NCBI RefSeq assembly: GCF_900105785.1
Contig: NZ_LT629799.1
Span: 2,294,001 to 2,358,000, forward strand
Source: Microlunatus sagamiharensis
GTDB lineage: Bacteria > Actinomycetota > Actinomycetes > Propionibacteriales > Propionibacteriaceae
Reading direction: 5' to 3'
Length of the DNA: 64,000 bases
The position numbers and the translations under genes were made by a program. Shown here piece after piece: positions 1 to 64,000 of the stretch (the stretch's first letter is position 1; every line of letters begins with the position of its first letter). The notes beneath the pieces were generated by a model that saw only the letters and a program-made list of their open reading frames with translations, made no database searches and was not told the DNA's origin.

Positions 1-241
1 CGCCCTGACCGCCCGGCAGCAGTCCGTGCTGCGCCTGCTGGCCGAGGGCCGGACCGTGAAGGCCATCGGCTCCCGGCTCGGCATCAGCCAGAGCACCGTC
101 GACAAGCACGTGCGCGACCTCTACCGCCGCCTCGGCACCCAGGACCGGGCGTCGACCATCCGCTCCGCCCAGGTCCGCGGGCTGCTCGACGGGATCGTGG
201 GCGAGGACTGGCAGGACCTGCTCATCGCGCCCGCGCGCTGA
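1..241 (+). CDS. LuxR-family response regulator, C-terminal part (5' end outside window)
   Basis: Only the C-terminal 79 codons are present. The open frame enters from base 2 and stops at TGA 239-241. It reads as a LuxR/GerE helix-turn-helix: the start ALTARQQSVLRLLAEG is the usual first helix, and SQSTVDKHVRDLYRRL is the recognition helix with the family's conserved Val-x-x-His-Val pattern. The role is DNA binding in a transcription regulator. Whether the missing N-terminus is a phosphoreceiver domain, which is most common, cannot be seen. The next gene is convergent and ends 36 bp away. Confidence 0.85.
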   Translation, partial: ALTARQQSVLRLLAEGRTVKAIGSRLGISQSTVDKHVRDLYRRLGTQDRASTIRSAQVRGLLDGIVGEDWQDLLIAPAR

Positions 242-276
242 CCGCCCGCGCCGCGGCGGCCGCGGTGCGGACGGCG

Positions 277-1149
277 TCACGACCCCACCTCGGCGAGCGC
301 CTCACGCGAGCAGCGCGAGCGGAGCAGCCCCAGGGCCCGGACCTCGGCCCGGCGGACCCGCCCGAGCGGCACGCCCAGACGACGCGCGACGCCCGACAGG
401 CTCGACGGGCCACCGCCGTCGAAGCCCATCCGCAGCTCGATCACGCTGCGGTCGAAGCCGTCGAGCGACGCGAGCAGCCCCCGCGACCACCCCGCCGGCT
501 CGTCGCCGTCCTCGGCTGACCCGGGCGTCCCGGTCGTCCTGCCGGACAGCCGGTGCAGGGTCTCGTCGTCGAGCGCGTCCAGCGAGCGCGGGGCCCGCTG
601 CCCGAGCAGCCTGGCGGTCCACCCCACCTCGCGCCCCAGCGCGGCGGCCACCTCCGCGACGCCCGGCTGCCGGCCGAGCTCCTGCACCAGCGCCGCCTCG
701 ACCCCACGCGCCGCCCGCAGCTGCCCGCTGCGGCTGGCGGGCATGGTGACCGCCGCGACGAAGCGGGTGGCCGCGGTGCCCACGGCGGCGCGGATCCCGT
801 AGGTGGCGAAGGTCGAGAAGCGGACGCCGCGCCGGTGGTCGAAGCGCTCCACGGCGGCGATCAGGCCCAGGCACCCCTCCTGGAAGAGGTCCGGGTGCGC
901 GGCGGCGCCGCCGTAGCGCGCGACGACCGCGCCGACGAGACCCAGGTTGGCCGCGACGAACTCCTGCTGCGCCGCGGCGCCGAGCGACTCGAGGACGCGG
1001 AGCTCCTCGTCCGCGGCGTCTCCCCGCCACGGCACGGCGGGGTCGTCGAGGGCCGCGCGGGCGAGCACGCCGGCCTCCACGGCCTGCGCCCAGGCGGCGA
1101 CCTCCACCGTGCGCAGGTCGTCGGGGGCGGGGGTCGTCACGGCGGGCAC
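277..1149 (-). CDS. RNA polymerase sigma-70-like factor, divergent
   Basis: A 290-residue protein. Residues about 60-130 form sigma region 2 (DLFQEGCLGLIAAVERFD, then RFSTFATYGIR) and residues about 235-285 a region-4 helix-turn-helix. It lies 126 bp downstream of dnaG on the same strand, the place where many bacteria carry rpoD. It lacks region 1.1 and is far shorter than a primary sigma, so it is an alternative (group 3 or 4-like) factor. The aromatic pair that normally melts the -10 element (ATWWIRQA-type motif) reads ATYGIRAA here, which is unusual. No anti-sigma gene is adjacent. The family call is firm; the regulon is unknown. Confidence 0.85.
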   Translation of the reverse strand: MPAVTTPAPDDLRTVEVAAWAQAVEAGVLARAALDDPAVPWRGDAADEELRVLESLGAAAQQEFVAANLGLVGAVVARYGGAAAHPDLFQEGCLGLIAAVERFDHRRGVRFSTFATYGIRAAVGTAATRFVAAVTMPASRSGQLRAARGVEAALVQELGRQPGVAEVAAALGREVGWTARLLGQRAPRSLDALDDETLHRLSGRTTGTPGSAEDGDEPAGWSRGLLASLDGFDRSVIELRMGFDGGGPSSLSGVARRLGVPLGRVRRAEVRALGLLRSRCSREALAEVGS

Positions 1150-1200
1150 GACGGGAGTGTTCTCTCCTCGCGCCCGGTCGTGCCGGTCGTCGGGACGGAC

Positions 1201-1256
1201 CTGTGGACGACGGGTCGCCGCCCGGCGCAGCTGTGGACGGGCTGCCCCCGTGGACG
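1201..1256. repeat. Three short GTGGACG repeats between dnaG and the sigma gene
   Basis: CTGTGGACG occurs at 1201-1209 and 1231-1239, and CGTGGACGG follows near 1249-1257, in the 126-bp gap downstream of dnaG. They resemble only weakly the TGTGGA half of a DnaA box. Function is unknown; chance similarity in GC-rich spacer DNA is possible. Confidence 0.3.
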
Positions 1257-1275
1257 GCGGGCTGCTAAGCCGCGC

Positions 1276-3204
1276 CTAGTCCTGGGCGCCGATCCGGCGG
1301 GTCTGCAGCGCCTTGCGGCGTGCCTCCAGCACCACGAGCTCGGCGAACATCGCGTTGTACTTCTGCTGCGCCTGCACCGGGTTGGTGCGTTGGAGCCGCG
1401 ACTTCAGGGTCGCGATGCTCCGCATCACGGTCAGCAGCTGCAGGCCCGCGGTGTGCGCGACGACGAAGCGCTCGTCGGGCGCGCCCTGCAGGGGCAGCGG
1501 CTCCACGGTCAGGGACACGACGAGCGAGCGCAGCTGCTCCTCCTCCACCGCCTCTGTGACCCGGTGACCCCACGCGCCGCTCCCCTCGTCGGCCTGCGCC
1601 TTCTCGACGGCGGTGAAGACGGCTGCGTACGCAGGGTGGGTGAAGTCGGCGGCGCTCAGCCCGTCCCAGTGCTCGGGGAACTTGTCCGGCGCCTGCACCA
1701 GGAGCTGCGCGGTCTCGCGCTCGAGCGCGAGCTGGCGGTCGCGAGGGTCGGGCAGCGGCGTGCCCCGGGGGGCCGGGGTCGGCGATGCCGCCTCGCCACC
1801 GTCCTGAGGACCCTCGGGGCCGTCGGGGCCGCGCTGGCCCCGACCCGGCTCGGGACGGGACGGGGACGTGCGCCGGCTGGAGCGCGACGCCGCGCGCGAC
1901 ACCTCGGTGCGGACCTCCTCGGGGTCCATGCCGAGCAGGCCGGCGAGCTCACGGGCGTAGCCGTTGACGAGCCCGGAGTCGCGGATGCTGCCGACCAGCG
2001 GCGCGGCCTCCCGCAGGGCGGCGAGGCGCCCGTCGGCGCGGTCGAGGTCGTGCTGGTCGAGCATGTTGCTCAGCACGAAGCGGTAGAGCGGCATCCGCCG
2101 GGCCACGAGCTCGCGGACGGCGGCGTCGCCGTGCTGGAGGCGCAGGTCGCACGGGTCGAGCCCGGTCGGCTCGACCGCGACATAGGTCTGGCTGATGAAG
2201 TTCTGGTCGCCGGCGAAGACCTTGAGCGCGGCGTTCTGGCCGGCCTGGTCGCCGTCGAAGGTGAAGATCACCTCGCCGTGGAAGGCGTCGTGCTCCCCCA
2301 TCAACCGCCGCAGCAGCCGCGCGTGGTCGTCGCCGAAGGCCGTCCCGCAGACGGCGACGGCGGTCTCCACGCCCGACAGGTGGGCCGCCATGACGTCGGT
2401 GTAGCCCTCGACGACCACGGCCTGGTGCTTCGCGCTGATCGGCTTGCGGGCGAGGTCGAGGCCGTAGAGCACGTGCGACTTCTTGTAGAGCGGCGTCTCG
2501 GGGGTGTTGAGGTACTTCGCCGGCATCCGGTCGTCGTCGTGCAGCCGCCGGGCCCCGAAGCCGAGCACCTGCCGCCCGGAGTCGCGGATCGGCCAGAGCA
2601 GGCGGCCCTGGAAGAAGTCCCAGCCGGACTCGCGCGCGAGGCCCGCCCGGACGAGCTCGGTGTCGGAGAAGCCGCGGCCGCGCAGGTGCCGCAGCAGCGC
2701 CCGGCCGTCGCTCGGGGCGAAGCCCACCCCGAAGCGCTCGGCCGCCTCGCGGTCGAAGCCGCGCTGGCCCAGGAACTGGCGCCCGATCAGCGCGTCCGGC
2801 GTGGTCAGCTGCTCGGCGAAGAACTCAGCCGCGGCCTGGTTGGCCTCCATGAGCCGCAGCCGGAGCCCCGGCTCCTGGCGCGGGCCGCCGCCCCCCTGGT
2901 CGGTGTAGCGCAGCACGACGCCGACGCGGTCGGCCAGCCGCTCGACGGCCTCGGCGAAGGTCAGGTTGTCGATCTTCATCTGGAAGGTGATGACGTCGCC
3001 GCCCTCCCCGCAGCCGAAGCAGTAGAAGAAGCCGCGGGCCGGGGTGACCTGGAAGCTGGGGGTCTTCTCGTCGTGGAAGGGGCACAGGCCCTTGAGCGAC
3101 CCGCCGCCGGCGTTGCGCAGCGCGAGGTAGGCGCCGACGACCTCGTCGATGCGGGCCCGTTCCCGGACCGTGGCGACGTCCTCGTCGTTGATCCGGCCGG
3201 CCAC
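1276..3204 (-). CDS. dnaG: DNA primase DnaG
   Basis: Synthesises RNA primers for replication in complex with the replicative helicase. The 642-residue length is normal. The N-terminal CHC2 zinc-binding domain has Cys41, His44, Cys62 and Cys65 (CPFHDEKTPSF, then YCFGCGEGG). The TOPRIM catalytic core follows, with VVVEGYTDVMA and the acidic FTFDGDQAG motif. A basic, Pro-rich linker near residues 435-480 precedes the C-terminal helicase-interaction region. The GTG start at 3204 sits 6 nt after a TAGACT box with no ribosome binding site, so the mRNA is probably leaderless. Confidence 0.97.
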   Translation of the reverse strand: MAGRINDEDVATVRERARIDEVVGAYLALRNAGGGSLKGLCPFHDEKTPSFQVTPARGFFYCFGCGEGGDVITFQMKIDNLTFAEAVERLADRVGVVLRYTDQGGGGPRQEPGLRLRLMEANQAAAEFFAEQLTTPDALIGRQFLGQRGFDREAAERFGVGFAPSDGRALLRHLRGRGFSDTELVRAGLARESGWDFFQGRLLWPIRDSGRQVLGFGARRLHDDDRMPAKYLNTPETPLYKKSHVLYGLDLARKPISAKHQAVVVEGYTDVMAAHLSGVETAVAVCGTAFGDDHARLLRRLMGEHDAFHGEVIFTFDGDQAGQNAALKVFAGDQNFISQTYVAVEPTGLDPCDLRLQHGDAAVRELVARRMPLYRFVLSNMLDQHDLDRADGRLAALREAAPLVGSIRDSGLVNGYARELAGLLGMDPEEVRTEVSRAASRSSRRTSPSRPEPGRGQRGPDGPEGPQDGGEAASPTPAPRGTPLPDPRDRQLALERETAQLLVQAPDKFPEHWDGLSAADFTHPAYAAVFTAVEKAQADEGSGAWGHRVTEAVEEEQLRSLVVSLTVEPLPLQGAPDERFVVAHTAGLQLLTVMRSIATLKSRLQRTNPVQAQQKYNAMFAELVVLEARRKALQTRRIGAQD

Positions 3205-3210
3205 GCGCGG

Positions 3211-3216
3211 AGTCTA
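3211..3216 (-). promoter_or_regulatory. -10 box (TAGACT) of leaderless dnaG transcript
   Basis: TAGACT on the minus strand is followed by 6 nt and the GTG start of dnaG. This spacing places the transcription start at or next to the initiator codon. The same arrangement recurs at several other genes in the window. No clear -35 is visible. Confidence 0.55.
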
Positions 3217-3270
3217 GTGCGGCGCCCGCGGCCCGCCCCGGTCCTCCACAGCCAGCAGCCCGCTCACGGG

Positions 3271-3276
3271 CAGACT
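3271..3276 (+). promoter_or_regulatory. -10-like box (CAGACT) upstream of the B3/4 gene
   Basis: CAGACT lies 7 nt before the GTG start at 3284, again without a Shine-Dalgarno sequence, which fits a leaderless start. It is divergent from the dnaG promoter 55 bp away. Confidence 0.4.
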
Positions 3277-3283
3277 GGCCGCC

Positions 3284-4015
3284 GTGACCACCGCTGACCT
3301 GCAGACCTTCCTCGCGGGGGCGAGCGTCGACGACGCCGTCTTCGCGCTGCGCCCGGACTACCGCGCGCTGCTGATCGCCGTCGACGGGCTGGGACCCGCG
3401 GCCGCCGAGGGCGACGCCGAGGAGCTGCTCGTCGCGGCGGAGGCGGCGGCCGCCGCGGCCCTGGAGGCCGGCCTGGTCGAGGAGCTGCCGCACGTGGCCG
3501 CGTGGCGGGACGCCTACCGCGCCTTCGGCGCCAAGCCGCAGCGCACCCGGAACAGCGCCGAGGCCCTGCTGCGCCGGGCGGCGAAGGGGCTCCCGCGGGT
3601 GAACCGGCTGACCGACGTCTACAACGCGGTCTCGGTCCGCCACCAGGTCCCCCTCGGCGGGGAGGACCTCGCCCGCTACGCCGGCCCGCCGCGGCTGCTG
3701 CGTGCGGACGGGACCGAGACGTTCGAGACGACCGTGGACGGCGAGACCGTCGTCGAGCACCCGGAGCCGGGCGAGGTCGTGTGGTGCGACGACGCCGGGG
3801 TGACCTGCCGTCGCTGGAACTGGCGCCAGGCGCCCCGCACCGGGCTCACGCCCACCACGACCAGCGCGCTGTTCATCCTCGACGCGCTGGACCCGCTGAC
3901 CGACGACCAGCTCGACGAGGCGGCGGACGAGCTCGTGTCGCACCTCGTCCGGCTCGGTGACGACGTCCGGGTCGAGCGCCGGGTGCTGCGCGCCCCGGCC
4001 GGAGGCGCGGACTAG
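3284..4015 (+). CDS. B3/4 domain protein (PheRS beta-subunit-like domain)
   Basis: A 243-residue soluble protein resembling the free-standing B3/B4 tRNA-binding/editing domain of phenylalanyl-tRNA synthetase. The segment AWRDAYRAFGAKPQRTRNS and the following PRVNRLTDVYNAVSV are characteristic of the family, as is a later CRRWNWRQ. Proposed roles for such proteins include removal of mischarged aminoacyl-tRNA, but the substrate cannot be read from the sequence. It is divergent from dnaG. The GTG start is chosen because it follows a -10-like box at leaderless spacing. Confidence 0.8.
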   Translation: MTTADLQTFLAGASVDDAVFALRPDYRALLIAVDGLGPAAAEGDAEELLVAAEAAAAAALEAGLVEELPHVAAWRDAYRAFGAKPQRTRNSAEALLRRAAKGLPRVNRLTDVYNAVSVRHQVPLGGEDLARYAGPPRLLRADGTETFETTVDGETVVEHPEPGEVVWCDDAGVTCRRWNWRQAPRTGLTPTTTSALFILDALDPLTDDQLDEAADELVSHLVRLGDDVRVERRVLRAPAGGAD

Positions 4016-4124
4016 GCGGGCGCTCCCGGCCTCAGCGGTGCCGGACCCAGACCGCCGGCTCGACGAGCGTCCCGAGGTCCGCCGCGCGGTCGACGTGCAG
4101 CGGGGCGAGGGCGTCGGGGACCAC

Positions 4125-4778
4125 CTACGCGCCGTCGCCCGGCAGCGGGAGCCCGGTCCAGGCCTCCCACTGCGCGGCCGTGCCCGTGAACGTCTGGGAC
4201 GCCGGTGCGGTGGCGAGCAGCTCCGCGCCCATCCGCAGGTGCGTCCGCAGCCACGGGTCGAAGGCGGAGCCGTCGGCACGGGTCCAGGCCGCGTACTCCT
4301 CGATCGGCGTGAGCGGGTAGCGGTGCTTGCCGGTCAGCCGCAGCGGCGCGACCACGCGGCTCAGCCCCTGCCCGGACCCGGCCTCGACCAGGCCGTCGAG
4401 GAGGCGGGCCGCCAGACCGCCACCCACCGCGTCCGGACGCACCTGCGCGGCGCACACCACCAGCGTGTCGGGCCGGTCCCCGCGCTCCCGGCCCGCCAGC
4501 GCGCGGCCGAGCGCGGCGCCGTAGCCGGCGGGCAGGTCGCCGACCGAACCGTCCCAGGCGACCGGGACGCCCCAGGCCGCGGCGCTCGCGACCCCGTCGA
4601 CCAGCAGCACGACCTCCAGGTCGGCGAAGGCCGACCGCACCCGGGGCAGGTGCTCCTCGGCCAGGACGTCAGCCTCGATGAAGTCGGGCCAGCCGCCGCT
4701 GAACAGGGCGGCGAGCTCGGCCTCGGACCGCGACCGGGCGTGCAGCGGTTCGACCCGCCATGCCTGCGCAGCACCCAC
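4125..4778 (-). CDS. GNAT-like acetyltransferase
   Basis: A 217-residue protein. DTLVVCAAQVRPDAVGGGLA followed by ARLLDGLVEAG matches the GNAT acetyl-CoA loop (V-x-P-x-x-x-G-x-G-x-x-L). The rest resembles hypothetical N-acetyltransferases of actinobacteria, and the substrate is unknown. The GTG start at 4778 is preceded by TAGCGT and 6 nt, a leaderless arrangement. It is convergent with the B3/4 gene, with about 110 bp between the stops. Confidence 0.65.
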   Translation of the reverse strand: MGAAQAWRVEPLHARSRSEAELAALFSGGWPDFIEADVLAEEHLPRVRSAFADLEVVLLVDGVASAAAWGVPVAWDGSVGDLPAGYGAALGRALAGRERGDRPDTLVVCAAQVRPDAVGGGLAARLLDGLVEAGSGQGLSRVVAPLRLTGKHRYPLTPIEEYAAWTRADGSAFDPWLRTHLRMGAELLATAPASQTFTGTAAQWEAWTGLPLPGDGA

Positions 4779-4784
4779 GCGGCC

Positions 4785-4790
4785 ACGCTA
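4785..4790 (-). promoter_or_regulatory. -10 box (TAGCGT) for the GNAT gene
   Basis: TAGCGT on the minus strand, then 6 nt, then the GTG start at 4778. This is the same leaderless spacing as for dnaG. Confidence 0.45.
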
Positions 4791-4803
4791 GCGACGCGCC
4801 CGC

Positions 4804-5375
4804 TCAGCCGCCCGGTCGCACCCGGTGGCGCAGGTAGAGGACCCCGCCGGCGCCGACCGGGCGGCTCTCCAGCAGCTCGAGGTCCGTACGGCGCCCGGCC
4901 TGCGGGAAGAGCGGGGAGCCGCCGCCGACGAGCACCGGGTGGACCCGCGTGCGGTACTCCTCGACCAGGCCGAGCGCGGCCGCGTCCGCGGCGAGCGTGG
5001 GCCCGCCGACGGCGATGTCGCCCTCCCCGGCTCGGCACGCAGCCGCTCGACCTCCTCGGCCAGCCCGCCCGCGGCCAGGCGGTAGCTGCCCTCCACGGCG
5101 GTGAGCGTGCGGGAGAAGACGATCTTCGGCAGCGCGTTCCAGATCCTCGCGAACTCGCGCTCGGCCCCGTCGAGCGTGGCGGTGACCTCCGGGTCCTCCC
5201 AGTAGCGCATCGTCTCGTACAGGTGGCGTCCGAGCAGGTGCGCCGAGAGCCCGCGGACCTCCTCGGTGGCCAGGGCGAAGACCTCGGGGTCGGGGGCCGA
5301 CCAGTCGAACCGGCCGTCCGGGCCCTTCGTGAAGCCGTCCATGGACACGCTCATCGACACCACGACCTGACGCAC
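4804..5375 (-). pseudogene. Dihydrofolate reductase-family (RibD C-terminal-like) protein, frameshifted as assembled
   Basis: Translation from GTG 5375, preceded by a strong GAGGAGG ribosome site, gives a typical start (VSMSVSMDGF, later DWSAPDPEVF, LLGRHLYETM, IVFSRTL). After LRAEPG the frame becomes nonsense. Adding one G restores the family's GDIAVGGPTLAA, a second half with HPVLVGGG, and a TGA at 4804-4806. The break falls in a C run on the plus strand at 5025-5028 (four bases where five are needed). An intact protein would have about 190 residues and bind NADPH. Either a true frameshift or a homopolymer error would explain it. Confidence 0.8.
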
Positions 5376-5440
5376 GCGCTCCTCCTCGCTCGGCACGGAG
5401 GATCGACCGGACGGGCCGGCCGAACTCATCGCCCCCCGCG

Positions 5441-6352
5441 TCACCTGGTCCGGACGACGGCGCGCTCGGGCACCGGGACCGGCGGCTCGAGCCGGGGGTG
5501 CCGGGCGCGCCACCACGGTGCCAGCCGCTCGAGCGGAGCGAAGGCGAGCCAGCAGACGACCGTCGGGGCGAAGTGGATGTAGAGCACCGAGACGGTGAAG
5601 ACGTGGAAGCCGAGCCAGAACAGCGCCGCGACGAGCAGGGCCCGGCCGCGCAGCCAGAGCACGACCACCGAGCAGACCTCGGCCACCATCGAGAACCACT
5701 GCATCGCGTGCAGGACGCCCGGGTAGGGCTGCAGCAGCTGGCCGAGGCCGTGGGGACGGCGTACGACGGCCCAGAGCAGGATGTAGCTCTCCGGCCAGGT
5801 GGTCGGGTCCCAGCCGGCGTTCTTCGTCTTCACGACCGCCGAGAGAAAATAGGTCGAGACGACCCCGATCTGCACGCACTTCAGCGCCCAGCCCGCCTGG
5901 GACGACCAGCGCACGGACGACCAGCCGCCCGGCACCGCCCCGACGGTCGGCAGCACCCACAGCGCGACGACGAGGGCCAGGTGGTCGTGGTCGACCTTGC
6001 CGTAGCTGAACGCGATCGCGACCCACCAGGTGAACGCGGCCGCCACGACCCAGCCGACCAGCCGCGGCGCCCGCCCGCTCAGCCCGGCGACGCAGCCGAG
6101 CACGAGGACGGCGTACAGGGTCCAGGTCAGCGGAAGGCTCGGCGGCGGGAGGTGCAGCAGCACCGCGAGGTCGAGGGGTCGGTAGAGCTCGGGGTGCCGG
6201 CTCAGCGGGATCGGGCTGCGGATGATCGCGTGGACGTCGACGAGGACGAACACGTAGAGCACGGTGCGCAGGACCGCGACCCGGGCCTCGGGTCGCACGG
6301 GGGCGAACCACCCCGCGACCGAGCCGGGACGTGGGTGCTCGAGGGTGCTCAC
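5441..6352 (-). CDS. HTTM-domain integral membrane protein
   Basis: A 303-residue protein with several hydrophobic spans. It resembles HTTM proteins, the bacterial relatives of the membrane domain of vitamin K-dependent gamma-glutamyl carboxylase. Supporting features are the N-terminal RTVLYVFVLVDVHAI segment, the FSYGKVDHDHLALV loop with paired His residues, and a long WDPTTWPESY loop. The GTG start at 6352 overlaps the stop of the upstream gene by 4 nt (GTGA), so the two are translationally coupled. Enzymatic activity and substrate are unknown. Confidence 0.75.
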   Translation of the reverse strand: MSTLEHPRPGSVAGWFAPVRPEARVAVLRTVLYVFVLVDVHAIIRSPIPLSRHPELYRPLDLAVLLHLPPPSLPLTWTLYAVLVLGCVAGLSGRAPRLVGWVVAAAFTWWVAIAFSYGKVDHDHLALVVALWVLPTVGAVPGGWSSVRWSSQAGWALKCVQIGVVSTYFLSAVVKTKNAGWDPTTWPESYILLWAVVRRPHGLGQLLQPYPGVLHAMQWFSMVAEVCSVVVLWLRGRALLVAALFWLGFHVFTVSVLYIHFAPTVVCWLAFAPLERLAPWWRARHPRLEPPVPVPERAVVRTR

Positions 6353-6846
6353 GGCGTCACCCGCCAGCGCGCGAGCTCGACCTGGTCGAGCGCCACGACC
6401 CGCCCGCGGTGCAGGTGGGTCCGGTCCTGGACGAGGAAGACCTCGACGGGTCGTGGTTCGGTGGGGTGCCGGCTGCTCCAGCCCTCGCTGACCGCCCGCA
6501 GGAGGCTCGGGTCGTCCTCGATCACGGGGATCCGTGCCTCGACGTCGGCCCGCCGGATGCCGGCCGTGTCCACCCGCAGCGGCAGCTCGACCCGCTCTCC
6601 GTCGGCCAGCAACCCGTAGACCCGGGTGATCACGACCGTGTCGTCGGGCCCGGGGAAGAAGGCGTACTGCGACATCGGGCCCAGGGGCCACGCCGCGTCG
6701 GTCACACGCGTCGACGCCGAGCCGTGCACCAGCAGCACGACCAGCGCCACCGCCGCCAGCACCCGCCAGGCCAGGGACGCGCGCGAAACCGGGCGCACGT
6801 CCGCGGGCGCGGGCGCGTCGACCCGACCCTGGTGCTGCGTGCTCAT
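6349..6846 (-). CDS. Membrane-anchored hypothetical protein, partner of the HTTM protein
   Basis: A 165-residue protein with one membrane segment at about residues 28-45 (WRVLAAVALVVLLVHG), then an extracytoplasmic region starting WPLGPMSQYAFF. I do not recognise a domain. The 4-nt overlap with the HTTM gene suggests that the two products act together at the membrane. The ATG at 6846 follows GACACT and 6 nt, and is probably leaderless. Confidence 0.7.
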   Translation of the reverse strand: MSTQHQGRVDAPAPADVRPVSRASLAWRVLAAVALVVLLVHGSASTRVTDAAWPLGPMSQYAFFPGPDDTVVITRVYGLLADGERVELPLRVDTAGIRRADVEARIPVIEDDPSLLRAVSEGWSSRHPTEPRPVEVFLVQDRTHLHRGRVVALDQVELARWRVTP

Positions 6847-6852
6847 CGCACC

Positions 6853-6858
6853 AGTGTC
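6853..6858 (-). promoter_or_regulatory. -10-like box (GACACT) for the HTTM operon
   Basis: GACACT on the minus strand with 6 nt to the ATG at 6846 and no Shine-Dalgarno sequence. Confidence 0.4.
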
Positions 6859-6892
6859 GGGTCTCGGACGCGCCCGGCCACGCAGGCGGCGC

Positions 6893-7759
6893 TCAGCCGG
6901 CGGCGCTGAGCCGCTCGACCTCCTCGGCGGTCAGCTCGAGGTCGGCGGCGCTCGCCGAGTCGGTGATCGTCTTCGGGCGCGACGAGCCCGGGATCGGGAT
7001 GACGACGTCGGCCAGCGCCAGCTCCCAGGCCAGGCACACGACCTGCGGGCTCACGCCGCGCTGCTCGGCGATCTCGGCGAACGGCGCGAACTTGTCGCCG
7101 AGGCCCGCCGCGTTGGTGATGCCGCCGAGCGGGCTCCAGGGCAGGAACGCGATGCCGAGCTCCGCGCAGAGCTCGAGCTCGCCCTGGCTGGTGCGGAAGG
7201 AGGGGCTGAACTGGTTCTGCACAGACGCGAGCCGGCCGCCCAGGATGTCGTTGGCCTGCCGGATCTGGTCGACGTCGGTGTTGGAGACGCCGGCGAGGCC
7301 GATCAGGCCCTCGTCGAGGAGGTCCTTCAGCGCACCGATCGACTCCTCGAAGGGCACGTCGGGGTCGGGACGGTGGAACTGGTAGAGCCCGATCTGCTCC
7401 ACGCCCAGGCGCTTGGCCGACGCCTGCGCCGCCTCGCGGAGGTGCTTGGCGCTGCCGTCCTGGGTCCAGCTGCCGTCACCCGGGCGCTCGTGGCCGCCCT
7501 TGGTGGCGACGAGGACGTGCTCGGTGCTGCCACCGTAGGACTTCAGCGCGTCGGCGATGAGGGACTCGTTGTGACCGACCTCGTCGCCGTGCCAGTGGTA
7601 GGCGTCGGCGGTGTCGATGAGGGTGATGCCCGCGTCGAGCGCGGCGTGGATGGTGGCGACGGACTGGGACCGGTCCTCGGGGCGGCCCTCGATGGACATA
7701 GGCATGCCGCCGAGGCCGATCGCGGAGACGGTCTGGCCGGCGAGCTGACGTTGCTTCAT
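6893..7759 (-). CDS. Aldo/keto reductase
   Basis: A 288-residue NADP-dependent oxidoreductase of the AKR barrel family. The catalytic tetrad is visible: Asp and Tyr in DTADAYHW, Lys in VATKGG and His in LYQFHRPD. The C-terminal cofactor-phosphate motif is PIPGSSRP. It probably reduces an aldehyde or ketone; the substrate is unknown. The ATG is preceded by AAGGCT and 6 nt. It is followed by no obvious partner gene. Confidence 0.9.
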   Translation of the reverse strand: MKQRQLAGQTVSAIGLGGMPMSIEGRPEDRSQSVATIHAALDAGITLIDTADAYHWHGDEVGHNESLIADALKSYGGSTEHVLVATKGGHERPGDGSWTQDGSAKHLREAAQASAKRLGVEQIGLYQFHRPDPDVPFEESIGALKDLLDEGLIGLAGVSNTDVDQIRQANDILGGRLASVQNQFSPSFRTSQGELELCAELGIAFLPWSPLGGITNAAGLGDKFAPFAEIAEQRGVSPQVVCLAWELALADVVIPIPGSSRPKTITDSASAADLELTAEEVERLSAAG

Positions 7760-7765
7760 GCCCCC

Positions 7766-7771
7766 AGCCTT
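7766..7771 (-). promoter_or_regulatory. -10-like box (AAGGCT) for the aldo/keto reductase gene
   Basis: AAGGCT on the minus strand lies 6 nt before the ATG at 7759, with no ribosome binding site; probably leaderless. Confidence 0.35.
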
Positions 7772-7849
7772 ACCCGGAGCCGGCGCCGTGCTGCGCCCGG
7801 GTGGGGCGCTCGCGTCACGGGGGCGCGGCCCACGGGAGCGCGAGGCGGT

Positions 7850-8977
7850 TCAGCGGTCGCGGTCGATGCCCTGCGGCAGCCGGGACCGGTCCCAGTCGAG
7901 CTCGCGCACGGCGAGGTCGAAGGCGAAGCGGTCGGTCATGCCCGCGACGTAGGTCACCGCGTCGCGCACGGGGTCGTCGGTGCGCACGACGGTCGTCGGC
8001 AGCCGGTCGGGGTGGGCGGCGAGGTGCTCGACGAGGGCCTTGAGCACGACCACGACGGCCCGCGACTGGGCCAGCGACTCGGGACGGACGTAGATGCGCT
8101 CGTAGTTGAAGGCGCGCAGCCCCGCGAGCGCGGCGGCGGAGTCGGGGGCCATGCCCACCTCGCCGTGCTCCTCGACCGCGCGCACCACGGCCCGGACGAA
8201 GTGGCCGAGCTGCTCGCGCCGCGTGCGCCCGGCGACGTCGGCGACCACGTCGGGGATCTCCTCGGGGCGCACGATCCCGGCGTGCACGGCGTCCTCGAGG
8301 TCGTGCGCGCAGTAGGCGATGCGGTCGGCCCAGCTGACGATCTCGCCCTCGACGGTCGCCGGCGCGGGGCGGGACCAGGAGTGGTTCCGGATGCCGTCGA
8401 GAGTCTGGGTGCAGAGGTTCAGGTCGGCGAGCGACACGTCGGCGCCCCACGGCCCGTGGTCGAAGCCGTCGGGCACGAACGCGTCGAAGGCGTCCTCGCT
8501 GGCGTGCCCGCCCGGCCCGTGCCCGCAGTCGTGGCCGAGGGCGATCGCATCGGCGAGCGTCGCGTTGACGCCGATGCCGCGCGCGATCGAGGTGGCGATC
8601 TGCGCGACCTCGAGGGCGTGGGTGAGACGGGTCCGCTGGTGGTCGGTGGGGTGCACGACGACCTGCGTCTTGCCGGCCAGGCGGCGGAACGCGGTGGAGT
8701 GCACGATCCGGTCGCGGTCGCGCTCGAAGCACGTCCGCTCGACGTCGGGCTCCTCGGGCCGGGCCCGGTCCCCCGCGCCCTCGGCGAGCGTGGCGCCGGG
8801 CCGGAGCACCTCGCGCTCGTACGCCTCCCGCACGAGCCGGTCGACCGTGCGCCCGGGACCCACGCGGGCGTCCGACCCGGCGTGCGCGCGCACGAGGCCG
8901 TGCTCGGCGACGTGCCCGCGCATGGTCCGCGCCCACTGCTGCGCGCGCGCCGAGGGCTCGGGGGCGGTGTCAGCCAC
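7850..8977 (-). CDS. dgt: Deoxyguanosinetriphosphate triphosphohydrolase-like protein
   Basis: A 375-residue HD-domain hydrolase that converts dNTPs to deoxynucleoside and triphosphate. The signature runs from DRIVHSTAFRRLAGKTQV through RTRLTHALEVA to the metal-binding LGHDCGHGPGGH, with a further acidic ligand in SWADRIAYCAHDLEDA. The GTG at 8977 overlaps the end of dusB by 8 bp. The order glyS-dusB-dgt is a common actinobacterial operon, next to dnaG in many genomes. Confidence 0.93.
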   Translation of the reverse strand: MADTAPEPSARAQQWARTMRGHVAEHGLVRAHAGSDARVGPGRTVDRLVREAYEREVLRPGATLAEGAGDRARPEEPDVERTCFERDRDRIVHSTAFRRLAGKTQVVVHPTDHQRTRLTHALEVAQIATSIARGIGVNATLADAIALGHDCGHGPGGHASEDAFDAFVPDGFDHGPWGADVSLADLNLCTQTLDGIRNHSWSRPAPATVEGEIVSWADRIAYCAHDLEDAVHAGIVRPEEIPDVVADVAGRTRREQLGHFVRAVVRAVEEHGEVGMAPDSAAALAGLRAFNYERIYVRPESLAQSRAVVVVLKALVEHLAAHPDRLPTTVVRTDDPVRDAVTYVAGMTDRFAFDLAVRELDWDRSRLPQGIDRDR

Positions 8978-10166
8978 CCGAGACGTGCTCGTCGTCGTCG
9001 AGGTCCAGGGCCGCGCCGGACGTGTCGTCGAGCCAGTGCTCGGGCAGGGCGACCTTCGCCTTGGGCGCGCCCTGGCGCCCGCGGGGCGTGCCGAGCTCGC
9101 CGACCGGGAAGGGCAGGTCGAGCTCGAGCGCGGCGAGCGCGACGTCCAGCTCCTCGAACGAGGACACCATCGCCAGCGCCCGGCGCGTGTCGCCGCCCAC
9201 CGGGTAGCCCTTGAGGTACCACGCCATGTGCTTGCGCAGGTCGGTCAGCGCGCGGCGCTCGCCGTGCTCCGGGTCGTCCTGCAGGCCGGCGAGGAGCCCG
9301 GCGTGGCGGCGGATGGTCGCGGCGACCTCGCCGGAGGTCGGCAGCGCGCGGCGACCGGTGTCCTCACCGCCGCCGAGCGCGACGGCCAGGTCGTGGAACA
9401 GCCACGGCCGGCCGAGGCACCCGCGCCCGACGACCACGCCGTCGGCGCCGGTCTGGTCGAGCATGCGGACGGCGTCGTCGGCCTCCCACACGTCGCCGTT
9501 GCCGAGGACGCGGATCGACGACACGTGCTCCTTGAGCTTGGCGATCGTCGACCAGTCGGCGTGGCCGGAGTAGGACTGCTGCGCGGTCCGCCCGTGCAGG
9601 GCGATCGAGGCGCAGCCCTCCTCCTCGGCGATCGTGCCCGCGTCGAGGTAGGTGACGTGGTCGTCGTCGATGCCGATCCGCGTCTTCATCGTGACCGGGA
9701 CGCCGTACGGCTGGGCAGCACCGACGACCGCGCGCAGGATCGCGCGCAGGCGGTCGCGCTTCCACGGCAGCGCCGCCCCGCCGCCCTTGCGGGTGACCTT
9801 GGGGACCGGGCAGCCGAAGTTCAGGTCGACGTGGCGCACGGCGAAGTCCTCGCAGAGGATCTGCGTCGCGTCGGCCATCGTCGCCGGGTCGACGCCGTAG
9901 AGCTGGACGCTGCGCGTCGTCTCCCCCGGGTCGAACTGCAGCATCGCCATCGTCTTGCGGTCGCGCTCGACGATCCCGCGGCTGGTGATCATCTCGCAGA
10001 CGAAGAGACCGTCCGTGCCGCCGCCGGCCTCGTGCTGCTCGCGGCAGAGCTGCCGGTACGCCGCGTTCGTCACGCCCGCCATGGGGGCGAGCTCGACCAC
10101 AGCCTGTCGAGGAGAACGCCCGTCGACAGGCTCAGGGATCGTGGTGACGTCCGGACCCGTGGCCAT
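8970..10166 (-). CDS. dusB: tRNA-dihydrouridine synthase
   Basis: An FMN enzyme that reduces uridine in the tRNA D-loop. The 398-residue protein has ELAPMAGVTNAAYRQLC at the flavin-binding start of the barrel, HVDLNFGCPVPKVTRKGGG with the catalytic Cys, and IALHGRTAQQ for phosphate binding. The ATG at 10166 overlaps the glyS stop (ATGA). Residues about 10-22 are encoded by a REP-like inverted repeat (10101-10137), so the N-terminus is unusual for the family. Confidence 0.94.
   Translation of the reverse strand: MATGPDVTTIPEPVDGRSPRQAVVELAPMAGVTNAAYRQLCREQHEAGGGTDGLFVCEMITSRGIVERDRKTMAMLQFDPGETTRSVQLYGVDPATMADATQILCEDFAVRHVDLNFGCPVPKVTRKGGGAALPWKRDRLRAILRAVVGAAQPYGVPVTMKTRIGIDDDHVTYLDAGTIAEEEGCASIALHGRTAQQSYSGHADWSTIAKLKEHVSSIRVLGNGDVWEADDAVRMLDQTGADGVVVGRGCLGRPWLFHDLAVALGGGEDTGRRALPTSGEVAATIRRHAGLLAGLQDDPEHGERRALTDLRKHMAWYLKGYPVGGDTRRALAMVSSFEELDVALAALELDLPFPVGELGTPRGRQGAPKAKVALPEHWLDDTSGAALDLDDDEHVSGG
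10101..10137. repeat. REP-like inverted repeat inside the 5' end of dusB
   Basis: AGCCTGTCGA at 10101-10110 pairs perfectly with TCGACAGGCT at 10123-10132. The right part continues TCGACAGGCTCAGGG, identical to the repeat at 13696 within the GH92 gene. It is translated in dusB just ahead of the first barrel strand. Confidence 0.6.
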
Positions 10167-11554
10167 CAGCAGCCCGGCAGGCGCGCGCCCAGGTAGGCGA
10201 CGACCTGGTCGAGGGCGACGCGCTCCTGCGTCATCTCGTCGCGCGAGCGGATGGTCACGGCCTGGTCCTCGAGGGTGTCGAAGTCGACCGTCACGCAGAA
10301 CGGCGTGCCGATCTCGTCCTGGCGGCGGTAGCGGCGACCGATGGCCTGGGCGTCGTCGAAGTCGACGTTCCAGTGCTTGCGCAGCTCGGCGGCGAGGTCG
10401 CGGGCCTTGGGCGAGAGCGCCTCGTTGCGCGACAGCGGCAGCACCGCGGCCTTGACCGGCGACAGGCGCGGGTCGAGCTTGAGCACCGTGCGCTTGTCGA
10501 CGCCGCCCTTGGTGTTCGGCGCCTCGTCCTCGGTGTAGGCGTCGACGAGGAAGGCCATCAGCGACCGCGTGAGACCGGCTGCGGGCTCGATCACGTACGG
10601 CACGAAGCGCTCGTTGCTGGCCTGGTCGAAGAACGACAGGTCGGTGCCCGAGTGCTCGGAGTGCGTCTTGAGGTCGAAGTCGGTGCGGTTCGCGATGCCC
10701 TCGAGCTCGCCGAACTCCCCCGCCGCGAAGCCGAAGCGGTACTCGATGTCGACGGTCCGCTTGGAGTAGTGCGACAGCTTCTCCTGCGGGTGCTCGAAGT
10801 GCCGCAGGTTGGCCGGGTCGATGCCGAGGTCGACGTACCAGCGGGTGCGCTCGTCGATCCAGTACTGGTGCCACTCCTCGTCGCTGCCCGGCACGACGAA
10901 GAACTCCATCTCCATCTGCTCGAACTCACGGGTGCGGAAGATGAAGTTGCCCGGCGTGATCTCGTTGCGGAAGCTCTTGCCGACCTGGCCGATGCCGAAC
11001 GGCGGCTTCTTGCGCGAGGTCTGCACGACGTTGGCGAAGTTCACGAAGATGCCCTGCGCGGTCTCGGGGCGCAGGTAGTGCAGCCCGGACTCGTCCTCGA
11101 CCGGGCCGAGGTGGGTCTTGAGCATCATGTTGAAGTCGCGCGGCTCGGTGTACTGGCCGCGGGTGCCGCAGTTGGGGCACGGGACCACCGCCAGGTCGAC
11201 GGTGTCGGGGTCGTCGACCTTGTGCTTGTCGGCGTAGCCCTCCTGCAGGTGGTCCGCGCGGAAGCGCTTGTGGCAGTGCAGGCACTCCACCAGCGGGTCG
11301 GTGAAGACACCGACGTGGCCCGAGGCGACCCACACCTGGCGGGGCAGGATGACCGAGGAGTCGAGGCCGACGACGTCGTCGCGGCCCTGCACGACCGAGC
11401 GCCACCACTGGCGCTTGATGTTCTCCTTGAGCTCGGTGCCGAGGGGCCCGTAGTCCCAGGCCGACCGCGTCCCGCCGTAGATCTCGCCGGACGGGAAGAC
11501 GAACCCCCGTCGCTTGCACAGGCTGATGACGTTGTCGAGGGTGGTCGGCGCCAC
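10166..11554 (-). CDS. glyS: Glycyl-tRNA synthetase (dimeric, alpha2 type)
   Basis: A class II synthetase of about 462 residues, normal for actinobacteria. It starts with [14 protein letters not shown] and has motif 2 ([20 protein letters not shown]) and motif 3 ([10 protein letters not shown]). A zinc-ribbon-like insert carries CLHC and CPNC. The GTG at 11554 is chosen because GGAG lies 8 nt upstream and family members start here. A longer reading from GTG 11605, 8 nt after a TAGGCT box, is possible. Confidence 0.95.
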
Positions 11555-11613
11555 GAGATGAGCTCCAAACAGGTGCGGTCCCGCCGCCCCCGGCTGGGAC
11601 GGCACGACCGCTC

Positions 11614-11619
11614 AGCCTA
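11614..11619 (-). promoter_or_regulatory. -10 box (TAGGCT) of the glyS-dusB-dgt operon
   Basis: TAGGCT on the minus strand lies 60 nt upstream of the preferred glyS start. It would give either a short 5' UTR to GTG 11554 or a near-leaderless GTG at 11605. Confidence 0.45.
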
Positions 11620-11723
11620 CCGGGGCGTACGGGTCCGGGGGCCCGTCGACGAGCCGGTCCGGGACCTGCGTCGTGACCGGCGCGCCTGTCCTCCTGCTCA
11701 GGGGAGCAGGTCAGGATCACCCG

Positions 11724-12605
11724 GTGACCCCGCGCCACCGCGACCGACGCCCAGCACGAGCCCTCGCCGTCGGCGTCGCGCTCCTCGCTCTCGGCGCCTG
11801 CGGCACGATCCCGCCTGGACCGACGGGGTCGGCCACCAGCGCGAGCACGCAGGAGCCGGGCATGCAGGGGCCGAGCAGCGCTGCGCGCAGCCCGACCCCG
11901 GGCGAGACCGGCCGCCCGGGCCCGGCGCACCCGTCGGCGTCCCCGGACGTCTGGGTCGGCCACTTCCACGGCCACCGCGTCGAGGTCCCGCGCGGGCACG
12001 GGGCGACGATGTCGTTCACCTTCGACGACGGTCCCTGGCCCGGGTCGACCTCGCAGGTGCTGGCCCTGCTCGCCCAGCACCACGTGCACGCGGTGTTCTG
12101 CCTGATCGGCGACCAAGCGCAGGCGAGGCCCTCGCTCGTCCGCCAGGAGGTCGCCGGCGGCCACGAGCTCTGCGACCACAGCCGCGACCACGACCTCCTC
12201 ATGGGCCGCAAGGGCCAGGCGTACGTCGACGCGGAGGTCTCGACCGGGCTCGCGGAGGTGCGCGGCGCTGCCCCGAAGGGCACGAAGGTCACGTTCTACC
12301 GCCAGCCCGGCGGCACCTGGGACCCGCACGTGGTCCGCGCCATGGACGACCACGACCTCGACCCGCTGCGGTGGTCCGACGACCCGCGCGACTGGTCTCG
12401 CCCGGGGAGCCTGACGATCGTGCGCCGCGTCGTCGCCAAGCTGCACCCCGGCGCGGTCGTGCTCATGCACGACGGGGGCGGCGACCGCTCGGAGTCGGTG
12501 GAGGCGCTGCGGTTCCTGCTCGACGCGGTGACCGCGGCCGGCTGGGTGCCGGTCCTCGCGCCGCACGTGCACCTCTCCGACAAGGCCGCCGCGAAGCCTC
12601 AGTGA
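11724..12605 (+). CDS. Polysaccharide deacetylase (NodB-type) lipoprotein
   Basis: A secreted carbohydrate esterase family 4 enzyme, probably de-N-acetylating a cell-wall or extracellular glycan. A lipoprotein signal ends LLALGACG, followed by a Ser/Pro/Thr-rich linker. The NodB domain has MSFTFDDGPWPGST (catalytic Asp and metal Asp), CDHSRDH (metal His pair), FYRQPGG and VLMHDGGG. GTG 11724 is preferred over GTG 11673 because the lipoprotein signal then begins directly and an AGGA sequence lies upstream. It is convergent with the monooxygenase gene, with 10 bp between stops. Confidence 0.9.
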   Translation: MTPRHRDRRPARALAVGVALLALGACGTIPPGPTGSATSASTQEPGMQGPSSAARSPTPGETGRPGPAHPSASPDVWVGHFHGHRVEVPRGHGATMSFTFDDGPWPGSTSQVLALLAQHHVHAVFCLIGDQAQARPSLVRQEVAGGHELCDHSRDHDLLMGRKGQAYVDAEVSTGLAEVRGAAPKGTKVTFYRQPGGTWDPHVVRAMDDHDLDPLRWSDDPRDWSRPGSLTIVRRVVAKLHPGAVVLMHDGGGDRSESVEALRFLLDAVTAAGWVPVLAPHVHLSDKAAAKPQ

Positions 12606-12615
12606 CGCCGTCGCG

Positions 12616-12936
12616 CTACAGCGGCGGGACCGAGCCGCGGGCCAGGTTCGGGCCCACGAGGTCGGGGTCCTCGTACGCCGTCGGCTCGTCGATCGCGCGC
12701 GACAGCAGCGGGACGACGACCGAGCGCGACTCGATGCCCGACAGCGCGCGGCGGTAGGAGCCGACGTCCTCCCAGCGCGCGGTGATGGTCCACAGGTCCG
12801 GCTCGTCGAGGTTCCGGGCGAAGTCGAGCGAGCGCAGCCCGTCGCGCCGCCGCAGCACCGCGATCGCCGCCGCGGCCTGGTCGAGGAAGTCCTCCGTCTC
12901 GGCCTCCGGCACCGCGAAGCGCGTGATCACGATCAT
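12616..12936 (-). CDS. Antibiotic biosynthesis monooxygenase (ABM) domain protein
   Basis: A 106-residue ferredoxin-like alpha/beta barrel protein starting MIVITRFAVPEAETEDFLDQ, with LRSLDFARNLDEPDLWTITA in the middle. It resembles small cofactor-free monooxygenases and heme-degrading relatives, but no substrate can be assigned. The ATG has a strong AGGAGGA site at 12944-12950. Five bases of that site lie in one arm of a 17-bp stem formed with 13113-13129, so translation may depend on this structure. Confidence 0.8.
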   Translation of the reverse strand: MIVITRFAVPEAETEDFLDQAAAAIAVLRRRDGLRSLDFARNLDEPDLWTITARWEDVGSYRRALSGIESRSVVVPLLSRAIDEPTAYEDPDLVGPNLARGSVPPL

Positions 12937-12945
12937 GGCTGTGTC

Positions 12946-13129
12946 CTCCTGCTCGCGCCCGCGTCGGCCCTCACGATCCTGTCTTCCTCCCTCACTCGCA
13001 CGCCGCGATGCTCGCAGGTGTGCCCCGACCCGGGCGACGCGACGTGCTCGCTCGGTCGTCCAGACAGGATCCGGGCCGCCGCTGACCGACGCTCGCAGGG
13101 TGCAGGACCGCAGCGGGCGCGAGCAGGAG
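12946..13129 (-). repeat. 184-bp structured inverted-repeat element, copy A (upstream of the ABM gene)
   Basis: The outer arms GCGGGCGCGAGCAGGAG (plus 13113-13129) and its perfect complement (12946-12962) form a 17-bp terminal stem. Read on the minus strand, inside it are the 9-bp stem GATCCTGTC/GACAGGATC and the stem GCACGTCGC/GCGGCGTGC, around a variable loop. The 144-bp core 12951-13094 aligns with copy B at 34471-34612. The outer stem covers AGGAG of the ABM ribosome binding site. It could be a MITE-like element or a structured 5' leader. Confidence 0.7.
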
Positions 13130-13288
13130 CACCCGTGATCGAAACGATGGCGAACCGTCACCTTCTCGCAACCCACGGGACACCCGGGCTCCCTAGGCTC
13201 GCTGGACTCGGGGATCCCACCGGCAGTGCGCACCGCTCCAGCAAGACCAAGATCAGCAGTTCCCGACGAGTCACGGAGGCGGTGCCAG
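13130..13288. other. Remaining spacer before the GH92 gene
   Basis: The gap 12937-13288 is the only gene-free stretch over 300 bp. Beyond element A (12946-13129), the rest shows no ORF of interest and no clear hairpin, only the GGAGG ribosome site near 13275 for the GH92 gene. A promoter probably lies here, but I cannot place it. Confidence 0.4.
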
Positions 13289-15658
13289 GTGATCGAGCAC
13301 GTCGACCCCTTCGTCGGGTCCTCCGCCACCCGGCTCCCGCCACCGGTCGGGCTCGCGGCGACGTGGTGGTGGCCCAAGCCGCAGGTCGGGAACACGCACC
13401 CGGGCGCGACGTACCCCTTCGGCATGGTCTCGGCCTGCGCGTACTCCGGCGCCTACCCCACCGGCTACGGCCTCTACGAGCTGAACACCGAGGGCGTGCC
13501 GCCGCGGCTGCACGACGAGCACGTCGCCTCCGGCTTCACCCACTTCCAGCAGTCGGGCACGGGAGCGATCCGCAAGTACTACAACTACTTCCGTGTGACC
13601 CCGATGCTCGAGCCGCTCGACGCGCTGGGCACGACCTGGCTCGTCACCGACGAGGAGGCCGAGCCGGGCTACTACGCCTGCACCCTCGGCGGCCGCCCTT
13701 CGACAGGCTCAGGGAACGGCGGAGGCTCGGGGAGCGGCGGAGGCCCGGGCCAGGGCGTCCGCTGCGAGCTCACCGTCGGTCCCAAGAGCGCCGTGCACCG
13801 CTACACCTTCGGCGCCCACGCCGACGCCCGCGTGGTGATCGACTTCTCGATGGGCGGGCTGACGATCCCGTACGGCGCGACGGTCCCCCTGCGGGCGCAC
13901 CTGGAGACGATCAGCCCGTCGGTGGCCGAGGCCGAGATCGTCGTCGAGGGCGTGCCGCTGGCGACGCACCTCGAGGTCGACGGCGGCGACTGGCGCCAGC
14001 TGCTCTGGTACGACCGCCGGCTCATGCAGGGCGGCACCCGGATGGACTTCGACCGCATCCGGCCGACGACGCTGCGACCGTTCGGGCTGATGTGGCGCGG
14101 GCGCTCCGAACCGGGTCAGGTCGTCGAGCTGCGCTTCGGCTTCAGCCTGCGCGGGCGGGACCAGGCCCGCGCCAACCTTCGCCACGACGCCGTCGCGCGC
14201 GACCGGGTCGAGGTCCGCCGGCCCGAGGTGCACGAGGACCCGACGCTGCCCGTCTCGGGGCCGGACGCCTTCGACTCGCGCCGCGCCGACACGGGTGCCC
14301 GGTGGCGCGAGCACCTGGGCCGGATCCGGGTCGAGACGCCGTCGGCGGAGCGCCGTTCGATCTTCTACACCGCGCTCTACCACGCGTTGATCAAGCCCTG
14401 CTTCGCCGCCGACGAGAGCCCGTTCTGGCCGTCGAACGGCTCCTTCGCCTTCGACGTCTGCACGATGTGGGACGTCTACCGCACGCAGCTGCCGCTGCTG
14501 ACCGCGCTCTTCCCGGCGCGCGCCGCGGAGCTGGCCAACGCCTTGATCACCATCGCCGAGGAGGAGGGCAACCTCCCGATCGGCTACCGGATGGCCAAGG
14601 GCGTCGACCGCTTCTCGCGCCAGGGCAGCGCGCTGGCGCAGACGTTCCTCGCCGACCTCTGCGCCCTCGGCGTCCCTGGGGTCGACTGGGACTGGGCGCT
14701 GGTGCACATGGACCTCGACCTGCGCCGCGGCTACGGCGAGGAGTTCCTGCTGCGCGGGCTCGTGCACCCCGTCACGCACACGCTCGACCTGGCGTTCGGC
14801 TACCACTGCACGGCCAAGGTCGCCCGCCACGTCGGCGACCAGGCGCTCGCCACCCAGCTCGAGGGCCTGGCGACCCGGTGGGTGAACGCCTTCGACCCCG
14901 GGACCGGCCTGCTCGTCGACTCCTCGTTCTACGAGGGTGGCCGGTGGAACTACTCCTTCCGCGTCCTGCACGACATGCAGGCACGCGTCGACCTCGCTGG
15001 CGGCGAGCAGGCGTACCTGGCGCTGCTCGACTCCTTCTTCGGCTTCGGCGCCGAGCCCGTCACCCAGGTCGGCGAGCGCCCCCAGGTGTCCGAGCTGGCC
15101 GCGGGCTACGCGCTCAACCGCTTCGAGGGCCTCAACAACGAGCCCGACATGGAGGCCCCGTGGGCCTACCACTACCTTGGCCGGCCCGACCGGACCGCGG
15201 AGGTCGTGCACGGCGTCGTGGAGAACATGTTCGGGCTCGGCCGCGGCGGACTGCCGGGCAACGACGACTCCGGCGGGCTCAGCTCCTGGTACGTGTGGGC
15301 GAGCCTCGGCCTCTTCCCCGTCGCCGGGCAGAGCCTCTACATGATCAACGCGCCGTCCTTCGCGTGGTCGCGCGTCCAGCTCGGGCGCGAGCAGCTCGAG
15401 ATCACCACGAGCGGGTTCGTCGAGCCGAGCGCCGACGGCGCACCGCAGTACGTCCAGTCGGTCACCTTCAACGACCAGGCCTGGACGCAGAGCTGGATCA
15501 GCGCCCGCGACCTGCACCGCGGCGGCACCCTGCGCGTCGACCTCGGCCCGAGACCCTCGGCCTGGGGCACGACGAGCCGGCCGCCCTCGGTCACCCGACG
15601 CGGCGCCGGCCACCCGGCCCCGTCCGCCGCACCCGTCCCCCTGACCAACGCCGGCTGA
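13289..15658 (+). CDS. GH92 family glycosidase (alpha-mannosidase type)
   Basis: A 789-residue protein. DPFVGSS, then VGNTHPGATYPFGMV, begin the N-terminal beta domain. MWDVYRTQLPLL, NEPDMEAPWAYHYLGRPD and LPGNDDSGGLSSWYVW (with the catalytic Asp pair near residue 658) are GH92 hallmarks. The family hydrolyses alpha-mannosides with inversion and calcium. No signal peptide is evident from GTG 13289, which has GGAGG 9 nt upstream. A REP-like repeat at 13696-13719 adds a Gly/Ser-rich stretch near residues 136-155. The downstream glycosyltransferase suggests a shared mannoglycan theme. Confidence 0.9.
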   Translation: MIEHVDPFVGSSATRLPPPVGLAATWWWPKPQVGNTHPGATYPFGMVSACAYSGAYPTGYGLYELNTEGVPPRLHDEHVASGFTHFQQSGTGAIRKYYNYFRVTPMLEPLDALGTTWLVTDEEAEPGYYACTLGGRPSTGSGNGGGSGSGGGPGQGVRCELTVGPKSAVHRYTFGAHADARVVIDFSMGGLTIPYGATVPLRAHLETISPSVAEAEIVVEGVPLATHLEVDGGDWRQLLWYDRRLMQGGTRMDFDRIRPTTLRPFGLMWRGRSEPGQVVELRFGFSLRGRDQARANLRHDAVARDRVEVRRPEVHEDPTLPVSGPDAFDSRRADTGARWREHLGRIRVETPSAERRSIFYTALYHALIKPCFAADESPFWPSNGSFAFDVCTMWDVYRTQLPLLTALFPARAAELANALITIAEEEGNLPIGYRMAKGVDRFSRQGSALAQTFLADLCALGVPGVDWDWALVHMDLDLRRGYGEEFLLRGLVHPVTHTLDLAFGYHCTAKVARHVGDQALATQLEGLATRWVNAFDPGTGLLVDSSFYEGGRWNYSFRVLHDMQARVDLAGGEQAYLALLDSFFGFGAEPVTQVGERPQVSELAAGYALNRFEGLNNEPDMEAPWAYHYLGRPDRTAEVVHGVVENMFGLGRGGLPGNDDSGGLSSWYVWASLGLFPVAGQSLYMINAPSFAWSRVQLGREQLEITTSGFVEPSADGAPQYVQSVTFNDQAWTQSWISARDLHRGGTLRVDLGPRPSAWGTTSRPPSVTRRGAGHPAPSAAPVPLTNAG
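13696..13719 (+). repeat. REP-like repeat within the GH92 coding sequence
   Basis: CCCTTCGACAGGCTCAGGGA at 13696-13715, then ACGG, lies in frame. It shares TCGACAGGCTCAGGG with the dusB site at 10123-10137. The codons around it give a low-complexity Gly/Ser linker (GGRPSTGSGNGGG) that interrupts an otherwise ordinary domain. Confidence 0.6.
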
Positions 15659-15715
15659 CCCAGCCGGCGCACCTCCGGACCAGACCCCACCGAACGCACC
15701 ACGAGAGGAGCCGAC

Positions 15716-17053
15716 ATGACCCCGCTTCCCGAAGGCCCCCGGCCGTCACGCCGGCGCCGGCCGCGCGCCCGGACGCGCCGCCGCCTGGTGATCGTCGTCC
15801 GCGCCGACCCCGTCATCTGCGGGCACTCCGGCGAGGCCCGCAACCTGGCCGAGGCCGCGCTGCTGCGCGGCTTCAGCGAGGTCAAGATCGTCACCTGGCC
15901 GATCGACCGCCTGGTCGAGGCCGGGCTGCCGCTCAAGCCGCTGGACAGCGTGCTGCCCTACAGCGACGGCATCGAGGTCGAGCGGCCGGAGCCCGTCGGC
16001 GACTACCGCGTCCCCGACGGCCGCCACCTGTCCGGGATCGTCGGCCGGCTCGTCGAGCTGTTCACCGACGGCGTCCCGACCGTGGCGATGTCGCTCTACC
16101 TCAGCCCGCACACCCTCGCGGTCGAGGAGGCGGTCCGCGTCGCCCGCGCCACCGGCCTGCCGGTGAACGTCACGACGATCGCCGAAGCGGTCGGCTCCGA
16201 CGTCACCAACGTCGTGCGCACCTGCGTGGAGACCGAGCAGTTCGGCGCCGCGGCGCAGGTGCTGACCGCCTTCCTCGGCAGCGACGTGCCCGTCGCCGTC
16301 TCGGAGTACACCCGCGACCTCGTCGTGTCCTCGGCCGAGGCGATCGACGCCCGCCACGGCACCCGCTTCGCCGAGCGCTGCCGCGAGCGCGTCGAGATCT
16401 CCTACCCGGCGATCAACACCGGGGACTACCTGGACCTCGACCCGACGGCGACGGCGCGGGTGCTGCACGACCGCGGCCTGACCAAGGGCTCGTACGTGCT
16501 CTACCTGTCGCGCCTGGCCCGGGCCAAGGGCGTCGACGACCTGATCGCGGGCTTCGCCGCGAGCCCGGCGAGCGCGGACAAGACCCTCGTGATCGCCGGC
16601 AACGGGCCCCAGGCGGCCGAGCTGCGGGCGATCGCGGCAGCCTCGGACGCGGCCAGGAGGATCCGCTTCCTGGACGACGTCTCCGACGAAGAGAAGCCCG
16701 CGCTGATGGCCGGCTGCGCGGCGTTCGTGCTGCCGAGCAAGCCGCGCCCGGAGTTCGTCGAGACGTTCGGGATCGCGCTGGTCGAGAAGATGCTGGCCGG
16801 CGGCGGTCCGGTGATCACCTGCGACACCGGCGGCATCGGCGAGGCCGTCGGCGACACCGCGCTGATCGTCCCGACCGAGGACCCGCAGGCGATCGCCGAC
16901 GCCCTCGACGAGGCCTTGGCGATGCCCGAGCTGGAGCGCGAGGTGATGGAGCTGGCCGCACGCGAGCACGCCCGGCAGTTCGACCGGCTCGCCGTGTTCG
17001 ACCGGCTGCTCGACCGCCTGCCGAGCTCGGAGGTGGTGCTCGGCGCCTTCTGA
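15716..17053 (+). CDS. GT4-type glycosyltransferase
   Basis: A 445-residue retaining glycosyltransferase with a GT-B fold, probably using a nucleotide- or lipid-linked sugar. After a basic N-terminus, the first Rossmann half begins RRLVIVVRADPVICGHSGEA. The second half has YLSRLARAKGVDDLI and the nucleotide-binding E-x7-E motif, PEFVETFGIALVEKM, near residue 345-360, then GGPVITCDTGG. It is 57 bp downstream of the GH92 gene with AGAGGAG before the ATG, probably one operon. The acceptor is unknown. Confidence 0.87.
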   Translation: MTPLPEGPRPSRRRRPRARTRRRLVIVVRADPVICGHSGEARNLAEAALLRGFSEVKIVTWPIDRLVEAGLPLKPLDSVLPYSDGIEVERPEPVGDYRVPDGRHLSGIVGRLVELFTDGVPTVAMSLYLSPHTLAVEEAVRVARATGLPVNVTTIAEAVGSDVTNVVRTCVETEQFGAAAQVLTAFLGSDVPVAVSEYTRDLVVSSAEAIDARHGTRFAERCRERVEISYPAINTGDYLDLDPTATARVLHDRGLTKGSYVLYLSRLARAKGVDDLIAGFAASPASADKTLVIAGNGPQAAELRAIAAASDAARRIRFLDDVSDEEKPALMAGCAAFVLPSKPRPEFVETFGIALVEKMLAGGGPVITCDTGGIGEAVGDTALIVPTEDPQAIADALDEALAMPELEREVMELAAREHARQFDRLAVFDRLLDRLPSSEVVLGAF

Positions 17054-17136
17054 ACCGCCGCACCCGAGCACGTGGTCGCCCGGGCCCGTCGACACGCCGT
17101 ACGGCGGCTCCGGGGCGACCACCTCCCGGGGGAGGG

Positions 17137-17142
17137 AACACT
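17137..17142 (+). promoter_or_regulatory. -10-like box (AACACT) before the small membrane gene
   Basis: AACACT lies 6 nt before the GTG at 17149, the spacing seen at other leaderless starts here. A GGAGGG further upstream is an alternative signal. Confidence 0.3.
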
Positions 17143-17148
17143 GGTCAC

Positions 17149-17439
17149 GTGCCCGACACCGCCCCGAGCCCGCTGCGCGCCCGCCTCGAGGACGTCAGCC
17201 GTCCGCTGCTGGTCCGTCTGACCCGGCTGCCGAAGCCCACCGTCCCGCTGGCCACCGTCGTGCTGTTCGCGGTCGCCGTGCTGGCCCCCGCCCCGGTCGC
17301 CGTCGTGGCCCTGGTGGTGATCGGGGTCTTCCTGCTCTGGCTGACGTTCCTCGCCTGGCCGGCGGTCAGCCCCGGCGGCAAGCTCATGCGTGTCGGGATG
17401 GTCGCCCTCGTCGTCGTGCTGGGCATCACGCGCTTCTGA
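17149..17439 (+). CDS. Small two-helix membrane protein (DUF6703-like)
   Basis: A 96-residue protein. A short soluble start (RARLEDVSRPLLVRLTRLPK) is followed by two hydrophobic helices (TVVLFAVAVLAPAPVAVVAL, then VFLLWLTFLAWP) and a last hydrophobic stretch. It resembles the small actinobacterial DUF6703 family; function unknown. The GTG was chosen because it gives a compact protein and sits at leaderless spacing. Confidence 0.65.
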   Translation: MPDTAPSPLRARLEDVSRPLLVRLTRLPKPTVPLATVVLFAVAVLAPAPVAVVALVVIGVFLLWLTFLAWPAVSPGGKLMRVGMVALVVVLGITRF

Positions 17440-17664
17440 TCGCCACAGCGCCTTTGCTCCTCGGCCTTCGCACCCGGTTAGAGCACCCGCGCGCGGCCTG
17501 GGTCCGACCTGGACTTGCATCGAGAAGCAAAGGACATTCGAGGTTTTTCCGGCACTCGACCTGAAAGAATGCTTAGATCGAGTTCGCCAGACGCTTGATC
17601 TCGGGGGATCTTGCACGACCTGCGCGGCCCATGTCGCGCAGGCCCCCCGACAGAAGGTGCTGCA
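17440..17664 (+). promoter_or_regulatory. Unusually AT-rich leader with hairpins before the Gly-rich secreted protein
   Basis: The 225-bp gap contains a locally AT-rich core around 17515-17600. It also has a CCTTTGCT (17451-17458) and AGCAAAGG (17526-17533) inverted repeat, and a CCTGCGCG/CGCGCAGG hairpin (17619-17626 and 17635-17642) ending about 10 nt before the AGAAGG ribosome site. A TTAGAT near 17575 could be a -10 box. It may be a regulated 5' UTR; I recognise no known riboswitch. Confidence 0.35.
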
Positions 17665-19440
17665 ATGCCCCTCGACGAGTCGCGGCTCACCGCCGCGGAC
17701 CCCTTCCTCCCCCGCTCCCCGGGCCGCCCGCGTACGGCGGCCACTCCCCGCGTGGCCGCGCTCGGCGCCGCCACCCTCGTCCTCGCCAGCGTCTTCGGCA
17801 CCGTCGCGGCCGTGCCGGCTTCCGCGTCGGTGACCTGCGCGGACGGGACGACGCCCGAGCAGAACACCACGCTCCTCTGCGAGACCGCCGGCTCCGCGAC
17901 CGTCACGGTGCCAGCGGGCACCTCGTCGGTCGATGTCTCCGTGGTCGGCGCCGGCGGGGGTGCGGGCTACCCGGCACGCGGCCACATCGGCGGCAACGCG
18001 GCCACGGTCGAGGGGACCCTCACCCTGCCGGCCGGCACCGCGTACCTCCAGGTCGTCGTCGGTGGGGGCGGCTCCGGCGACAACCACGGCACCAGCACCG
18101 GTGGCGGCGCCTCGGCGGTCTTCGCCCAGGACAGCGAGCACGGCCTGCTGGCCAAGCTGGCCATCGCCGGCGGTGGCGGCGGAGGTGCCTACAACGGCGA
18201 CGGCGGTGACGCCGGATCCGCAGGCACCAGCGACGACGCGCAGACCGTCTCCGGTCCCGGCCAGCCCGGTGTCGGCGGCACCGGCGGTGCCGGCGGGACG
18301 GGGAACTACGCGGCCGGGACGGCCGGTCACAGCGACGACCCCGCCGCCCCGACCGTGTCGGACGGCGGCACCGGCGGTCAGGTCCCGGGTGGCGCCACGG
18401 GCGGCGGGGGCGGCGAGGGCTACGCCGGCGGCGGCGGTGGCGGCGGCAGCCGGGGCGGCATCCTCAGCAGCAACGTCGCCGGCGGTGGCGGCGGCTCGTC
18501 GCTGGCGTCGTCGTACCTGGGGGATGCGTCGATCGAGGTCGCACAGGGCACCGGCGGTGTCCAGCTGCCCGGCCTCGTCGCGAGCGACGGCGCCGAGGGG
18601 CAGGTGTCGCTGACCTTCCACGGTCCGGCGGTCCCGGCCGCTCCGACCGGTGTCACGGTCACCCCGGGTGACCGGACGGCGACGCTCTCCTTCACCGTCC
18701 CTGACTCCGACGGTGGCCAGCCGATCACCGGCTACGAGGTGAGCGTCGATGGCGGGGACAGCTGGGACGGCGTCGCGACGACCGCCGCCCAGGGCAGCAG
18801 CACCGAGCGGACCGCCCTGCTCGGCGGCCTGCTGAACGGCCGCACCTACGAGATCGCGGTGCGGGCCCGCAACGCGGACGGTGCGGGCGCGGCCACCCCG
18901 GCGTCCAGCACCTCCCTGCAACCGTGGTTCTCCGACCCGGTCAGCGTCACCGACCGGGCCGCGGAGGTCCCCGTCCCCGCGAAGCCGACGTCCTACAAGG
19001 GCAAGGTGGCGCGGACGGTGGCGACGAACCGTGCGCACGACGGCACGGTCGCGATGAACGCCCCGACCCTGAAGGGGCGTCAGCTGCAGTCCGGGCAGGC
19101 GGTCCAGCTGAGCGACAAGATCTTCAAGGACAGCACGTCGAAGCTGACGACCAGCGGTAAGAAAGTGATCAAGTCCATCGCGCCGAGCCTCACCTACGTC
19201 GACGCGATCAGCTGCGAGGGCTACACCAACTACGGGAGCCCCTCGAAGCAGAAGGGCCTGACCAAGCTCGCCAAGGCTCGTGCGGCCGCGGTGTGCAGCA
19301 CCCTCGCGTCGTACGCCGAGCAGGTCGACGTCGACGCGAAGGTCGGCTACGGCGGCGACCGTCCGGTGATCATCGGCAGCACCTACGCCAAGCGGGCCGA
19401 CAACCGCCGCGTCGTGGTGGTGATCGACCCGAAGCCCTGA
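17665..19440 (+). CDS. Secreted Gly-rich, fibronectin type III and OmpA-like domain protein
   Basis: A 591-residue exported protein. A signal peptide (ALGAATLVLASVFGTVAA) ends near ASA at residue 55. A Gly-rich region follows to about residue 315, with many GGGGG runs of the kind seen in glycine-rich adhesin-like domains. One fibronectin type III domain lies near 322-412 (PAAPTGVTVTPG, then GYEVSVDGG). The C-terminal 150 residues resemble an OmpA/MotB peptidoglycan-binding fold, with KARAAAVCSTL and RADNRRVVVVI. It is likely surface-bound. ATG 17665 with GAAGG upstream is preferred to the ATG at 17611. Confidence 0.75.
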   Translation: MPLDESRLTAADPFLPRSPGRPRTAATPRVAALGAATLVLASVFGTVAAVPASASVTCADGTTPEQNTTLLCETAGSATVTVPAGTSSVDVSVVGAGGGAGYPARGHIGGNAATVEGTLTLPAGTAYLQVVVGGGGSGDNHGTSTGGGASAVFAQDSEHGLLAKLAIAGGGGGGAYNGDGGDAGSAGTSDDAQTVSGPGQPGVGGTGGAGGTGNYAAGTAGHSDDPAAPTVSDGGTGGQVPGGATGGGGGEGYAGGGGGGGSRGGILSSNVAGGGGGSSLASSYLGDASIEVAQGTGGVQLPGLVASDGAEGQVSLTFHGPAVPAAPTGVTVTPGDRTATLSFTVPDSDGGQPITGYEVSVDGGDSWDGVATTAAQGSSTERTALLGGLLNGRTYEIAVRARNADGAGAATPASSTSLQPWFSDPVSVTDRAAEVPVPAKPTSYKGKVARTVATNRAHDGTVAMNAPTLKGRQLQSGQAVQLSDKIFKDSTSKLTTSGKKVIKSIAPSLTYVDAISCEGYTNYGSPSKQKGLTKLAKARAAAVCSTLASYAEQVDVDAKVGYGGDRPVIIGSTYAKRADNRRVVVVIDPKP

Positions 19441-19519
19441 CCGAACCTCCACCACGCACCAGGACCAGGGTCGGCGAGCTCGGTCGCCGGCCCTGGCCCG
19501 GTCCCGACGCCGGCCCCGC

Positions 19520-20197
19520 TCAGGTGCGGTCGCTGAGCACGTCTCCGCTGCGGGCGTCGATGCGGATCTCGTGCTCGCGCCGGTCGGTGTCGAGGACGTC
19601 GGCCTCCCACACCACGCTCCCGCGGTCACGGTCCAGCTCGAGCTGGTCGACGGTGCCGCCGTCCACCGAGCCGGGGAGCGCCTCGACGGCGTCGGTCACG
19701 TCGACCTCGGCGTCGTCGACGAGGGCGCGGTTCTCGCGCCGGTCGGCCTCGTCCTGCCGGTCGACGCGCTCCGTGCGCACGACCTCCGAGCCGTCCGCGC
19801 TCACGTCGACGTCCTGCTCGTCGCCGTCGCGGGTGACCACACCCACCTGCCAGACGGTCTGCCCGGACTCGTCGTCCTGCTCGACCGAGACGACGGTCGT
19901 GCCGGAGAGCTGGTCCTGCGCGGTCGCCACCGCGGCGAGCAGGGCCTGGCGGTTGCCGTCCGCACCGCTCGACGCGGACGCGGAGGCGCTCGGGGAGGCC
20001 GAGGCCGGTGCCGAGGTCTCCGGCGGCGGGGCCGCGGCGGAGGTGGTGGCCGGGGCGGAGCTCGCGGCGGGCACCGGGGTCTCCTCGGAACCGCAGCCGA
20101 CCAGCGCGAACGACGCCAGCCCGGCGACCACACCCGCGCCGTAGCGCGCGAGGGTCCTGGGGCGGGCACGGACGAGGGACGTGGGAGCAGGGCTCAT
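19520..20197 (-). CDS. PepSY-domain lipoprotein
   Basis: A 225-residue protein. The lipoprotein signal ends ASFALVGCGS, followed by an Ala/Ser/Pro linker to about residue 78. Two PepSY-like repeats follow: VVSVEQDDESGQTVWQVGVV, then LELDRDRGSVVWEADVLD with the closing IRIDARSGDVL. PepSY domains are often protease inhibitors or propeptide-like modules outside the membrane. The partner is unknown. It is convergent with the Gly-rich protein. Confidence 0.85.
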   Translation of the reverse strand: MSPAPTSLVRARPRTLARYGAGVVAGLASFALVGCGSEETPVPAASSAPATTSAAAPPPETSAPASASPSASASASSGADGNRQALLAAVATAQDQLSGTTVVSVEQDDESGQTVWQVGVVTRDGDEQDVDVSADGSEVVRTERVDRQDEADRRENRALVDDAEVDVTDAVEALPGSVDGGTVDQLELDRDRGSVVWEADVLDTDRREHEIRIDARSGDVLSDRT

Positions 20198-20289
20198 CCG
20201 ACGAGGGTGAAGGGTGCGACCAAAGGTCCATAGCCGCGCGTCGCGTACGGGCGGCCCCTCCCTGCGACGGCCCCGGGTACCGGCTGGCC

Positions 20290-21300
20290 TCAGGAGTCCA
20301 GCCAGGCCCGGACCTGGCGGGTGAGGAAGGCCAGGTCGTCAGGGATCGTCGCGGGGCTGCCGGCCCGGTGGCCCCAGATGCTGGGGATCGGCGCGAGCCG
20401 GCCGTGCCGCAGGTGGGGCAGCTCGGCCTCGTTGTCCGCGACCCGGAAGTAGAGGTCGGTCTCGCTCGGCAGCAGCAGCACGGCGGCCTCGATCGCCGCC
20501 AGCGCCGCCGGCAAGTCCCCGCCGTACGCTCCGCGGCTGATGTCGGCCTCCTGCCAGGTGAGCGCCTGGGCGTAGAGGTTCGCGGCCCGGTTCCGGGCGA
20601 AGGAGTCGACCCAGTCGGTCTGCAGGAACGTGTCGAGGTCGGGGGCGCCCAGCGCCGTCTCGAACAGACGCTCGCGGTAGAAGTCCTGGCTCAGCCCCCA
20701 CCCGGCGTACACGTGGGCGAAGGCCCGCAGCGCCGCCGTCGGCTCGGCCGAGAACCGGCCGCCGCCGAGGTGCTCGGGGGCCGCCTCGAGCACGCGGAGC
20801 AGCCCGGACAGGAAGACCCGGTTGTGGACCGAGGTCCGGGCGCTCCCGCACACCACGACCGCCCGCCGTACGAGGTCGGGGTACATCGCGGCCCAGTGGT
20901 AGGCCTGGCCGGCTCCCATCGAGAAGCCGTACGCGCACGCGATCTCCGCCACGTCGAAGTGCTCGGTCACCAGCCGGTGCTGCGCGCGCACGTTGTCGGC
21001 CATGGTCACGAGCGCCGGGAAGTCTGCGTCGTCCGCCGCGGAGGACGACCGGCCGTTGGAGAACATGTCCGGCACGACGACGAACCACCGGGTCGGGTCC
21101 AGCACCCCGTCCGGGCCGATCAGCCAGGCGAGGTCGTCGCTGGTCGCGCCGTAGCTGCACGGGTAGAGGATCACGTTGTCCCGCGTCGGGGCGAGCGTGC
21201 CGTGCGTCTGCCAGGCCAGCCGCGCGTCGCGGAGGGTCCCGCCGCTCTCGACCTCGAGGTCGCCGAGGGCGAACGTGCCGCTGGCGACCGGCCAGCTCAC
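20290..21300 (-). CDS. Alpha/beta hydrolase, MetX (homoserine acetyltransferase)-like
   Basis: A 336-residue protein of the homoserine O-acetyltransferase-type alpha/beta hydrolases. It has LAWQTHGTL, VILYPCSYGAT, VVVPDMFSNGRS and the nucleophile elbow AYGFSMGAGQAYHWAAMYPD. The oxyanion-side HGT pattern fits, but the neighbourhood (amide importer and amidase) argues for hydrolysis or acyl transfer in catabolism, not methionine synthesis. It is the last gene of the operon; its GTG overlaps the amidase stop by 4 nt. Confidence 0.8.
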   Translation of the reverse strand: MSWPVASGTFALGDLEVESGGTLRDARLAWQTHGTLAPTRDNVILYPCSYGATSDDLAWLIGPDGVLDPTRWFVVVPDMFSNGRSSSAADDADFPALVTMADNVRAQHRLVTEHFDVAEIACAYGFSMGAGQAYHWAAMYPDLVRRAVVVCGSARTSVHNRVFLSGLLRVLEAAPEHLGGGRFSAEPTAALRAFAHVYAGWGLSQDFYRERLFETALGAPDLDTFLQTDWVDSFARNRAANLYAQALTWQEADISRGAYGGDLPAALAAIEAAVLLLPSETDLYFRVADNEAELPHLRHGRLAPIPSIWGHRAGSPATIPDDLAFLTRQVRAWLDS

Positions 21301-22220
21301 GCCAGGACCCCCGTCGGCAGCAGCGCGTGGACGCCCCAGGTCTGGTTGGCCACCTGCGTCACCCGCAGGTCGACCACCGTGCTCGCCAGCGCCAGCGCGG
21401 TCGCCTTGTCGAGGGCGTACAGCTCCTGCATCCACACCACCATCGCGTCGAGGGCGTCGCCCGTGGCCACGTTGAGGTCGGCGTCGAAGCCGAAGGTGAT
21501 CCGGCCGGCGGGGGCCTCGGCGTGGACCGTGGTCAGCGGCCGGTCGGTGGCCAGGGTGAGCGTCACCTCCGTCGTCATCCCGCACTCGATCGCGGTGCCG
21601 CCCACCTCGCCGTCGCCCTGCGCGGCGTGGCCGTCGCCGAGGTAGAGCAGCGCGCCGGGGACCGCGACCGGGAGGTAGAGCGTCGTCCCGGCGACCAGGT
21701 CCTTGCAGTCGATGTTGCCGCCGGACCCGGCCCGGGGCGGGATCGTGGAGTGCTCCCCGTCCTCGGCCGGCGCCACGCCCATGACCCCGAGGAAGGGTGC
21801 GAGCCCGCGCACGAAGCCCCGTGACTCCGTCCCCCGGCCGGCCTCGGCGTCGAGGTCCCACAGGAGCCAGGCGGGCGGGCTCTCGAGGAGCCCGAGCCGC
21901 CGCGTGACGGGGGTGTCGAGCACGCCGGCGACCGTCCAGCCCCAGGTGTCGGGGGTCAGGGACCCGAGGTGCAGCGCCAGCATCTGCCCCGGCTCGGCAC
22001 CGCGCACCTCGATCGGCCCCGTCAGGCAGTGCCCGCGGCTGTCGGTGATCAGCGTGGGCCGCCGCTCGCCGGGGACGGTCTGGCGCTCGACGTAGCCGGA
22101 GGCGTCGAGGGAGCGGACCACGACCGTGTCGCCGGGGTCGACGGACAGCACGGGTGCGTGCCCGCTCGAGAAGACGTCGGCGGTGGTCTCGGGGGTCGGG
22201 TCGAGGCGGGCGGTGGTCAC
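21297..22220 (-). CDS. Acetamidase/formamidase family amidase
   Basis: A 307-residue protein of the FmdA/AmdA family, which releases ammonia from small amides. Matching segments are DPGDTVVVRSLDASGY, GSGGNIDCKDLVAGTTLYLP with the metal-region Asp/Cys, and LYLGDGHAAQGDGEV with His and Asp ligands, then CGMTTEVTL. The GTG overlaps the stop of the ATPase gene (GTGA). This implies that the importer brings in an amide or amide-bearing compound. Confidence 0.87.
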   Translation of the reverse strand: MTTARLDPTPETTADVFSSGHAPVLSVDPGDTVVVRSLDASGYVERQTVPGERRPTLITDSRGHCLTGPIEVRGAEPGQMLALHLGSLTPDTWGWTVAGVLDTPVTRRLGLLESPPAWLLWDLDAEAGRGTESRGFVRGLAPFLGVMGVAPAEDGEHSTIPPRAGSGGNIDCKDLVAGTTLYLPVAVPGALLYLGDGHAAQGDGEVGGTAIECGMTTEVTLTLATDRPLTTVHAEAPAGRITFGFDADLNVATGDALDAMVVWMQELYALDKATALALASTVVDLRVTQVANQTWGVHALLPTGVLA

Positions 22221-24271
22221 CGGTGCTCCATCCCCTGCGGCTGCAGGTCGAGGTGGGGTCCGACCGCGCGGGGGCCGGTCAGCGGATAGTGGCAGGCGAC
22301 AGCATGGTGGCCGTCGCCGGGGAGGAGCAGCGGCACCTCCTCCGCGCAGCGGTCGGTGGCGAGCGGGCACCGCGTCCGGAACCGGCACCCGCTCGGCGGG
22401 TCGACCGCCGAGGGCAGCTCCCCGCCCAGCACGGCGGTGCTCCCTCGTCGCGTGGGGTCGGGCAGCGGGATCGACTGGATCAGCCCGGCCGTGTAGGGGT
22501 GGCGCGGCGCGCCGTACACGTCCTCGCTGCTGCCGAGCTCCACGAGGCGACCGAGGTACATCACCCCGATCCGGTCCGCCAGGTACTTCAGCAGGGACAG
22601 GTCGTGGGAGATCACCACGTACGTGAGCCCGAAGCGGTCCTGCAGGGACCGCATGAGGTTGAGGATCTGCGCCTGGACGGAGATGTCGAGGGCCGACACC
22701 GGTTCGTCGGCCACGACCACCTTTGGGCGGAGAGCGAGGGCGCGGGCCATCGCGATCCGCTGGCGCTGGCCTCCGGAGAACTCGTGCGGGTAGCGCCCGG
22801 CCGCGTCGGGCGGAAGGCCGACGGCGTCGAGCAGCTCGTCGACCGTCGCCCGGCGCTCGGCCCGGGTCCCGACGTGCTGGGCGACCAGCGGTTCGGCGAC
22901 GAGCTCGGCCACGGACATCCGCGGGTCGAGCGCGGCCGCGGAGTCCTGGAACATCATCTGCAGGTCCCGGCGCCGGCGGCGGAACGTCAGCCGGCCCATC
23001 CCCCGGAACGTCTGGCCCTCGAAGGACACGGCACCGTCGGTCGGGTCCTCGAGACCGACGAGCATCCGGCCGATCGTGGTCTTGCCGCACCCCGACTCGC
23101 CGACGATCCCCAGCGTCTCGCCGGCGCGCACGTCCAGCGAGACCCCGGAGACGGCGTGCACCTCGCGCTTCGGTCCGAACGGGCGCGTCGAGCGCACCCC
23201 GAAGCGCTTGTGCACGTCGACGACCTCGAGGACCGCCCCGGCAGAGCCGGCTCCGCGGTCGGTCGTGCGACGGCGCCGACCCTGGTCGTCCGCCGGCCCG
23301 CCCGCGGTGCCGCGGGGGTGGAAGCAGGCGTGCTCGTGCCCGGGTCCGACCTCGACCAGCGGCGGGTCCAGCGTCAGGCAGTCCTCGCCCGCGAACCGGC
23401 AGCGAGGGGCGAAGCGGCACATCGGCCCGAGCCCCACCAGCCTGGGCGGGGTCCCCGGGATCGTCGCCAGGTCGACCGCCCGGTCGAGCTCCAGGTCGGG
23501 CATCGACTCGAAGAGGGCCTCGGTGTAGCGGTGCTGCGGGTCGGCGAAGAGGGTCGTCGTGGCGGCCTGCTCGACGATCCGGCCGCCGTACATCACCGCC
23601 ACCCGGTCGGCGTGGCCGGCGATGACGCCCATGTCGTGGGTGATCAGCACGACGGCCATCGACAGGCGCTGCTTCAGCTCGTCGAGCAGTTGGAGGATCT
23701 GGGCCTGGATGGACACGTCGAGCGCCGTGGTGGGCTCGTCGGCGATCAGCAGCTTGGGCTCGCACACCAGCCCGATCGCGATCATCACCCGTTGGCGCAT
23801 GCCGCCGGACAGCTCGTGGGGGAAGGCCGCGAGCCGCTCGCGCGGCCTGGGCATGCCCACCAGGTCGAGCACCTCGACCGCACGCTCGTCCGCCTGCCGA
23901 CGCGAGCCCGCACGGTGGATCCGGTAGGCCTCGCGCAGCTGGCTGCCGATCGTCCGGGTCGGGTTCAGCGACGTCATCGGGTCCTGCGAGATCATCGCGA
24001 TCTGGTTGCCGCGCAGCCGCCGTACGCCCGCGTCGTCCAGCGTCGTCAGGTCCACCCCGTCGAACGTCACCGAACCCCCGACCACGGCGCCGCCGGGCGG
24101 CAGCAGCCGGATGATCGACATCCCGGTCATCGTCTTGCCCGAGCCCGACTCGCCGACGAGGCCCAGCGTCTCCCCGGCCTCGACGCGGAAGCTCACGTCG
24201 TCGACCGGTCGCACCGTGCCCGCCCGCGTGGCGATCTCCGTGCGCATCCGGTCGACCTCGAGCAGGCTCAT
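22217..24271 (-). CDS. ABC transporter ATP-binding protein, fused DppD-DppF type
   Basis: A 684-residue cytoplasmic protein with two complete nucleotide-binding domains. The first has Walker A GESGSGKT (near residue 40), signature LSGGMRQR and Walker B LLIADEP. The second has GESGCGKT (near residue 385), FSGGQRQR and VVVADEP. Each domain ends in the Cys-bearing oligopeptide-transporter tail (CRFAPRC, CRFRTRC). Usually these are two proteins, as in the system at 37.8-39.8 kb. The ATG overlaps the permease stop. Confidence 0.93.
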   Translation of the reverse strand: MSLLEVDRMRTEIATRAGTVRPVDDVSFRVEAGETLGLVGESGSGKTMTGMSIIRLLPPGGAVVGGSVTFDGVDLTTLDDAGVRRLRGNQIAMISQDPMTSLNPTRTIGSQLREAYRIHRAGSRRQADERAVEVLDLVGMPRPRERLAAFPHELSGGMRQRVMIAIGLVCEPKLLIADEPTTALDVSIQAQILQLLDELKQRLSMAVVLITHDMGVIAGHADRVAVMYGGRIVEQAATTTLFADPQHRYTEALFESMPDLELDRAVDLATIPGTPPRLVGLGPMCRFAPRCRFAGEDCLTLDPPLVEVGPGHEHACFHPRGTAGGPADDQGRRRRTTDRGAGSAGAVLEVVDVHKRFGVRSTRPFGPKREVHAVSGVSLDVRAGETLGIVGESGCGKTTIGRMLVGLEDPTDGAVSFEGQTFRGMGRLTFRRRRRDLQMMFQDSAAALDPRMSVAELVAEPLVAQHVGTRAERRATVDELLDAVGLPPDAAGRYPHEFSGGQRQRIAMARALALRPKVVVADEPVSALDISVQAQILNLMRSLQDRFGLTYVVISHDLSLLKYLADRIGVMYLGRLVELGSSEDVYGAPRHPYTAGLIQSIPLPDPTRRGSTAVLGGELPSAVDPPSGCRFRTRCPLATDRCAEEVPLLLPGDGHHAVACHYPLTGPRAVGPHLDLQPQGMEHR

Positions 24272-25224
24272 CAGGCCGCCTCCCTCTTCGCGTCCGGGAC
24301 CCGGACCTCCGTGACGGCCGCCCGGGACGGACGGGCTCGTCGACCGCCGAGGAACCGGGGCAGGCTCTGCCGCAGCCGGACCCCCTCGCGCGGGTCGAGC
24401 AGGGTCATGAGCTGGTCGCCCGTGAAGTTCGCCAGCAGGATCGTGACGGTGATGGCGGCTCCCGGGAAGGTCGCCAGCCACCAGGACGTCGACAGGCTGG
24501 TCGCGCCCGCGGCCAGGTCGCTGCCCCAGTCGGGCTGCGGCAGCGAGACGCCGAGGCCCAGGAAGCTGAGGGTCGACGCGGTGAGGACCGCCCAGCCGAC
24601 GGCGCTGCTCGCGAGCACCACGACCTCGGTCATCAGGTTCGGCAGGAGGTGCCGCACCGACGTCCGCAGCGTCGTGGAGCCGAAGACCTGCGCCGCCTGC
24701 ACGTACTCGGCGGTGCGCAGCTTGCGCACCGACGACTCCACCACCCGGGCGAAGCCCGGGGTGAAGGCGACCCCGAGCGCGATGACGATGCTGCGGACCC
24801 CCGAGCCGGCGGTCGCGATGAGGATGAGGGCGATGAGCAGGACGGGCAGGGCGAGCAGCACGTCCACCACCCGCATCAGCACGGCGTTCAGCCAGCGGGG
24901 CGCCACGCCGGCGGCGACCCCGAGGGCCACCCCGGCGACGACGGCGACGACCACGCCGAGGAGGCTCGCCGCCAGCACGGGGCGCGCGCCGAAGACGGTC
25001 CGGCTGAAGACGTCTCGACCCAGCTGGTCGGTGCCGAACCAGTGCTCGGCGCTCGGCGGCGAGAGGAACGCGTCGGTGGTGTCGACGGGCCCGATGCCAC
25101 TGAGCAGGCCCGGGCCCAGGAGCAGCACGAGGATGAAGACGACGGTGACCAGCGGCACGACGCGGGCGAGGCCGCCGTGGCGACGCGCGGGCGGTCGGGC
25201 GGTGGCGAGCAGCGGGACCGTCAC
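24271..25224 (-). CDS. ABC transporter permease (DppC type)
   Basis: A 317-residue membrane protein of the peptide/nickel importer family with about six helices. HWFGTDQLGRDVFSRTVFGA is the family's N-terminal signature, and VQAAQVFGSTTLRTSVRHLL is the EAA-type coupling loop, followed by FLGLGVSLPQPDWG. It pairs with the upstream permease. GTG 25224 overlaps that gene's stop by 4 nt. Confidence 0.92.
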   Translation of the reverse strand: MTVPLLATARPPARRHGGLARVVPLVTVVFILVLLLGPGLLSGIGPVDTTDAFLSPPSAEHWFGTDQLGRDVFSRTVFGARPVLAASLLGVVVAVVAGVALGVAAGVAPRWLNAVLMRVVDVLLALPVLLIALILIATAGSGVRSIVIALGVAFTPGFARVVESSVRKLRTAEYVQAAQVFGSTTLRTSVRHLLPNLMTEVVVLASSAVGWAVLTASTLSFLGLGVSLPQPDWGSDLAAGATSLSTSWWLATFPGAAITVTILLANFTGDQLMTLLDPREGVRLRQSLPRFLGGRRARPSRAAVTEVRVPDAKREAA

Positions 25225-26150
25225 CGGGCACCCGCCAGCCGCGTACGCGGGTCGACGGCGCCGACCACCAGGTCGACGGCGAGGTTGATCAGCACGTAGC
25301 TGATCCCGATCACGACGATGGCCCCCTGCACGACCGGGATGTTCTTGTTGCTGATCGAGGTGGCCAGGAAGCTGCCGAGCCCCGCCCGGCCGAAGATCAC
25401 CTCGGTGATGGCGGCGCCCGTGAGGATGTTCCCGAACTGCAGCCCGATGGTCGTGATGGCTGGGATCGAGGAGTTGCGCAGCGCGTGCCCGAGCAGCACC
25501 CGCCACTCCCCGCACCCGCGGGCGCGGGCCGAGCGGACGTACTCGCTGCGGTACTCCTCGATGATCCGGCCGCGGACGAGCCGCGTGAGGATCGCGGCGT
25601 AGCCCCACCCGAGCGACACCGCGGGCAGGACCAGGCCGGCGGGGGTGCCGTCGTCGATCGCCGGCAGCCAGTCGAGCCGGACGCTCAGCAGCAGGACCAG
25701 CAGCAGGGCGAGGAAGAAGTACGGGACCGCCACGCCGAGGAAGGAGATCCCCCGCGCCACCTGGTCGACGAGCGTCCCCGGCCGCGCACCGGCGGCCAGG
25801 CCCAGCGGGACACCCACCACGACGGCGACGGCGATCGCCGCCACGGCCAGCACGATCGTGCTGGGTGCGCGGCTCAGCAGCTCGTGGGCCACCGAGTTGG
25901 ACGTCAGGTAGGACGTGCCCAGGTCGCCGTGGAGCAGCTGGCCCAGGAAGTCGACGTACTGGGTCGCGAGCGGGCGGTCCAGCCCGAGCTGGGTCCTCAG
26001 CGCGGCGATCTGCGCGGGGCTCGCGTTGGCGCCGAAGAGGATCACCGACGCCGGGTCGCCGGGGATGGCGTGGATCAGCAGGAACGCCACCAGCGTGATG
26101 CCGAGGACCACCGGCACCGCGGACCCGAGGCGCCGGAGCACGAACCCCAC
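25221..26150 (-). CDS. ABC transporter permease (DppB type)
   Basis: A 309-residue membrane protein. It begins with the typical LRRLGSAVPVVLGITLVAFL and HAIPGDPASVI, with VRSARARGCGEWRVLLGHAL as the EAA coupling loop. It forms the channel with the DppC-type partner. The start lies 1 nt after the binding-protein stop, within one operon. Confidence 0.92.
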   Translation of the reverse strand: MGFVLRRLGSAVPVVLGITLVAFLLIHAIPGDPASVILFGANASPAQIAALRTQLGLDRPLATQYVDFLGQLLHGDLGTSYLTSNSVAHELLSRAPSTIVLAVAAIAVAVVVGVPLGLAAGARPGTLVDQVARGISFLGVAVPYFFLALLLVLLLSVRLDWLPAIDDGTPAGLVLPAVSLGWGYAAILTRLVRGRIIEEYRSEYVRSARARGCGEWRVLLGHALRNSSIPAITTIGLQFGNILTGAAITEVIFGRAGLGSFLATSISNKNIPVVQGAIVVIGISYVLINLAVDLVVGAVDPRTRLAGAR

Positions 26151-26151
26151 G

Positions 26152-27876
26152 TCAGCTGCCCGCGGTGGCCGAGTGGAACGTGATGTAGCCGTTGAACGTC
26201 GGGTGCAGACCCTGGACGTCGGTCGGCGTCGTGAACGCCCCGTTCACGTCCCACAGCGGCAGGTAGATCGCGTCGGTCATCAGGGTCTGGCCGACCTGCT
26301 CGTACAAGGCGTTGCGCGCGGACTCGTCGGCGGTGGCGTTCGCCTTCGCGATGGTGCGGTCGACCTCGGGGTTGTCGTAGTGCGACCAGTTGAAGCCGGA
26401 CTCGATGGCCGCGGAGTTGACCCAGATGTTCAGCAGGTACGGGTCGGCCCCGTAGTAGCCGAAGGACCCGAGGTTGTGCTCGCCGGCGTTGTAGGCGACC
26501 TGCGCGGCCGTGAAGGGCTGCACGGTGGTCGACGCGGCGAAGCCGACCGCCGCCAGCTGCGAGACGACGAACTGCGTCGGCAGCTCGAAGCCCCCGCCCG
26601 AGAACAGGATGATCGTGAGCTCGAGCTTCTTGCCGTCCTTGGTGCGGACCTTGTCCGGCCCCATGGCCCAGCCCGCCTGGTCCAGCAGCTGCCCGGCCTT
26701 GACCGGGTCGTAGGCGTACGTCGCGCTCGCGGCCTGGCTGTAGCCCGGCGTGATGGGCGTCAGCACGTTGTGCGCCGCCTTGTTGACGCCGAACTGGACG
26801 GCCGTGACCAGCTTCTCCTGGTCGACGGCGTACATGATCGCCTGGCGCACCAGCGGGTCGTCCGTCGGCGGCTTGGTGACGTTGATCGGCATCCCCGACG
26901 GCGTGCCGATGGCCGGGATCGTCAGCTGGGTGTACTTCTGCGTCTTCTGCGCGGCGGAGATGCTGGTGGGGGGCAGGTTCATGGCGACCTGCAGCTGGCC
27001 CGACTGCAGCGCGTTGTAGCGCCCGCTGTCGTCGGCGACGATGCGGAAGACCAGCTGGTCCAGCTTGGCCGGTCCGCTGCCGAGGACGGCCGGGCCCCAG
27101 GCGTAGTCGGGGTTCTTCACCAGCGTCAGGCGGTCGCCGGTGGCGTAGCTGTCGAACTTGAAGGGCCCGCTCCCGACGGGGTTGTTGCCGAAGCCGGTCG
27201 GCCCGTACTTCTCGAGCGCGGCCGGCGAGGCGATCCCGAAGTTGCCCGCCGCCTGCTGGTGCAGGAAACCGGCGTTCGGCTCCTTGAAGCTGATCTCGAC
27301 GGTGTGGTCGTCGATGATCTTCGTCTGCTTGTACGGCCCGAGCGCGCCGAGGCCGCTCTTCGACTTCGTCGCGGGGTCGACCACGTGGTCGTACGTGGCC
27401 TTGACCGCCTTGGCGTCGAACTTCGTCCCGTCGTGGAAGACGACGTCGTCGCGCAGGACGAACGTGTAGACCGACGCGTCGTCCGAGACCTCGTAGCTCT
27501 TCGCCAGGCCCGGCACGAACTCGCCCTTGCCGTCGGCGGTGGGCAGCCACCACACCAGCGGGTCGAACACGGCCATCGAGATGAGCAGCGTCAGCGCGAG
27601 CCCGGTGGCACCGGGGTCGAGGGTGTCGGGCGTCGAGGCGATGCCCACCGTGAGCGTGCCGCCGGTCTGGGTGGCCGCGCCGGGGGCCGAGGAAGCCGGG
27701 TCGGCGTCGGAGGAGCACGCCGTCAGCAGCGGGCCGACGGCGAGCCCCCCGCCCATCGCGGCGGCGAGGCCCAGCAGGCTGCGGCGCGAGAGGGCGAGGC
27801 GGTGACCGCTCGGGACGAGGGCGGACGCCCGGTCGGTCCCGGGGGCGGTCTGAGGGTCTTTCGGCGGCACCTGCAT
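26152..27876 (-). CDS. ABC substrate-binding lipoprotein (SBP_bac_5, peptide/nickel type)
   Basis: A 574-residue binding protein, first gene of the operon. The signal has a twin-arginine-like SRRSLLGLAAAMGGG and a lipobox ending LLTACSS, so it is probably Tat-exported and lipid-anchored. LTVGIASTPDTLDPG, FVLRDDVVFHDGTKFDAKAV and VGSGPFKFDSY are family landmarks. ATG 27876 has AGGAG upstream. The ligand may be a peptide-like amide, given the amidase at the end of the operon. Confidence 0.93.
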   Translation of the reverse strand: MQVPPKDPQTAPGTDRASALVPSGHRLALSRRSLLGLAAAMGGGLAVGPLLTACSSDADPASSAPGAATQTGGTLTVGIASTPDTLDPGATGLALTLLISMAVFDPLVWWLPTADGKGEFVPGLAKSYEVSDDASVYTFVLRDDVVFHDGTKFDAKAVKATYDHVVDPATKSKSGLGALGPYKQTKIIDDHTVEISFKEPNAGFLHQQAAGNFGIASPAALEKYGPTGFGNNPVGSGPFKFDSYATGDRLTLVKNPDYAWGPAVLGSGPAKLDQLVFRIVADDSGRYNALQSGQLQVAMNLPPTSISAAQKTQKYTQLTIPAIGTPSGMPINVTKPPTDDPLVRQAIMYAVDQEKLVTAVQFGVNKAAHNVLTPITPGYSQAASATYAYDPVKAGQLLDQAGWAMGPDKVRTKDGKKLELTIILFSGGGFELPTQFVVSQLAAVGFAASTTVQPFTAAQVAYNAGEHNLGSFGYYGADPYLLNIWVNSAAIESGFNWSHYDNPEVDRTIAKANATADESARNALYEQVGQTLMTDAIYLPLWDVNGAFTTPTDVQGLHPTFNGYITFHSATAGS

Positions 27877-27961
27877 CGTGCGCTCCTTGTCCGGACACGA
27901 ACCCCGACGGTTCGGGAGGCGAGTGCGGACGAGCGTCCGCTGAGGTGCCCTCAGTCTGGTG

Positions 27962-27973
27962 TTCGTATACGAA
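27962..27973. promoter_or_regulatory. GntR-type operator (perfect palindrome) of the ABC-amidase operon
   Basis: TTCGTATACGAA is a perfect 12-bp palindrome 86 bp upstream of the binding-protein start. The core GTATAC is the usual centre of FCD-type GntR operators. A related half-site lies in front of the GntR gene itself, so both the operon and the regulator may be controlled. Confidence 0.7.
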
Positions 27974-28064
27974 GGGTGGGTCACGAGCACGTTTCACCCT
28001 CGTAAAGGTATGAACTCCAGACCAGCACGACCCGGGGCTCGGGCGCGTGCCCGGCGGCGGGGGT

Positions 28065-28730
28065 TCAGCAGCAGCCGGGCTCCTGCCGGAGCTCGTGGCG
28101 CATCGTCAGCACGTGACGACGGGCCTCGGCCTCGGCCAGGTCGGGATCGCCGGCCTCGATGGCGGCGATGAGGTCGTGGTGCTGCTGCCAAGCCCGCGGG
28201 TCGCGCAGCGGCGACCGCTGGCGGAGCACCCACTGCCCGCGCTTGACCATCGGGATGGCGATCGCGACGAGGTAGGCGTTGCCCGTCATCTCGAAGATCA
28301 GCGAGTGCAGCTCGCTGTGCAGGTCCGCGAGGTGGTCGAGGTCCCGATCCGCCGTCGGGTCCTGCGCCTCGCCCAGGACCTCCTTCATCCGGGCGACCAG
28401 GATCGGGTCCTCCCGGAGGGCGGCCAGCCGGGCACCGAGCGGTTCCAGGGCCAGCCGGACCTCGAAGATGTCGTCGGCCTGGCCCTCGTCGAGGGTGGCC
28501 ACCAGCGCCCCGCGCCGCGCCGCGGTCTCCACGAAGCCCTCGGCCTCGAGCACCCGGATCGCCTCCCGCACGGGGTTGCGGGACACGCCGAGCAGCTCGG
28601 CCAGCCGGTCCTCGACGAGCCGCTCGCCCGGGGCCAGCCGACCCGCGAGGATCATCCGCCGCAGCTGGGCGGCCACCACCTCGCGCAGCCGGACCGGTGC
28701 CTCGCTCTTCAGCACGCCCGCGCGGTCCAT
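28065..28730 (-). CDS. GntR-family regulator (FCD subfamily)
   Basis: A 221-residue repressor. The N-terminal winged helix runs through RRMILAGRLAPGERLVEDRL and GVSRNPVREAIRVLEAEGFV. The C-terminal FCD ligand domain has LHSELHSLIFEMTGN, HHDLIAAIEAGD and RRHVLTMRHEL with the metal-binding His residues. It sits just upstream of the ABC operon and in the same direction. The GTATAC operators on both sides point to control of the operon and of itself by the imported compound. Confidence 0.92.
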   Translation of the reverse strand: MDRAGVLKSEAPVRLREVVAAQLRRMILAGRLAPGERLVEDRLAELLGVSRNPVREAIRVLEAEGFVETAARRGALVATLDEGQADDIFEVRLALEPLGARLAALREDPILVARMKEVLGEAQDPTADRDLDHLADLHSELHSLIFEMTGNAYLVAIAIPMVKRGQWVLRQRSPLRDPRAWQQHHDLIAAIEAGDPDLAEAEARRHVLTMRHELRQEPGCC

Positions 28731-28737
28731 CTCGAGA

Positions 28738-28749
28738 ATGTATACGAAG
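28738..28749. promoter_or_regulatory. Imperfect GntR operator in front of the GntR gene
   Basis: On the minus strand CTTCGTATACAT matches TTCGTATAC of the operator at 27962, with the other half degenerate. It lies 8 bp upstream of the ATG at 28730, suggesting autoregulation. Confidence 0.55.
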
Positions 28750-28777
28750 CAGGTGCGCCGAAGGGTCTGCGGCGGAA

Positions 28778-29602
28778 CTAGGGCTGGACCTCGTTCGGCA
28801 CCGCGCCGCCGTAGCGCCGGTCGCGGTCGGCGTACAGCTCGATCGCGTGCCAGAGGTCGCGCCGGTCGAAGTCGGGCCACAGCCGGTCGAGGAACACCAG
28901 CTCGGCGTACGCGCTCTGCCACAGCAGGAAGTTCGACGTGCGCTGCTCGCCGGAGGAGCGGACGAAGAGGTCGACGTCGGGCACTTCGGGCTCGTCGAGG
29001 AAGCGACGGAATCGTTCCTCGGTCAGCTTGGACGGGTCCAGGCGGCCGGCCGCGGCCTCCGCGGCGACCGCGCGCACCGCGTCGACGATCTCGGCGCGGC
29101 CCCCGTAGTTGACGCAGAACTGCAGCGTCAGCACGTCGTTGTCGACCGTCTGCGCCTCGGCGCTCTCCAGCTCGCTGATCACGCTGCGCCACAGCCGCGG
29201 CCTCCGCCCGGCCCAGCGCACCCGGACGCCCATCGCGTCGAGCTGGTCGCGGCGGCGGTGGATCACGTCGCGGTTGAAGCCCATCAGCCAGCGCACCTCG
29301 TCGGGCGAGCGCCGCCAGTTCTCGGTGGAGAACGCGTACGCCGACAGGTACTTCACGCCGATCTGGATGGCGCCGGAGATGACGTCGAACAGCGCGTCCT
29401 CGCCGCGCGCGTGGCCCTCGGTGCGCGACAGCCCGCGGGCCTTGGCCCAGCGGCCGTTGCCGTCCATGACGATCGCCACGTGTCGCGGCACCTTGTCCGC
29501 CGGCACCGGCGGGGGCAGCGCCCCCTCGCGGTGCGGCGCCGGCGGCCCGGGCGGACCCGTCCGCCGCGGGACCTCGGCGCTCCTGCGGCTCAGTCGTGGC
29601 AC
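28778..29602 (-). CDS. uppS: Isoprenyl (decaprenyl/undecaprenyl) diphosphate synthase
   Basis: A cis-prenyltransferase making the lipid carrier for cell-wall glycans. The 274-residue protein has [18 protein letters not shown] with the catalytic Asp, [19 protein letters not shown], and the closing substrate motif [20 protein letters not shown]. The GTG at 29602 follows TAGAGT and 7 nt, so it is probably leaderless. In many actinobacteria it neighbours recO, which here is 1.4 kb away. Confidence 0.96.
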
Positions 29603-29609
29603 CCGACGG

Positions 29610-29615
29610 ACTCTA
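29610..29615 (-). promoter_or_regulatory. -10 box (TAGAGT) of leaderless uppS transcript
   Basis: TAGAGT on the minus strand, 7 nt before the GTG start at 29602; no ribosome binding site. Confidence 0.5.
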
Positions 29616-29662
29616 GTGCGACGGCCCTCGGCGGAGCAGAATCAGCGCGCACGGAGGTGACC

Positions 29663-30454
29663 ATGACGACCCAGGACCCCGGAACGGGACCCGCGCTCTT
29701 CGACGTCGCGGCAGAGGCGTACGACCGCCTGATCGGGCGCTACCTGCCGACCCTGGGCGTCGCGTTCGCGGACGCGGCCGGGGTGGAGCCGGGTCAGCGG
29801 GTGCTCGACGTCGGCTGCGGCCCGGGCGGGCTCACCCGGGTCCTCGCCGAGCGGGTCGGCGCCGCGCACGTCAGCGCGGTCGACCCGTCGCCGCCGTTCG
29901 TCGCGGCCTGCCGCGAGCGCGTCCCGGGCGTCGACGTCCGCGAGGGCGTGGCCGAGGCGCTGCCGTACGCCGACGGCGCCTTCGACGCGAGCCTGGCGTC
30001 GCTGGTCGTCGGCTTCATGACCGACCCGGGCGCCGGGGTCGCGGAGATGCGCCGGATCACCCGGCCCGGCGGACGCCTGGCGCTCTCGTTCTGGACCGTC
30101 GACGCGATGCCGCTCCTGCAGACCTACTGGCGCGCGGTCGCCGACGTGACCGGGGAGGCGCCCACCGACGAGACCCGGGTGGGGCGGCGCGACGGTGACC
30201 TCGTGCGCCTGCTGGACGGCGCCGGGGCGGGAGACGTGCGGCAGAGCCGGATCACCGGGACGGCGGCGTACGCCGACCTCGACGACTTCTGGTCGTCCTT
30301 CACCGGCGGTGCCGGGCCCGTCGGGGTGCACGCCCGATCACTGGCCCCCGACGTCGCCGCCGCGGTGCGGGACGCCTGCGACCGGCTCCTCGGCCGGCCC
30401 CGCGCACCCTTCACCCTCGAGGCGGTCGCCTGGTGCGCCGTCGGCACGTCCTGA
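29663..30454 (+). CDS. Class I SAM-dependent methyltransferase
   Basis: A 263-residue protein. Motif I VLDVGCGPGGLTRVLAERV binds S-adenosylmethionine, and SAVDPSPPFV carries the acidic ribose-binding residue. RRITRPGGRLALSFWT is the post-III region. It resembles UbiE/MenG-like methyltransferases, but no quinone context is present, so the substrate is open. The ATG follows GGAGG 5 nt upstream. It is divergent from uppS. Confidence 0.88.
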   Translation: MTTQDPGTGPALFDVAAEAYDRLIGRYLPTLGVAFADAAGVEPGQRVLDVGCGPGGLTRVLAERVGAAHVSAVDPSPPFVAACRERVPGVDVREGVAEALPYADGAFDASLASLVVGFMTDPGAGVAEMRRITRPGGRLALSFWTVDAMPLLQTYWRAVADVTGEAPTDETRVGRRDGDLVRLLDGAGAGDVRQSRITGTAAYADLDDFWSSFTGGAGPVGVHARSLAPDVAAAVRDACDRLLGRPRAPFTLEAVAWCAVGTS

Positions 30455-30524
30455 CGCGGAGAGCCGCCGACCACCGGCAGGATGGGCCGCTCGTGCTCCC
30501 CCGCCCGAAGGAACCCCCACCCGG

Positions 30525-30983
30525 ATGAACCCCGCACTCCGGCGCCTGCTCGCCGCCCTGCTCCTGCCCGCCCTCGCCGCCCTCGCGGCCTGCGGCGGCT
30601 CCGACGAGCCCGCCGCGGACGCCGCGCCGTCGTCGGCGGCCGCCCCGAGCGAGACCGCCCCGCCCACGCCCTCGCCGAGCCCGACCGTCGACGTCCGCTC
30701 GATCGAGATCGAGGCCCAGGGCATCGGCATCGACGTCGGCGCGTGGTCGGTCAAGCACGACTTCCGGTTCCCCGCCGACGAGAAGGAGTTCGCGAAGGTG
30801 CCGCGGCGCAACCCCCTGCCCGAGGGCATGGAGGCCGGCTACGAGCGCACCAGCGCCAAGAAGTTCCAGGTGTGCGTGACCCAGCGCGTCGACGGCCAGC
30901 CGGTGGGCTGGGCGGTCTACGACAGCGTCGGGGGCACCGGCAAGGGCGCGGCAGGCGCTCCCACCCAGGACTTCTGCCCCTAG
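30525..30983 (+). CDS. Hypothetical lipoprotein
   Basis: A 152-residue secreted protein with a lipobox ending ALAALAACGG, then a Ser/Pro/Ala linker to about residue 52. The compact C-terminal domain of about 95 residues contains two Cys (FQVCVTQRVDG and the final DFCP), possibly a disulfide. I do not recognise the domain. An 11-codon open frame ends within its start codon (ATGA). Confidence 0.75.
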   Translation: MNPALRRLLAALLLPALAALAACGGSDEPAADAAPSSAAAPSETAPPTPSPSPTVDVRSIEIEAQGIGIDVGAWSVKHDFRFPADEKEFAKVPRRNPLPEGMEAGYERTSAKKFQVCVTQRVDGQPVGWAVYDSVGGTGKGAAGAPTQDFCP

Positions 30984-31023
30984 GCGGTGCCCGGCGTCCC
31001 GGGCCGGTGCTTGCCGCGGCCGG

Positions 31024-31029
31024 GACAAT
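31024..31029 (+). promoter_or_regulatory. -10-like box (GACAAT) of leaderless recO transcript
   Basis: GACAAT lies 6 nt before the GTG at 31036, with no ribosome site between them. Confidence 0.45.
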
Positions 31030-31035
31030 GGGCGG

Positions 31036-31776
31036 GTGCCCACCTACCGCGAGCAGGCCGTGGTGCTGCGCACGCACAAGCTGGGCGAGGCCGACCGCAT
31101 CATCACGATGCTCAGCCGCAGCCGCGGCAAGGTGCGGGCGGTGGCCCGCGGCGTACGGCGCACGTCGTCGAAGTTCGGGGCGCGCCTCGAGCCCTTCAGC
31201 CACGTCGACCTGCAGCTGGCCAGCGGGCGCTCGCTCGAGGTCGTCGCGCAGGCGGAGTCGCTCGACGCGTTCGGCGACCCACTGAGCGCGGACTACCCGG
31301 CCTGGACGGCCGGCCAGGTGATGCTCGAGACCGCCGACCGGCTGGTCGTCGAGGAGGGCGAGCCCGCGCTGCAGCACTACCGGCTCCTCGTCGGTGCGCT
31401 CCGGGCGCTGAGCAGCGGCACGGCCGACGGGCCGCGGCCGCCGAGCATGGTCCTCGACTCCTACCTGCTGCGCGCGCTGGCCGTCGCCGGCTACGCGCCG
31501 TCGTTCCGCGACTGCGCCCGCTGCGGGCTGGAGGGTCCGCACGCCGCCTTCTCCCCCGCCGCGGGCGGCGTGGTCTGCGAGGGCTGCCGGCCGCCCGGCT
31601 CGGCCCGGCCGTCGCCCGAGACGCTCGAGCTGCTGGGCGCGCTGCTCGAGGGGCGCTGGGCGGCCACCCGCGAGCTCGGCCCGCGCACGGCCCGCGAGGC
31701 CAGCGGCCTGACGTCGGCCTTCACCGCGTGGCACCTGGAGCGTTCGCTGCGGTCGATGGCGCATGTCGAGCGTTGA
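31036..31776 (+). CDS. recO: DNA repair protein RecO
   Basis: Loads RecA in the RecF pathway. The 246-residue protein has the N-terminal OB fold (EQAVVLRTHKLGEADRIITM, then VRAVARGVRRTSSKFGA). A helical C-terminus contains the zinc-finger pairs CARCG and CEGC at about residues 160 and 182. Its last 14 bp overlap the start of the peptidase gene. Confidence 0.95.
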   Translation: MPTYREQAVVLRTHKLGEADRIITMLSRSRGKVRAVARGVRRTSSKFGARLEPFSHVDLQLASGRSLEVVAQAESLDAFGDPLSADYPAWTAGQVMLETADRLVVEEGEPALQHYRLLVGALRALSSGTADGPRPPSMVLDSYLLRALAVAGYAPSFRDCARCGLEGPHAAFSPAAGGVVCEGCRPPGSARPSPETLELLGALLEGRWAATRELGPRTAREASGLTSAFTAWHLERSLRSMAHVER

Positions 31777-33307
31777 CCCGCGCTGGGGCCCGCCGACCGG
31801 CGGTCCCGACGGTACGCCCGGGCGCCGGCCCGCGTACGTCTACGTGCTCGCGGTCGTCGTGCCCCTCGCCCTCGTCGCGGCGCTGCTGCTGCCCCTCGGC
31901 GTCGCCGCCGTCTGGCGCCGTGCCCTGCCCGAGGCGGCCTCGCGGACGCAGGCCGGAGCACCGGCCGTCGACGGCTCGCGCGGCATCGGCGACCCCTACT
32001 ACCCCGACGCGGGCAACGGTGGCTACGACGTCAGCCGCTACCAGGTCGAGGTCGGCTTCGACCCGGCCGACGAGCGCCTGAGCGGCACCACGACGATCTC
32101 GGCCCGCGCGCTGCAGGGCCTGCACAGCTTCGTCCTCGACCTGCGCCTCGACGTCAGCCGCGTCGTCGTCGACGGCGCCGAGGCCGGCCTGGCGCGCGAG
32201 GGCGAGGCGGACTGGCGGATCACCCCGGCCGAGCCCGTCGTCGCCGGGAGCGACTTCACCGTCGTGGTGACCTACGCCGGCACCCCGACGGAGGTGACCG
32301 GGGAGGACGGCGCGCGGCCCTTCACGCGCACCGGCGAGGAGTGGCTGGTCGCGGGCGAGCCGGAGAGCGCCGCGTGGTGGTTCCCCTCCAACGACCACCC
32401 CTCCGACCCCGCGCTCATGGACGTCTCGATCCGGGTGCCGCGCGGCCTGCAGGCGATCAGCACCGGGCGGCTCGTCAGCGCGGACAGCGGGACCGAGGAC
32501 CGCTTCGACACCTGGCACTGGGTGTCGCGGCAGCCGATGGCCACCTTCCTCACGTTCATGGCGATCGGCAGCTTCACCCTGCAGCAGGGCGTGGTCGACG
32601 GGCTCCCCTACGTGTACGCGGTCACCGACCAGGTGTCGGCCGCGGACCAGCGGCTCGCGTTCCAGGCGCTGCAGACCTCCGCGGCCAAGGTGCGCGTGCT
32701 CGCCGGGCTCTTCGGCCCGTACCCCTTCACCGAGCTGGGCGGTGTGGTGCCCAAGGCCGACCTGCCCTTCGACGGGCTCGAGACGCAGGGCCGCCCCGTC
32801 TACAAGGCGTCCTCGATCGTCGACCCGCGCTACGCCGACGAGCTGGTCACCCACGAGCTCGCGCACATGTGGTTCGGCGACAACGTCACCGTGCGTGAGT
32901 GGAACGACATCTTCGACTCCGAGGCGTACGCCTCCTGGGCGGCCTGGGCGTGGGCGGAGAAGACCGGCGGCGCGACCGCGCAGAGCCGGCTCCAGAGCCT
33001 CTTCGACCGCGCTGAGGGCAGCGACGACTTCTGGCGCGTGACCATGATCGACCCGGGCCGGCGCAACATGTTCACGACGGTCTACTACCGCGGCCCGATG
33101 GCCCTGCAGGCGCTGCGCAACGTCATGGGCGACGCGGCGTTCACCCGCCTGAACACGCAGTGGGCGCAGGACCCGGGCAGCCGCAGCCTCGAGGACTGGA
33201 TGGCGGAGGCGCAGTCGCTGACGACCACCGACCTGCAGCCCTTCTTCCAGGCCTGGATCCACGGCCGCGACGCCCCCGCGAGGACGGCGGCGAACGGGCT
33301 CGGCTGA
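31763..33307 (+). CDS. M1-family metallopeptidase, membrane-anchored
   Basis: A 514-residue protein. One membrane helix at about residues 25-50 (YVYVLAVVVPLALVAALLL) leaves the catalytic part outside. The zinc motif VTHELAHMWFGDNV (HExxH) is followed by the third ligand in DSEAYASWAAW. The exopeptidase motif is changed to DFTVVVTY-type surroundings and no clear GAMEN is seen, so the exact class is uncertain. It overlaps recO by 14 bp, implying co-transcription. Confidence 0.88.
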   Translation: MSSVDPRWGPPTGGPDGTPGRRPAYVYVLAVVVPLALVAALLLPLGVAAVWRRALPEAASRTQAGAPAVDGSRGIGDPYYPDAGNGGYDVSRYQVEVGFDPADERLSGTTTISARALQGLHSFVLDLRLDVSRVVVDGAEAGLAREGEADWRITPAEPVVAGSDFTVVVTYAGTPTEVTGEDGARPFTRTGEEWLVAGEPESAAWWFPSNDHPSDPALMDVSIRVPRGLQAISTGRLVSADSGTEDRFDTWHWVSRQPMATFLTFMAIGSFTLQQGVVDGLPYVYAVTDQVSAADQRLAFQALQTSAAKVRVLAGLFGPYPFTELGGVVPKADLPFDGLETQGRPVYKASSIVDPRYADELVTHELAHMWFGDNVTVREWNDIFDSEAYASWAAWAWAEKTGGATAQSRLQSLFDRAEGSDDFWRVTMIDPGRRNMFTTVYYRGPMALQALRNVMGDAAFTRLNTQWAQDPGSRSLEDWMAEAQSLTTTDLQPFFQAWIHGRDAPARTAANGLG

Positions 33308-33546
33308 CGCCCCTCCACGCTGCGTCCGCTGCGTCCGCACCTTGGGCACTGCGGTGTCACCCACGTCACAGCAGGGCCCCGTCCCGGGCGGCAACGAACC
33401 TCCCGCGCCAGCGATGGAGCACGTGCCGGCCGGGCCCGCGGATGCGCGAGCCCCGTCACACCTGCGAACCGATCACGGTCCGGCTCCGAACCGGTGTCAC
33501 GCCCGCCCGACGGCCGGCGCGCACCGCAGCAGAAGGAGTTCGAGCC
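33308..33546. other. Spacer before the diiron protein gene
   Basis: 239 bp without an ORF of interest. It contains a CTGCGTCCG direct pair at its left end and AAGGAG at the right end, the ribosome site of the next gene. No hairpin resembling a terminator was found by eye. Confidence 0.4.
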
Positions 33547-34428
33547 GTGACCGCACCGCGTGTCGACGCCACCCGCATCCACGAGCACGTCGTCCGCCTG
33601 GGCGAGAAGTTCCCGCCCGTCGACCTGGCCAGCGCCGACTACACGATCAAGGACGCAGCTGCCGTCCGGCGCCGCTTCGCGGGTCCGCTGGACTACATGG
33701 CCCGCGTCGAGATGGAGGTCGAGCGCAACGTCCTCGAGCTCGCCGTGATGCTGCCCGGCGTCAGCGAGACCGACCGCCTCTTCTACGCCGACGTCTGGGC
33801 CCCGCAGGAGGAGCAGCACGGCGTGCTCCTCGACACCCTCGTCCAGCACCTCGGCCTGCCGCCGACGCAGCCCGACCTCGACGGTCCGACGGCCTCGGTC
33901 CGGGTCCTCGGCGCCCTCGCGCACATCCCGGCGGTCCACGAGGTCATCCGCCTCCTCTACTACCTGACCGGCGCCTCGACCGAGAAGTCGGCGATGCTCG
34001 CCTACTCGAGCATGAGCGCCGAGCTCGAGGCCATGGGCGAGCACGCCCTCAAGCGCACGGTGATCGACGCGATCAAGGTCCAGGAGCCGGGGCACTTCGC
34101 TTTCTACCGGATGAGCGCGCAGGAGATGATCGAGACCGGGGTCCTCAAGCCCTGGCAGCTCCGCCTCGCCCGCTTCATCCGCTCCAAGGCCTTCTCGCTG
34201 GTCGGCGCCACGACGCCGGAGCGCAAGGCCGACTTCGGCGGCGTGCTCACGGGCCTCGGCCTCGCCGACGACCTCGAGCGCACCGTCCGCGACGTCTCCC
34301 GCCTGGAGCACCACCTGCTCTGGGCCGAGCGCCAGGGCATGGAGGTCCCGGCGTACGCGTTCAAGGCCTTCCGCGACGCCGCCGACGCCTACCGCGAGCG
34401 GGTCGCGACCGCCACCCTCGCCGCCTGA
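33547..34428 (+). CDS. Ferritin-like diiron protein, acyl-ACP desaturase-like
   Basis: A 293-residue helical protein. It shows two Glu-x-x-His motifs, APQEEQHG and KVQEPGHFAFY, plus earlier Glu residues in RVEMEVERNVLEL and a Glu in SSMSAELEAMGEHALK. This is the pattern of a carboxylate-bridged diiron oxygenase or stearoyl-ACP desaturase relative. The length is near that of mycobacterial DesA. The substrate is unknown. GTG 33547 has AAGGAG 9 nt upstream and an upstream GC-rich spacer. Confidence 0.7.
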   Translation: MTAPRVDATRIHEHVVRLGEKFPPVDLASADYTIKDAAAVRRRFAGPLDYMARVEMEVERNVLELAVMLPGVSETDRLFYADVWAPQEEQHGVLLDTLVQHLGLPPTQPDLDGPTASVRVLGALAHIPAVHEVIRLLYYLTGASTEKSAMLAYSSMSAELEAMGEHALKRTVIDAIKVQEPGHFAFYRMSAQEMIETGVLKPWQLRLARFIRSKAFSLVGATTPERKADFGGVLTGLGLADDLERTVRDVSRLEHHLLWAERQGMEVPAYAFKAFRDAADAYRERVATATLAA

Positions 34429-34470
34429 GCGTCGACTCGGCCTGCGCGACGCAGGGAGCCGACTCCCGGC
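34429..34470 (+). terminator. Possible hairpin downstream of the diiron gene
   Basis: TCGGCCTGCG at 34437-34446 and CGCAGGGAGCCGA (about 34450-34462) form CTGCG/CGCAG and TCGGC/GCCGA stems with a 3-nt bulge, immediately after the stop codon. There is no T tract, as is common in GC-rich genomes. Confidence 0.35.
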
Positions 34471-34612
34471 GAGCGTCGGCCAGCGGCGGCCCGGATGGCG
34501 TCTGGACGACTGAGCGAGCACGTCGCGGCGCTCAGGTCCTCACTGGTCGAGCTGTCGCGGCGTGCGAGCGCGGGAGGAAGACGCCATCGTCAGGGCCGCA
34601 GCGGGCGCGAGC
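34471..34612 (+). repeat. Structured repeat element, copy B (core)
   Basis: 142 bp aligning over its whole length with copy A on the other strand (12951-13094). Shared blocks are GCGTCGG, AGCGGCGGCCCGGAT, TCTGGACGAC, GAGCGAGCACGTCGC, CGCGGCGTGCGAG, GGAGGAAGAC and GCGGGCGCGAGC. The 9-bp inner stem is GATGGCGTC/GACGCCATC here against GATCCTGTC/GACAGGATC in copy A, so pairing is conserved while sequence differs. It lacks the left outer arm. It lies between the diiron gene and the 3' end of the racemase gene. Confidence 0.75.
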
Positions 34613-34616
34613 CGGA

Positions 34617-35672
34617 CTAACGCAGCACGAAGCCGGGGACGAGCGCGTCGCGAGGGTCGACGAGGAAGGTGTGCTCGCCGGTCAGGTGCGCGGTCCCGGT
34701 GATCGACGGCACGACCGCGTCGACGCCGTCCACGCTCGTCCGCTCCAGCACGCGGGCGACGAACCTCGACCCGACGATCGAGTCGTGCGTGAGCACCTGG
34801 TCGTCGCGGAGCGCACCCGACGCGGCGAGGGCCGCGACCCGGGAGGCGGTGCCCGAGCCGCAGGGTGAGCGGTCGACCTCGCCGTCGGCGAAGATCGTCA
34901 CGTTGCGCTGGTGCGGGCCCTCGGGCAGGCGGCCGAGGTCCTCGAAGAGGATCGTCCCGTAGATGCCGCTGAGCCGCGGGTCCGGAGCGTGCACAGCAGC
35001 CGGGTGGTCGACGAGCGCCCGCTTGACCTCGCGACCCAGGGCGATGAGCTCGCCGTACGCGGCCGGCTCGACCCGCAGGCCCACGTGGGCGACGTCGAGG
35101 TGGGCGTAGAGCGCGCCCCCGAACGCCACGTCGACCGGCACCGTGCCGTACGCGGTCTCCACCTCGATCCCGGTGGCGACGACGTGGCTGGGGACGTTGA
35201 CGAAGTCGACGCTCTCGACCTGCCCGCCGCGGGTGTGCACGCGGGCGGTGACCCGGCCGGACGGGACGTCGACGACCACGTCGGTGACGCCGTCGTCGGG
35301 CGCCTCGACCCGGCCCGACTCGACGGCCCAAGCCCCGAGCGCGATCGTGCCGTGCCCGCAGGCGGTGGAGAAGCCGTCCTTGTGCCAGAACAGGACACCG
35401 AGGTGCGCGCCGGGGTCGTCCGGCGGCACGAGCAGGCCGCCGTACATGTCGGCGTGCCCGCGCGGCTCGAAGCAGAGCAGCCGGCGCAGCCCGTCGACGT
35501 CGGGGTCCGCGATGGCCCGGGCCCGGCGGTCGGCGACGTCGGCGCCGGGGATCGCGACGGGCGGGTCGACGACGATCCGGAAGGGTTCACCACCGGTGTG
35601 GTAGTCGACCGTCCGCACGCGGCGGAGGTCCGGACGCACGGTCCCGGAGCTCGTCGAAGGGTCAGCAGGCAC
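34617..35672 (-). CDS. Proline racemase/hydroxyproline epimerase family protein
   Basis: A 351-residue enzyme probably racemising or epimerising proline or 4-hydroxyproline. Both catalytic cysteines are present, in FSTACGHGTIALG and SPCGSGTASRV. Dehydratase relatives usually replace one, so racemase or epimerase is favoured. TVDYHTGGEPFRIV is the substrate-binding start. GTG 35672 follows TACCGT and 6 nt, the leaderless arrangement, although it makes the first 12 residues (VPADPSTSSGTV) repeat-encoded. GTG 35639 is the alternative start. A copy B repeat abuts the 3' end. Confidence 0.85.
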   Translation of the reverse strand: MPADPSTSSGTVRPDLRRVRTVDYHTGGEPFRIVVDPPVAIPGADVADRRARAIADPDVDGLRRLLCFEPRGHADMYGGLLVPPDDPGAHLGVLFWHKDGFSTACGHGTIALGAWAVESGRVEAPDDGVTDVVVDVPSGRVTARVHTRGGQVESVDFVNVPSHVVATGIEVETAYGTVPVDVAFGGALYAHLDVAHVGLRVEPAAYGELIALGREVKRALVDHPAAVHAPDPRLSGIYGTILFEDLGRLPEGPHQRNVTIFADGEVDRSPCGSGTASRVAALAASGALRDDQVLTHDSIVGSRFVARVLERTSVDGVDAVVPSITGTAHLTGEHTFLVDPRDALVPGFVLR

Positions 35673-35715
35673 GGGAGCACGGTAGTGGCCGTGCCGCCAG
35701 CCCTTCGACGAGCTC
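35647..35715. repeat. Paired REP-like element with inner hairpin
   Basis: GAGCTCGTCGAAGGG (35647-35661) and its perfect complement CCCTTCGACGAGCTC (35701-35715) form 15-bp arms. Inside, GGCACGG (35668-35674) and CCGTGCC (35689-35695) form a second stem. The unit spans the racemase start codon and its -10 box, so it contributes both promoter and N-terminal codons. CCCTTCGAC is shared with the repeat at 13696. Confidence 0.65.
35679..35684 (-). promoter_or_regulatory. -10-like box (TACCGT) for the racemase gene
   Basis: TACCGT on the minus strand with 6 nt to the GTG at 35672, located in the loop of the REP-like hairpin. Confidence 0.4.
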
Positions 35716-35804
35716 GGGGAGCGTGCGTCGTCGTGCCGGAGGGTCGCCGCGCGAGAGCACGGTGGTGGTCGGGTGGCATGCCCTCCGGCAAGCTCGGGTA
35801 GGGC

Positions 35805-37645
<1,841 letters not shown>

Positions 37646-37664
<19 letters not shown>

Positions 37665-37720
37665 CAGCGAAGGAGAATGAGGGCACGGAGCCCCAGCGCG
37701 CTTGCCACGTCCGTCACCAT
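37646..37720 (-). CDS. leuA leader peptide (24 residues, leucine-rich)
   Basis: ATG 37720 has a strong GGAGG 7 nt upstream. The frame contains five Leu codons in nine residues (LGLRALILL), followed by RCRSEAS and TAA, and ends 67 nt before the leuA ATG. Its stop lies just past segment 1 of the attenuator hairpin. The composition and position mark it as a sensor of leucyl-tRNA supply rather than a functional protein. Confidence 0.75.
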
Positions 37721-37776
37721 AGCCCACCTCCGCGGGCCCGCCAACGGGGCCCGCGGATCTGCTCGCCCGGCGTGGC

Positions 37777-38835
37777 TCAGGCCGGCGTCGCGGCCGTCTC
37801 CTCGGTCAGCAGGGCCTCGGCGTGGTGGCAGGCCGCGCGCGCGATCGGCACGAGTGGCAGCCCGACCGCGTCGGGCCGGCGCAGCAGGGGCACCTCGGCG
37901 GAGCAGCGCTCGTCGGCCAGCCAGCACCGGGGGTGGAAGGTGCAGCCCGTCGGCGGGTCGAGCGGCGAGGGCGGCTCGCCCTTGAGCAGCCGCCGTCGAC
38001 CGAGCCGGCCGCGGTCGGCCACCTCCACCGACGGCGTCGCCGACAGCAGCGCCCGCGTGTAGGGGTGCGTCGGTGCGCTGAACACCGCGTCGGCGGGCCC
38101 GTGCTCGACGACCCGGCCGAGGTACATCACGGCGACCTCGTCGGCCACGTGCTCGACCACGGACAGGTCGTGGGCGATGAAGACCACCGCGACGCCGAGG
38201 GTGCGGCGCAGGTCGTCGATCAGGTTCACGACCTGCGCCTGCACCGACACGTCGAGCGCCGAGACCGGCTCGTCGCAGACGAGCACGTCGGGGTCGAGGG
38301 CGAGCGCCCGGGCCACGCCGATGCGCTGGCGCTGCCCGCCGGAGAACTGGTGGGCGTACCGGTTCATCGCCGCCGGGTCGAGCCCGACGAGCTCGAGCAG
38401 CTCCCCGGCCCGGCTGCGGCGCGAGCGGCGGTCGCCCCGGCGGTTGGCCGCCAGCGGCTCGGTGACGAGGTCGGCGACGCTCATCCGCGGGTCGAGCGAG
38501 CTGTACGGGTCCTGGAAGATCATCTGCACGCCGCGGCGCAGCAGCCGCCGGTCGCGCACACGGAGCCGGGTGACGTCCTCCCCGCGGTAGAGCAGCCGGC
38601 CCCCGTCGGGCGCGTCGAGGCCGACGAGCATCCGCGCGGTCGTCGACTTGCCGCAGCCGGACTCCCCCACGACGCCGAGCACCTCGCCGGGCCGCAGGCT
38701 CAGGCTGACGCCGTCGACGGCGCGCACCCGCTCGGGCCGCAGCACGGAGCCGGCCCGGAAGGTCTTGACCAGGCCCTCGGCCTCCAGGACGGGCTCGCCA
38801 CCCGCCGCACGGACCTCAGCCGACGGTGACGACAT
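37777..38835 (-). CDS. ABC transporter ATP-binding protein (DppF type)
   Basis: A 352-residue cytoplasmic ATPase. It has Walker A GESGCGKS, signature FSGGQRQR, Walker B VLVCDEPVSALDVS and the oligopeptide tail TFHPRCWLADERC. It overlaps the upstream ATPase by 20 bp. It energises the permeases encoded on the opposite strand from 42.9 kb. Confidence 0.92.
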   Translation of the reverse strand: MSSPSAEVRAAGGEPVLEAEGLVKTFRAGSVLRPERVRAVDGVSLSLRPGEVLGVVGESGCGKSTTARMLVGLDAPDGGRLLYRGEDVTRLRVRDRRLLRRGVQMIFQDPYSSLDPRMSVADLVTEPLAANRRGDRRSRRSRAGELLELVGLDPAAMNRYAHQFSGGQRQRIGVARALALDPDVLVCDEPVSALDVSVQAQVVNLIDDLRRTLGVAVVFIAHDLSVVEHVADEVAVMYLGRVVEHGPADAVFSAPTHPYTRALLSATPSVEVADRGRLGRRRLLKGEPPSPLDPPTGCTFHPRCWLADERCSAEVPLLRRPDAVGLPLVPIARAACHHAEALLTEETAATPA

Positions 38836-39841
38836 CGCGGACCTCCTCGACCAGCTCGTCGGAACGGTGGCAGGCGGCGGCCTGCCCGGGCAGGACGGTG
38901 AGCAGGTCCGGCCGCGCCTCGCGGCAGTGCTCCACCGCCAGGCGGCAGCGGGGGTGGAACGAGCACCCCGGCGGCACCGCGGTCGGGCTCGGCGGGGAGC
39001 CGGGGATGGTGAGCAGCCGGTCGCGGCCCGCGCGGCTCGGCACCGAGCGCAGCAGCGCCTCGGTGTACGGGTGCCGCGGCGACGAGAGCACCTCGGTCGT
39101 CGGGCCCGTCTCGACGACCCGGCCGGCGTACATGACCGCGACGCGGTCGGAGGTCTCCATGACCACGCCGAGGTCGTGGGTGATCAGCAGGACCGCCATC
39201 CCGAGCCGGTGGCGCAGGTCATCGAGCAGCTCGAGCACCTGCGCCTGCACGGTCACGTCCAACGCGGTCGTCGGCTCGTCGGCGATCAGCAGCTCCGGCT
39301 CGAGCGCGATCGCCATGGCGATGAGGATGCGCTGTCGCATGCCGCCGGAGAACTGGTGCGGGTGGTCGCGCACGCGCCGGGCCGGTGCCGGGATGCCGAC
39401 CAGGGCGAGCAGCTCGGTCGCCCGGGCCGTCGCCGCGCGCCGACCGACCCCGCGGTGCACCCGGAGGATCTCGGCGATCTGCTCGCCCACGGTCAGGACG
39501 GGGTTGAGCGCGGACAGCGCGTCCTGCATCACCAGGCCGACGCGCTCGCCGCGGATCCGCCGCAGACCGTCCGGCGACAGCCCGAGGACCGGGGTGCCCC
39601 CGACCTCCAGGACGTCGGCCGAGACCTCCGCCCCGGCACCGGCGAGGCCGAGGACGCTGCGGGCGGTCACCGACTTGCCCGAGCCCGACTCGCCGAGCAG
39701 CGCGACCAGCTCGCCCGGGGCCACGTCGAGGTCCACCGAGCGCACGGCCCGAACGAGGCCGTGGTCGGTCGCGAAGTCGACCGAGAGCCCTCGCACGGTC
39801 AGCGCGGGAGCCCCGGGCGTCGGGGACGGGATGGGTGGCAT
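38816..39841 (-). CDS. ABC transporter ATP-binding protein (DppD type)
   Basis: A 341-residue ATPase with Walker A GESGSGKS, signature FSGGMRQR, Walker B LLIADEPTTALDVT and the C-terminal CSFHPRCRLAVEHC. It is divergent from the dipeptidase gene with a 267-bp shared upstream region, so the two arms of the transporter are transcribed apart. Confidence 0.92.
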   Translation of the reverse strand: MPPIPSPTPGAPALTVRGLSVDFATDHGLVRAVRSVDLDVAPGELVALLGESGSGKSVTARSVLGLAGAGAEVSADVLEVGGTPVLGLSPDGLRRIRGERVGLVMQDALSALNPVLTVGEQIAEILRVHRGVGRRAATARATELLALVGIPAPARRVRDHPHQFSGGMRQRILIAMAIALEPELLIADEPTTALDVTVQAQVLELLDDLRHRLGMAVLLITHDLGVVMETSDRVAVMYAGRVVETGPTTEVLSSPRHPYTEALLRSVPSRAGRDRLLTIPGSPPSPTAVPPGCSFHPRCRLAVEHCREARPDLLTVLPGQAAACHRSDELVEEVRDVVTVG

Positions 39842-40108
39842 GCCCCCACCCTCTCACCCAAGACGCGACGAGATCAATCCCTTCACACGGTTGTTACGCC
39901 GGATCGAATCATTGGCGTTGACTTCTGCACCGGTTTCCGAGAGATTGAGGTGCAGAGTCGCCGACTGGGTGTCCTCGAGGAGCCTCCGGACCCCGACCTG
40001 GGACGGCACCCGGCCCCACGTCACCCCGTCAGCACCACCCCGTTGCACCACCCGCTCGCACCACCTTGTCCCGACCCACCCGCACCCACCCGAACCTGGA
40101 GCTGCCCC
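39842..40108. promoter_or_regulatory. Divergent promoter region of the peptide-type ABC module
   Basis: 267 bp between the ATPase genes and the dipeptidase gene, with an AT-richer core at about 39865-39960. TTGACT at about 39919 is a plausible -35 for the rightward operon. No perfect palindrome was found; a binding site for the tandem Lrp regulator would be expected here. Confidence 0.4.
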
Positions 40109-41317
40109 GTGCTCGAACCGGCCAAGCGCTACACCGGCTACACCGCCTACGACTACCTGGAGCCAGGGGTCGACTTCCGCGAGTTCACGTACGCCAAGCA
40201 GGTCGGCCGCGTGCCGGCGTACGAGGGCCTGGACCTGACCACGGAGCAGCAGGAGCGCACGCAGCGCCTGCTGACCAACGAGGTCGTCATCTCGCTGCAC
40301 GACCACGTGCAGGTCTTCCCCGAGGACATGGGCCAGCTGCGCGACCACATCCGCCAGGGCCGCGAACCCACCGGCTACGAGGGCCTGTCGCGCTCCGGCA
40401 TCACCGCGGTCTTCGACAACGGCATGGACGGCACCTGCTGCATCAGCAGCGACGCGGGCTGGAAGTACCAGGACGTGCTGTTCGACCTCGGTGTGCGGAT
40501 GGCCGACCTCGCGCACCAGGACTTCGTGATCAAGGCCGAGACCGTCGCCGACATCGAGTACGCCGCCGAGACCGGGCGCATCGCGCACGTCTTCGCCCTC
40601 GAGGCCGCGACCATGATCGAGAACGAGGTCGAACGCCTCGACGTCCTGTACGGCTTCGGCGTGCGCCAGATGGGCATCGCCTACTCCGAGGCCAACACCC
40701 TCGGCAGCGGCCTCAAGGAGCGCGGCGACGGCGGCCTCACCTACTTCGGCGAGCGTGCGGTGCGCCGGATGAACCAGCTCGGCATCGCCATCGACGTCTC
40801 GCACTCCGGCGACCAGACCTGCCTCGACGTGGCCGCGGCCTCGACGAAGCCGATCTTCATCACCCACGCCGGCGCGCGCGGCCTGTGGCCGACGAACCGC
40901 ATGAAGACCGACGCGACGATCAAGGCCGTCGCGGAGAAGGGCGGCGTGATCGGGATCGAGGCCGCGCCGCACACCACGCTCTCCCCCGACCACCCGCTGC
41001 ACAGCCTCGAGTCGGTCATGGACCACTTCCGCTACTGCGTGGACCTCGTCGGCATCGAGCACGTGAGCTTCGGCCCCGACACCCTCTTCGGCGACCACGT
41101 CGGCCTGCACCACGCCTTCGCGTCGAACCTGTCCATCGGCCAGGCGCACGGCCACGTCGACTACACCGAGGTGCCCTACGTCGACGGGCTCGAGAACCCG
41201 GCCGAGGAGTTCACCAACATCATCGGCTGGCTCGTCGCCCACGACTACTCCGACGACGAGATCCGCATGGTCGTCGGCGGCAACACGATGCGGGTCCTGA
41301 AGGAGGTGTGGGTCTGA
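40109..41317 (+). CDS. Membrane dipeptidase-family (M19) hydrolase
   Basis: A 402-residue metallo-hydrolase that cleaves dipeptides in characterised members. Expected ligand positions are SLHDHVQVF (His64/His66 in place of the usual His-x-Asp), Glu165 in FALEAATM, His232 in IDVSHSGD and His253 in FITHAGARGLWP, with a late Asp in FGPDTLFGD. There is no signal peptide, so it works in the cytoplasm on the imported compound. GTG 40109 has GGAG 7 nt upstream. Its stop overlaps the next ATG (TGATG). Confidence 0.87.
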   Translation: MLEPAKRYTGYTAYDYLEPGVDFREFTYAKQVGRVPAYEGLDLTTEQQERTQRLLTNEVVISLHDHVQVFPEDMGQLRDHIRQGREPTGYEGLSRSGITAVFDNGMDGTCCISSDAGWKYQDVLFDLGVRMADLAHQDFVIKAETVADIEYAAETGRIAHVFALEAATMIENEVERLDVLYGFGVRQMGIAYSEANTLGSGLKERGDGGLTYFGERAVRRMNQLGIAIDVSHSGDQTCLDVAAASTKPIFITHAGARGLWPTNRMKTDATIKAVAEKGGVIGIEAAPHTTLSPDHPLHSLESVMDHFRYCVDLVGIEHVSFGPDTLFGDHVGLHHAFASNLSIGQAHGHVDYTEVPYVDGLENPAEEFTNIIGWLVAHDYSDDEIRMVVGGNTMRVLKEVWV

Positions 41318-42945
41318 TGCGTCCCCGTCCGACGGCCCGGTTCCGGGTCGCGGCCCTCGCGGCGGCGGGTGCCCTGCTCGCGGCCACCGCGGCCTGCGCC
41401 CCGCAGGCGCCGCCGGCGTCCCAGAGCTCGCAGAGCACCGGCGACGCGACGCTGACCATCGCGACGACGACCGACGTCGTCAACTACAACCCGCTGATCG
41501 GCAACAGCCGCAGCGACTACTGGGTCACCAACCTGATGTACCCGCACCTGCTGGGCATCGACGACACCGGCAAGAAGACGGCGTCGCTGGCCACGAAGTG
41601 GGGCTACGTCAGCCCGACCAAGGCCTTCTACGAGATCCGCGACGACATGACCTGGAGCGACGGCGAGAAGCTCACGGCCGAGGACGTCGCCTGGACGCTC
41701 AACGCGGTCAAGAAGGACAAGCCGTCCGGCACCTTCTACGGCCAGCTCGGCAACATGACCAAGGCCGAGGCGGTCTCGCCCACGCGCGTGGAGATGGACC
41801 TGTCGAAGCCGGACTCCTCGATCGTGGAGGAGATCGGCTTCTGGGGCAACGTCGTGCCCGAGCACGTCTTCAGCAAGGCCTCCTCGGTGGCGACCTTCGC
41901 CAACGACGGCAAGGACGGCGGCTGGGTCGGCGCCGGTCCCTACACGCTGACCAAGGTGCAGGTCGGCCAGAGCTACACCCTCGACCGCGTCGCCAGCTAC
42001 CCGCTGGTCGAGGGCGGCAAGCCCAAGGCCGCGCAGGTCGTCTTCCGCGTCTTCCCCGACGTGAACACCGAGATCCTGGCGCTGCAGAGCGGTGAGGTCG
42101 ACGTGATCGCCAACGCCCTGCCGCCGGCGCAGGTCGACACCCTGTCGAAGACGGCGGGGATCACGGTCGCCGAGTCCAAGGGCCTCGGCTACGCGCACAT
42201 GACGTACAACATGAAGCAGGCCGACCTGGCCAAGACCAAGGTCCGCCAGGCCCTCGCCGCGGCGGTCGACTACGGCACCATCCGCTCGGTCGTGCTGCGC
42301 GACCAGGCCGTCTCGACGGGCTCCAGCCCGCTGATGCCGGTGCTGGCCGACTACTACGACCCGTCGATCACCGAGTACGCCTTCGACCCGGCGGCGGCGC
42401 GCACGCTCATGGAGGAGGCGGGCTACACCGCGGACTCCTCGGGCATGTTCCCGCCGACCTTCCGGATGATCTACTCGCTGCAGGACAGCGTCACCTCGCA
42501 GTGGGCGACCCTGGTGAAGGACTCCAGCGCCAAGGCCGGCATCAAGGTCGAGCTGCAGGGCCTGGAGCGCAACACCTACCTCGCCAAGACCGACAAGGGT
42601 GACTTCGACATCTACGCCGGCAACTTCGCGATCATGGACGACCCGGCGACGAACATGACGCTGACCTACCTGCCCGACGGGATCATCAACTACTCCTACG
42701 TCGACGACCCGGCGCTCAACGAGCTGATCACGCAGGCGACCGTGACGCAGGACAAGGCGCAGAAGGTCGACCTCATGCGGCAGGCCGCCAAGATCGTCCG
42801 CGACAACGTGTACGACAACGTGATGTACACGCAGAACCTGTCGTTCGCCTACTCCGACAAGTGGACCGGCTTCGTCTCGCAGCCCAGCGAGCTGTTGTCG
42901 ATCGTCAACCCGGAGTCCCTGGCGAGCGCCACCAAGGTCGGGTAG
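41317..42945 (+). CDS. ABC substrate-binding lipoprotein (SBP_bac_5, peptide type)
   Basis: A 542-residue binding protein. A Sec lipoprotein signal ends LLAATAACAP. Family segments are LTIATTTDVVNYNPLIGN, the EIRDDMTWSDGEKLTAEDV core and WVGAGPYTLTKVQ. It is coupled to the dipeptidase gene by a 1-nt overlap, so the enzyme and the receptor should share their ligand. Confidence 0.93.
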   Translation: MRPRPTARFRVAALAAAGALLAATAACAPQAPPASQSSQSTGDATLTIATTTDVVNYNPLIGNSRSDYWVTNLMYPHLLGIDDTGKKTASLATKWGYVSPTKAFYEIRDDMTWSDGEKLTAEDVAWTLNAVKKDKPSGTFYGQLGNMTKAEAVSPTRVEMDLSKPDSSIVEEIGFWGNVVPEHVFSKASSVATFANDGKDGGWVGAGPYTLTKVQVGQSYTLDRVASYPLVEGGKPKAAQVVFRVFPDVNTEILALQSGEVDVIANALPPAQVDTLSKTAGITVAESKGLGYAHMTYNMKQADLAKTKVRQALAAAVDYGTIRSVVLRDQAVSTGSSPLMPVLADYYDPSITEYAFDPAAARTLMEEAGYTADSSGMFPPTFRMIYSLQDSVTSQWATLVKDSSAKAGIKVELQGLERNTYLAKTDKGDFDIYAGNFAIMDDPATNMTLTYLPDGIINYSYVDDPALNELITQATVTQDKAQKVDLMRQAAKIVRDNVYDNVMYTQNLSFAYSDKWTGFVSQPSELLSIVNPESLASATKVG

Positions 42946-42953
42946 GAGGAGCT

Positions 42954-43916
42954 GTGCCGGTCGTCTGGTTGGTGGGTCGCAAGCTGGTCCGCGCGCTGCT
43001 CACCCTGCTCTTCGCGGTGACGGTCACGTTCCTGCTGCTCCGCCTGCTGCCGGGCGACCCGGCGCTCGCCCTGGCCAGCCCGAACATGACCGAGGAGACC
43101 CGCGCGGCCATCCTCGCCTCGTACGGGCTGGACCGCCCGCTGCTCACGCAGTACGTGCTCTACCTCGGCCAGCTCGTGCAGGGCAACCTCGGGGTGTCGT
43201 TCACGCAGTCGATCCCCGTGGTCGACGTGCTGGCGGCACGCCTGCCCTGGACGCTGCTGCTGACGGGCGCGGCCCTGGTGCTGACGGTGCTCCTCGGGGT
43301 GCCGCTCGGCGTCTGGGCCGCGTCCCGCCGGGGCGGCCTGCTGGACCGGGCGGTGCAGGTGCTCGGCGTCACCGGGCAGTCGGTGTTCGTGCCGAGCGTG
43401 GCGGTGCTGCTGCTCTTCGTCCTCGGGGTCCGGCTCGGCTGGCTCCCGATCGGCGGGGCGTACGACACCGGCGTCTACGGCAACGCGTGGTACCTCAGCG
43501 TGGCCCGGCACCTCGTGCTGCCGGCGCTCTCGCTGACCCTGGTGCAGCTCGGCGCGTACGTGCTCACCATCCGCTCGACGCTGATCGACGCGCTCGGGCA
43601 GGACTACACGACCCTCGCCCGCGCCAACGGCCTCTCGCCGCGACGCGTGCTGTGGAAGCACGCGCTGCGCAACGCCCTGCTGCCGGCCACGACGCTGGTC
43701 GGCCTGCAGCTCGGCTTCCTCGTCGGCGGCGCCGTGCTCACCGAGACCGTCTTCGCCTACCCCGGCATCGGGCGCGGCATCTACGAGGCGGTCACCCAGC
43801 TCGACTACGCGGTGCTCCAGGGCGCCTTCCTGCTGCTGGCCGCGACGGTGGTGGTGGCCAACATGGTCACCGACCTCGTCTACGGCCTGCTCGACCCGAG
43901 GGTGGCCACGCGATGA
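42954..43916 (+). CDS. ABC transporter permease (DppB type)
   Basis: A 320-residue membrane protein with LRLLPGDPALALASPNMTEE near the start and TLARANGLSPRRVLWKHALR as the EAA coupling loop. GTG 42954 follows GGAGGAGCT directly after the binding-protein stop. Confidence 0.92.
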   Translation: MPVVWLVGRKLVRALLTLLFAVTVTFLLLRLLPGDPALALASPNMTEETRAAILASYGLDRPLLTQYVLYLGQLVQGNLGVSFTQSIPVVDVLAARLPWTLLLTGAALVLTVLLGVPLGVWAASRRGGLLDRAVQVLGVTGQSVFVPSVAVLLLFVLGVRLGWLPIGGAYDTGVYGNAWYLSVARHLVLPALSLTLVQLGAYVLTIRSTLIDALGQDYTTLARANGLSPRRVLWKHALRNALLPATTLVGLQLGFLVGGAVLTETVFAYPGIGRGIYEAVTQLDYAVLQGAFLLLAATVVVANMVTDLVYGLLDPRVATR

Positions 43917-44842
43917 CCGAGTCGATCACCAGCGCCGTCGCGCCGCTCGCCGCGCCGGCCCCGCCCGAACGGGCCAGCCGGCCGTCGTCGGCCACCTGGC
44001 TGCACTTCCGTCGCGAGCCGCTCGGGCTCGGCTCGCTGGTCGTCCTGGTCGGTCTCGTGCTGGTCGCCGTGCTGGCGCCGTTGATCACCGACGCGCCGGC
44101 CAGCTACGGGCCGGACGTCCTGGCGGCGCCGGGCGGGGCGCACTGGTTCGGCACCGACAGCCTCGGGCGCGACGTCTTCGCCGAGGTCGTCTGGGGCTCG
44201 CGCCAGAGCCTGCTCGTCGCCGTCGCGGCCTCGGCCATCGCCATCGCCGTGGGCACCGCTGTGGCGGTCGTCGGGGCGTACTTCCGCCGGCTGGACACCC
44301 TCGTCACCGTGGTCGTCGACCTCGTCCTGGCCCTCCCGGTGCTGCCGCTGATGATCCTGGTCGCCGCGCTGGTCGGCCCGAGCACGACGACGATCATCGC
44401 CGTCGTCGCGGCCTTCTCCTGGCCGGAGGTCACCCGCATCGTCCGCTCGCAGGCGCTCACCGTCGTCGGTCTCCCCTACGTGGACGCCGCCCGGCTGATG
44501 ACGACCTCGCCGTGGTGGATCATCAGCCGCCACGTGCTGCCGGCCGTCACCCCGGTCGTCGTCGTCTCGGTCGTCGTCACGGCCTCCCGGGCCGTGCTCT
44601 CGGCCGCCGGACTCGCCTTCCTCGGCCTCGGTGACCCGAACACCTGGTCGTGGGGCCGGATCCTCTACGAGGCCCAGCAGTCCGGCGCCATGTCGAGCGC
44701 CTGGTGGCTCACGCTCTTCCCCTCGCTCGCGATCTTCCTGCTCGTGCTGTCGGCAACGCTCGTCTCGACCGCCTACAACGACGCGCGCAACCCGCAGGCC
44801 CGGCGGGCACGCCGCCGGCCCCGACCCCAGAAGGACCGGTGA
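43913..44842 (+). CDS. ABC transporter permease (DppC type)
   Basis: A 309-residue membrane protein with HWFGTDSLGRDVFAEVVWGS, the coupling loop YVDAARLMTTSPWWIISRHV and FLGLGDPNTWSWG. ATG 43913 overlaps the previous stop (ATGA). Confidence 0.92.
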   Translation: MTESITSAVAPLAAPAPPERASRPSSATWLHFRREPLGLGSLVVLVGLVLVAVLAPLITDAPASYGPDVLAAPGGAHWFGTDSLGRDVFAEVVWGSRQSLLVAVAASAIAIAVGTAVAVVGAYFRRLDTLVTVVVDLVLALPVLPLMILVAALVGPSTTTIIAVVAAFSWPEVTRIVRSQALTVVGLPYVDAARLMTTSPWWIISRHVLPAVTPVVVVSVVVTASRAVLSAAGLAFLGLGDPNTWSWGRILYEAQQSGAMSSAWWLTLFPSLAIFLLVLSATLVSTAYNDARNPQARRARRRPRPQKDR

Positions 44843-44849
44843 GGCCACG

Positions 44850-46100
44850 ATGACCGTGCTCGACCGAGACACCTCCTCCCCCACCCCGTCCGGCGCCCCC
44901 TCCGGCGCGCCGTCCGGCCCAGGGGCCTTCGAGCCCCGGCTCCCCGCCGCCGTCCTGCTCGAGCTCCAGGAGCGGGTCCGGGCGCGCCTCGCCGCCGACG
45001 GGCTCGACGCCGTGGTCAGCGACGACCCCGAGGACGTCGCCTACCTCACCGGCTTCTTCCACCACCCGTGCGAGCGCCCGGTCGCGGTCTGGCTCGACAC
45101 CGACGGCGCCACCCTGCTGCTGCCCGAGCTCGAGCGCGAGCACGCCGAGGCGCAGCACGCGCAGGCCCGGCTGGCGGTCTACGGCGAGTTCCCCGGCGAG
45201 CGCTCGCCCTGGCTGGCCCTCGCCGACGCGGTCGGTCCCGCGGTGTCGGGCCTGACGGTCGGGCTCGGCCCGGCGATCAGCCAGCGCCGCTGGACGGGAC
45301 TGCGTACGGCGGTCCGCGTCGCCGACTGGGTGCCGACCGAGCTGCTCGGCGAGGTCCGCGCGGTCAAGCACCCCGCCGAGCTCGCGCTGCACCGCGAGGC
45401 GGCGCGCATCACCGACGTGATGCTGGACGCCGGTCTGGAGCTGGTCCGCGAGGGCCTGGCGAACGGTTCGCTGCCCAGCGAGGCCGAGCTCGCGAGCCAC
45501 GTCGGCAAGGTCGGCACCGCGACGATGTACGGCGAGCACGCCGACGTGGTCGTCGTGTCGCCGCTGGCCGGCGGGCTCGTCTACGCCGGCGCGAACAGCG
45601 CCCACCCGCACGGGCTGCCGTCGGCGTACCGGCTCCGGCCGGGCGACACGTTCATGCTGTCGCTGGGCTGCGCGGTCGGCGGACGCTTCGTCGAGGGCGA
45701 GCGGACCTACGTCCTCGGGCGGCCGACCGACGACCAGCGCCGCTACCACGACACCGTGCGCCGGGCCCAGGCGCTCGGCGCCCAGGTGCTGCGCCCCGGC
45801 GTGACCTGCGAGGAGGCCAACCGGCGCTGCCTCGCGGTGATCGAGGACGCCGGGCTCGGGCAGTTCCTACGGCACCGGCAGGGCCACGGCATCGGGCTCG
45901 GCATGCACGAGCCGCCCTGGCTCGCGCCCGGCGACGACACCCCGCTCGCCGCCGGCATGGTCGTCTCCAACGAGCCCGGCCTCTACGTGCCCGGCCACGC
46001 CGGCTACCGGATCAGCGACTCGATGCTCGTCACCGAGACCGGCGCCGAGCCGCTGACCAGCCACCCGCGCGACCTCGACAGCTGCGTGGTCGAGCTCTGA
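44850..46100 (+). CDS. M24-family (Xaa-Pro peptidase/creatinase-like) protein with altered metal site
   Basis: A 416-residue pita-bread-fold protein. The N-terminal domain runs to about residue 165 and the C-terminal domain contains HGIGLGMHE (His346) and SNEPGLY (Glu375). The metal Asp pair of true peptidases is replaced: the usual VDLG reads MLSLG (Ser271), and the second Asp sits in EGERTYVLG. The last Glu is Ser389 in YRISDSMLV. Creatinase and ectoine hydrolase-type members share the ERT feature and work without metals, so a non-peptide C-N hydrolase is likely. It lies 7 bp after the permease gene. Confidence 0.8.
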   Translation: MTVLDRDTSSPTPSGAPSGAPSGPGAFEPRLPAAVLLELQERVRARLAADGLDAVVSDDPEDVAYLTGFFHHPCERPVAVWLDTDGATLLLPELEREHAEAQHAQARLAVYGEFPGERSPWLALADAVGPAVSGLTVGLGPAISQRRWTGLRTAVRVADWVPTELLGEVRAVKHPAELALHREAARITDVMLDAGLELVREGLANGSLPSEAELASHVGKVGTATMYGEHADVVVVSPLAGGLVYAGANSAHPHGLPSAYRLRPGDTFMLSLGCAVGGRFVEGERTYVLGRPTDDQRRYHDTVRRAQALGAQVLRPGVTCEEANRRCLAVIEDAGLGQFLRHRQGHGIGLGMHEPPWLAPGDDTPLAAGMVVSNEPGLYVPGHAGYRISDSMLVTETGAEPLTSHPRDLDSCVVEL

Positions 46101-46143
46101 GCTCGACCACCCCTTCCCCGCACCCCGAGAAGTGAGGACACCC

Positions 46144-47055
46144 ATGACCCAGCACGCCGCCACGCCCGCCGCCGTCGACACCACCGCCGAGTTCACCGCC
46201 GCCGGCGACGGCGCCCAGATGGTCGAGATCAACGGCAACCGGCTGGCGGTCGAGGTAGTCGGGCCCGAGGGGGCTCCGGTCGTCCTGACCCACCACGGCG
46301 CGCCCGGCCTCGGCTCGCGCGCCGAGCCGCGCGCCTCCTTCGGCCGCCTCGCAGACCGCTACCGCGTCGTCGTCTTCGACGCCCGCGGCTCGGGCAGCAG
46401 CGAGGGGAAGCAGCCGTACACGCACGAGCAGTGGGCCGCCGACCTCGACGGCCTGCGCGCGTGGGCCGGCGCGGAGAAGGTGTGCATCGCCGGCGGCTCG
46501 TACGGCGGGTTCATGGCGATGGAGTACGCGATCCGCTACCCCGAGCGCGTGGCGGCGATGGTGCTGCGCGACACCGCGCCCGACAACGGCCACTCCGCGC
46601 TGGCGCGCGAGAACGCGCTGGCCTCGGACCGCGTCGAGGTCGACATGGAGATGTTCGACCGGATCGACGAGGGGCGCGTGCGCGACGACGACGACCTGCG
46701 CGCCTGCTGGCGCGAGATCCTCCCCCTCTACGACTTCCACTACGACCCCGACGCGGTCGAGCGCAAGGTCGCCGCGACGCCGTACCGCTACGAGGCCCAC
46801 AACTTCGCCTTCGCCCACAACCTCCCGGGCTGGGACATCAGCGAGCAGCTCCGCGGCGTCCGGGTGCCCACGCTGGTGACGGTCGGGCGCACGGACTGGA
46901 TCACGCCGGTCAAGTGCAGTGAGAAGATCACCTCGCTCATGCCCGACGCCCGCCTGGTCGTCTTCGAGCACTCGGGTCACTCACCCCAGATCGAGGAGGC
47001 GGACGCGTGGACGGCGACGGTGCGGGCGTTCCTCGACGAGGTGTACCCGGCGTAG
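46144..47055 (+). CDS. Alpha/beta hydrolase (prolyl iminopeptidase-like)
   Basis: A 303-residue hydrolase. The nucleophile elbow is AGGSYGGFMAMEYA, the acid is in VGRTDWITP and the His is in EHSGHSPQIEE. HHGAPGLGSRAEPR is the oxyanion region. It lacks a signal, so it acts in the cytoplasm after the M24 protein. ATG 46144 has GAGG upstream. Its stop overlaps the regulator start (TAGTG). Confidence 0.86.
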   Translation: MTQHAATPAAVDTTAEFTAAGDGAQMVEINGNRLAVEVVGPEGAPVVLTHHGAPGLGSRAEPRASFGRLADRYRVVVFDARGSGSSEGKQPYTHEQWAADLDGLRAWAGAEKVCIAGGSYGGFMAMEYAIRYPERVAAMVLRDTAPDNGHSALARENALASDRVEVDMEMFDRIDEGRVRDDDDLRACWREILPLYDFHYDPDAVERKVAATPYRYEAHNFAFAHNLPGWDISEQLRGVRVPTLVTVGRTDWITPVKCSEKITSLMPDARLVVFEHSGHSPQIEEADAWTATVRAFLDEVYPA

Positions 47056-48134
47056 TGCCGGCCGCGCGTCCCCTCGACGGGCTCACCGACCTCGACCGGC
47101 GGATCATCGTCGCGCTCCAGCGCGACGGCCGGGCGAGCTGGACCTCGATCGCCGAGCTCGTGGGCTCGTCCGCCCCGACGGTGGTGCGCCGCGGCCAGCA
47201 GCTGCTGGCCAGCGGCGTCGTCAGCGTCACGGTCCAGCCGGCGATCGGCAGCCTCGGGCCCACCGACCTCTTCCTCACCCGGATCAACTGCCGGCCCGGG
47301 CGGCAGCGGGAGGTCGCCGAACGCCTGGCCGCCTGGTCCGACGTGCGCTTCCTGTCCGTCGTGTCCGGGCGCTACGACATCGTCGCCGAGATCGCGGTCC
47401 GCGGCGGCGCGGCGCACTACTCGGCCCTGATCTCCCCGCTGCAGCAGACCGAGGGCGTGGAGCGCTGGCGCAGCGACCTGCTCCTGCACGTCTACAAGGT
47501 CGGCCACGACTGGTCGCGGCAGCTCTTCGCCTCCGAGCTGGCCCCGAGACCCGTCGACGGGACCGACCCCGACGTGCCGGCCTGGACGCCTGACGCGGAC
47601 GGCGAACCGCCGGCCTGCGCACCGACCCACTTCGACGACGTCGACCGCCAGATCATCGACGTGCTCGCCGGCGACGGGCGCGCGACGTTCCAGAAGGTCG
47701 GCGCCGACGTGGGGCTCAACGAGAGCAGCGTGCGCCGGCGCTTCGAGCGGCTGCGCTCGCAGGGCTGCGTCGACGTGCTGACCCTCGTCCCCGCCGCCGC
47801 GCTGGGGATGGGCGCGGAGACGCTGATCACCGTGCGCGTACGCCCGGGGCGGCTCGCGCAGGTCGCGGCCGCGCTCGCCGCCCACAGCGCGGTGCGCTAC
47901 GTGGCGGCGCTGCTCGACGACTCCTCGCTGCTGTGCGAGGTCATCGCCGGCTCCAACGAGAGCCTGTGGCACTTCGTGAACGACACCCTCGCCACGCTCG
48001 ACGGGGTGCAGGGCTGGGACGCGTCGATGGAGCTGCTGCAGCTCAAGCGCGGCTTCACCGAGACGCCGTGGTGGCGCGACCAGGTCGTCGAGGAGACGCC
48101 GGCCCCGGTGCGCGACAGCCGGACGGCCTCCTGA
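47055..48134 (+). CDS. Tandem Lrp/AsnC-family regulator
   Basis: A 359-residue protein made of two Lrp units. Each has a helix-turn-helix (SSAPTVVRRGQQLLASG and LNESSVRRRFERLRSQG) and a RAM ligand domain (DLFLTRINCRPGRQREVAER and TLITVRVRPGRLAQVAAALA). Single Lrp proteins have about 150 residues and dimerise, whereas here one chain holds both halves. It is the last gene of the peptide-type operon and is the natural candidate for its control, by analogy with other Lrp proteins that bind amino acids. GTG 47055 is set by the stop overlap. Confidence 0.87.
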   Translation: MPAARPLDGLTDLDRRIIVALQRDGRASWTSIAELVGSSAPTVVRRGQQLLASGVVSVTVQPAIGSLGPTDLFLTRINCRPGRQREVAERLAAWSDVRFLSVVSGRYDIVAEIAVRGGAAHYSALISPLQQTEGVERWRSDLLLHVYKVGHDWSRQLFASELAPRPVDGTDPDVPAWTPDADGEPPACAPTHFDDVDRQIIDVLAGDGRATFQKVGADVGLNESSVRRRFERLRSQGCVDVLTLVPAAALGMGAETLITVRVRPGRLAQVAAALAAHSAVRYVAALLDDSSLLCEVIAGSNESLWHFVNDTLATLDGVQGWDASMELLQLKRGFTETPWWRDQVVEETPAPVRDSRTAS

Positions 48135-48187
48135 CCGGGGCGAGTCCACCAGGGGGTAATTCCCGCCTCACGGGCGCAGCCGCTCGA

Positions 48188-48193
48188 TAGGTT
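48188..48193 (+). promoter_or_regulatory. -10 box (TAGGTT) before a small leaderless ORF
   Basis: TAGGTT is followed by 6 nt and GTG at 48200, the same layout as dnaG. Confidence 0.4.
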
Positions 48194-48199
48194 GCGCGG

Positions 48200-48244
48200 G
48201 TGAGGCTCCGCGCACCGTCCGACCGGGTCGACCCGTGGCGCTGA
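48200..48244 (+). CDS. Candidate 14-codon leaderless upstream ORF
   Basis: GTG 48200 to TGA 48242-48244 encodes 14 residues rich in Arg (VRLRAPSDRVDPWR). Its end overlaps the GTG of the YczE-like gene at 48235, so its translation may feed ribosomes to the next gene. The peptide itself is unlikely to be functional. Confidence 0.35.
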   Translation: MRLRAPSDRVDPWR

Positions 48245-48846
48245 GCCGCAGCCGGCTGTCCGACCGACCCGTCGCCCGCAGCGCGCGGCTGCTCGCCGGG
48301 CTCGTGCTCTTCGGGCTCTCGCTGGCCTTCCTGGTCCGCGCCCGGCTCGGGCTCGACCCCTGGACCGTCTTCGGCGACGGCCTGTCGACGCGGCTGCACC
48401 TCAGCCTGGGCACCGTCACCGTCCTGACGTCGCTGGTCGTGCTGCTGCTCTGGATCCCGCTGCGGCAGCGCCCCGGGCTCGGCACGGTGGCGAACGCCTT
48501 CGTCGTCGGCCCGGTGCTCGACCTCGGGGTCGCCCTGCTGCCGGACGCCGGCCCGGTCGCCGTCCAGGTGCTGTTCCTGGTCCTGGCCCTGGCCTGCGTC
48601 TCGGTGGGCACCGGGCTCTACGTCGGCGTCGGCTGGGGACCCGGCCCGCGCGACGGGCTGATGACCGGCCTGAACCGCCTCGGCCTGCCGATCTACCTCG
48701 CCCGGATGCTCATCGAGGGCTCGGTGCTGCTCGTGGGCTGGCTGCTCGGCGGCACGGTCGGCGTCGCGACGGTGGTCTACGCCCTCGCCGTCGGGCCGCT
48801 CGTGGGCCGCGCACTCCCCCGCCTCACCCTGCCGCCGTCGCGCTGA
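48235..48846 (+). CDS. YczE/YyaS-like membrane protein
   Basis: A 203-residue protein with about five hydrophobic helices and the family's features: ARLGLDPWTVFGDGLSTRL near the first helix, TVANAFVVGPVLDLGV, and VGVGWGPGPRDGLMTGLNRL. Function is unknown; related proteins are poorly characterised. There is no ribosome site; the overlap with the upstream ORF may explain initiation. It is convergent with era. Confidence 0.8.
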   Translation: MALSRSRLSDRPVARSARLLAGLVLFGLSLAFLVRARLGLDPWTVFGDGLSTRLHLSLGTVTVLTSLVVLLLWIPLRQRPGLGTVANAFVVGPVLDLGVALLPDAGPVAVQVLFLVLALACVSVGTGLYVGVGWGPGPRDGLMTGLNRLGLPIYLARMLIEGSVLLVGWLLGGTVGVATVVYALAVGPLVGRALPRLTLPPSR

Positions 48847-48853
48847 GCCGACA

Positions 48854-48896
48854 GCGGGTGAGTTCCTGCACCGTGACGGTGCACGAACTCACCCGC
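48854..48896. terminator. Bidirectional terminator hairpin
   Basis: GCGGGTGAGTTC (48854-48865) pairs with GAACTCACCCGC (48885-48896). Inside, TGCACCGT pairs with ACGGTGCA around a 1-nt loop. It is a nearly perfect 20-bp stem between convergent genes. Confidence 0.75.
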
Positions 48897-48911
48897 AGAC
48901 GGCAGGAGGCG

Positions 48912-49856
48912 TCAGAATCCCAGGCGGTTGAGGTGCTTGGGGTTGCGCTGCCACTCCTTGAGGACCTTGACGCGCAGATCGAGGTAGACGGGGGTGCCGA
49001 GGAGGGCCTCGATCTGGCGGCGCGACTTCTCGCCGAGGGCGCGCAGGCGCTCCCCGCGGTGCCCGATGATGATGCCCTTCTGCGAGTCGCGCTCGACGAT
49101 CAGCGAGGCGAAGACGTCGAGCAGCGGCCGGTCCTCCGGGCGCCCCTCGCGCAGGCCCATCTCCTCGACCGCGACGGTGATCGAGTGCGGGAGCTCGTCG
49201 CGCACGTCCTCGAGGACGGACTCGCGGATCAGCTCGGCGACCAGGGTCTCCTCGGGCTCGTCGGTGATCACGCCCTCGGGGTAGAGCGGCGGGCCCTCGG
49301 GCAGCCGGTCGACGAGGGTTCCGGCGAGGACGTCGAGCTGGTCGTCGGTCACCGACGAGACCGGGACGATGTCGGTCCAGGTGATGCCCAGCTTCTCCTC
49401 GAGCGCCTGGATGGCCATCAGGTGCTCGGCCATCCGGGTCGGGCCGACGAGGTCGGACTTGGTCGCGACGGCGACGAGCGGCGGCGTCCGCGGGAGCTTG
49501 GCCAGCTCGCCCACGAGGTAGGTGTCGCCGGGCCCGATCCGTTGGTCGGCCGGCAGGCAGACGCCGACCACGTCGACCTCGGTCCACGTGCCGCGGACGA
49601 GGTCGTTCAGCCGCTCGCCCAGCAGCGTCCGCGGCCGGTGCAGCCCGGGGGTGTCGATCAGCACGAGCTGGGCGTCGGGGCGGTTGACGATGCCCCGGAT
49701 CGCGTGGCGCGTGGTCTGCGGCTTGGCCGACGCGATGGCGACCTTGCTGCCGACGAGCGCGTTGGTCAGCGTCGACTTGCCCGCGTTGGGGCGGCCGACG
49801 AAGCAGGCGAAGCCGGAGCGGTGCCCCGCAGGGATCTCGCGGGGCTCGGCGGTCAC
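48912..49856 (-). CDS. era: GTPase Era
   Basis: A 314-residue ribosome-assembly GTPase. G1 is GRPNAGKST, G3 is DTPGLH and G4 is TKSD. The C-terminal KH domain has GHRGERLRALGEKSRRQI, which binds the 16S rRNA 3' end. It overlaps the upstream gene by 4 nt and ends the operon phoH-ybeY-corC-like-cdd-like-era. Confidence 0.96.
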   Translation of the reverse strand: MTAEPREIPAGHRSGFACFVGRPNAGKSTLTNALVGSKVAIASAKPQTTRHAIRGIVNRPDAQLVLIDTPGLHRPRTLLGERLNDLVRGTWTEVDVVGVCLPADQRIGPGDTYLVGELAKLPRTPPLVAVATKSDLVGPTRMAEHLMAIQALEEKLGITWTDIVPVSSVTDDQLDVLAGTLVDRLPEGPPLYPEGVITDEPEETLVAELIRESVLEDVRDELPHSITVAVEEMGLREGRPEDRPLLDVFASLIVERDSQKGIIIGHRGERLRALGEKSRRQIEALLGTPVYLDLRVKVLKEWQRNPKHLNRLGF

Positions 49857-50233
49857 GTGAGCACCCGGCCGCGGACGACGCCGCGGGGGTCGACGGCCCA
49901 GAGGGCCACGCCCTCGCCGGCGAGGTCGCGGACCACGTCGAGGTCGGTGTCCAGGGCGTACGGGTCGGGCTCGTCCGCCGTCGACAGGGCCACGGCCTCG
50001 ATCCCCTCCGCGCCGGAGGAGACGGCCATCGCGACCGCCACCGCCACGGCGGACAGGGACAGGTGCGCGAGCGCGACGCTCGTGGCGGCGTACGTGCGGC
50101 CGTCGGTGTCGCGGACGCAGGCGCCCTGCGCGGCCGACGTGCGGGCCAGCGCGCTGCGGGCGAGGATGATGATCTTGATGTCCTCCGGGTCGGAGGGCGC
50201 CTCGGCCCCTGGGGTGGTGCTGTCGGCGCTCAC
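49853..50233 (-). CDS. Cytidine deaminase-like protein lacking the catalytic motif
   Basis: A 126-residue protein matching the fold expected of cytidine deaminase (ARTSAAQGACVRDTDGRTYA, then LSLSAVAVAVAMAVSSGAEG). It has neither the His/Cys-Ala-Glu nor the Pro-Cys-x-x-Cys zinc motif, so it is probably not an active deaminase. Such degenerate copies sit between era and the CBS-domain gene in other actinobacteria. GTG 50233 overlaps the previous stop. Confidence 0.7.
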   Translation of the reverse strand: MSADSTTPGAEAPSDPEDIKIIILARSALARTSAAQGACVRDTDGRTYAATSVALAHLSLSAVAVAVAMAVSSGAEGIEAVALSTADEPDPYALDTDLDVVRDLAGEGVALWAVDPRGVVRGRVLT

Positions 50234-51555
50234 GCCATCGACTCCTCGCGCGTCTCGGTCTCGACCTCGGCGGCCGGGTCGGCCTCGGGGTCCTTCTGCC
50301 GGGTGACCAGCACCGTACCGATGCGGTTGCGGCGCCCGGTCGAGCGCTCGGCCACCAGCTCGAGGCCGGCGTGCTCGACCACCGAGCCGGGGATCGGCAC
50401 CTTGTTCAGCTGCTTGGCCATCAGGCCGCCGACGGTCTCGACGTCCTCGTCGTCGAGCTCGAGCCCGTAGAGCTCGCCGAGCTCGTCGAGCGGGAGCCGC
50501 GAGGAGATCCGGTAGCTGTCCTCGCCGAGCGGCGTGACGTCGGTGGGCTCCTCGTCGTACTCGTCGGTGATCTCCCCGACGATCTCCTCGAGGATGTCCT
50601 CGATGGTCGCCATCCCCGCGGTGCCGCCGAACTCGTCGACGACGACCACGAGGTGCACCCGCTTGAGCTGCATCTCCTTCAGCAGCTCGTCGACGGGCTT
50701 GGAGTCCGGGCACCAGGAAACGGGCCGCATCATCGACCCGACGCGCTCCTTGGACTGGGCGTCCGGGGCGTCGTAGGTCCGCTTGATGACGTCCTTGAGG
50801 TAGAGGATCCCGACGACGTCGTCGAGCCCGTCGCGGATGACCGGGATGCGGCTGAAGCCGGAGCGCAGGCACAGCGAGACCGCCTGGCGCAGGGTCTTGT
50901 GCTCCTCGACGAAGACCATGTCGGTGCGCGGCACCATGACCTCGCGCACGATCGTGTTGCCGAGGTCGAAGACGGAGTGGATCATCCGGCGCTCGCCGGA
51001 GTCGATGACCGCGCTCGTCTCGGCCAGGTCGACCAGCTCGCGCAGCTCGGCCTCGGTCGAGAAGGGCCCGTCGACGAAGCCCTTGCCCGGCGTGAGCGCG
51101 TTGCCGATCATGATCAGCAGCCGCGGCAGCGGGCCGAGCACGGTCGTGAGCAGCCGCAGCGGCCCGGCCGCGGCCAGCGACACCGAGTCCGCGTGCTGGC
51201 GGCCGAGCGTGCGGGGCGCGACACCCCAGAAGACGAACGAGATGACGATCATCGACCCGGCCGCGATGAGACCGGCCTCCCAGGTGACGCTGATGTTGGT
51301 GAACACCACGATCGCCACCAGCACGGTCGCCGAGATCTCGAGGACCGTCCGGACGAACAGCGCGGTGTTCAGGTAGGCGGGCGGGTCGTCGGCGAGCTTG
51401 CGCAGCCGGGCCGCCCCGGGGCGGCCCTCCTCGCAGAGCCGGTCGGCGCGGGCCTTGGAGATCGAGCTGAGCGCAGCCTCCGACGCCGCCAGGAGGGCGG
51501 CGAGGACGACCAGCACCAGGGCGACCGCGAGCTGGCCCCAGTCGTGGCTGGTCAT
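50230..51555 (-). CDS. CNNM/CorC-type membrane protein with CBS pair
   Basis: A 441-residue protein. Three to four N-terminal helices form the DUF21 transport domain (ALLAASEAALSSISKARADR). Two CBS domains follow (VMVPRTDMVFVEEHKTLRQA, then MRPVSWCPDSKPVDELLKEM), and then the C-terminal CorC_HlyC domain (EVETVGGLMAKQLNKVPIPG). It is related to magnesium/cobalt efflux proteins; ion specificity is not proven. The GTG/ATG overlaps keep it in the ybeY-era operon. Confidence 0.9.
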   Translation of the reverse strand: MTSHDWGQLAVALVLVVLAALLAASEAALSSISKARADRLCEEGRPGAARLRKLADDPPAYLNTALFVRTVLEISATVLVAIVVFTNISVTWEAGLIAAGSMIVISFVFWGVAPRTLGRQHADSVSLAAAGPLRLLTTVLGPLPRLLIMIGNALTPGKGFVDGPFSTEAELRELVDLAETSAVIDSGERRMIHSVFDLGNTIVREVMVPRTDMVFVEEHKTLRQAVSLCLRSGFSRIPVIRDGLDDVVGILYLKDVIKRTYDAPDAQSKERVGSMMRPVSWCPDSKPVDELLKEMQLKRVHLVVVVDEFGGTAGMATIEDILEEIVGEITDEYDEEPTDVTPLGEDSYRISSRLPLDELGELYGLELDDEDVETVGGLMAKQLNKVPIPGSVVEHAGLELVAERSTGRRNRIGTVLVTRQKDPEADPAAEVETETREESMA

Positions 51556-52040
51556 CGCGCCGCGACCGTCCGCTCGGGCCGGTCCGGCCGTTCGCGGTCC
51601 CAGGCGGCGAGGACCTCGTCCTTCAGGCCGAACATCTCGGCCTTCTCCGCCTCGTCGGCGTGGTCGTAGCCGAGCAGGTGCAGCAGCCCGTGCACCAGCA
51701 GGTACTCGGCCTCCTGCTGCGCGGTCCGGCCGTGCTCGCGCGCCTGGGCGTCGGTGACGGCCGGGCAGAGCACGATGTCGCCGAGCATCCCCAGCGGGGT
51801 CTCGTCCTCGTCGTCGTCGGGCGGGCGGAGCTCGTCCATCGGAAAGCTGAGGACGTCCGTCGGCCCCGGCTCGCCCATGTACTTCTCGTGGTAGGCGCTC
51901 ATGGTCGCCTCGTCGACGAGCAGGATCGACAGCTCGGCCTGGGGGTGGATGCGCAGCTGGTCCAGCGCGAAGGTCGCGAGCCGGACCAGGCCCGTACTGT
52001 CGGCCTCCAGACCGGACTCGTTGTTGATGTCGACTGTCAC
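51552..52040 (-). CDS. ybeY: Endoribonuclease YbeY
   Basis: A 162-residue zinc-dependent RNase for rRNA maturation. The H-x3-H-x5-H metal motif is VHGLLHLLGYDH, with an upstream TDVLSFPMDE segment typical of the family. It is 25 bp downstream of phoH, as in most actinobacteria. Confidence 0.95.
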   Translation of the reverse strand: MTVDINNESGLEADSTGLVRLATFALDQLRIHPQAELSILLVDEATMSAYHEKYMGEPGPTDVLSFPMDELRPPDDDEDETPLGMLGDIVLCPAVTDAQAREHGRTAQQEAEYLLVHGLLHLLGYDHADEAEKAEMFGLKDEVLAAWDRERPDRPERTVAAR

Positions 52041-52065
52041 TGATCTACCTGCAGCTCTCGTCGCG

Positions 52066-53145
<1,080 letters not shown>

Positions 53146-53205
53146 CTCTGACCTGCTCAGGAGGGTCCTCACCTGGGTGCTGCGTGCCGTCGTGGCACTT
53201 GACCT

Positions 53206-53217
53206 GCTCATTCTAGT
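53206..53217 (-). promoter_or_regulatory. -10-like box (TAGAAT) upstream of phoH
   Basis: CTAGAATGAG on the minus strand lies about 65 bp upstream of the phoH ATG. A pair of GAGCAGGTCA repeats around the start region is of unknown meaning. Confidence 0.4.
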
Positions 53218-53308
53218 GAGTCCGGCCAGCGCGGCACAGGGAGAAAGCCGGTCAGCCGCCGCGGACGCGCGACCCCAGCACGGCTGAAGCACGACTCGGA
53301 TCAACTTT

Positions 53309-53345
53309 TCGCCCTCTGAGCACCGCTGCGGTGCTCAGAGGGCGA
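53309..53345. terminator. Perfect 18-bp hairpin after the prolyl aminopeptidase gene
   Basis: TCGCCCTCTGAGCACCGC (53309-53326) pairs with GCGGTGCTCAGAGGGCGA (53328-53345) around a 1-nt loop. It lies between the stop of the aminopeptidase gene and the phoH upstream region, both on the minus strand. Confidence 0.7.
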
Positions 53346-53365
53346 GAAGTTCGCCGTGGGTCTGG

Positions 53366-54394
53366 CTAGCGGTCGGCGAACCTGTCCGCCGCCGCCACCA
53401 GGGCCGCCGTGATCTCGGGCTCGGTCCAGGCGTGGCCGGCGTGCGGGGCCACGACGAGCTCGGCCTGCGGCCAGGCGCGGTGCAGGTCAAAGGCTGTGAC
53501 CGCCGGCGTGCAGAGGTCGTAGCGCCCCTGGACGATCACGCCCGGGATGTCGGCGAGCCGACCGGCGTCCGCGATCAGCTGGCCCTCGCCCTCGGCCGTG
53601 GTCGAGAACCACCCGTCGTGGACGAAGTAGTCGTTCTCGATCCGCGCGAAGGCCAGCGCGTACGCCGGGTCGGCGAACTGCGCCACCAGCTCGGGGTCGG
53701 GCACGAGCGTGATCGCGGCCGCCTCGTACGACGCCCAGGCCACCGCGGCCGGCCCGTGCACCGCGGGGTCGGGGTCGAAGAGCAGCTCGTGGTACGCCGC
53801 GATGGGGTCGCCCACCACCGTCCCGCCCGGCGAGAGCGACACCAGGCCGCGCTCCAGGAGCGGGGCGAGGTAGCCGGCGTACAGGTCGGGCACCAGCTGG
53901 CCCGCACCGCCGCCGTAGAAGAAGTCGAGCTCGCTGCGGCGCAGCGTGAAGATGCCGCGCAGCACCAGCTCGGTCACCCGCTCGGGGTGCGTCTCGGCGT
54001 ACGCCAGCGCCAGCGCGCTGCCCCACGAGCCGCCGAACACCTGCCAGCGCTCGATCCCCCGGGCCTCGCGCAGCCGCTCGATGTCGTCGACGAGGTGCCA
54101 GGTGGTGTTGAGCGCGGGGTCGTACGCCTCGGTGCTGGCGTGCGGTTCGCTGCGACCGCAGCCGCGCTGGTCGAACAGCACCACGCGGTAGCGCTCGGGG
54201 TCGAAGAGCCGCCGCACGCCGGGCGAGACGCCCCCGCCGGGCCCGCCGTGCAGGAACACGACGGGCTTGCCCTGGGGGTTGCCGCACTCCTCCCACCACA
54301 CCCGCTGGCCGTCGCCGACGTCGAGGTGGCCCGACGCGTACGGCTCGACCGGCGGGTGGAGCGGGCCCTGCCCCTGCGTCTGCAGAGCGCTCAC
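53366..54394 (-). CDS. pip: Prolyl aminopeptidase
   Basis: A 342-residue alpha/beta hydrolase removing N-terminal proline. It has HGGPGGGVSPGVRRLFDPER at the oxyanion region, FDQRGCGRSEPH, the nucleophile elbow VFGGSWGSALALAYA, the acid in VQGRYDLCTP and the His in APHAGHAW. The length matches the family. Confidence 0.93.
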   Translation of the reverse strand: MSALQTQGQGPLHPPVEPYASGHLDVGDGQRVWWEECGNPQGKPVVFLHGGPGGGVSPGVRRLFDPERYRVVLFDQRGCGRSEPHASTEAYDPALNTTWHLVDDIERLREARGIERWQVFGGSWGSALALAYAETHPERVTELVLRGIFTLRRSELDFFYGGGAGQLVPDLYAGYLAPLLERGLVSLSPGGTVVGDPIAAYHELLFDPDPAVHGPAAVAWASYEAAAITLVPDPELVAQFADPAYALAFARIENDYFVHDGWFSTTAEGEGQLIADAGRLADIPGVIVQGRYDLCTPAVTAFDLHRAWPQAELVVAPHAGHAWTEPEITAALVAAADRFADR

Positions 54395-54401
54395 TCAGCG
54401 C

Positions 54402-54872
54402 TCACTCGGGGACGACGTGGACGGCGGCCTCCTCGGCGCTGGCCGCGCCGCCGTCGATGCCGACGTCCTCGCCGATCAGGTCGGAGTCGGTGTCGAGGCC
54501 GATGCCCTCGTTGGGGTCGACCAGACGCCCGGCGCGGAGGTCACCGACCTCGCCGTCGTCGAGGTTCTCCTCGTCGGCGCGCACGGTGAGGTTGTCCTCC
54601 TCGTCGACGTCGTCCTCGGCGTAGGGATCGGGCTCGGGGATCTCCTCCGACAGCCGCTCGTCGAGCGTGTCGTGCTCGCCCTCGCGCAGCAGGACGGACG
54701 GCTTCTCCGGCGGCGAGTAGCCCTCGTCCAGGGCGTCGGCGACGCCGCGGTCCTCGAGGGTCTCCTCGGGCTGGATGAGGTCCTGGTCCATCTGGTCGGT
54801 GCCGTCAGGCGTCTGCTCGTACGGCTGGACGTCGGCCGGGTCGCTCATCGGCTCCGGGTTGGTGCTGGTCAT
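54402..54872 (-). CDS. DUF5709-type acidic protein
   Basis: A 156-residue, strongly acidic, probably largely disordered protein with ALDEGYSPPEKPSVLLREGE, SEEIPEPDPYAED and VGIDGGAASAEEAAVHV, which match the actinobacterial DUF5709 family. Function unknown. ATG 54872 follows CAGGCT and 7 nt, so it is probably leaderless. Confidence 0.75.
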   Translation of the reverse strand: MTSTNPEPMSDPADVQPYEQTPDGTDQMDQDLIQPEETLEDRGVADALDEGYSPPEKPSVLLREGEHDTLDERLSEEIPEPDPYAEDDVDEEDNLTVRADEENLDDGEVGDLRAGRLVDPNEGIGLDTDSDLIGEDVGIDGGAASAEEAAVHVVPE

Positions 54873-54879
54873 GCGCCCC

Positions 54880-54885
54880 AGCCTG
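54880..54885 (-). promoter_or_regulatory. -10-like box (CAGGCT) for the DUF5709 gene
   Basis: CAGGCT on the minus strand, 7 nt before the ATG at 54872. Confidence 0.4.
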
Positions 54886-54958
54886 CCATGAGCCCCGCTC
54901 CCCGCTCCGCGCACGGACGGCCCGAGGCTCGAGCCGGCGAGCCTGGTTGGCTGGGGTG

Positions 54959-55870
54959 ATGCGCATCTTCTTCACCGGCGGCAGCGGCAAGGCCGGGCAC
55001 CACGTGGCTCCCTTCCTCGCCGCCCAGGGGCACCAGGTCACCAACGCCGACCTCACCCCCCTCGGCCACCCCGACGTCACCGACCTGCGCGTCGACCTCA
55101 CCGACGCCGGCGACACGTACTCCGCGCTGACGGCGGTGCCGACGCAGGCCGACCTCGAGGACGCCGACCTCGACCTGACCCACGGCTCGGCCTACGACGC
55201 CGTGGTGCACTACGCCGCCGTCCCGCGGCCGATGCTGGTCAGCGACCAGAAGACGTACGCGACCAACGTCCTGGCGACCTACAACGTCCTCGAGGCCGCC
55301 ACCCGAGCCGGCATCCGCAAGATCGTCTTCGCCTCCTCTGAGACGACGTACGGCATCTGCTTCGCCCAGGGCGAGCGCAAGCCGCTCTACGTCCCGGTCG
55401 ACGAGGAGCACCCCGTCGTGCCCGAGGACAGCTACGCGATGAGCAAGGTCGCCGGCGAGGTGACGGCCCGCTCGTTCCACGCCCGCACCGGCGCCGACAT
55501 CTACGGCCTGCGGATCAACAACGTCGTCGAGCCGCACGAGTACGAGCAGATGTTCCCGCCCTTCCTCGAGGACCCGTCGCTGCGGCGGCGCAACATCTTC
55601 GCCTACATCGACACCCGCGACCTCGGGCAGCTGACCCTGCGCGCGCTCGAGACCGACGGCCTGGGGTTCGAGGTCTTCAACGTGGCCAACGCCGACCTGT
55701 CGGTCGCCGCGACCGCGCAGGAGGTCATCGAGCGCTTCTACGCCGGCGTCGAGGTGCGCAAGGAGATGGGCCGCGACGAGACGTTCTACTCCATCGACAA
55801 GGCCCGTCGTCTGCTCGGCTACGAGCCCGAGCACTCCTGGCGCGACGTCCTCGCCGCCCCCCGCGCCTGA
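54959..55870 (+). CDS. NAD-dependent epimerase/dehydratase
   Basis: A 303-residue short-chain-type sugar-nucleotide enzyme. TGGSGKAGHH is the NAD loop, FASSETTYG carries the catalytic Ser, and YAMSKVAGE the Tyr-x3-Lys pair. The exact sugar is unknown. It is convergent with the MocA-type gene and may belong to the sugar module. Confidence 0.87.
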   Translation: MRIFFTGGSGKAGHHVAPFLAAQGHQVTNADLTPLGHPDVTDLRVDLTDAGDTYSALTAVPTQADLEDADLDLTHGSAYDAVVHYAAVPRPMLVSDQKTYATNVLATYNVLEAATRAGIRKIVFASSETTYGICFAQGERKPLYVPVDEEHPVVPEDSYAMSKVAGEVTARSFHARTGADIYGLRINNVVEPHEYEQMFPPFLEDPSLRRRNIFAYIDTRDLGQLTLRALETDGLGFEVFNVANADLSVAATAQEVIERFYAGVEVRKEMGRDETFYSIDKARRLLGYEPEHSWRDVLAAPRA

Positions 55871-55903
55871 GGTCCGCGGGCCCGACCGGCGACCCCTCCA
55901 GCC

Positions 55904-57016
55904 TCAGCTGGACCACGCCTCCCGGGTCGTCGTGACCGGGGACCCGGTCCGGGCCGACTCGAGGATCGCCAGCGAGACCTGGTGGTCCTCGCAGGCCTCC
56001 TCGAGCGGGTAGGGCGCGGGCCCCTCGCCGCGCGCCCACGCCCCCGTGGCGGCGAGCAGCATCGCGACCGCGAGGTCGTCCTCCGACATGCGCGATCCGC
56101 GGAAGGGGTTGCGCCAGAGCACGCGGCCGTCGAGGCTCACGTGCTGCAGGTCGACGCCCTCGAGGTCAAGGTCGATGCCCGCCTGGCGGCGGACGAGCGA
56201 GGACGTCACGGGGGTGAACGCGTCGACGAGGCGGGTCACCTTCTCGTCGACGATCTCGCCGCGGGTGCCGCGCACGACGATCCGCCGGGCACGCAGCGGG
56301 TTCCACCACTGGTTGTCGGTGAAGTCGTAGAGCCCCGTGCGCTGCCCGCCGAAGTCGAGCGTGGCCAGCACGGTCTCGAGGTCCTCCGGCTCGTCGGAGC
56401 CCGACCAGCCGGCGGGGCTGAGCGGGTTGGCCAGCGGGCTGGTGAACGACTGCGCACGCACCTCGACCGGACCGCGGCCGACGCCGAGGAAGCCCCGGAT
56501 CATCGAGACCGCGTGGTAGAGGTGCGTGGAGCTCACCTGGACCGACGTGACGTCGCCGATCACGCCCTCGCGCACCGCGGCCATCCGCGCCGCGTGCTGC
56601 GGCATCAGCAGGTACTGCTCGGCCACCTGCACCAAACCGGTGCCGCCCACCGCGTCCCACAGCGCGCGGAGCCCCTCGAGGTCGGCGGCAGGCGGGGTCT
56701 CGGCGAGCACCCGGACGCCGGCCTCGGCGAGCCGGCGCGTGGTCGGACCCATCTCGCCCCACGGCACGCAGGGCACGACGAAGTCCGGCCCGGCGGCGAG
56801 CAGCTCCTCCTCCGAGCCGGCCGTCGGCACGCCCCAGGCGCGCGCGACCTCGGCGGCCCGGTCGGGGCGCCGGCTCAGCACCCCGGTGACCGTGAAGGCG
56901 TCGGGCGCCTGCCGGGCGAGCCGCGCGAAGAACTCCGAGCGCCACCCGGTGCCGATCAGGGCGAAGCGGACCGGCGTACGCGGCTCGCTCGTGGTGCTGG
57001 CTGACGGTCCGGTCAT
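55904..57016 (-). CDS. Gfo/Idh/MocA-family oxidoreductase
   Basis: A 370-residue NAD(P)-dependent oxidoreductase. The Rossmann start is RFALIGTGWRSEFFARLAR, with TGVLSRRPDRAAEV as the ribose loop, LAETPPAADLEG in place of the usual EKP motif, and THLYHAVSMIRGFLG carrying the catalytic-region His. It is divergent from the sugar ABC operon with a 193-bp intergenic region holding two palindromes. ATG 57016 follows CGAGGAGCG. Confidence 0.87.
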   Translation of the reverse strand: MTGPSASTTSEPRTPVRFALIGTGWRSEFFARLARQAPDAFTVTGVLSRRPDRAAEVARAWGVPTAGSEEELLAAGPDFVVPCVPWGEMGPTTRRLAEAGVRVLAETPPAADLEGLRALWDAVGGTGLVQVAEQYLLMPQHAARMAAVREGVIGDVTSVQVSSTHLYHAVSMIRGFLGVGRGPVEVRAQSFTSPLANPLSPAGWSGSDEPEDLETVLATLDFGGQRTGLYDFTDNQWWNPLRARRIVVRGTRGEIVDEKVTRLVDAFTPVTSSLVRRQAGIDLDLEGVDLQHVSLDGRVLWRNPFRGSRMSEDDLAVAMLLAATGAWARGEGPAPYPLEEACEDHQVSLAILESARTGSPVTTTREAWSS

Positions 57017-57058
57017 CGCGCTCCTCGTGTCCCTGGCCCACGCCGCGATCGGGCCGAG

Positions 57059-57072
57059 CCTGTCCGGACAGG
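57059..57072. promoter_or_regulatory. Perfect 14-bp palindrome between MocA-type and ABC genes
   Basis: CCTGTCCGGACAGG is an exact inverted repeat 43 bp from the MocA-type start. It looks like a dimeric operator; the regulator is not identified. Confidence 0.45.
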
Positions 57073-57112
57073 ATCGACCCTGGCTCTTCACTTCATCGAC
57101 CGGGTCTGATAA

Positions 57113-57137
57113 ACCTTCTTACAGTGAGTTAGAAGGA
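57113..57137. promoter_or_regulatory. Operator-like inverted repeat before the sugar ABC operon
   Basis: CCTTCTTAC (57114-57122) and GTTAGAAGG (57128-57136) are inverted with one mismatch and a 5-nt spacer, in a locally AT-rich patch. The placement 73 bp before the binding-protein start and the arm sequence are compatible with a ROK-type operator; the end of a probable ROK gene lies at the right edge of the window. Confidence 0.5.
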
Positions 57138-57209
57138 TAGCCGGCGAGCGGTCCTGCTCGTGCCCGGCGCCCCCACCTGCACGCCCTGTCTCGACGAGGA
57201 GATCCCGCC

Positions 57210-58580
57210 ATGAGCGACCCGACCACGCCTGCGCAGCCCGACAGCACCGCCGGCACCGACCCCGGGGCGGGCAGCCCCTTCCAGCGCCGGACCTTCCTGC
57301 GCGCGGCCCTCGGCGGGGCGGCGGCGATCGGCGCCGGGTCCTTCCTCGCCGCGTGCGGCAGCGACGCCTCCTCGGGCAGCAGCGGCGGCCAGAACGCCGG
57401 CGGCAACCCGGCGACCGTCCGGCTCTGGAGCTGGTACGGCGAGCAGGAGAACGAGTTCCCCAAGCTGATCGACAAGTTCCAGCAGGCCAACCCGAACATC
57501 AAGGTGGAGAACCGCCTCTTCGGCAACCCCGACCAGTACCTGCCGGCCCTGCAGGCCGCCGTCTCCGGCGGCGACGTGCCGGAGATCTTCGCCCCGCACA
57601 CCCGGGCCCTGACCTACGGCACCGGCGGCATCTCCGCCGACATCACCTCCGACATGTCCGACGTGCTGGGCGACGTCTTCGAGTCGGCCAACCAGGAGTA
57701 CTCGCTCGACGGCAAGCAGTACGCGATCGGCTGGATGGCGCAGACCTTCGGCATGTTCTACAACCCCGACCTGATGGCCAAGGCCAAGGTCGACCCGGAG
57801 TCGCTGGAGACCTGGGACGACCTCATCGCCGCCGCGCCCAAGTTCAAGGACGCCGACACCTACGGCGTCTCGATCAGCTGCAACCCGGGCACCAGCGCCA
57901 TGGACTTCTTCCTGCCGCTCATCACGCAGGTCAAGGACGACCCGACCTTCTTCCTCAAGCTCGACCAGGGCCAGGACGGCCTCACGTGGGAGGACCCCGC
58001 GGTCGTGGCGGCCCTCGAGCTGCAGAAGCGCATCGTCGACGCGGGCGTCTTCCAGCCGGGCGCCACCGGCACGTCGGGCGACCAGTGCGCGCAGATCTTC
58101 TACACCGAGAAGTCCGCGATGCTGTTCAACGGCTCCTGGAGCCCGCAGGGCTTCATCAAGAACGCCAGCAAGGACTTCGTCAGCAAGTACAAGGTCATGA
58201 AGAACCCGGCGATCAGGGCGGGCGCCAAGCACTGGACCGCCAACCAGGCCGGGGCGGGCTTCGCGGTGTCGGAGACGAGCAAGAACAAGGACGCGGCGAT
58301 CACCTTCCTCAAGTTCCTCTACGACGAGGCCAACTACTCCCCCACCATGAACAACTCGAACTCGATGCCGGCGACCAAGAGCGCCGCCGCCCGCATCGAG
58401 AACCCGGTGATGAAGCAGATGACCTCCTGGCTCATCGAGGGCGAGGGGTGCCCGCACATCCCCTTCGGCAACGGCACGACGGCGGCCGCCGACCCGATGG
58501 TGCAGACCTTCGAGGGCAAGGGGACCCCGGCCGACGTGGCCAAGCAGATGCAGGCCGCGGTCGTCAACGCCCGGGGCTGA
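57210..58580 (+). CDS. ABC sugar-binding lipoprotein (SBP family 1)
   Basis: A 456-residue binding protein. The signal contains QRRTFLRAALGGAAAIGAG with a twin-arginine motif and a lipobox ending LAACGS. VRLWSWYGEQENEFPKL, then FQQANPNIKVE, open the binding domain, and ETWDDLIAAAPKF is a family landmark. The neighbouring GH1 gene points to a beta-glucoside ligand. GAGGAG precedes the ATG by 9 nt. Confidence 0.93.
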   Translation: MSDPTTPAQPDSTAGTDPGAGSPFQRRTFLRAALGGAAAIGAGSFLAACGSDASSGSSGGQNAGGNPATVRLWSWYGEQENEFPKLIDKFQQANPNIKVENRLFGNPDQYLPALQAAVSGGDVPEIFAPHTRALTYGTGGISADITSDMSDVLGDVFESANQEYSLDGKQYAIGWMAQTFGMFYNPDLMAKAKVDPESLETWDDLIAAAPKFKDADTYGVSISCNPGTSAMDFFLPLITQVKDDPTFFLKLDQGQDGLTWEDPAVVAALELQKRIVDAGVFQPGATGTSGDQCAQIFYTEKSAMLFNGSWSPQGFIKNASKDFVSKYKVMKNPAIRAGAKHWTANQAGAGFAVSETSKNKDAAITFLKFLYDEANYSPTMNNSNSMPATKSAAARIENPVMKQMTSWLIEGEGCPHIPFGNGTTAAADPMVQTFEGKGTPADVAKQMQAAVVNARG

Positions 58581-58584
58581 CCGC

Positions 58585-59553
58585 ATGACCACCACGGCGA
58601 CCCCACCGCCCGTGGTCGCTCCGGGACCCGTGCCGCCGCCCTCCGGGTCGCGGTTCGGGTCCCGGCTCAAGCGGTCGCAGCGCCTCGCGGGCTACCTCTT
58701 CGTCCTCCCCACGCTGGCGCTGTTCCTCGCCTTCGTGGGCTGGCCGATCGTCCAGACGATCTACCTCAGCCTGTCGCGCTGGTCGGGCTTCGGCGACAAG
58801 ACCTTCATCGGCGCCGACAACTACACGCGCATGCTCGGCGACCCGGTCGCGCACCGGGCCCTGTTCGTCACGGTCGTCTTCACCGCGGCCACGACGATCC
58901 TGCAGACGGTGATCGGCATGGTCGTCGCCGTGCTGGTGAACATGGTCTGGCGCAGCGTCGGCATCGTCGTGCGCACGATCCTCTTCGTCCCCGGCATCGT
59001 GTCCTTCGTCGTGACCGGCGTGCTGTGGAAGCTGATCTACGACCCCAACGTCGGCACGCTCAACCGCATCCTGGGCTCCGTCGGGCTGGAGGGGCTGCAG
59101 CACACCTGGCTCGCCGACCGCGGGACCGTCCTGCCTGCGCTGATCGCGGTGGCCGTCTGGGGCGGCGTCGGCATGAACATGCTGATCTTCTTCGCCGGCA
59201 TCCAGGGCATCGGCCCCGGGCTCTACGAGGCCGCGGAGGTCGACGGCGCCGGACCGTTCCAGCGTTTCTGGAACATCACGGTCCCCCAGCTGCGGGTCGT
59301 CACCGGGATCGTGGTGAGCCTCGGCCTGCTCAACGGCTTCAAGGTCTTCGACCTGATGTACGTGATGACCGGCGGCGGGCCGAACCACGCCAGCGAGGTC
59401 TTCGGCACCTACCTCTACAACCTCGCGTTCGGCTCGACGTCGGGCGCGCTCCCCCAGTTCGGCTACGCGTCGGCCTTCAGCGTCCTCGTGATGGTGCTGT
59501 GCATCGTCGCGGTCGTCGTGCAGATGACCATCACCCGGAGGTCGGAACGATGA
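58585..59553 (+). CDS. ABC sugar permease (MalF type)
   Basis: A 322-residue membrane protein with six helices. It has GYLFVLPTLALFLAFVGWPI near the start and the EAA loop YEAAEVDGAGPFQRFWNITV. It starts 4 bp after the binding-protein stop. Confidence 0.92.
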   Translation: MTTTATPPPVVAPGPVPPPSGSRFGSRLKRSQRLAGYLFVLPTLALFLAFVGWPIVQTIYLSLSRWSGFGDKTFIGADNYTRMLGDPVAHRALFVTVVFTAATTILQTVIGMVVAVLVNMVWRSVGIVVRTILFVPGIVSFVVTGVLWKLIYDPNVGTLNRILGSVGLEGLQHTWLADRGTVLPALIAVAVWGGVGMNMLIFFAGIQGIGPGLYEAAEVDGAGPFQRFWNITVPQLRVVTGIVVSLGLLNGFKVFDLMYVMTGGGPNHASEVFGTYLYNLAFGSTSGALPQFGYASAFSVLVMVLCIVAVVVQMTITRRSER

Positions 59554-60458
59554 GCGCCACCCTGCGCCCGGCCCGCGCGACGTCCCGCGCGGCCGCCCGG
59601 ACCACGCCCACCAGCACGTCGCGGCGGACGGGGACGCGTCGCCGGCTGCCCTTCGGCAAGACGTTCGCGACCTTCCTGCTGCTGCCGCTGTGCGTGCTGA
59701 TGGTCTTCCCGTTCGTCTGGCTGCTGCTCACCTCGCTGCGGCCGCAGAACACGGTCTTCTCGGGCCCGTTCTTCCCCGAGTCGTTCACCGGGACCGCGTA
59801 CGCCACGGCGTGGACCTCGATCGAGTTCCCGCTGCACTTCTTCAACAGCCTCTGGATCACCGCGGCCACCGTGGTCGGGGTGACGGTCTTCGCGACGCTG
59901 TCCGGCTACGCCTTCGCCAAGCTCGACTTCCCGTTCAAGAACACCCTCTACCTGCTGCTGCTGACCACGCTGATGATGCCGGGCACGGCGTTGATCATCC
60001 CGCTCTACCTCGAGCTCAAGAGCCTCGGCCTGCTGAACACCCAGGCCGGCCTGCTGGTCCTCTACATCAGCGGCTCGGCGCCGTTCTCGATGTTCCTGAT
60101 GCGGGCCTTCTTCGCGACGCTGCCCGACGAGCTGATCGAGGCGGCCCGGGTGGACGGCTCCAGCGAGCTGTCGATCTTCGCCCGCGTCGTGCTGCCGCTG
60201 GCGCGCCCGGGCGTGGCGACGGTGGTGATCTTCCAGTTCCTGCAGACCTGGAACGAGTTCCTGATGGCCAACACGGTCCTGCAGGACACCGACAAGCTGC
60301 CGCTGCAGCCCGTCCTCTTCACCCTCACCGGGCAGTACTCCACCGACTGGCCGACCCTCACCGCCGGCCTGGTGCTGTCGATCATCCCGGTGGTCCTGGT
60401 CTACGTCCGCATGCAGAACCAGTTCGTCGCGGGCATGACCCTGGGCGCCGTGAAGTAG
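59550..60458 (+). CDS. ABC sugar permease (MalG type)
   Basis: A 302-residue membrane protein whose N-terminus is basic and Thr/Arg-rich. The EAA loop is EAARVDGSSELSIFARVVLP, and FVWLLLTSLRPQ ends the first periplasmic segment. ATG 59550 overlaps the preceding stop. No ATPase gene is in the operon, so a shared MsiK-like ATPase elsewhere is likely. Confidence 0.92.
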   Translation: MSATLRPARATSRAAARTTPTSTSRRTGTRRRLPFGKTFATFLLLPLCVLMVFPFVWLLLTSLRPQNTVFSGPFFPESFTGTAYATAWTSIEFPLHFFNSLWITAATVVGVTVFATLSGYAFAKLDFPFKNTLYLLLLTTLMMPGTALIIPLYLELKSLGLLNTQAGLLVLYISGSAPFSMFLMRAFFATLPDELIEAARVDGSSELSIFARVVLPLARPGVATVVIFQFLQTWNEFLMANTVLQDTDKLPLQPVLFTLTGQYSTDWPTLTAGLVLSIIPVVLVYVRMQNQFVAGMTLGAVK

Positions 60459-60543
60459 GCCCGCACCCCCCCCCGCGCACCCCCCAGCCATCCCCCTCGC
60501 GTAGCACCCCCCGTACGCAGACGATCAAGGAAGCAGCTCAGCC

Positions 60544-61332
60544 ATGCCCATCTCCACGGTGATCATCAACGCCACCGACGTCCGGCGCTCCGCCGACTTC
60601 TACACCACCCACCTCGAGGCGCAGGTCGTCGAGTCGGGCGACGACCGCGTCGTCCTCGACGTCGTCACCGCCCGGATCGAGCTGCGGGCGACCCCGGCCG
60701 ACGGCCCCGCGAGCACGTGGGTCCCCGACGACCAGCGGCGCGGCTTCCGTCACGTCGGCTTCAAGGTCGACCGGGTCGACCCGCGCGCGGCGGCGCTCAA
60801 GGCGGCCGGCGTCCCGTTCCACCTCGACCCCCTCGACGCCGAGGGCGGCGTGCGGATCTGCTTCTTCTACGACCCGGACGGCACCCTGCTGGAGCTCGTC
60901 GAGGGCGACCTGCAGTACGTCGAGGTGCTCGACGCCGACCTCGTGGCCGCCGAGCGCGCGCTCGGGGTGCCCGACCGGCCGCGCTTCGACCACGTCGCCG
61001 TGACCGTCGCCGACCGCGGCGCGACCGACGCCTTCTACGCACCGCTCGGCTTCGGCTTCATGGGCACCATCGAGCAGCCGCACGACCCGCGGGGGTTCCA
61101 CATCGGCTACCTCAAGTCAGGGCCTACCGTGCTGGAGGTGTTCACCTACGACGCCGGCACGCGCGGCCGCACCCCCCAGCCGGACGTCCCCGGCTTCGCC
61201 GCCGCGGAGGTCGCCGGGCTCGACGGCCCCCGCCCGGACGGCGCGGTCGCGCTGCCGGACGCCCCGGGGGGAGACCGGCTGACCGACCCCGACGGCCTCG
61301 TGCTCGCCGTCACCGAGAGGATCGACGCATGA
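60544..61332 (+). CDS. VOC-family two-domain protein
   Basis: A 262-residue protein with two glyoxalase/bleomycin-resistance folds. The first runs through VIINATDVRRSADFYTTHLE and ICFFYDPDGTLLELVEGD, with a Glu metal ligand. The second runs through RFDHVAVTVADRGATDAFYA and LKSGPTVLEVFTYDAG. It may act on a keto or aldehyde sugar product. Its stop overlaps the next ATG. Confidence 0.82.
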   Translation: MPISTVIINATDVRRSADFYTTHLEAQVVESGDDRVVLDVVTARIELRATPADGPASTWVPDDQRRGFRHVGFKVDRVDPRAAALKAAGVPFHLDPLDAEGGVRICFFYDPDGTLLELVEGDLQYVEVLDADLVAAERALGVPDRPRFDHVAVTVADRGATDAFYAPLGFGFMGTIEQPHDPRGFHIGYLKSGPTVLEVFTYDAGTRGRTPQPDVPGFAAAEVAGLDGPRPDGAVALPDAPGGDRLTDPDGLVLAVTERIDA

Positions 61333-62291
61333 CCACCCCCAGCAGCCCGGACTGGGTCCGCCCGCTCGGCGCCACCGGCCTCCAGGTCACCGCCCTGTCC
61401 GTCGGCGGCGGTCCGCTCGGCAGCATCCCGAAGCAGGCCGGCCGCGAGGACGCGCAGGACGACGGGGTGGCGCTGGCCGCACACGTGCTCGACTCCCCGT
61501 GCCGGGTGCTCGACACCTCCAACGGCTACAGCGACGGGGAGAGCGAGCGGCGCATCGGCGGCGCGATCGCGCTGCGCGGCGGGCTGCCCGAGGACTTCCT
61601 GGTGATGACCAAGGTCGACGCGCGCGGCCGCGACTACTCCGGCGACCGCGTCCGTGCGAGCGTCGCCGAGTCGAAGGAACGGCTCGGGCTCGACACCCTG
61701 CCGATGGTCTTCCTGCACGACCCCGAGTACTTCGACTTCGAGCAGATGTCGGCGCCGGGCGGTGCCGTCGACACCCTCGTCCGGCTCCGTGAGGAGGGCG
61801 AGATCGGCCACCTCGGACTGGCCGGCGGTCCGGCGCCGGAGATGCAGCGCTACCTGGCGCTGGGGCCCTTCGAGGTGCTGCTCGTCCACAACCGCTGGAC
61901 CCTGGTCGACCGCAGCGCCACGGCGCTCCTCGAGCAGGCCGAGCAGGCCGGGATCCCGCTGGTCAACGCGGCGGTCCACGGCGGCGGCATCCTCGGCAAG
62001 CCGGGCACCACGACGCAGTACGCCTACCGCGAGGCCGACCCGGCCGTGCTCGCCGCGGTCGACGCCATGGCCCGGCTGTGCGAGGAGCACGGCACGACCC
62101 TCGCGACGGCGGCGCTGCAGGCCTCCGTGCGCGACCCGCGGGTCACGACCACGCTCGTCGGCCTCAGCTCCCCGGCCCGCCTGGACAGCCTGCTCGCCTC
62201 CCTCGAGGAGGACCTGCCCGACGAGCTCTTCACCGGGCTCGAGGGGCTCCGTCCCGCCCCCGAGCACTGGCTGGAACCGCCGCGAGCCTGA
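61329..62291 (+). CDS. Aldo/keto reductase of the sugar module
   Basis: A 320-residue AKR-barrel protein with the tetrad Asp and Tyr in VLDTSNGYSDGESE, Lys in VMTKVDARG and His in VFLHDPEYF. It resembles the L-fucose/D-arabinose dehydrogenase-like group, but no substrate is proven. It is coupled to the VOC gene by an ATGA overlap. Confidence 0.85.
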   Translation: MTTPSSPDWVRPLGATGLQVTALSVGGGPLGSIPKQAGREDAQDDGVALAAHVLDSPCRVLDTSNGYSDGESERRIGGAIALRGGLPEDFLVMTKVDARGRDYSGDRVRASVAESKERLGLDTLPMVFLHDPEYFDFEQMSAPGGAVDTLVRLREEGEIGHLGLAGGPAPEMQRYLALGPFEVLLVHNRWTLVDRSATALLEQAEQAGIPLVNAAVHGGGILGKPGTTTQYAYREADPAVLAAVDAMARLCEEHGTTLATAALQASVRDPRVTTTLVGLSSPARLDSLLASLEEDLPDELFTGLEGLRPAPEHWLEPPRA

Positions 62292-62345
62292 CCCCCGGCC
62301 CGCGGCGCCCGCCGCGGGCACCCGCACCACCCGTAGGAGCACCTC

Positions 62346-63722
62346 ATGGCACACCCCGCCCTGCCCGCCGACTTCGTCTGGGGCACGGCCACCGCGTCGT
62401 ACCAGATCGAGGGCGCGGTCGCCGAGGACGGCCGCGGCCCCAGCATCTGGGACACCTTCGCCCGGGTGCCGGGGGCCATCTCCGACGGCACGAACGGCGA
62501 CCGCGCCGACGACCACTACCACCGCTACGCCGCCGACATCGCACTGATGGCCGAGCTCGGCTTCGGCGCGTACCGGTTCTCCGTCGCCTGGCCGCGCGTG
62601 GTACCGACGGGCACCGGCGAGGTCAACCAGGCGAGCCTCGACTTCTACCGCCGCATCGCCGAGACCTGCCACGAGCACGGCATCACGCCGTGGGCCACGC
62701 TCTACCACTGGGACCTCCCCCAGCCGCTGGAGGACCGCGGCGGCTGGCTGGTGCCGGAGACCGCGCAGGCGTTCGCGGAGTACGCGGCGCTGACCCACGA
62801 GGCGCTCGGCGACGTCGTCTCGCACTGGATCACGCTCAACGAGCCGTGGTGCTCGGCGCTGCTGGGTTACGGCAACGGCGTGCACGCACCCGGGAAGCAG
62901 GTCGGCAGCGACGCGCTCAAGGCCGCCCACCACCTGCTGCTCGGCCACGGGCTGGCGGTGCAGAAGATGCGGGCGAGCTCCCACGACTCGACCCTCGGCA
63001 TCACCCTGAACCTCTACTCCGTGCGCCCGGCCTCCGGCTCCGCGGCCGACGCCGAGGCCGCCCGGCGTACGGACGGCATGGGCAACCGCTTCTTCCTCGA
63101 CCCGGTGCTCCTCGGCTCGTACCCCGACGACGTGCTGGCCGACGCGGGCGTGCAGGAGTGGTTCGCCGAGCGCTCCGGCGACCTCGCGACGATCAACCAG
63201 CCGCTCGACTTCGTGGGGATCAACTACTACAGCCGCCACACCGCCGCGGCGCCCGAGGACGGGCGGTTCGCCGACCCGTCGATCCCGAGCGCGACGCCGG
63301 GCAGCGAGCGGGTCGTGCACGTCGACACGGGCGCGGACAAGACGTTCATGGGCTGGGAGGTGCACCCCGACGGCCTGCTCGACGTCGTCGCCATGGTCGC
63401 CGAGCGCTCGCCCGGCACGCCGGTCTACATCACCGAGAACGGTGCCGCGTACGACGACGTGGTCTCGCCGGACGGTTCGGTCGAGGACGAGGACCGGCGC
63501 CGCTACCTCGAGCTGCACGCGCAGGCGTGCGCCGACGCCGTCGCCGCCGGGCTGCCGCTGCGCGGCTACTTCGCGTGGAGCTTCCTCGACAACTGGGAGT
63601 GGGCCTTCGGCGAGAGCCGCCGCTTCGGCATCGTCCGCGTCGACTACGAGACCCAGGAGCGGACGGTGAAGCGCAGCGGGTGGTGGTTCCGTGACCTGCT
63701 CGCCGCGCAGCCGAAGGGCTGA
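62346..63722 (+). CDS. GH1 beta-glucosidase
   Basis: A 458-residue retaining glycosidase. The acid/base Glu is in ITLNEPWCSALLGY and the nucleophile Glu in YITENGAAYDD. FVWGTATASYQIEGA is the family start. There is no signal peptide, so it cleaves glycosides imported by the ABC system. The ATG follows GGAGCACCTC. The gene is convergent with the ROK-like gene. Confidence 0.95.
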   Translation: MAHPALPADFVWGTATASYQIEGAVAEDGRGPSIWDTFARVPGAISDGTNGDRADDHYHRYAADIALMAELGFGAYRFSVAWPRVVPTGTGEVNQASLDFYRRIAETCHEHGITPWATLYHWDLPQPLEDRGGWLVPETAQAFAEYAALTHEALGDVVSHWITLNEPWCSALLGYGNGVHAPGKQVGSDALKAAHHLLLGHGLAVQKMRASSHDSTLGITLNLYSVRPASGSAADAEAARRTDGMGNRFFLDPVLLGSYPDDVLADAGVQEWFAERSGDLATINQPLDFVGINYYSRHTAAAPEDGRFADPSIPSATPGSERVVHVDTGADKTFMGWEVHPDGLLDVVAMVAERSPGTPVYITENGAAYDDVVSPDGSVEDEDRRRYLELHAQACADAVAAGLPLRGYFAWSFLDNWEWAFGESRRFGIVRVDYETQERTVKRSGWWFRDLLAAQPKG

Positions 63723-63751
63723 TCTCCCACCACCCGTACACCGGGTGCCCT

Positions 63752-63850
63752 CGCACCCCCTGCCGCTCCTCGCACCCCTTACGGCTCCTCGCACCCGGTC
63801 TGCCCGGTGCAGGGAGCGACAAGGGGTGCAGGGAGCGCCAGGGGTGCCGG
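63752..63850. terminator. Long imperfect hairpin between GH1 and ROK-like genes
   Basis: The left part is built of CTCCTCGCACCC units and the right part of GGTGCAGGGAGCG and AGGGGTGC units. They face each other around GGTCTGCC near 63798-63805, giving about 40-bp arms with bulges. It is placed between convergent genes, as a bidirectional terminator would be. Confidence 0.5.
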
Positions 63851-63860
63851 GCGTACGCCC

Positions 63861-64000
63861 TCAGCGGGCCAGGGCCAGGCGGCTCGAGGTCTGGTGCGGG
63901 GTGAGGCGGCTGTGCAGGACGAGGGTCGCGGCGCCGAGGGCGGCGGAGACGTCGCTGGACGCGGACAGGCTCACCGTCGTCGGGTGGACCGCGCGGACGA
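63861..64000 (-). CDS. Probable ROK-family regulator or sugar kinase, C-terminal end (partial)
   Basis: Only the last 46 codons lie in the window; the frame stops at TGA 63861-63863 and runs off the right edge. VSAALGAATLVLHSRLTP resembles the end of ROK proteins (the D-x-x-A-x-GAA-x-L segment). The location next to a sugar module supports a ROK repressor, but the assignment rests on a short tail. Confidence 0.45.
   Translation of the reverse strand, partial: VRAVHPTTVSLSASSDVSAALGAATLVLHSRLTPHQTSSRLALAR

Follow-up and report, generated by a model that had tools for sequence, protein, structure and literature searches.

A structured element upstream of an ABM-domain gene (copy A, Table 1) was analysed in the window, i.e., the whole stretch of 64,000 nucleotides under study. 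Copy A likely belongs to a dispersed family of REP-like folded repeats found in Actinobacteria; it would be a lineage-specific insertion of a kind placed at gene ends and not built for the ABM gene. For the family as a whole, the reading with most support is that of a REP-like repeat kept at gene ends, possibly with a role at gene borders. We propose that the GA-rich strand folds into a basal stem, a variable stem, a helix of GA/GA mismatches, an inner stem and a loop, and that this form would be kept while compensatory changes accumulate in the core helices and the GA array occurs in two strand-swapped versions. Copies would spread by duplication and insertion, helped by a factor that acts in trans. 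Neither a transposase nor any other such factor was found, and mobility is therefore deduced from the dispersal of the copies, from tandem copies and from one site comparison. In Microlunatus genomes other than one (G019), most copies are located between convergent genes, their 3' end near an opposite-strand stop codon. As the comparison with orthologs suggests, copy A would have been inserted before the ABM gene and displaced a leaderless promoter, its 3' end now offering a Shine-Dalgarno sequence, and a translational effect on this gene, if any, would be a by-product.

Table 1. Coordinates in the window of the ABM gene, copy A and its parts, and copy B.
Feature	Position	Strand	Basis
ABM-domain gene, 106 aa	12616..12936	-	Pfam ABM, E 3.3e-10
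AGGAGGA, putative Shine-Dalgarno sequence of the ABM gene	12944..12950	-	
Copy A as defined in the first-pass annotation, element with 17-bp terminal arms	12946..13129	-	sequence and fold
Copy A core (outer stem, GA array, inner stem, loop)	12966..13075	-	covariance model R1, 92.2 bits
Copy A outer core stem P2, 5' arm, GATCCTGTCT (minus-strand letters)	13062..13071	-	
Copy A outer core stem P2, 3' arm, AGACAGGATC (minus-strand letters)	12975..12984	-	
Copy A 3' terminal arm, including its own version of the subtype 3' end GGGCGCGAGGAGGA	12946..12962	-	
Copy A 5' terminal arm (comparable outer arm in few other copies)	13113..13129	-	
Copy B, ends approximate; core 34490-34597	34460..34616	+	DNA search of own genome

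The first-pass annotation had described copy A as bounded by a perfect 17-bp terminal inverted repeat, and the two arms, CTCCTGCTCGCGCCCGC (12946-12962) and GCGGGCGCGAGCAGGAG (13113-13129), are indeed full complements of each other. Its statement that five of the seven AGGAGGA bases (12950-12944 on the minus strand) lie within one of these arms was also correct. The minus-strand RNA of 12936-13135, whose fold the annotation had proposed to predict, had a predicted energy of -127.3 kcal/mol (z -6.55), and none of 200 dinucleotide shuffles was as good; the plus-strand RNA of the same region folded more weakly (-114.2, z -4.45, again 0/200). Copy A belongs to a subtype of elements that end in GGGCGCGAGGAGGA. 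Its 5' terminal arm lies outside the usual start of the element and is complementary to this subtype 3' end; it is probably a piece of such a 3' end in inverted orientation. The core had been reported to recur 21 kb away, and a search with copy A (query 8-161) recovered copy B at that distance on the plus strand with 82% identity (E 2.4e-36). The 3' end of copy B abuts the stop codon (34617-34619) of a minus-strand proline racemase gene. The outer core stem is formed by GATCCTGTCT/AGACAGGATC in copy A and by GATGGCGTCT/AGACGCCATC in copy B; these letters differ between the copies and are complementary within each, so that pairing is kept with different bases, as the annotation had read for the core stem.

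A DNA search of the own genome (G000) revealed additional copies, and a covariance model (R1) built from ten copies of this genome had 45 matches in it at E <= 1. Every one of these had E <= 4.1e-6, far beyond chance. Further checks added three copies of the same form and two of a swapped form described below, giving a total of about fifty copies. One pair among them, at positions 236 and 4390404, is probably a single copy, since the two contig ends carry the same sequence. Positions 1-5772 of contig C1 match a stretch from 4390166 near the contig end with 98.8% identity; the chromosome looks untrimmed, and copies at the ends are then counted twice.

The search with R1 covered 57 genomes: 20 of the genus (Microlunatus/Friedmanniella in the named records), 13 others of the same family and 24 from other families of the order. 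Matches were detected in 11 of the 20 genus genomes, the own genome included (10 of the 19 others, with a single match each in G002 and G004), and in none of the 24 genomes from other families of the order. One genome from another genus of the family (G027, 1 of 13) had a weak match (E 0.0099) which lacked the conserved loop and was taken as chance. Among 59 Gordonia genomes, five had matches with E <= 1e-4, and in each of two the number exceeded 20; the named records identify Gordonia amarae as a second host. The core of copy A is dispersed in related genomes, where the first-pass annotation had proposed to look for it. A class-wide draw of 393 genomes, for which 11 candidates were scored per genome and counts are lower bounds, yielded at least nine genomes with matches, at least six of them outside the genus; cores from these genomes often had GGACTGACGAGCGA or a similar sequence facing GAGCGAGGAGGGA or a similar one. 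Tandem head-to-tail arrays of the element were also present. None of 4227 Rfam families reached its gathering score in the window, and nothing in Rfam matched the element in nine loci with E values up to 5; the element resembles structured RNAs of that collection in having covarying helices around a conserved internal loop but differs in matching no family. Zero matches were obtained in plasmids (query copy A), phages (query copy B) and IMG/VR (one strict pattern). Single hits of the strict pattern in Planctomycetota and Coriobacteriaceae records had no model match at E <= 0.1 and were regarded as chance. A search of the open-licence full-text literature gave no description which we recognised as this GA-hairpin repeat family, and the family is apparently undescribed.

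A script scanner with a loose cut-off had 105 hits in 942 kb (60 loci) vs 18 in reversed sequence. With a stricter cut-off the numbers were 95 vs 4 in those 60 loci, and 179 vs 4, duplicates included, in the loci behind a set of 117 copies. This set (102 Microlunatus and 15 Gordonia copies) and a set of 90 copies were both made with the stricter cut-off; one or more hits in the 117 set are probably false (L083, plus strand), and some of its tandem copies are nearly identical.

The element is approximately 120-190 nt long. From 5' to 3' on the folding strand, it comprises a basal stem (visible in the flanks and outside the covariation count), an outer core stem whose 3' side has additional bases, an internal loop that is conserved, an inner stem and a terminal loop, which is ACACGCTTTTCGT or near-identical in many Microlunatus copies. 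One reading of the internal loop is a series of GA/GA mismatches that face each other, with one or two base pairs between them, arranged as GA C GA CC GA RY GA on the 5' side and GA NG GA GG GA G GA on the 3' side. GA/GA was present on both sides in 101/102 (module 1) and 95/102 (module 2) Microlunatus copies; modules 3 and 4 were complete in 52 and 46 of the 102, and incompleteness in about half of the Microlunatus copies counts against our main reading. In Gordonia amarae, modules 1-4 were complete in 15, 14, 15 and 15 of 15 copies. Fifty Microlunatus copies had a small hairpin after the core, AGCGNAGCG, where N is G in 37, A in 11 and C in 2; in this common subtype the hairpin loop is GCGNAGC. 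GNA loops, including GCGNAGC, are specially stable in DNA, as are GA pairs and GA-GA mismatches.

A second form of the element had GAGGAGGA on the 5' side and GACGACGA on the 3' side, with flanks and small hairpin unchanged. The pattern search for this form had matches in 19 of the 20 genus genomes, many of them chance or coding; the richest genomes were G001 (34), G019 (25), G018 (20) and G015 (20), and the reversed control had 0-3 per genome. We read the swapped form as the same GA array with its spacer pairs turned round, which suggests that the mismatch helix itself, rather than its letters, is conserved.

The first-pass annotation had regarded the change of stem bases as the mark of a selected structure. 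In 104 distinct rows, 90.0% of cells were paired vs 65.8% after shuffling, and the covariation score was 0.542 vs 0.140 for shuffled rows and 0.050-0.122 for slid controls. Changes on both sides were found in 21 of the 23 modelled pairs; three of the 23, located at helix ends or inside the loop, failed in 44-57 of the 104 rows. This alignment leans towards structure because it was fitted to the model, and a ten-copy MAFFT alignment made before fitting gave the same picture (0.528 vs 0.186). Compensatory changes in other copies were thus strong, and the structure is either under selection or faithfully copied. However, such selection cannot be credited to control of the ABM gene, because few other copies precede a start codon.

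With symmetric scoring, G-U outnumbered A-C by 43:13 in the 102 Microlunatus copies and by 3:0 in the 15 Gordonia copies, an excess which indicates that the GA-rich strand is the folding one; the copies are related, and neither 43:13 nor the covariation counts represent independent events. Predicted energy was lower on the GA strand in 110/117 copies with RNA parameters and in 111/117 with DNA parameters, an advantage that GA mismatches alone could cause. Dozens of copies per genome keep this unusual mismatch helix while the neighbouring helices have most of their bases changed with compensation.

The position of copies relative to genes was determined with a simple codon-based gene caller. 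In 53 of the 65 loci with a call (70 examined, duplicates included), the gene beyond the 3' end was on the opposite strand with its stop codon towards the element. After removal of duplicates (90 copies), the same arrangement was found in 42/53 copies from Microlunatus without G019, 12/15 from Gordonia amarae and 5/21 from G019; for the swapped form it was found in 21/31. Convergent genes flanked 31 of 54 copies in Microlunatus without G019, vs 97 of 524 background intergenic regions. An opposite-strand stop codon lay within 60 nt of the core 3' end in 32/54 of these copies, 8/15 in Gordonia and 2/21 in G019, and in 24 of the 54 its distance was 40-50 nt, which coincides with the end of the small-hairpin subtype. 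Gene-end enrichment was seen in most of the hosts examined but not in G019, and this genome (2/21) counts against the main reading. At a response-regulator locus, the element occupied the same place in two species, one of which had two additional copies beside the other gene, which indicates that the family includes old copies, possibly with a function at their own site.

These placements raise the possibility that the element acts at gene borders, i.e., that the folded RNA stops or processes transcripts heading into the 3' end of an opposite-strand neighbour and shields it from antisense transcription. We regard this as possible but on the unlikely side. The opposite-strand stop codons in Microlunatus without G019, in Gordonia amarae and in the swapped form, the convergent genes around 31 of 54 Microlunatus copies, and the response-regulator site shared by two species all speak for it. 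On the other hand, a U-tract (TTTT) was absent on both strands, with 2/117 in sense (1.2 in shuffled sequence) and 4/117 in antisense orientation (shuffled 7.5), and there was no sign of an own promoter, as TANNNT upstream was found in 1-2 of 117 copies, below the shuffled 9-18, without enrichment of a -10 box. For gene pairs in the same direction, polarity was 11 to 6 in Microlunatus, 8 to 1 in Gordonia and the reverse in G019 (1 to 7); a duplicate-laden set had given 21 to 5, and the polarity was weaker on recount. The upstream gene in Microlunatus was not indifferent either, with its stop codon towards the element in 37 cases and away in 17. Finally, placement at gene ends could stem from insertion preference or from weaker selection there.

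A wider reading is that the repeats form a new actinobacterial class of folded-strand sites, with a GA/GA array in either strand order and a 3' end set against stop codons, on which a putative protein would either move the element in single-stranded form or end antisense transcription at gene borders. If one protein reads the fold, this would be a new mobility system or a new gene-border mechanism in Actinobacteria. We consider this class doubtful, and the weaker same-direction polarity and the non-indifferent upstream gene led us to weight both it and the gene-border reading lower.

It is improbable that the element is a folded single-strand site for recombination or transposition, similar to an integron attC site or to the ends of IS200 and REP elements and served by a putative enzyme, with its gene-end position following from the mechanism. 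Integron attC sites are palindromic, often located just after a stop codon, folded on the opposite strand, and variable in their helices with structure kept. The GA element shares these features: it often follows a stop codon, the strand opposite to the mRNA of that gene folds, and the DNA parameters favour the GA strand. Its tandem head-to-tail arrays, and the stability in DNA of GA/GA mismatches and GCGNAGC loops, also fit such a site. In contrast, the attC core boxes are missing, as the RYYYAAC/GTTRRRY pair was found in 0/117 copies (75-nt flanks, one order), and the copies are dispersed beside chromosomal genes that look ordinary by eye. Y1 (RAYT) transposase (PF01797) was not detected in any of the 20 genus genomes, the controls being positive in 5/14, and RAYT mobilisation as for REPs was rejected on this basis; the genus keeps GA-array repeats, and the type of transposase that mobilises REPs was not found in it. 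Retroposition by a resident reverse transcriptase was likewise rejected. RVT_1 was present in 12/20 genus genomes and did not track the repeats: it was not found in copy-bearing G017, G001, G015 and G007, and it was found in G005, G008, G009, G011 and G012, which showed no copies. A partner gene near clusters was sought by comparing 820 called genes of 60 loci all against all, and the 25 most widespread groups were ordinary chromosomal families by eye. Replication-strand bias was considered by visual inspection of the R1 match list and set aside.

The element was also compared with several known repeats. REP/BIME elements and REPINs are also short, structured, dispersed, palindromic and extragenic, occur in many copies and tandem groups, and are often near stop codons. 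Unlike those with RAYT, however, the GA element is about 120-190 nt long, has a GA-mismatch array, has no Y1 transposase in the 20 genus genomes and shows no enrichment of the GTAG tag, which was present in 20/117 5' flanks (shuffled 19.8) and 13/117 3' flanks (shuffled 25.2) and absent from the subtype logo. In E. coli, REPs located no more than 15 nt from a stop codon are reported, in an excerpt of one source (PMC12306157), to stall ribosomes. The hairpin in that case would be on the mRNA strand, whereas the GA element has its stronger fold on the opposite strand. For CGTC-tagged palindromic repeats, an excerpt of another source (PMC3733652) gives an occurrence in five phyla, without Actinobacteria, loops of 4-5 nt and no known dedicated transposase; a GA array is not mentioned in that excerpt, and the comparison covers few features. 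In 29 of our 50 small-hairpin copies, the 8 nt preceding the hairpin loop included CGTC, a count taken without a control. MITEs are similar in that the element is short, non-coding and dispersed. However, terminal inverted repeats are not a feature of the family, an outer inverted match of at least 12 nt being present in 4/117 copies (copy A and three others; shuffled maximum 10), and no partner transposase was found. A MITE with terminal repeats was therefore rejected. From the proposal in the first-pass annotation that a mobile, MITE-like element was later used as a leader, dispersal and lineage-specific presence at the site stood, and the terminal repeats did not prove family-defining.

A relative of the ABM gene was found in 18/20 genus genomes, and none of 17 orthologs had the element within 400 nt upstream. 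In eleven of the 17, TANNNT preceded the start codon by six or seven bases; G014 and G017 had near matches, and four had none. TANNNT just before the start is typical of leaderless genes. In the own genome, AGGAGGA is followed by CACAGCC (7 nt) and the ATG (12936-12934, minus strand), and a TANNNT -10 box was not found on the ABM strand in 12937-13300. Given the motif before the orthologs and its absence here, the insertion appears to have eliminated the earlier promoter and to have brought in AGGAGGA. Copy A thus appears to have replaced the leaderless promoter of the orthologs, with its own 3' end providing the Shine-Dalgarno sequence, and would illustrate how a repeat converts a leaderless gene into a Shine-Dalgarno-led one.

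The first-pass annotation had read copy A as a cis-regulatory leader, in which the stem hides the Shine-Dalgarno sequence and opens on a signal. AGGAGGA does overlap the arm, and it was predicted to be mostly paired (unpaired 0.16-0.23) in transcripts that start at or above 13129, the 5' end of the element; for the later starts tried, it was partly free (0.33-0.74). We nevertheless regard the leader as very unlikely, since the element was not seen upstream of the orthologs, the ABM strand has no -10 box upstream, stem selection is family-wide and there is no obvious way in which a G+C-rich stem of 17 bp would open. Copy A is also atypical, being among the few copies that precede a start codon. 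It looks like a recent insertion and not a purpose-built ABM switch; a translational switch at this gene would be possible but is unsupported. That the copies are plain G+C-rich terminator hairpins, alike by convergence, is hardly credible: hairpins are often located at gene 3' ends, but a GA array conserved across genera, shared flanks, tandem arrays, the lack of U-tracts and the absence of matches in 9/20 genus genomes argue against it.

Additional observations concern other sequences near these loci. In G017 and G014, in which the GH92 neighbour is kept, the region upstream of the ABM gene has a different repeat, GAGCTTGTCGAAGG or its complement; a clean empty site with unaltered flanks was not found. 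Upstream of the ABM gene in loci L192 and L193, a repeat other than the GA element, around GAGCTTGTCGAAGGGCCACGAAGTGGT, occupies the orthologous site in tandem in G017 and is found in G014 too. In the window, 13130-13220 contains a conserved palindromic GTGATCGAAACG..CGAACCGTCAC and a plus-strand TAGGCT, which resemble an operator and a -10 box belonging to the GH92 gene; G017 and G014 show partial conservation of this region. Near one copy of the element, an msiK RNA (Rfam RF01747, 59.4 bits) was detected on the minus strand at 107-163 of locus L011. At locus L181 (G019:C1:5028001-5045000, approximately 10830-11300), the response-regulator site contains several tandem copies of the swapped form, not of form 1.
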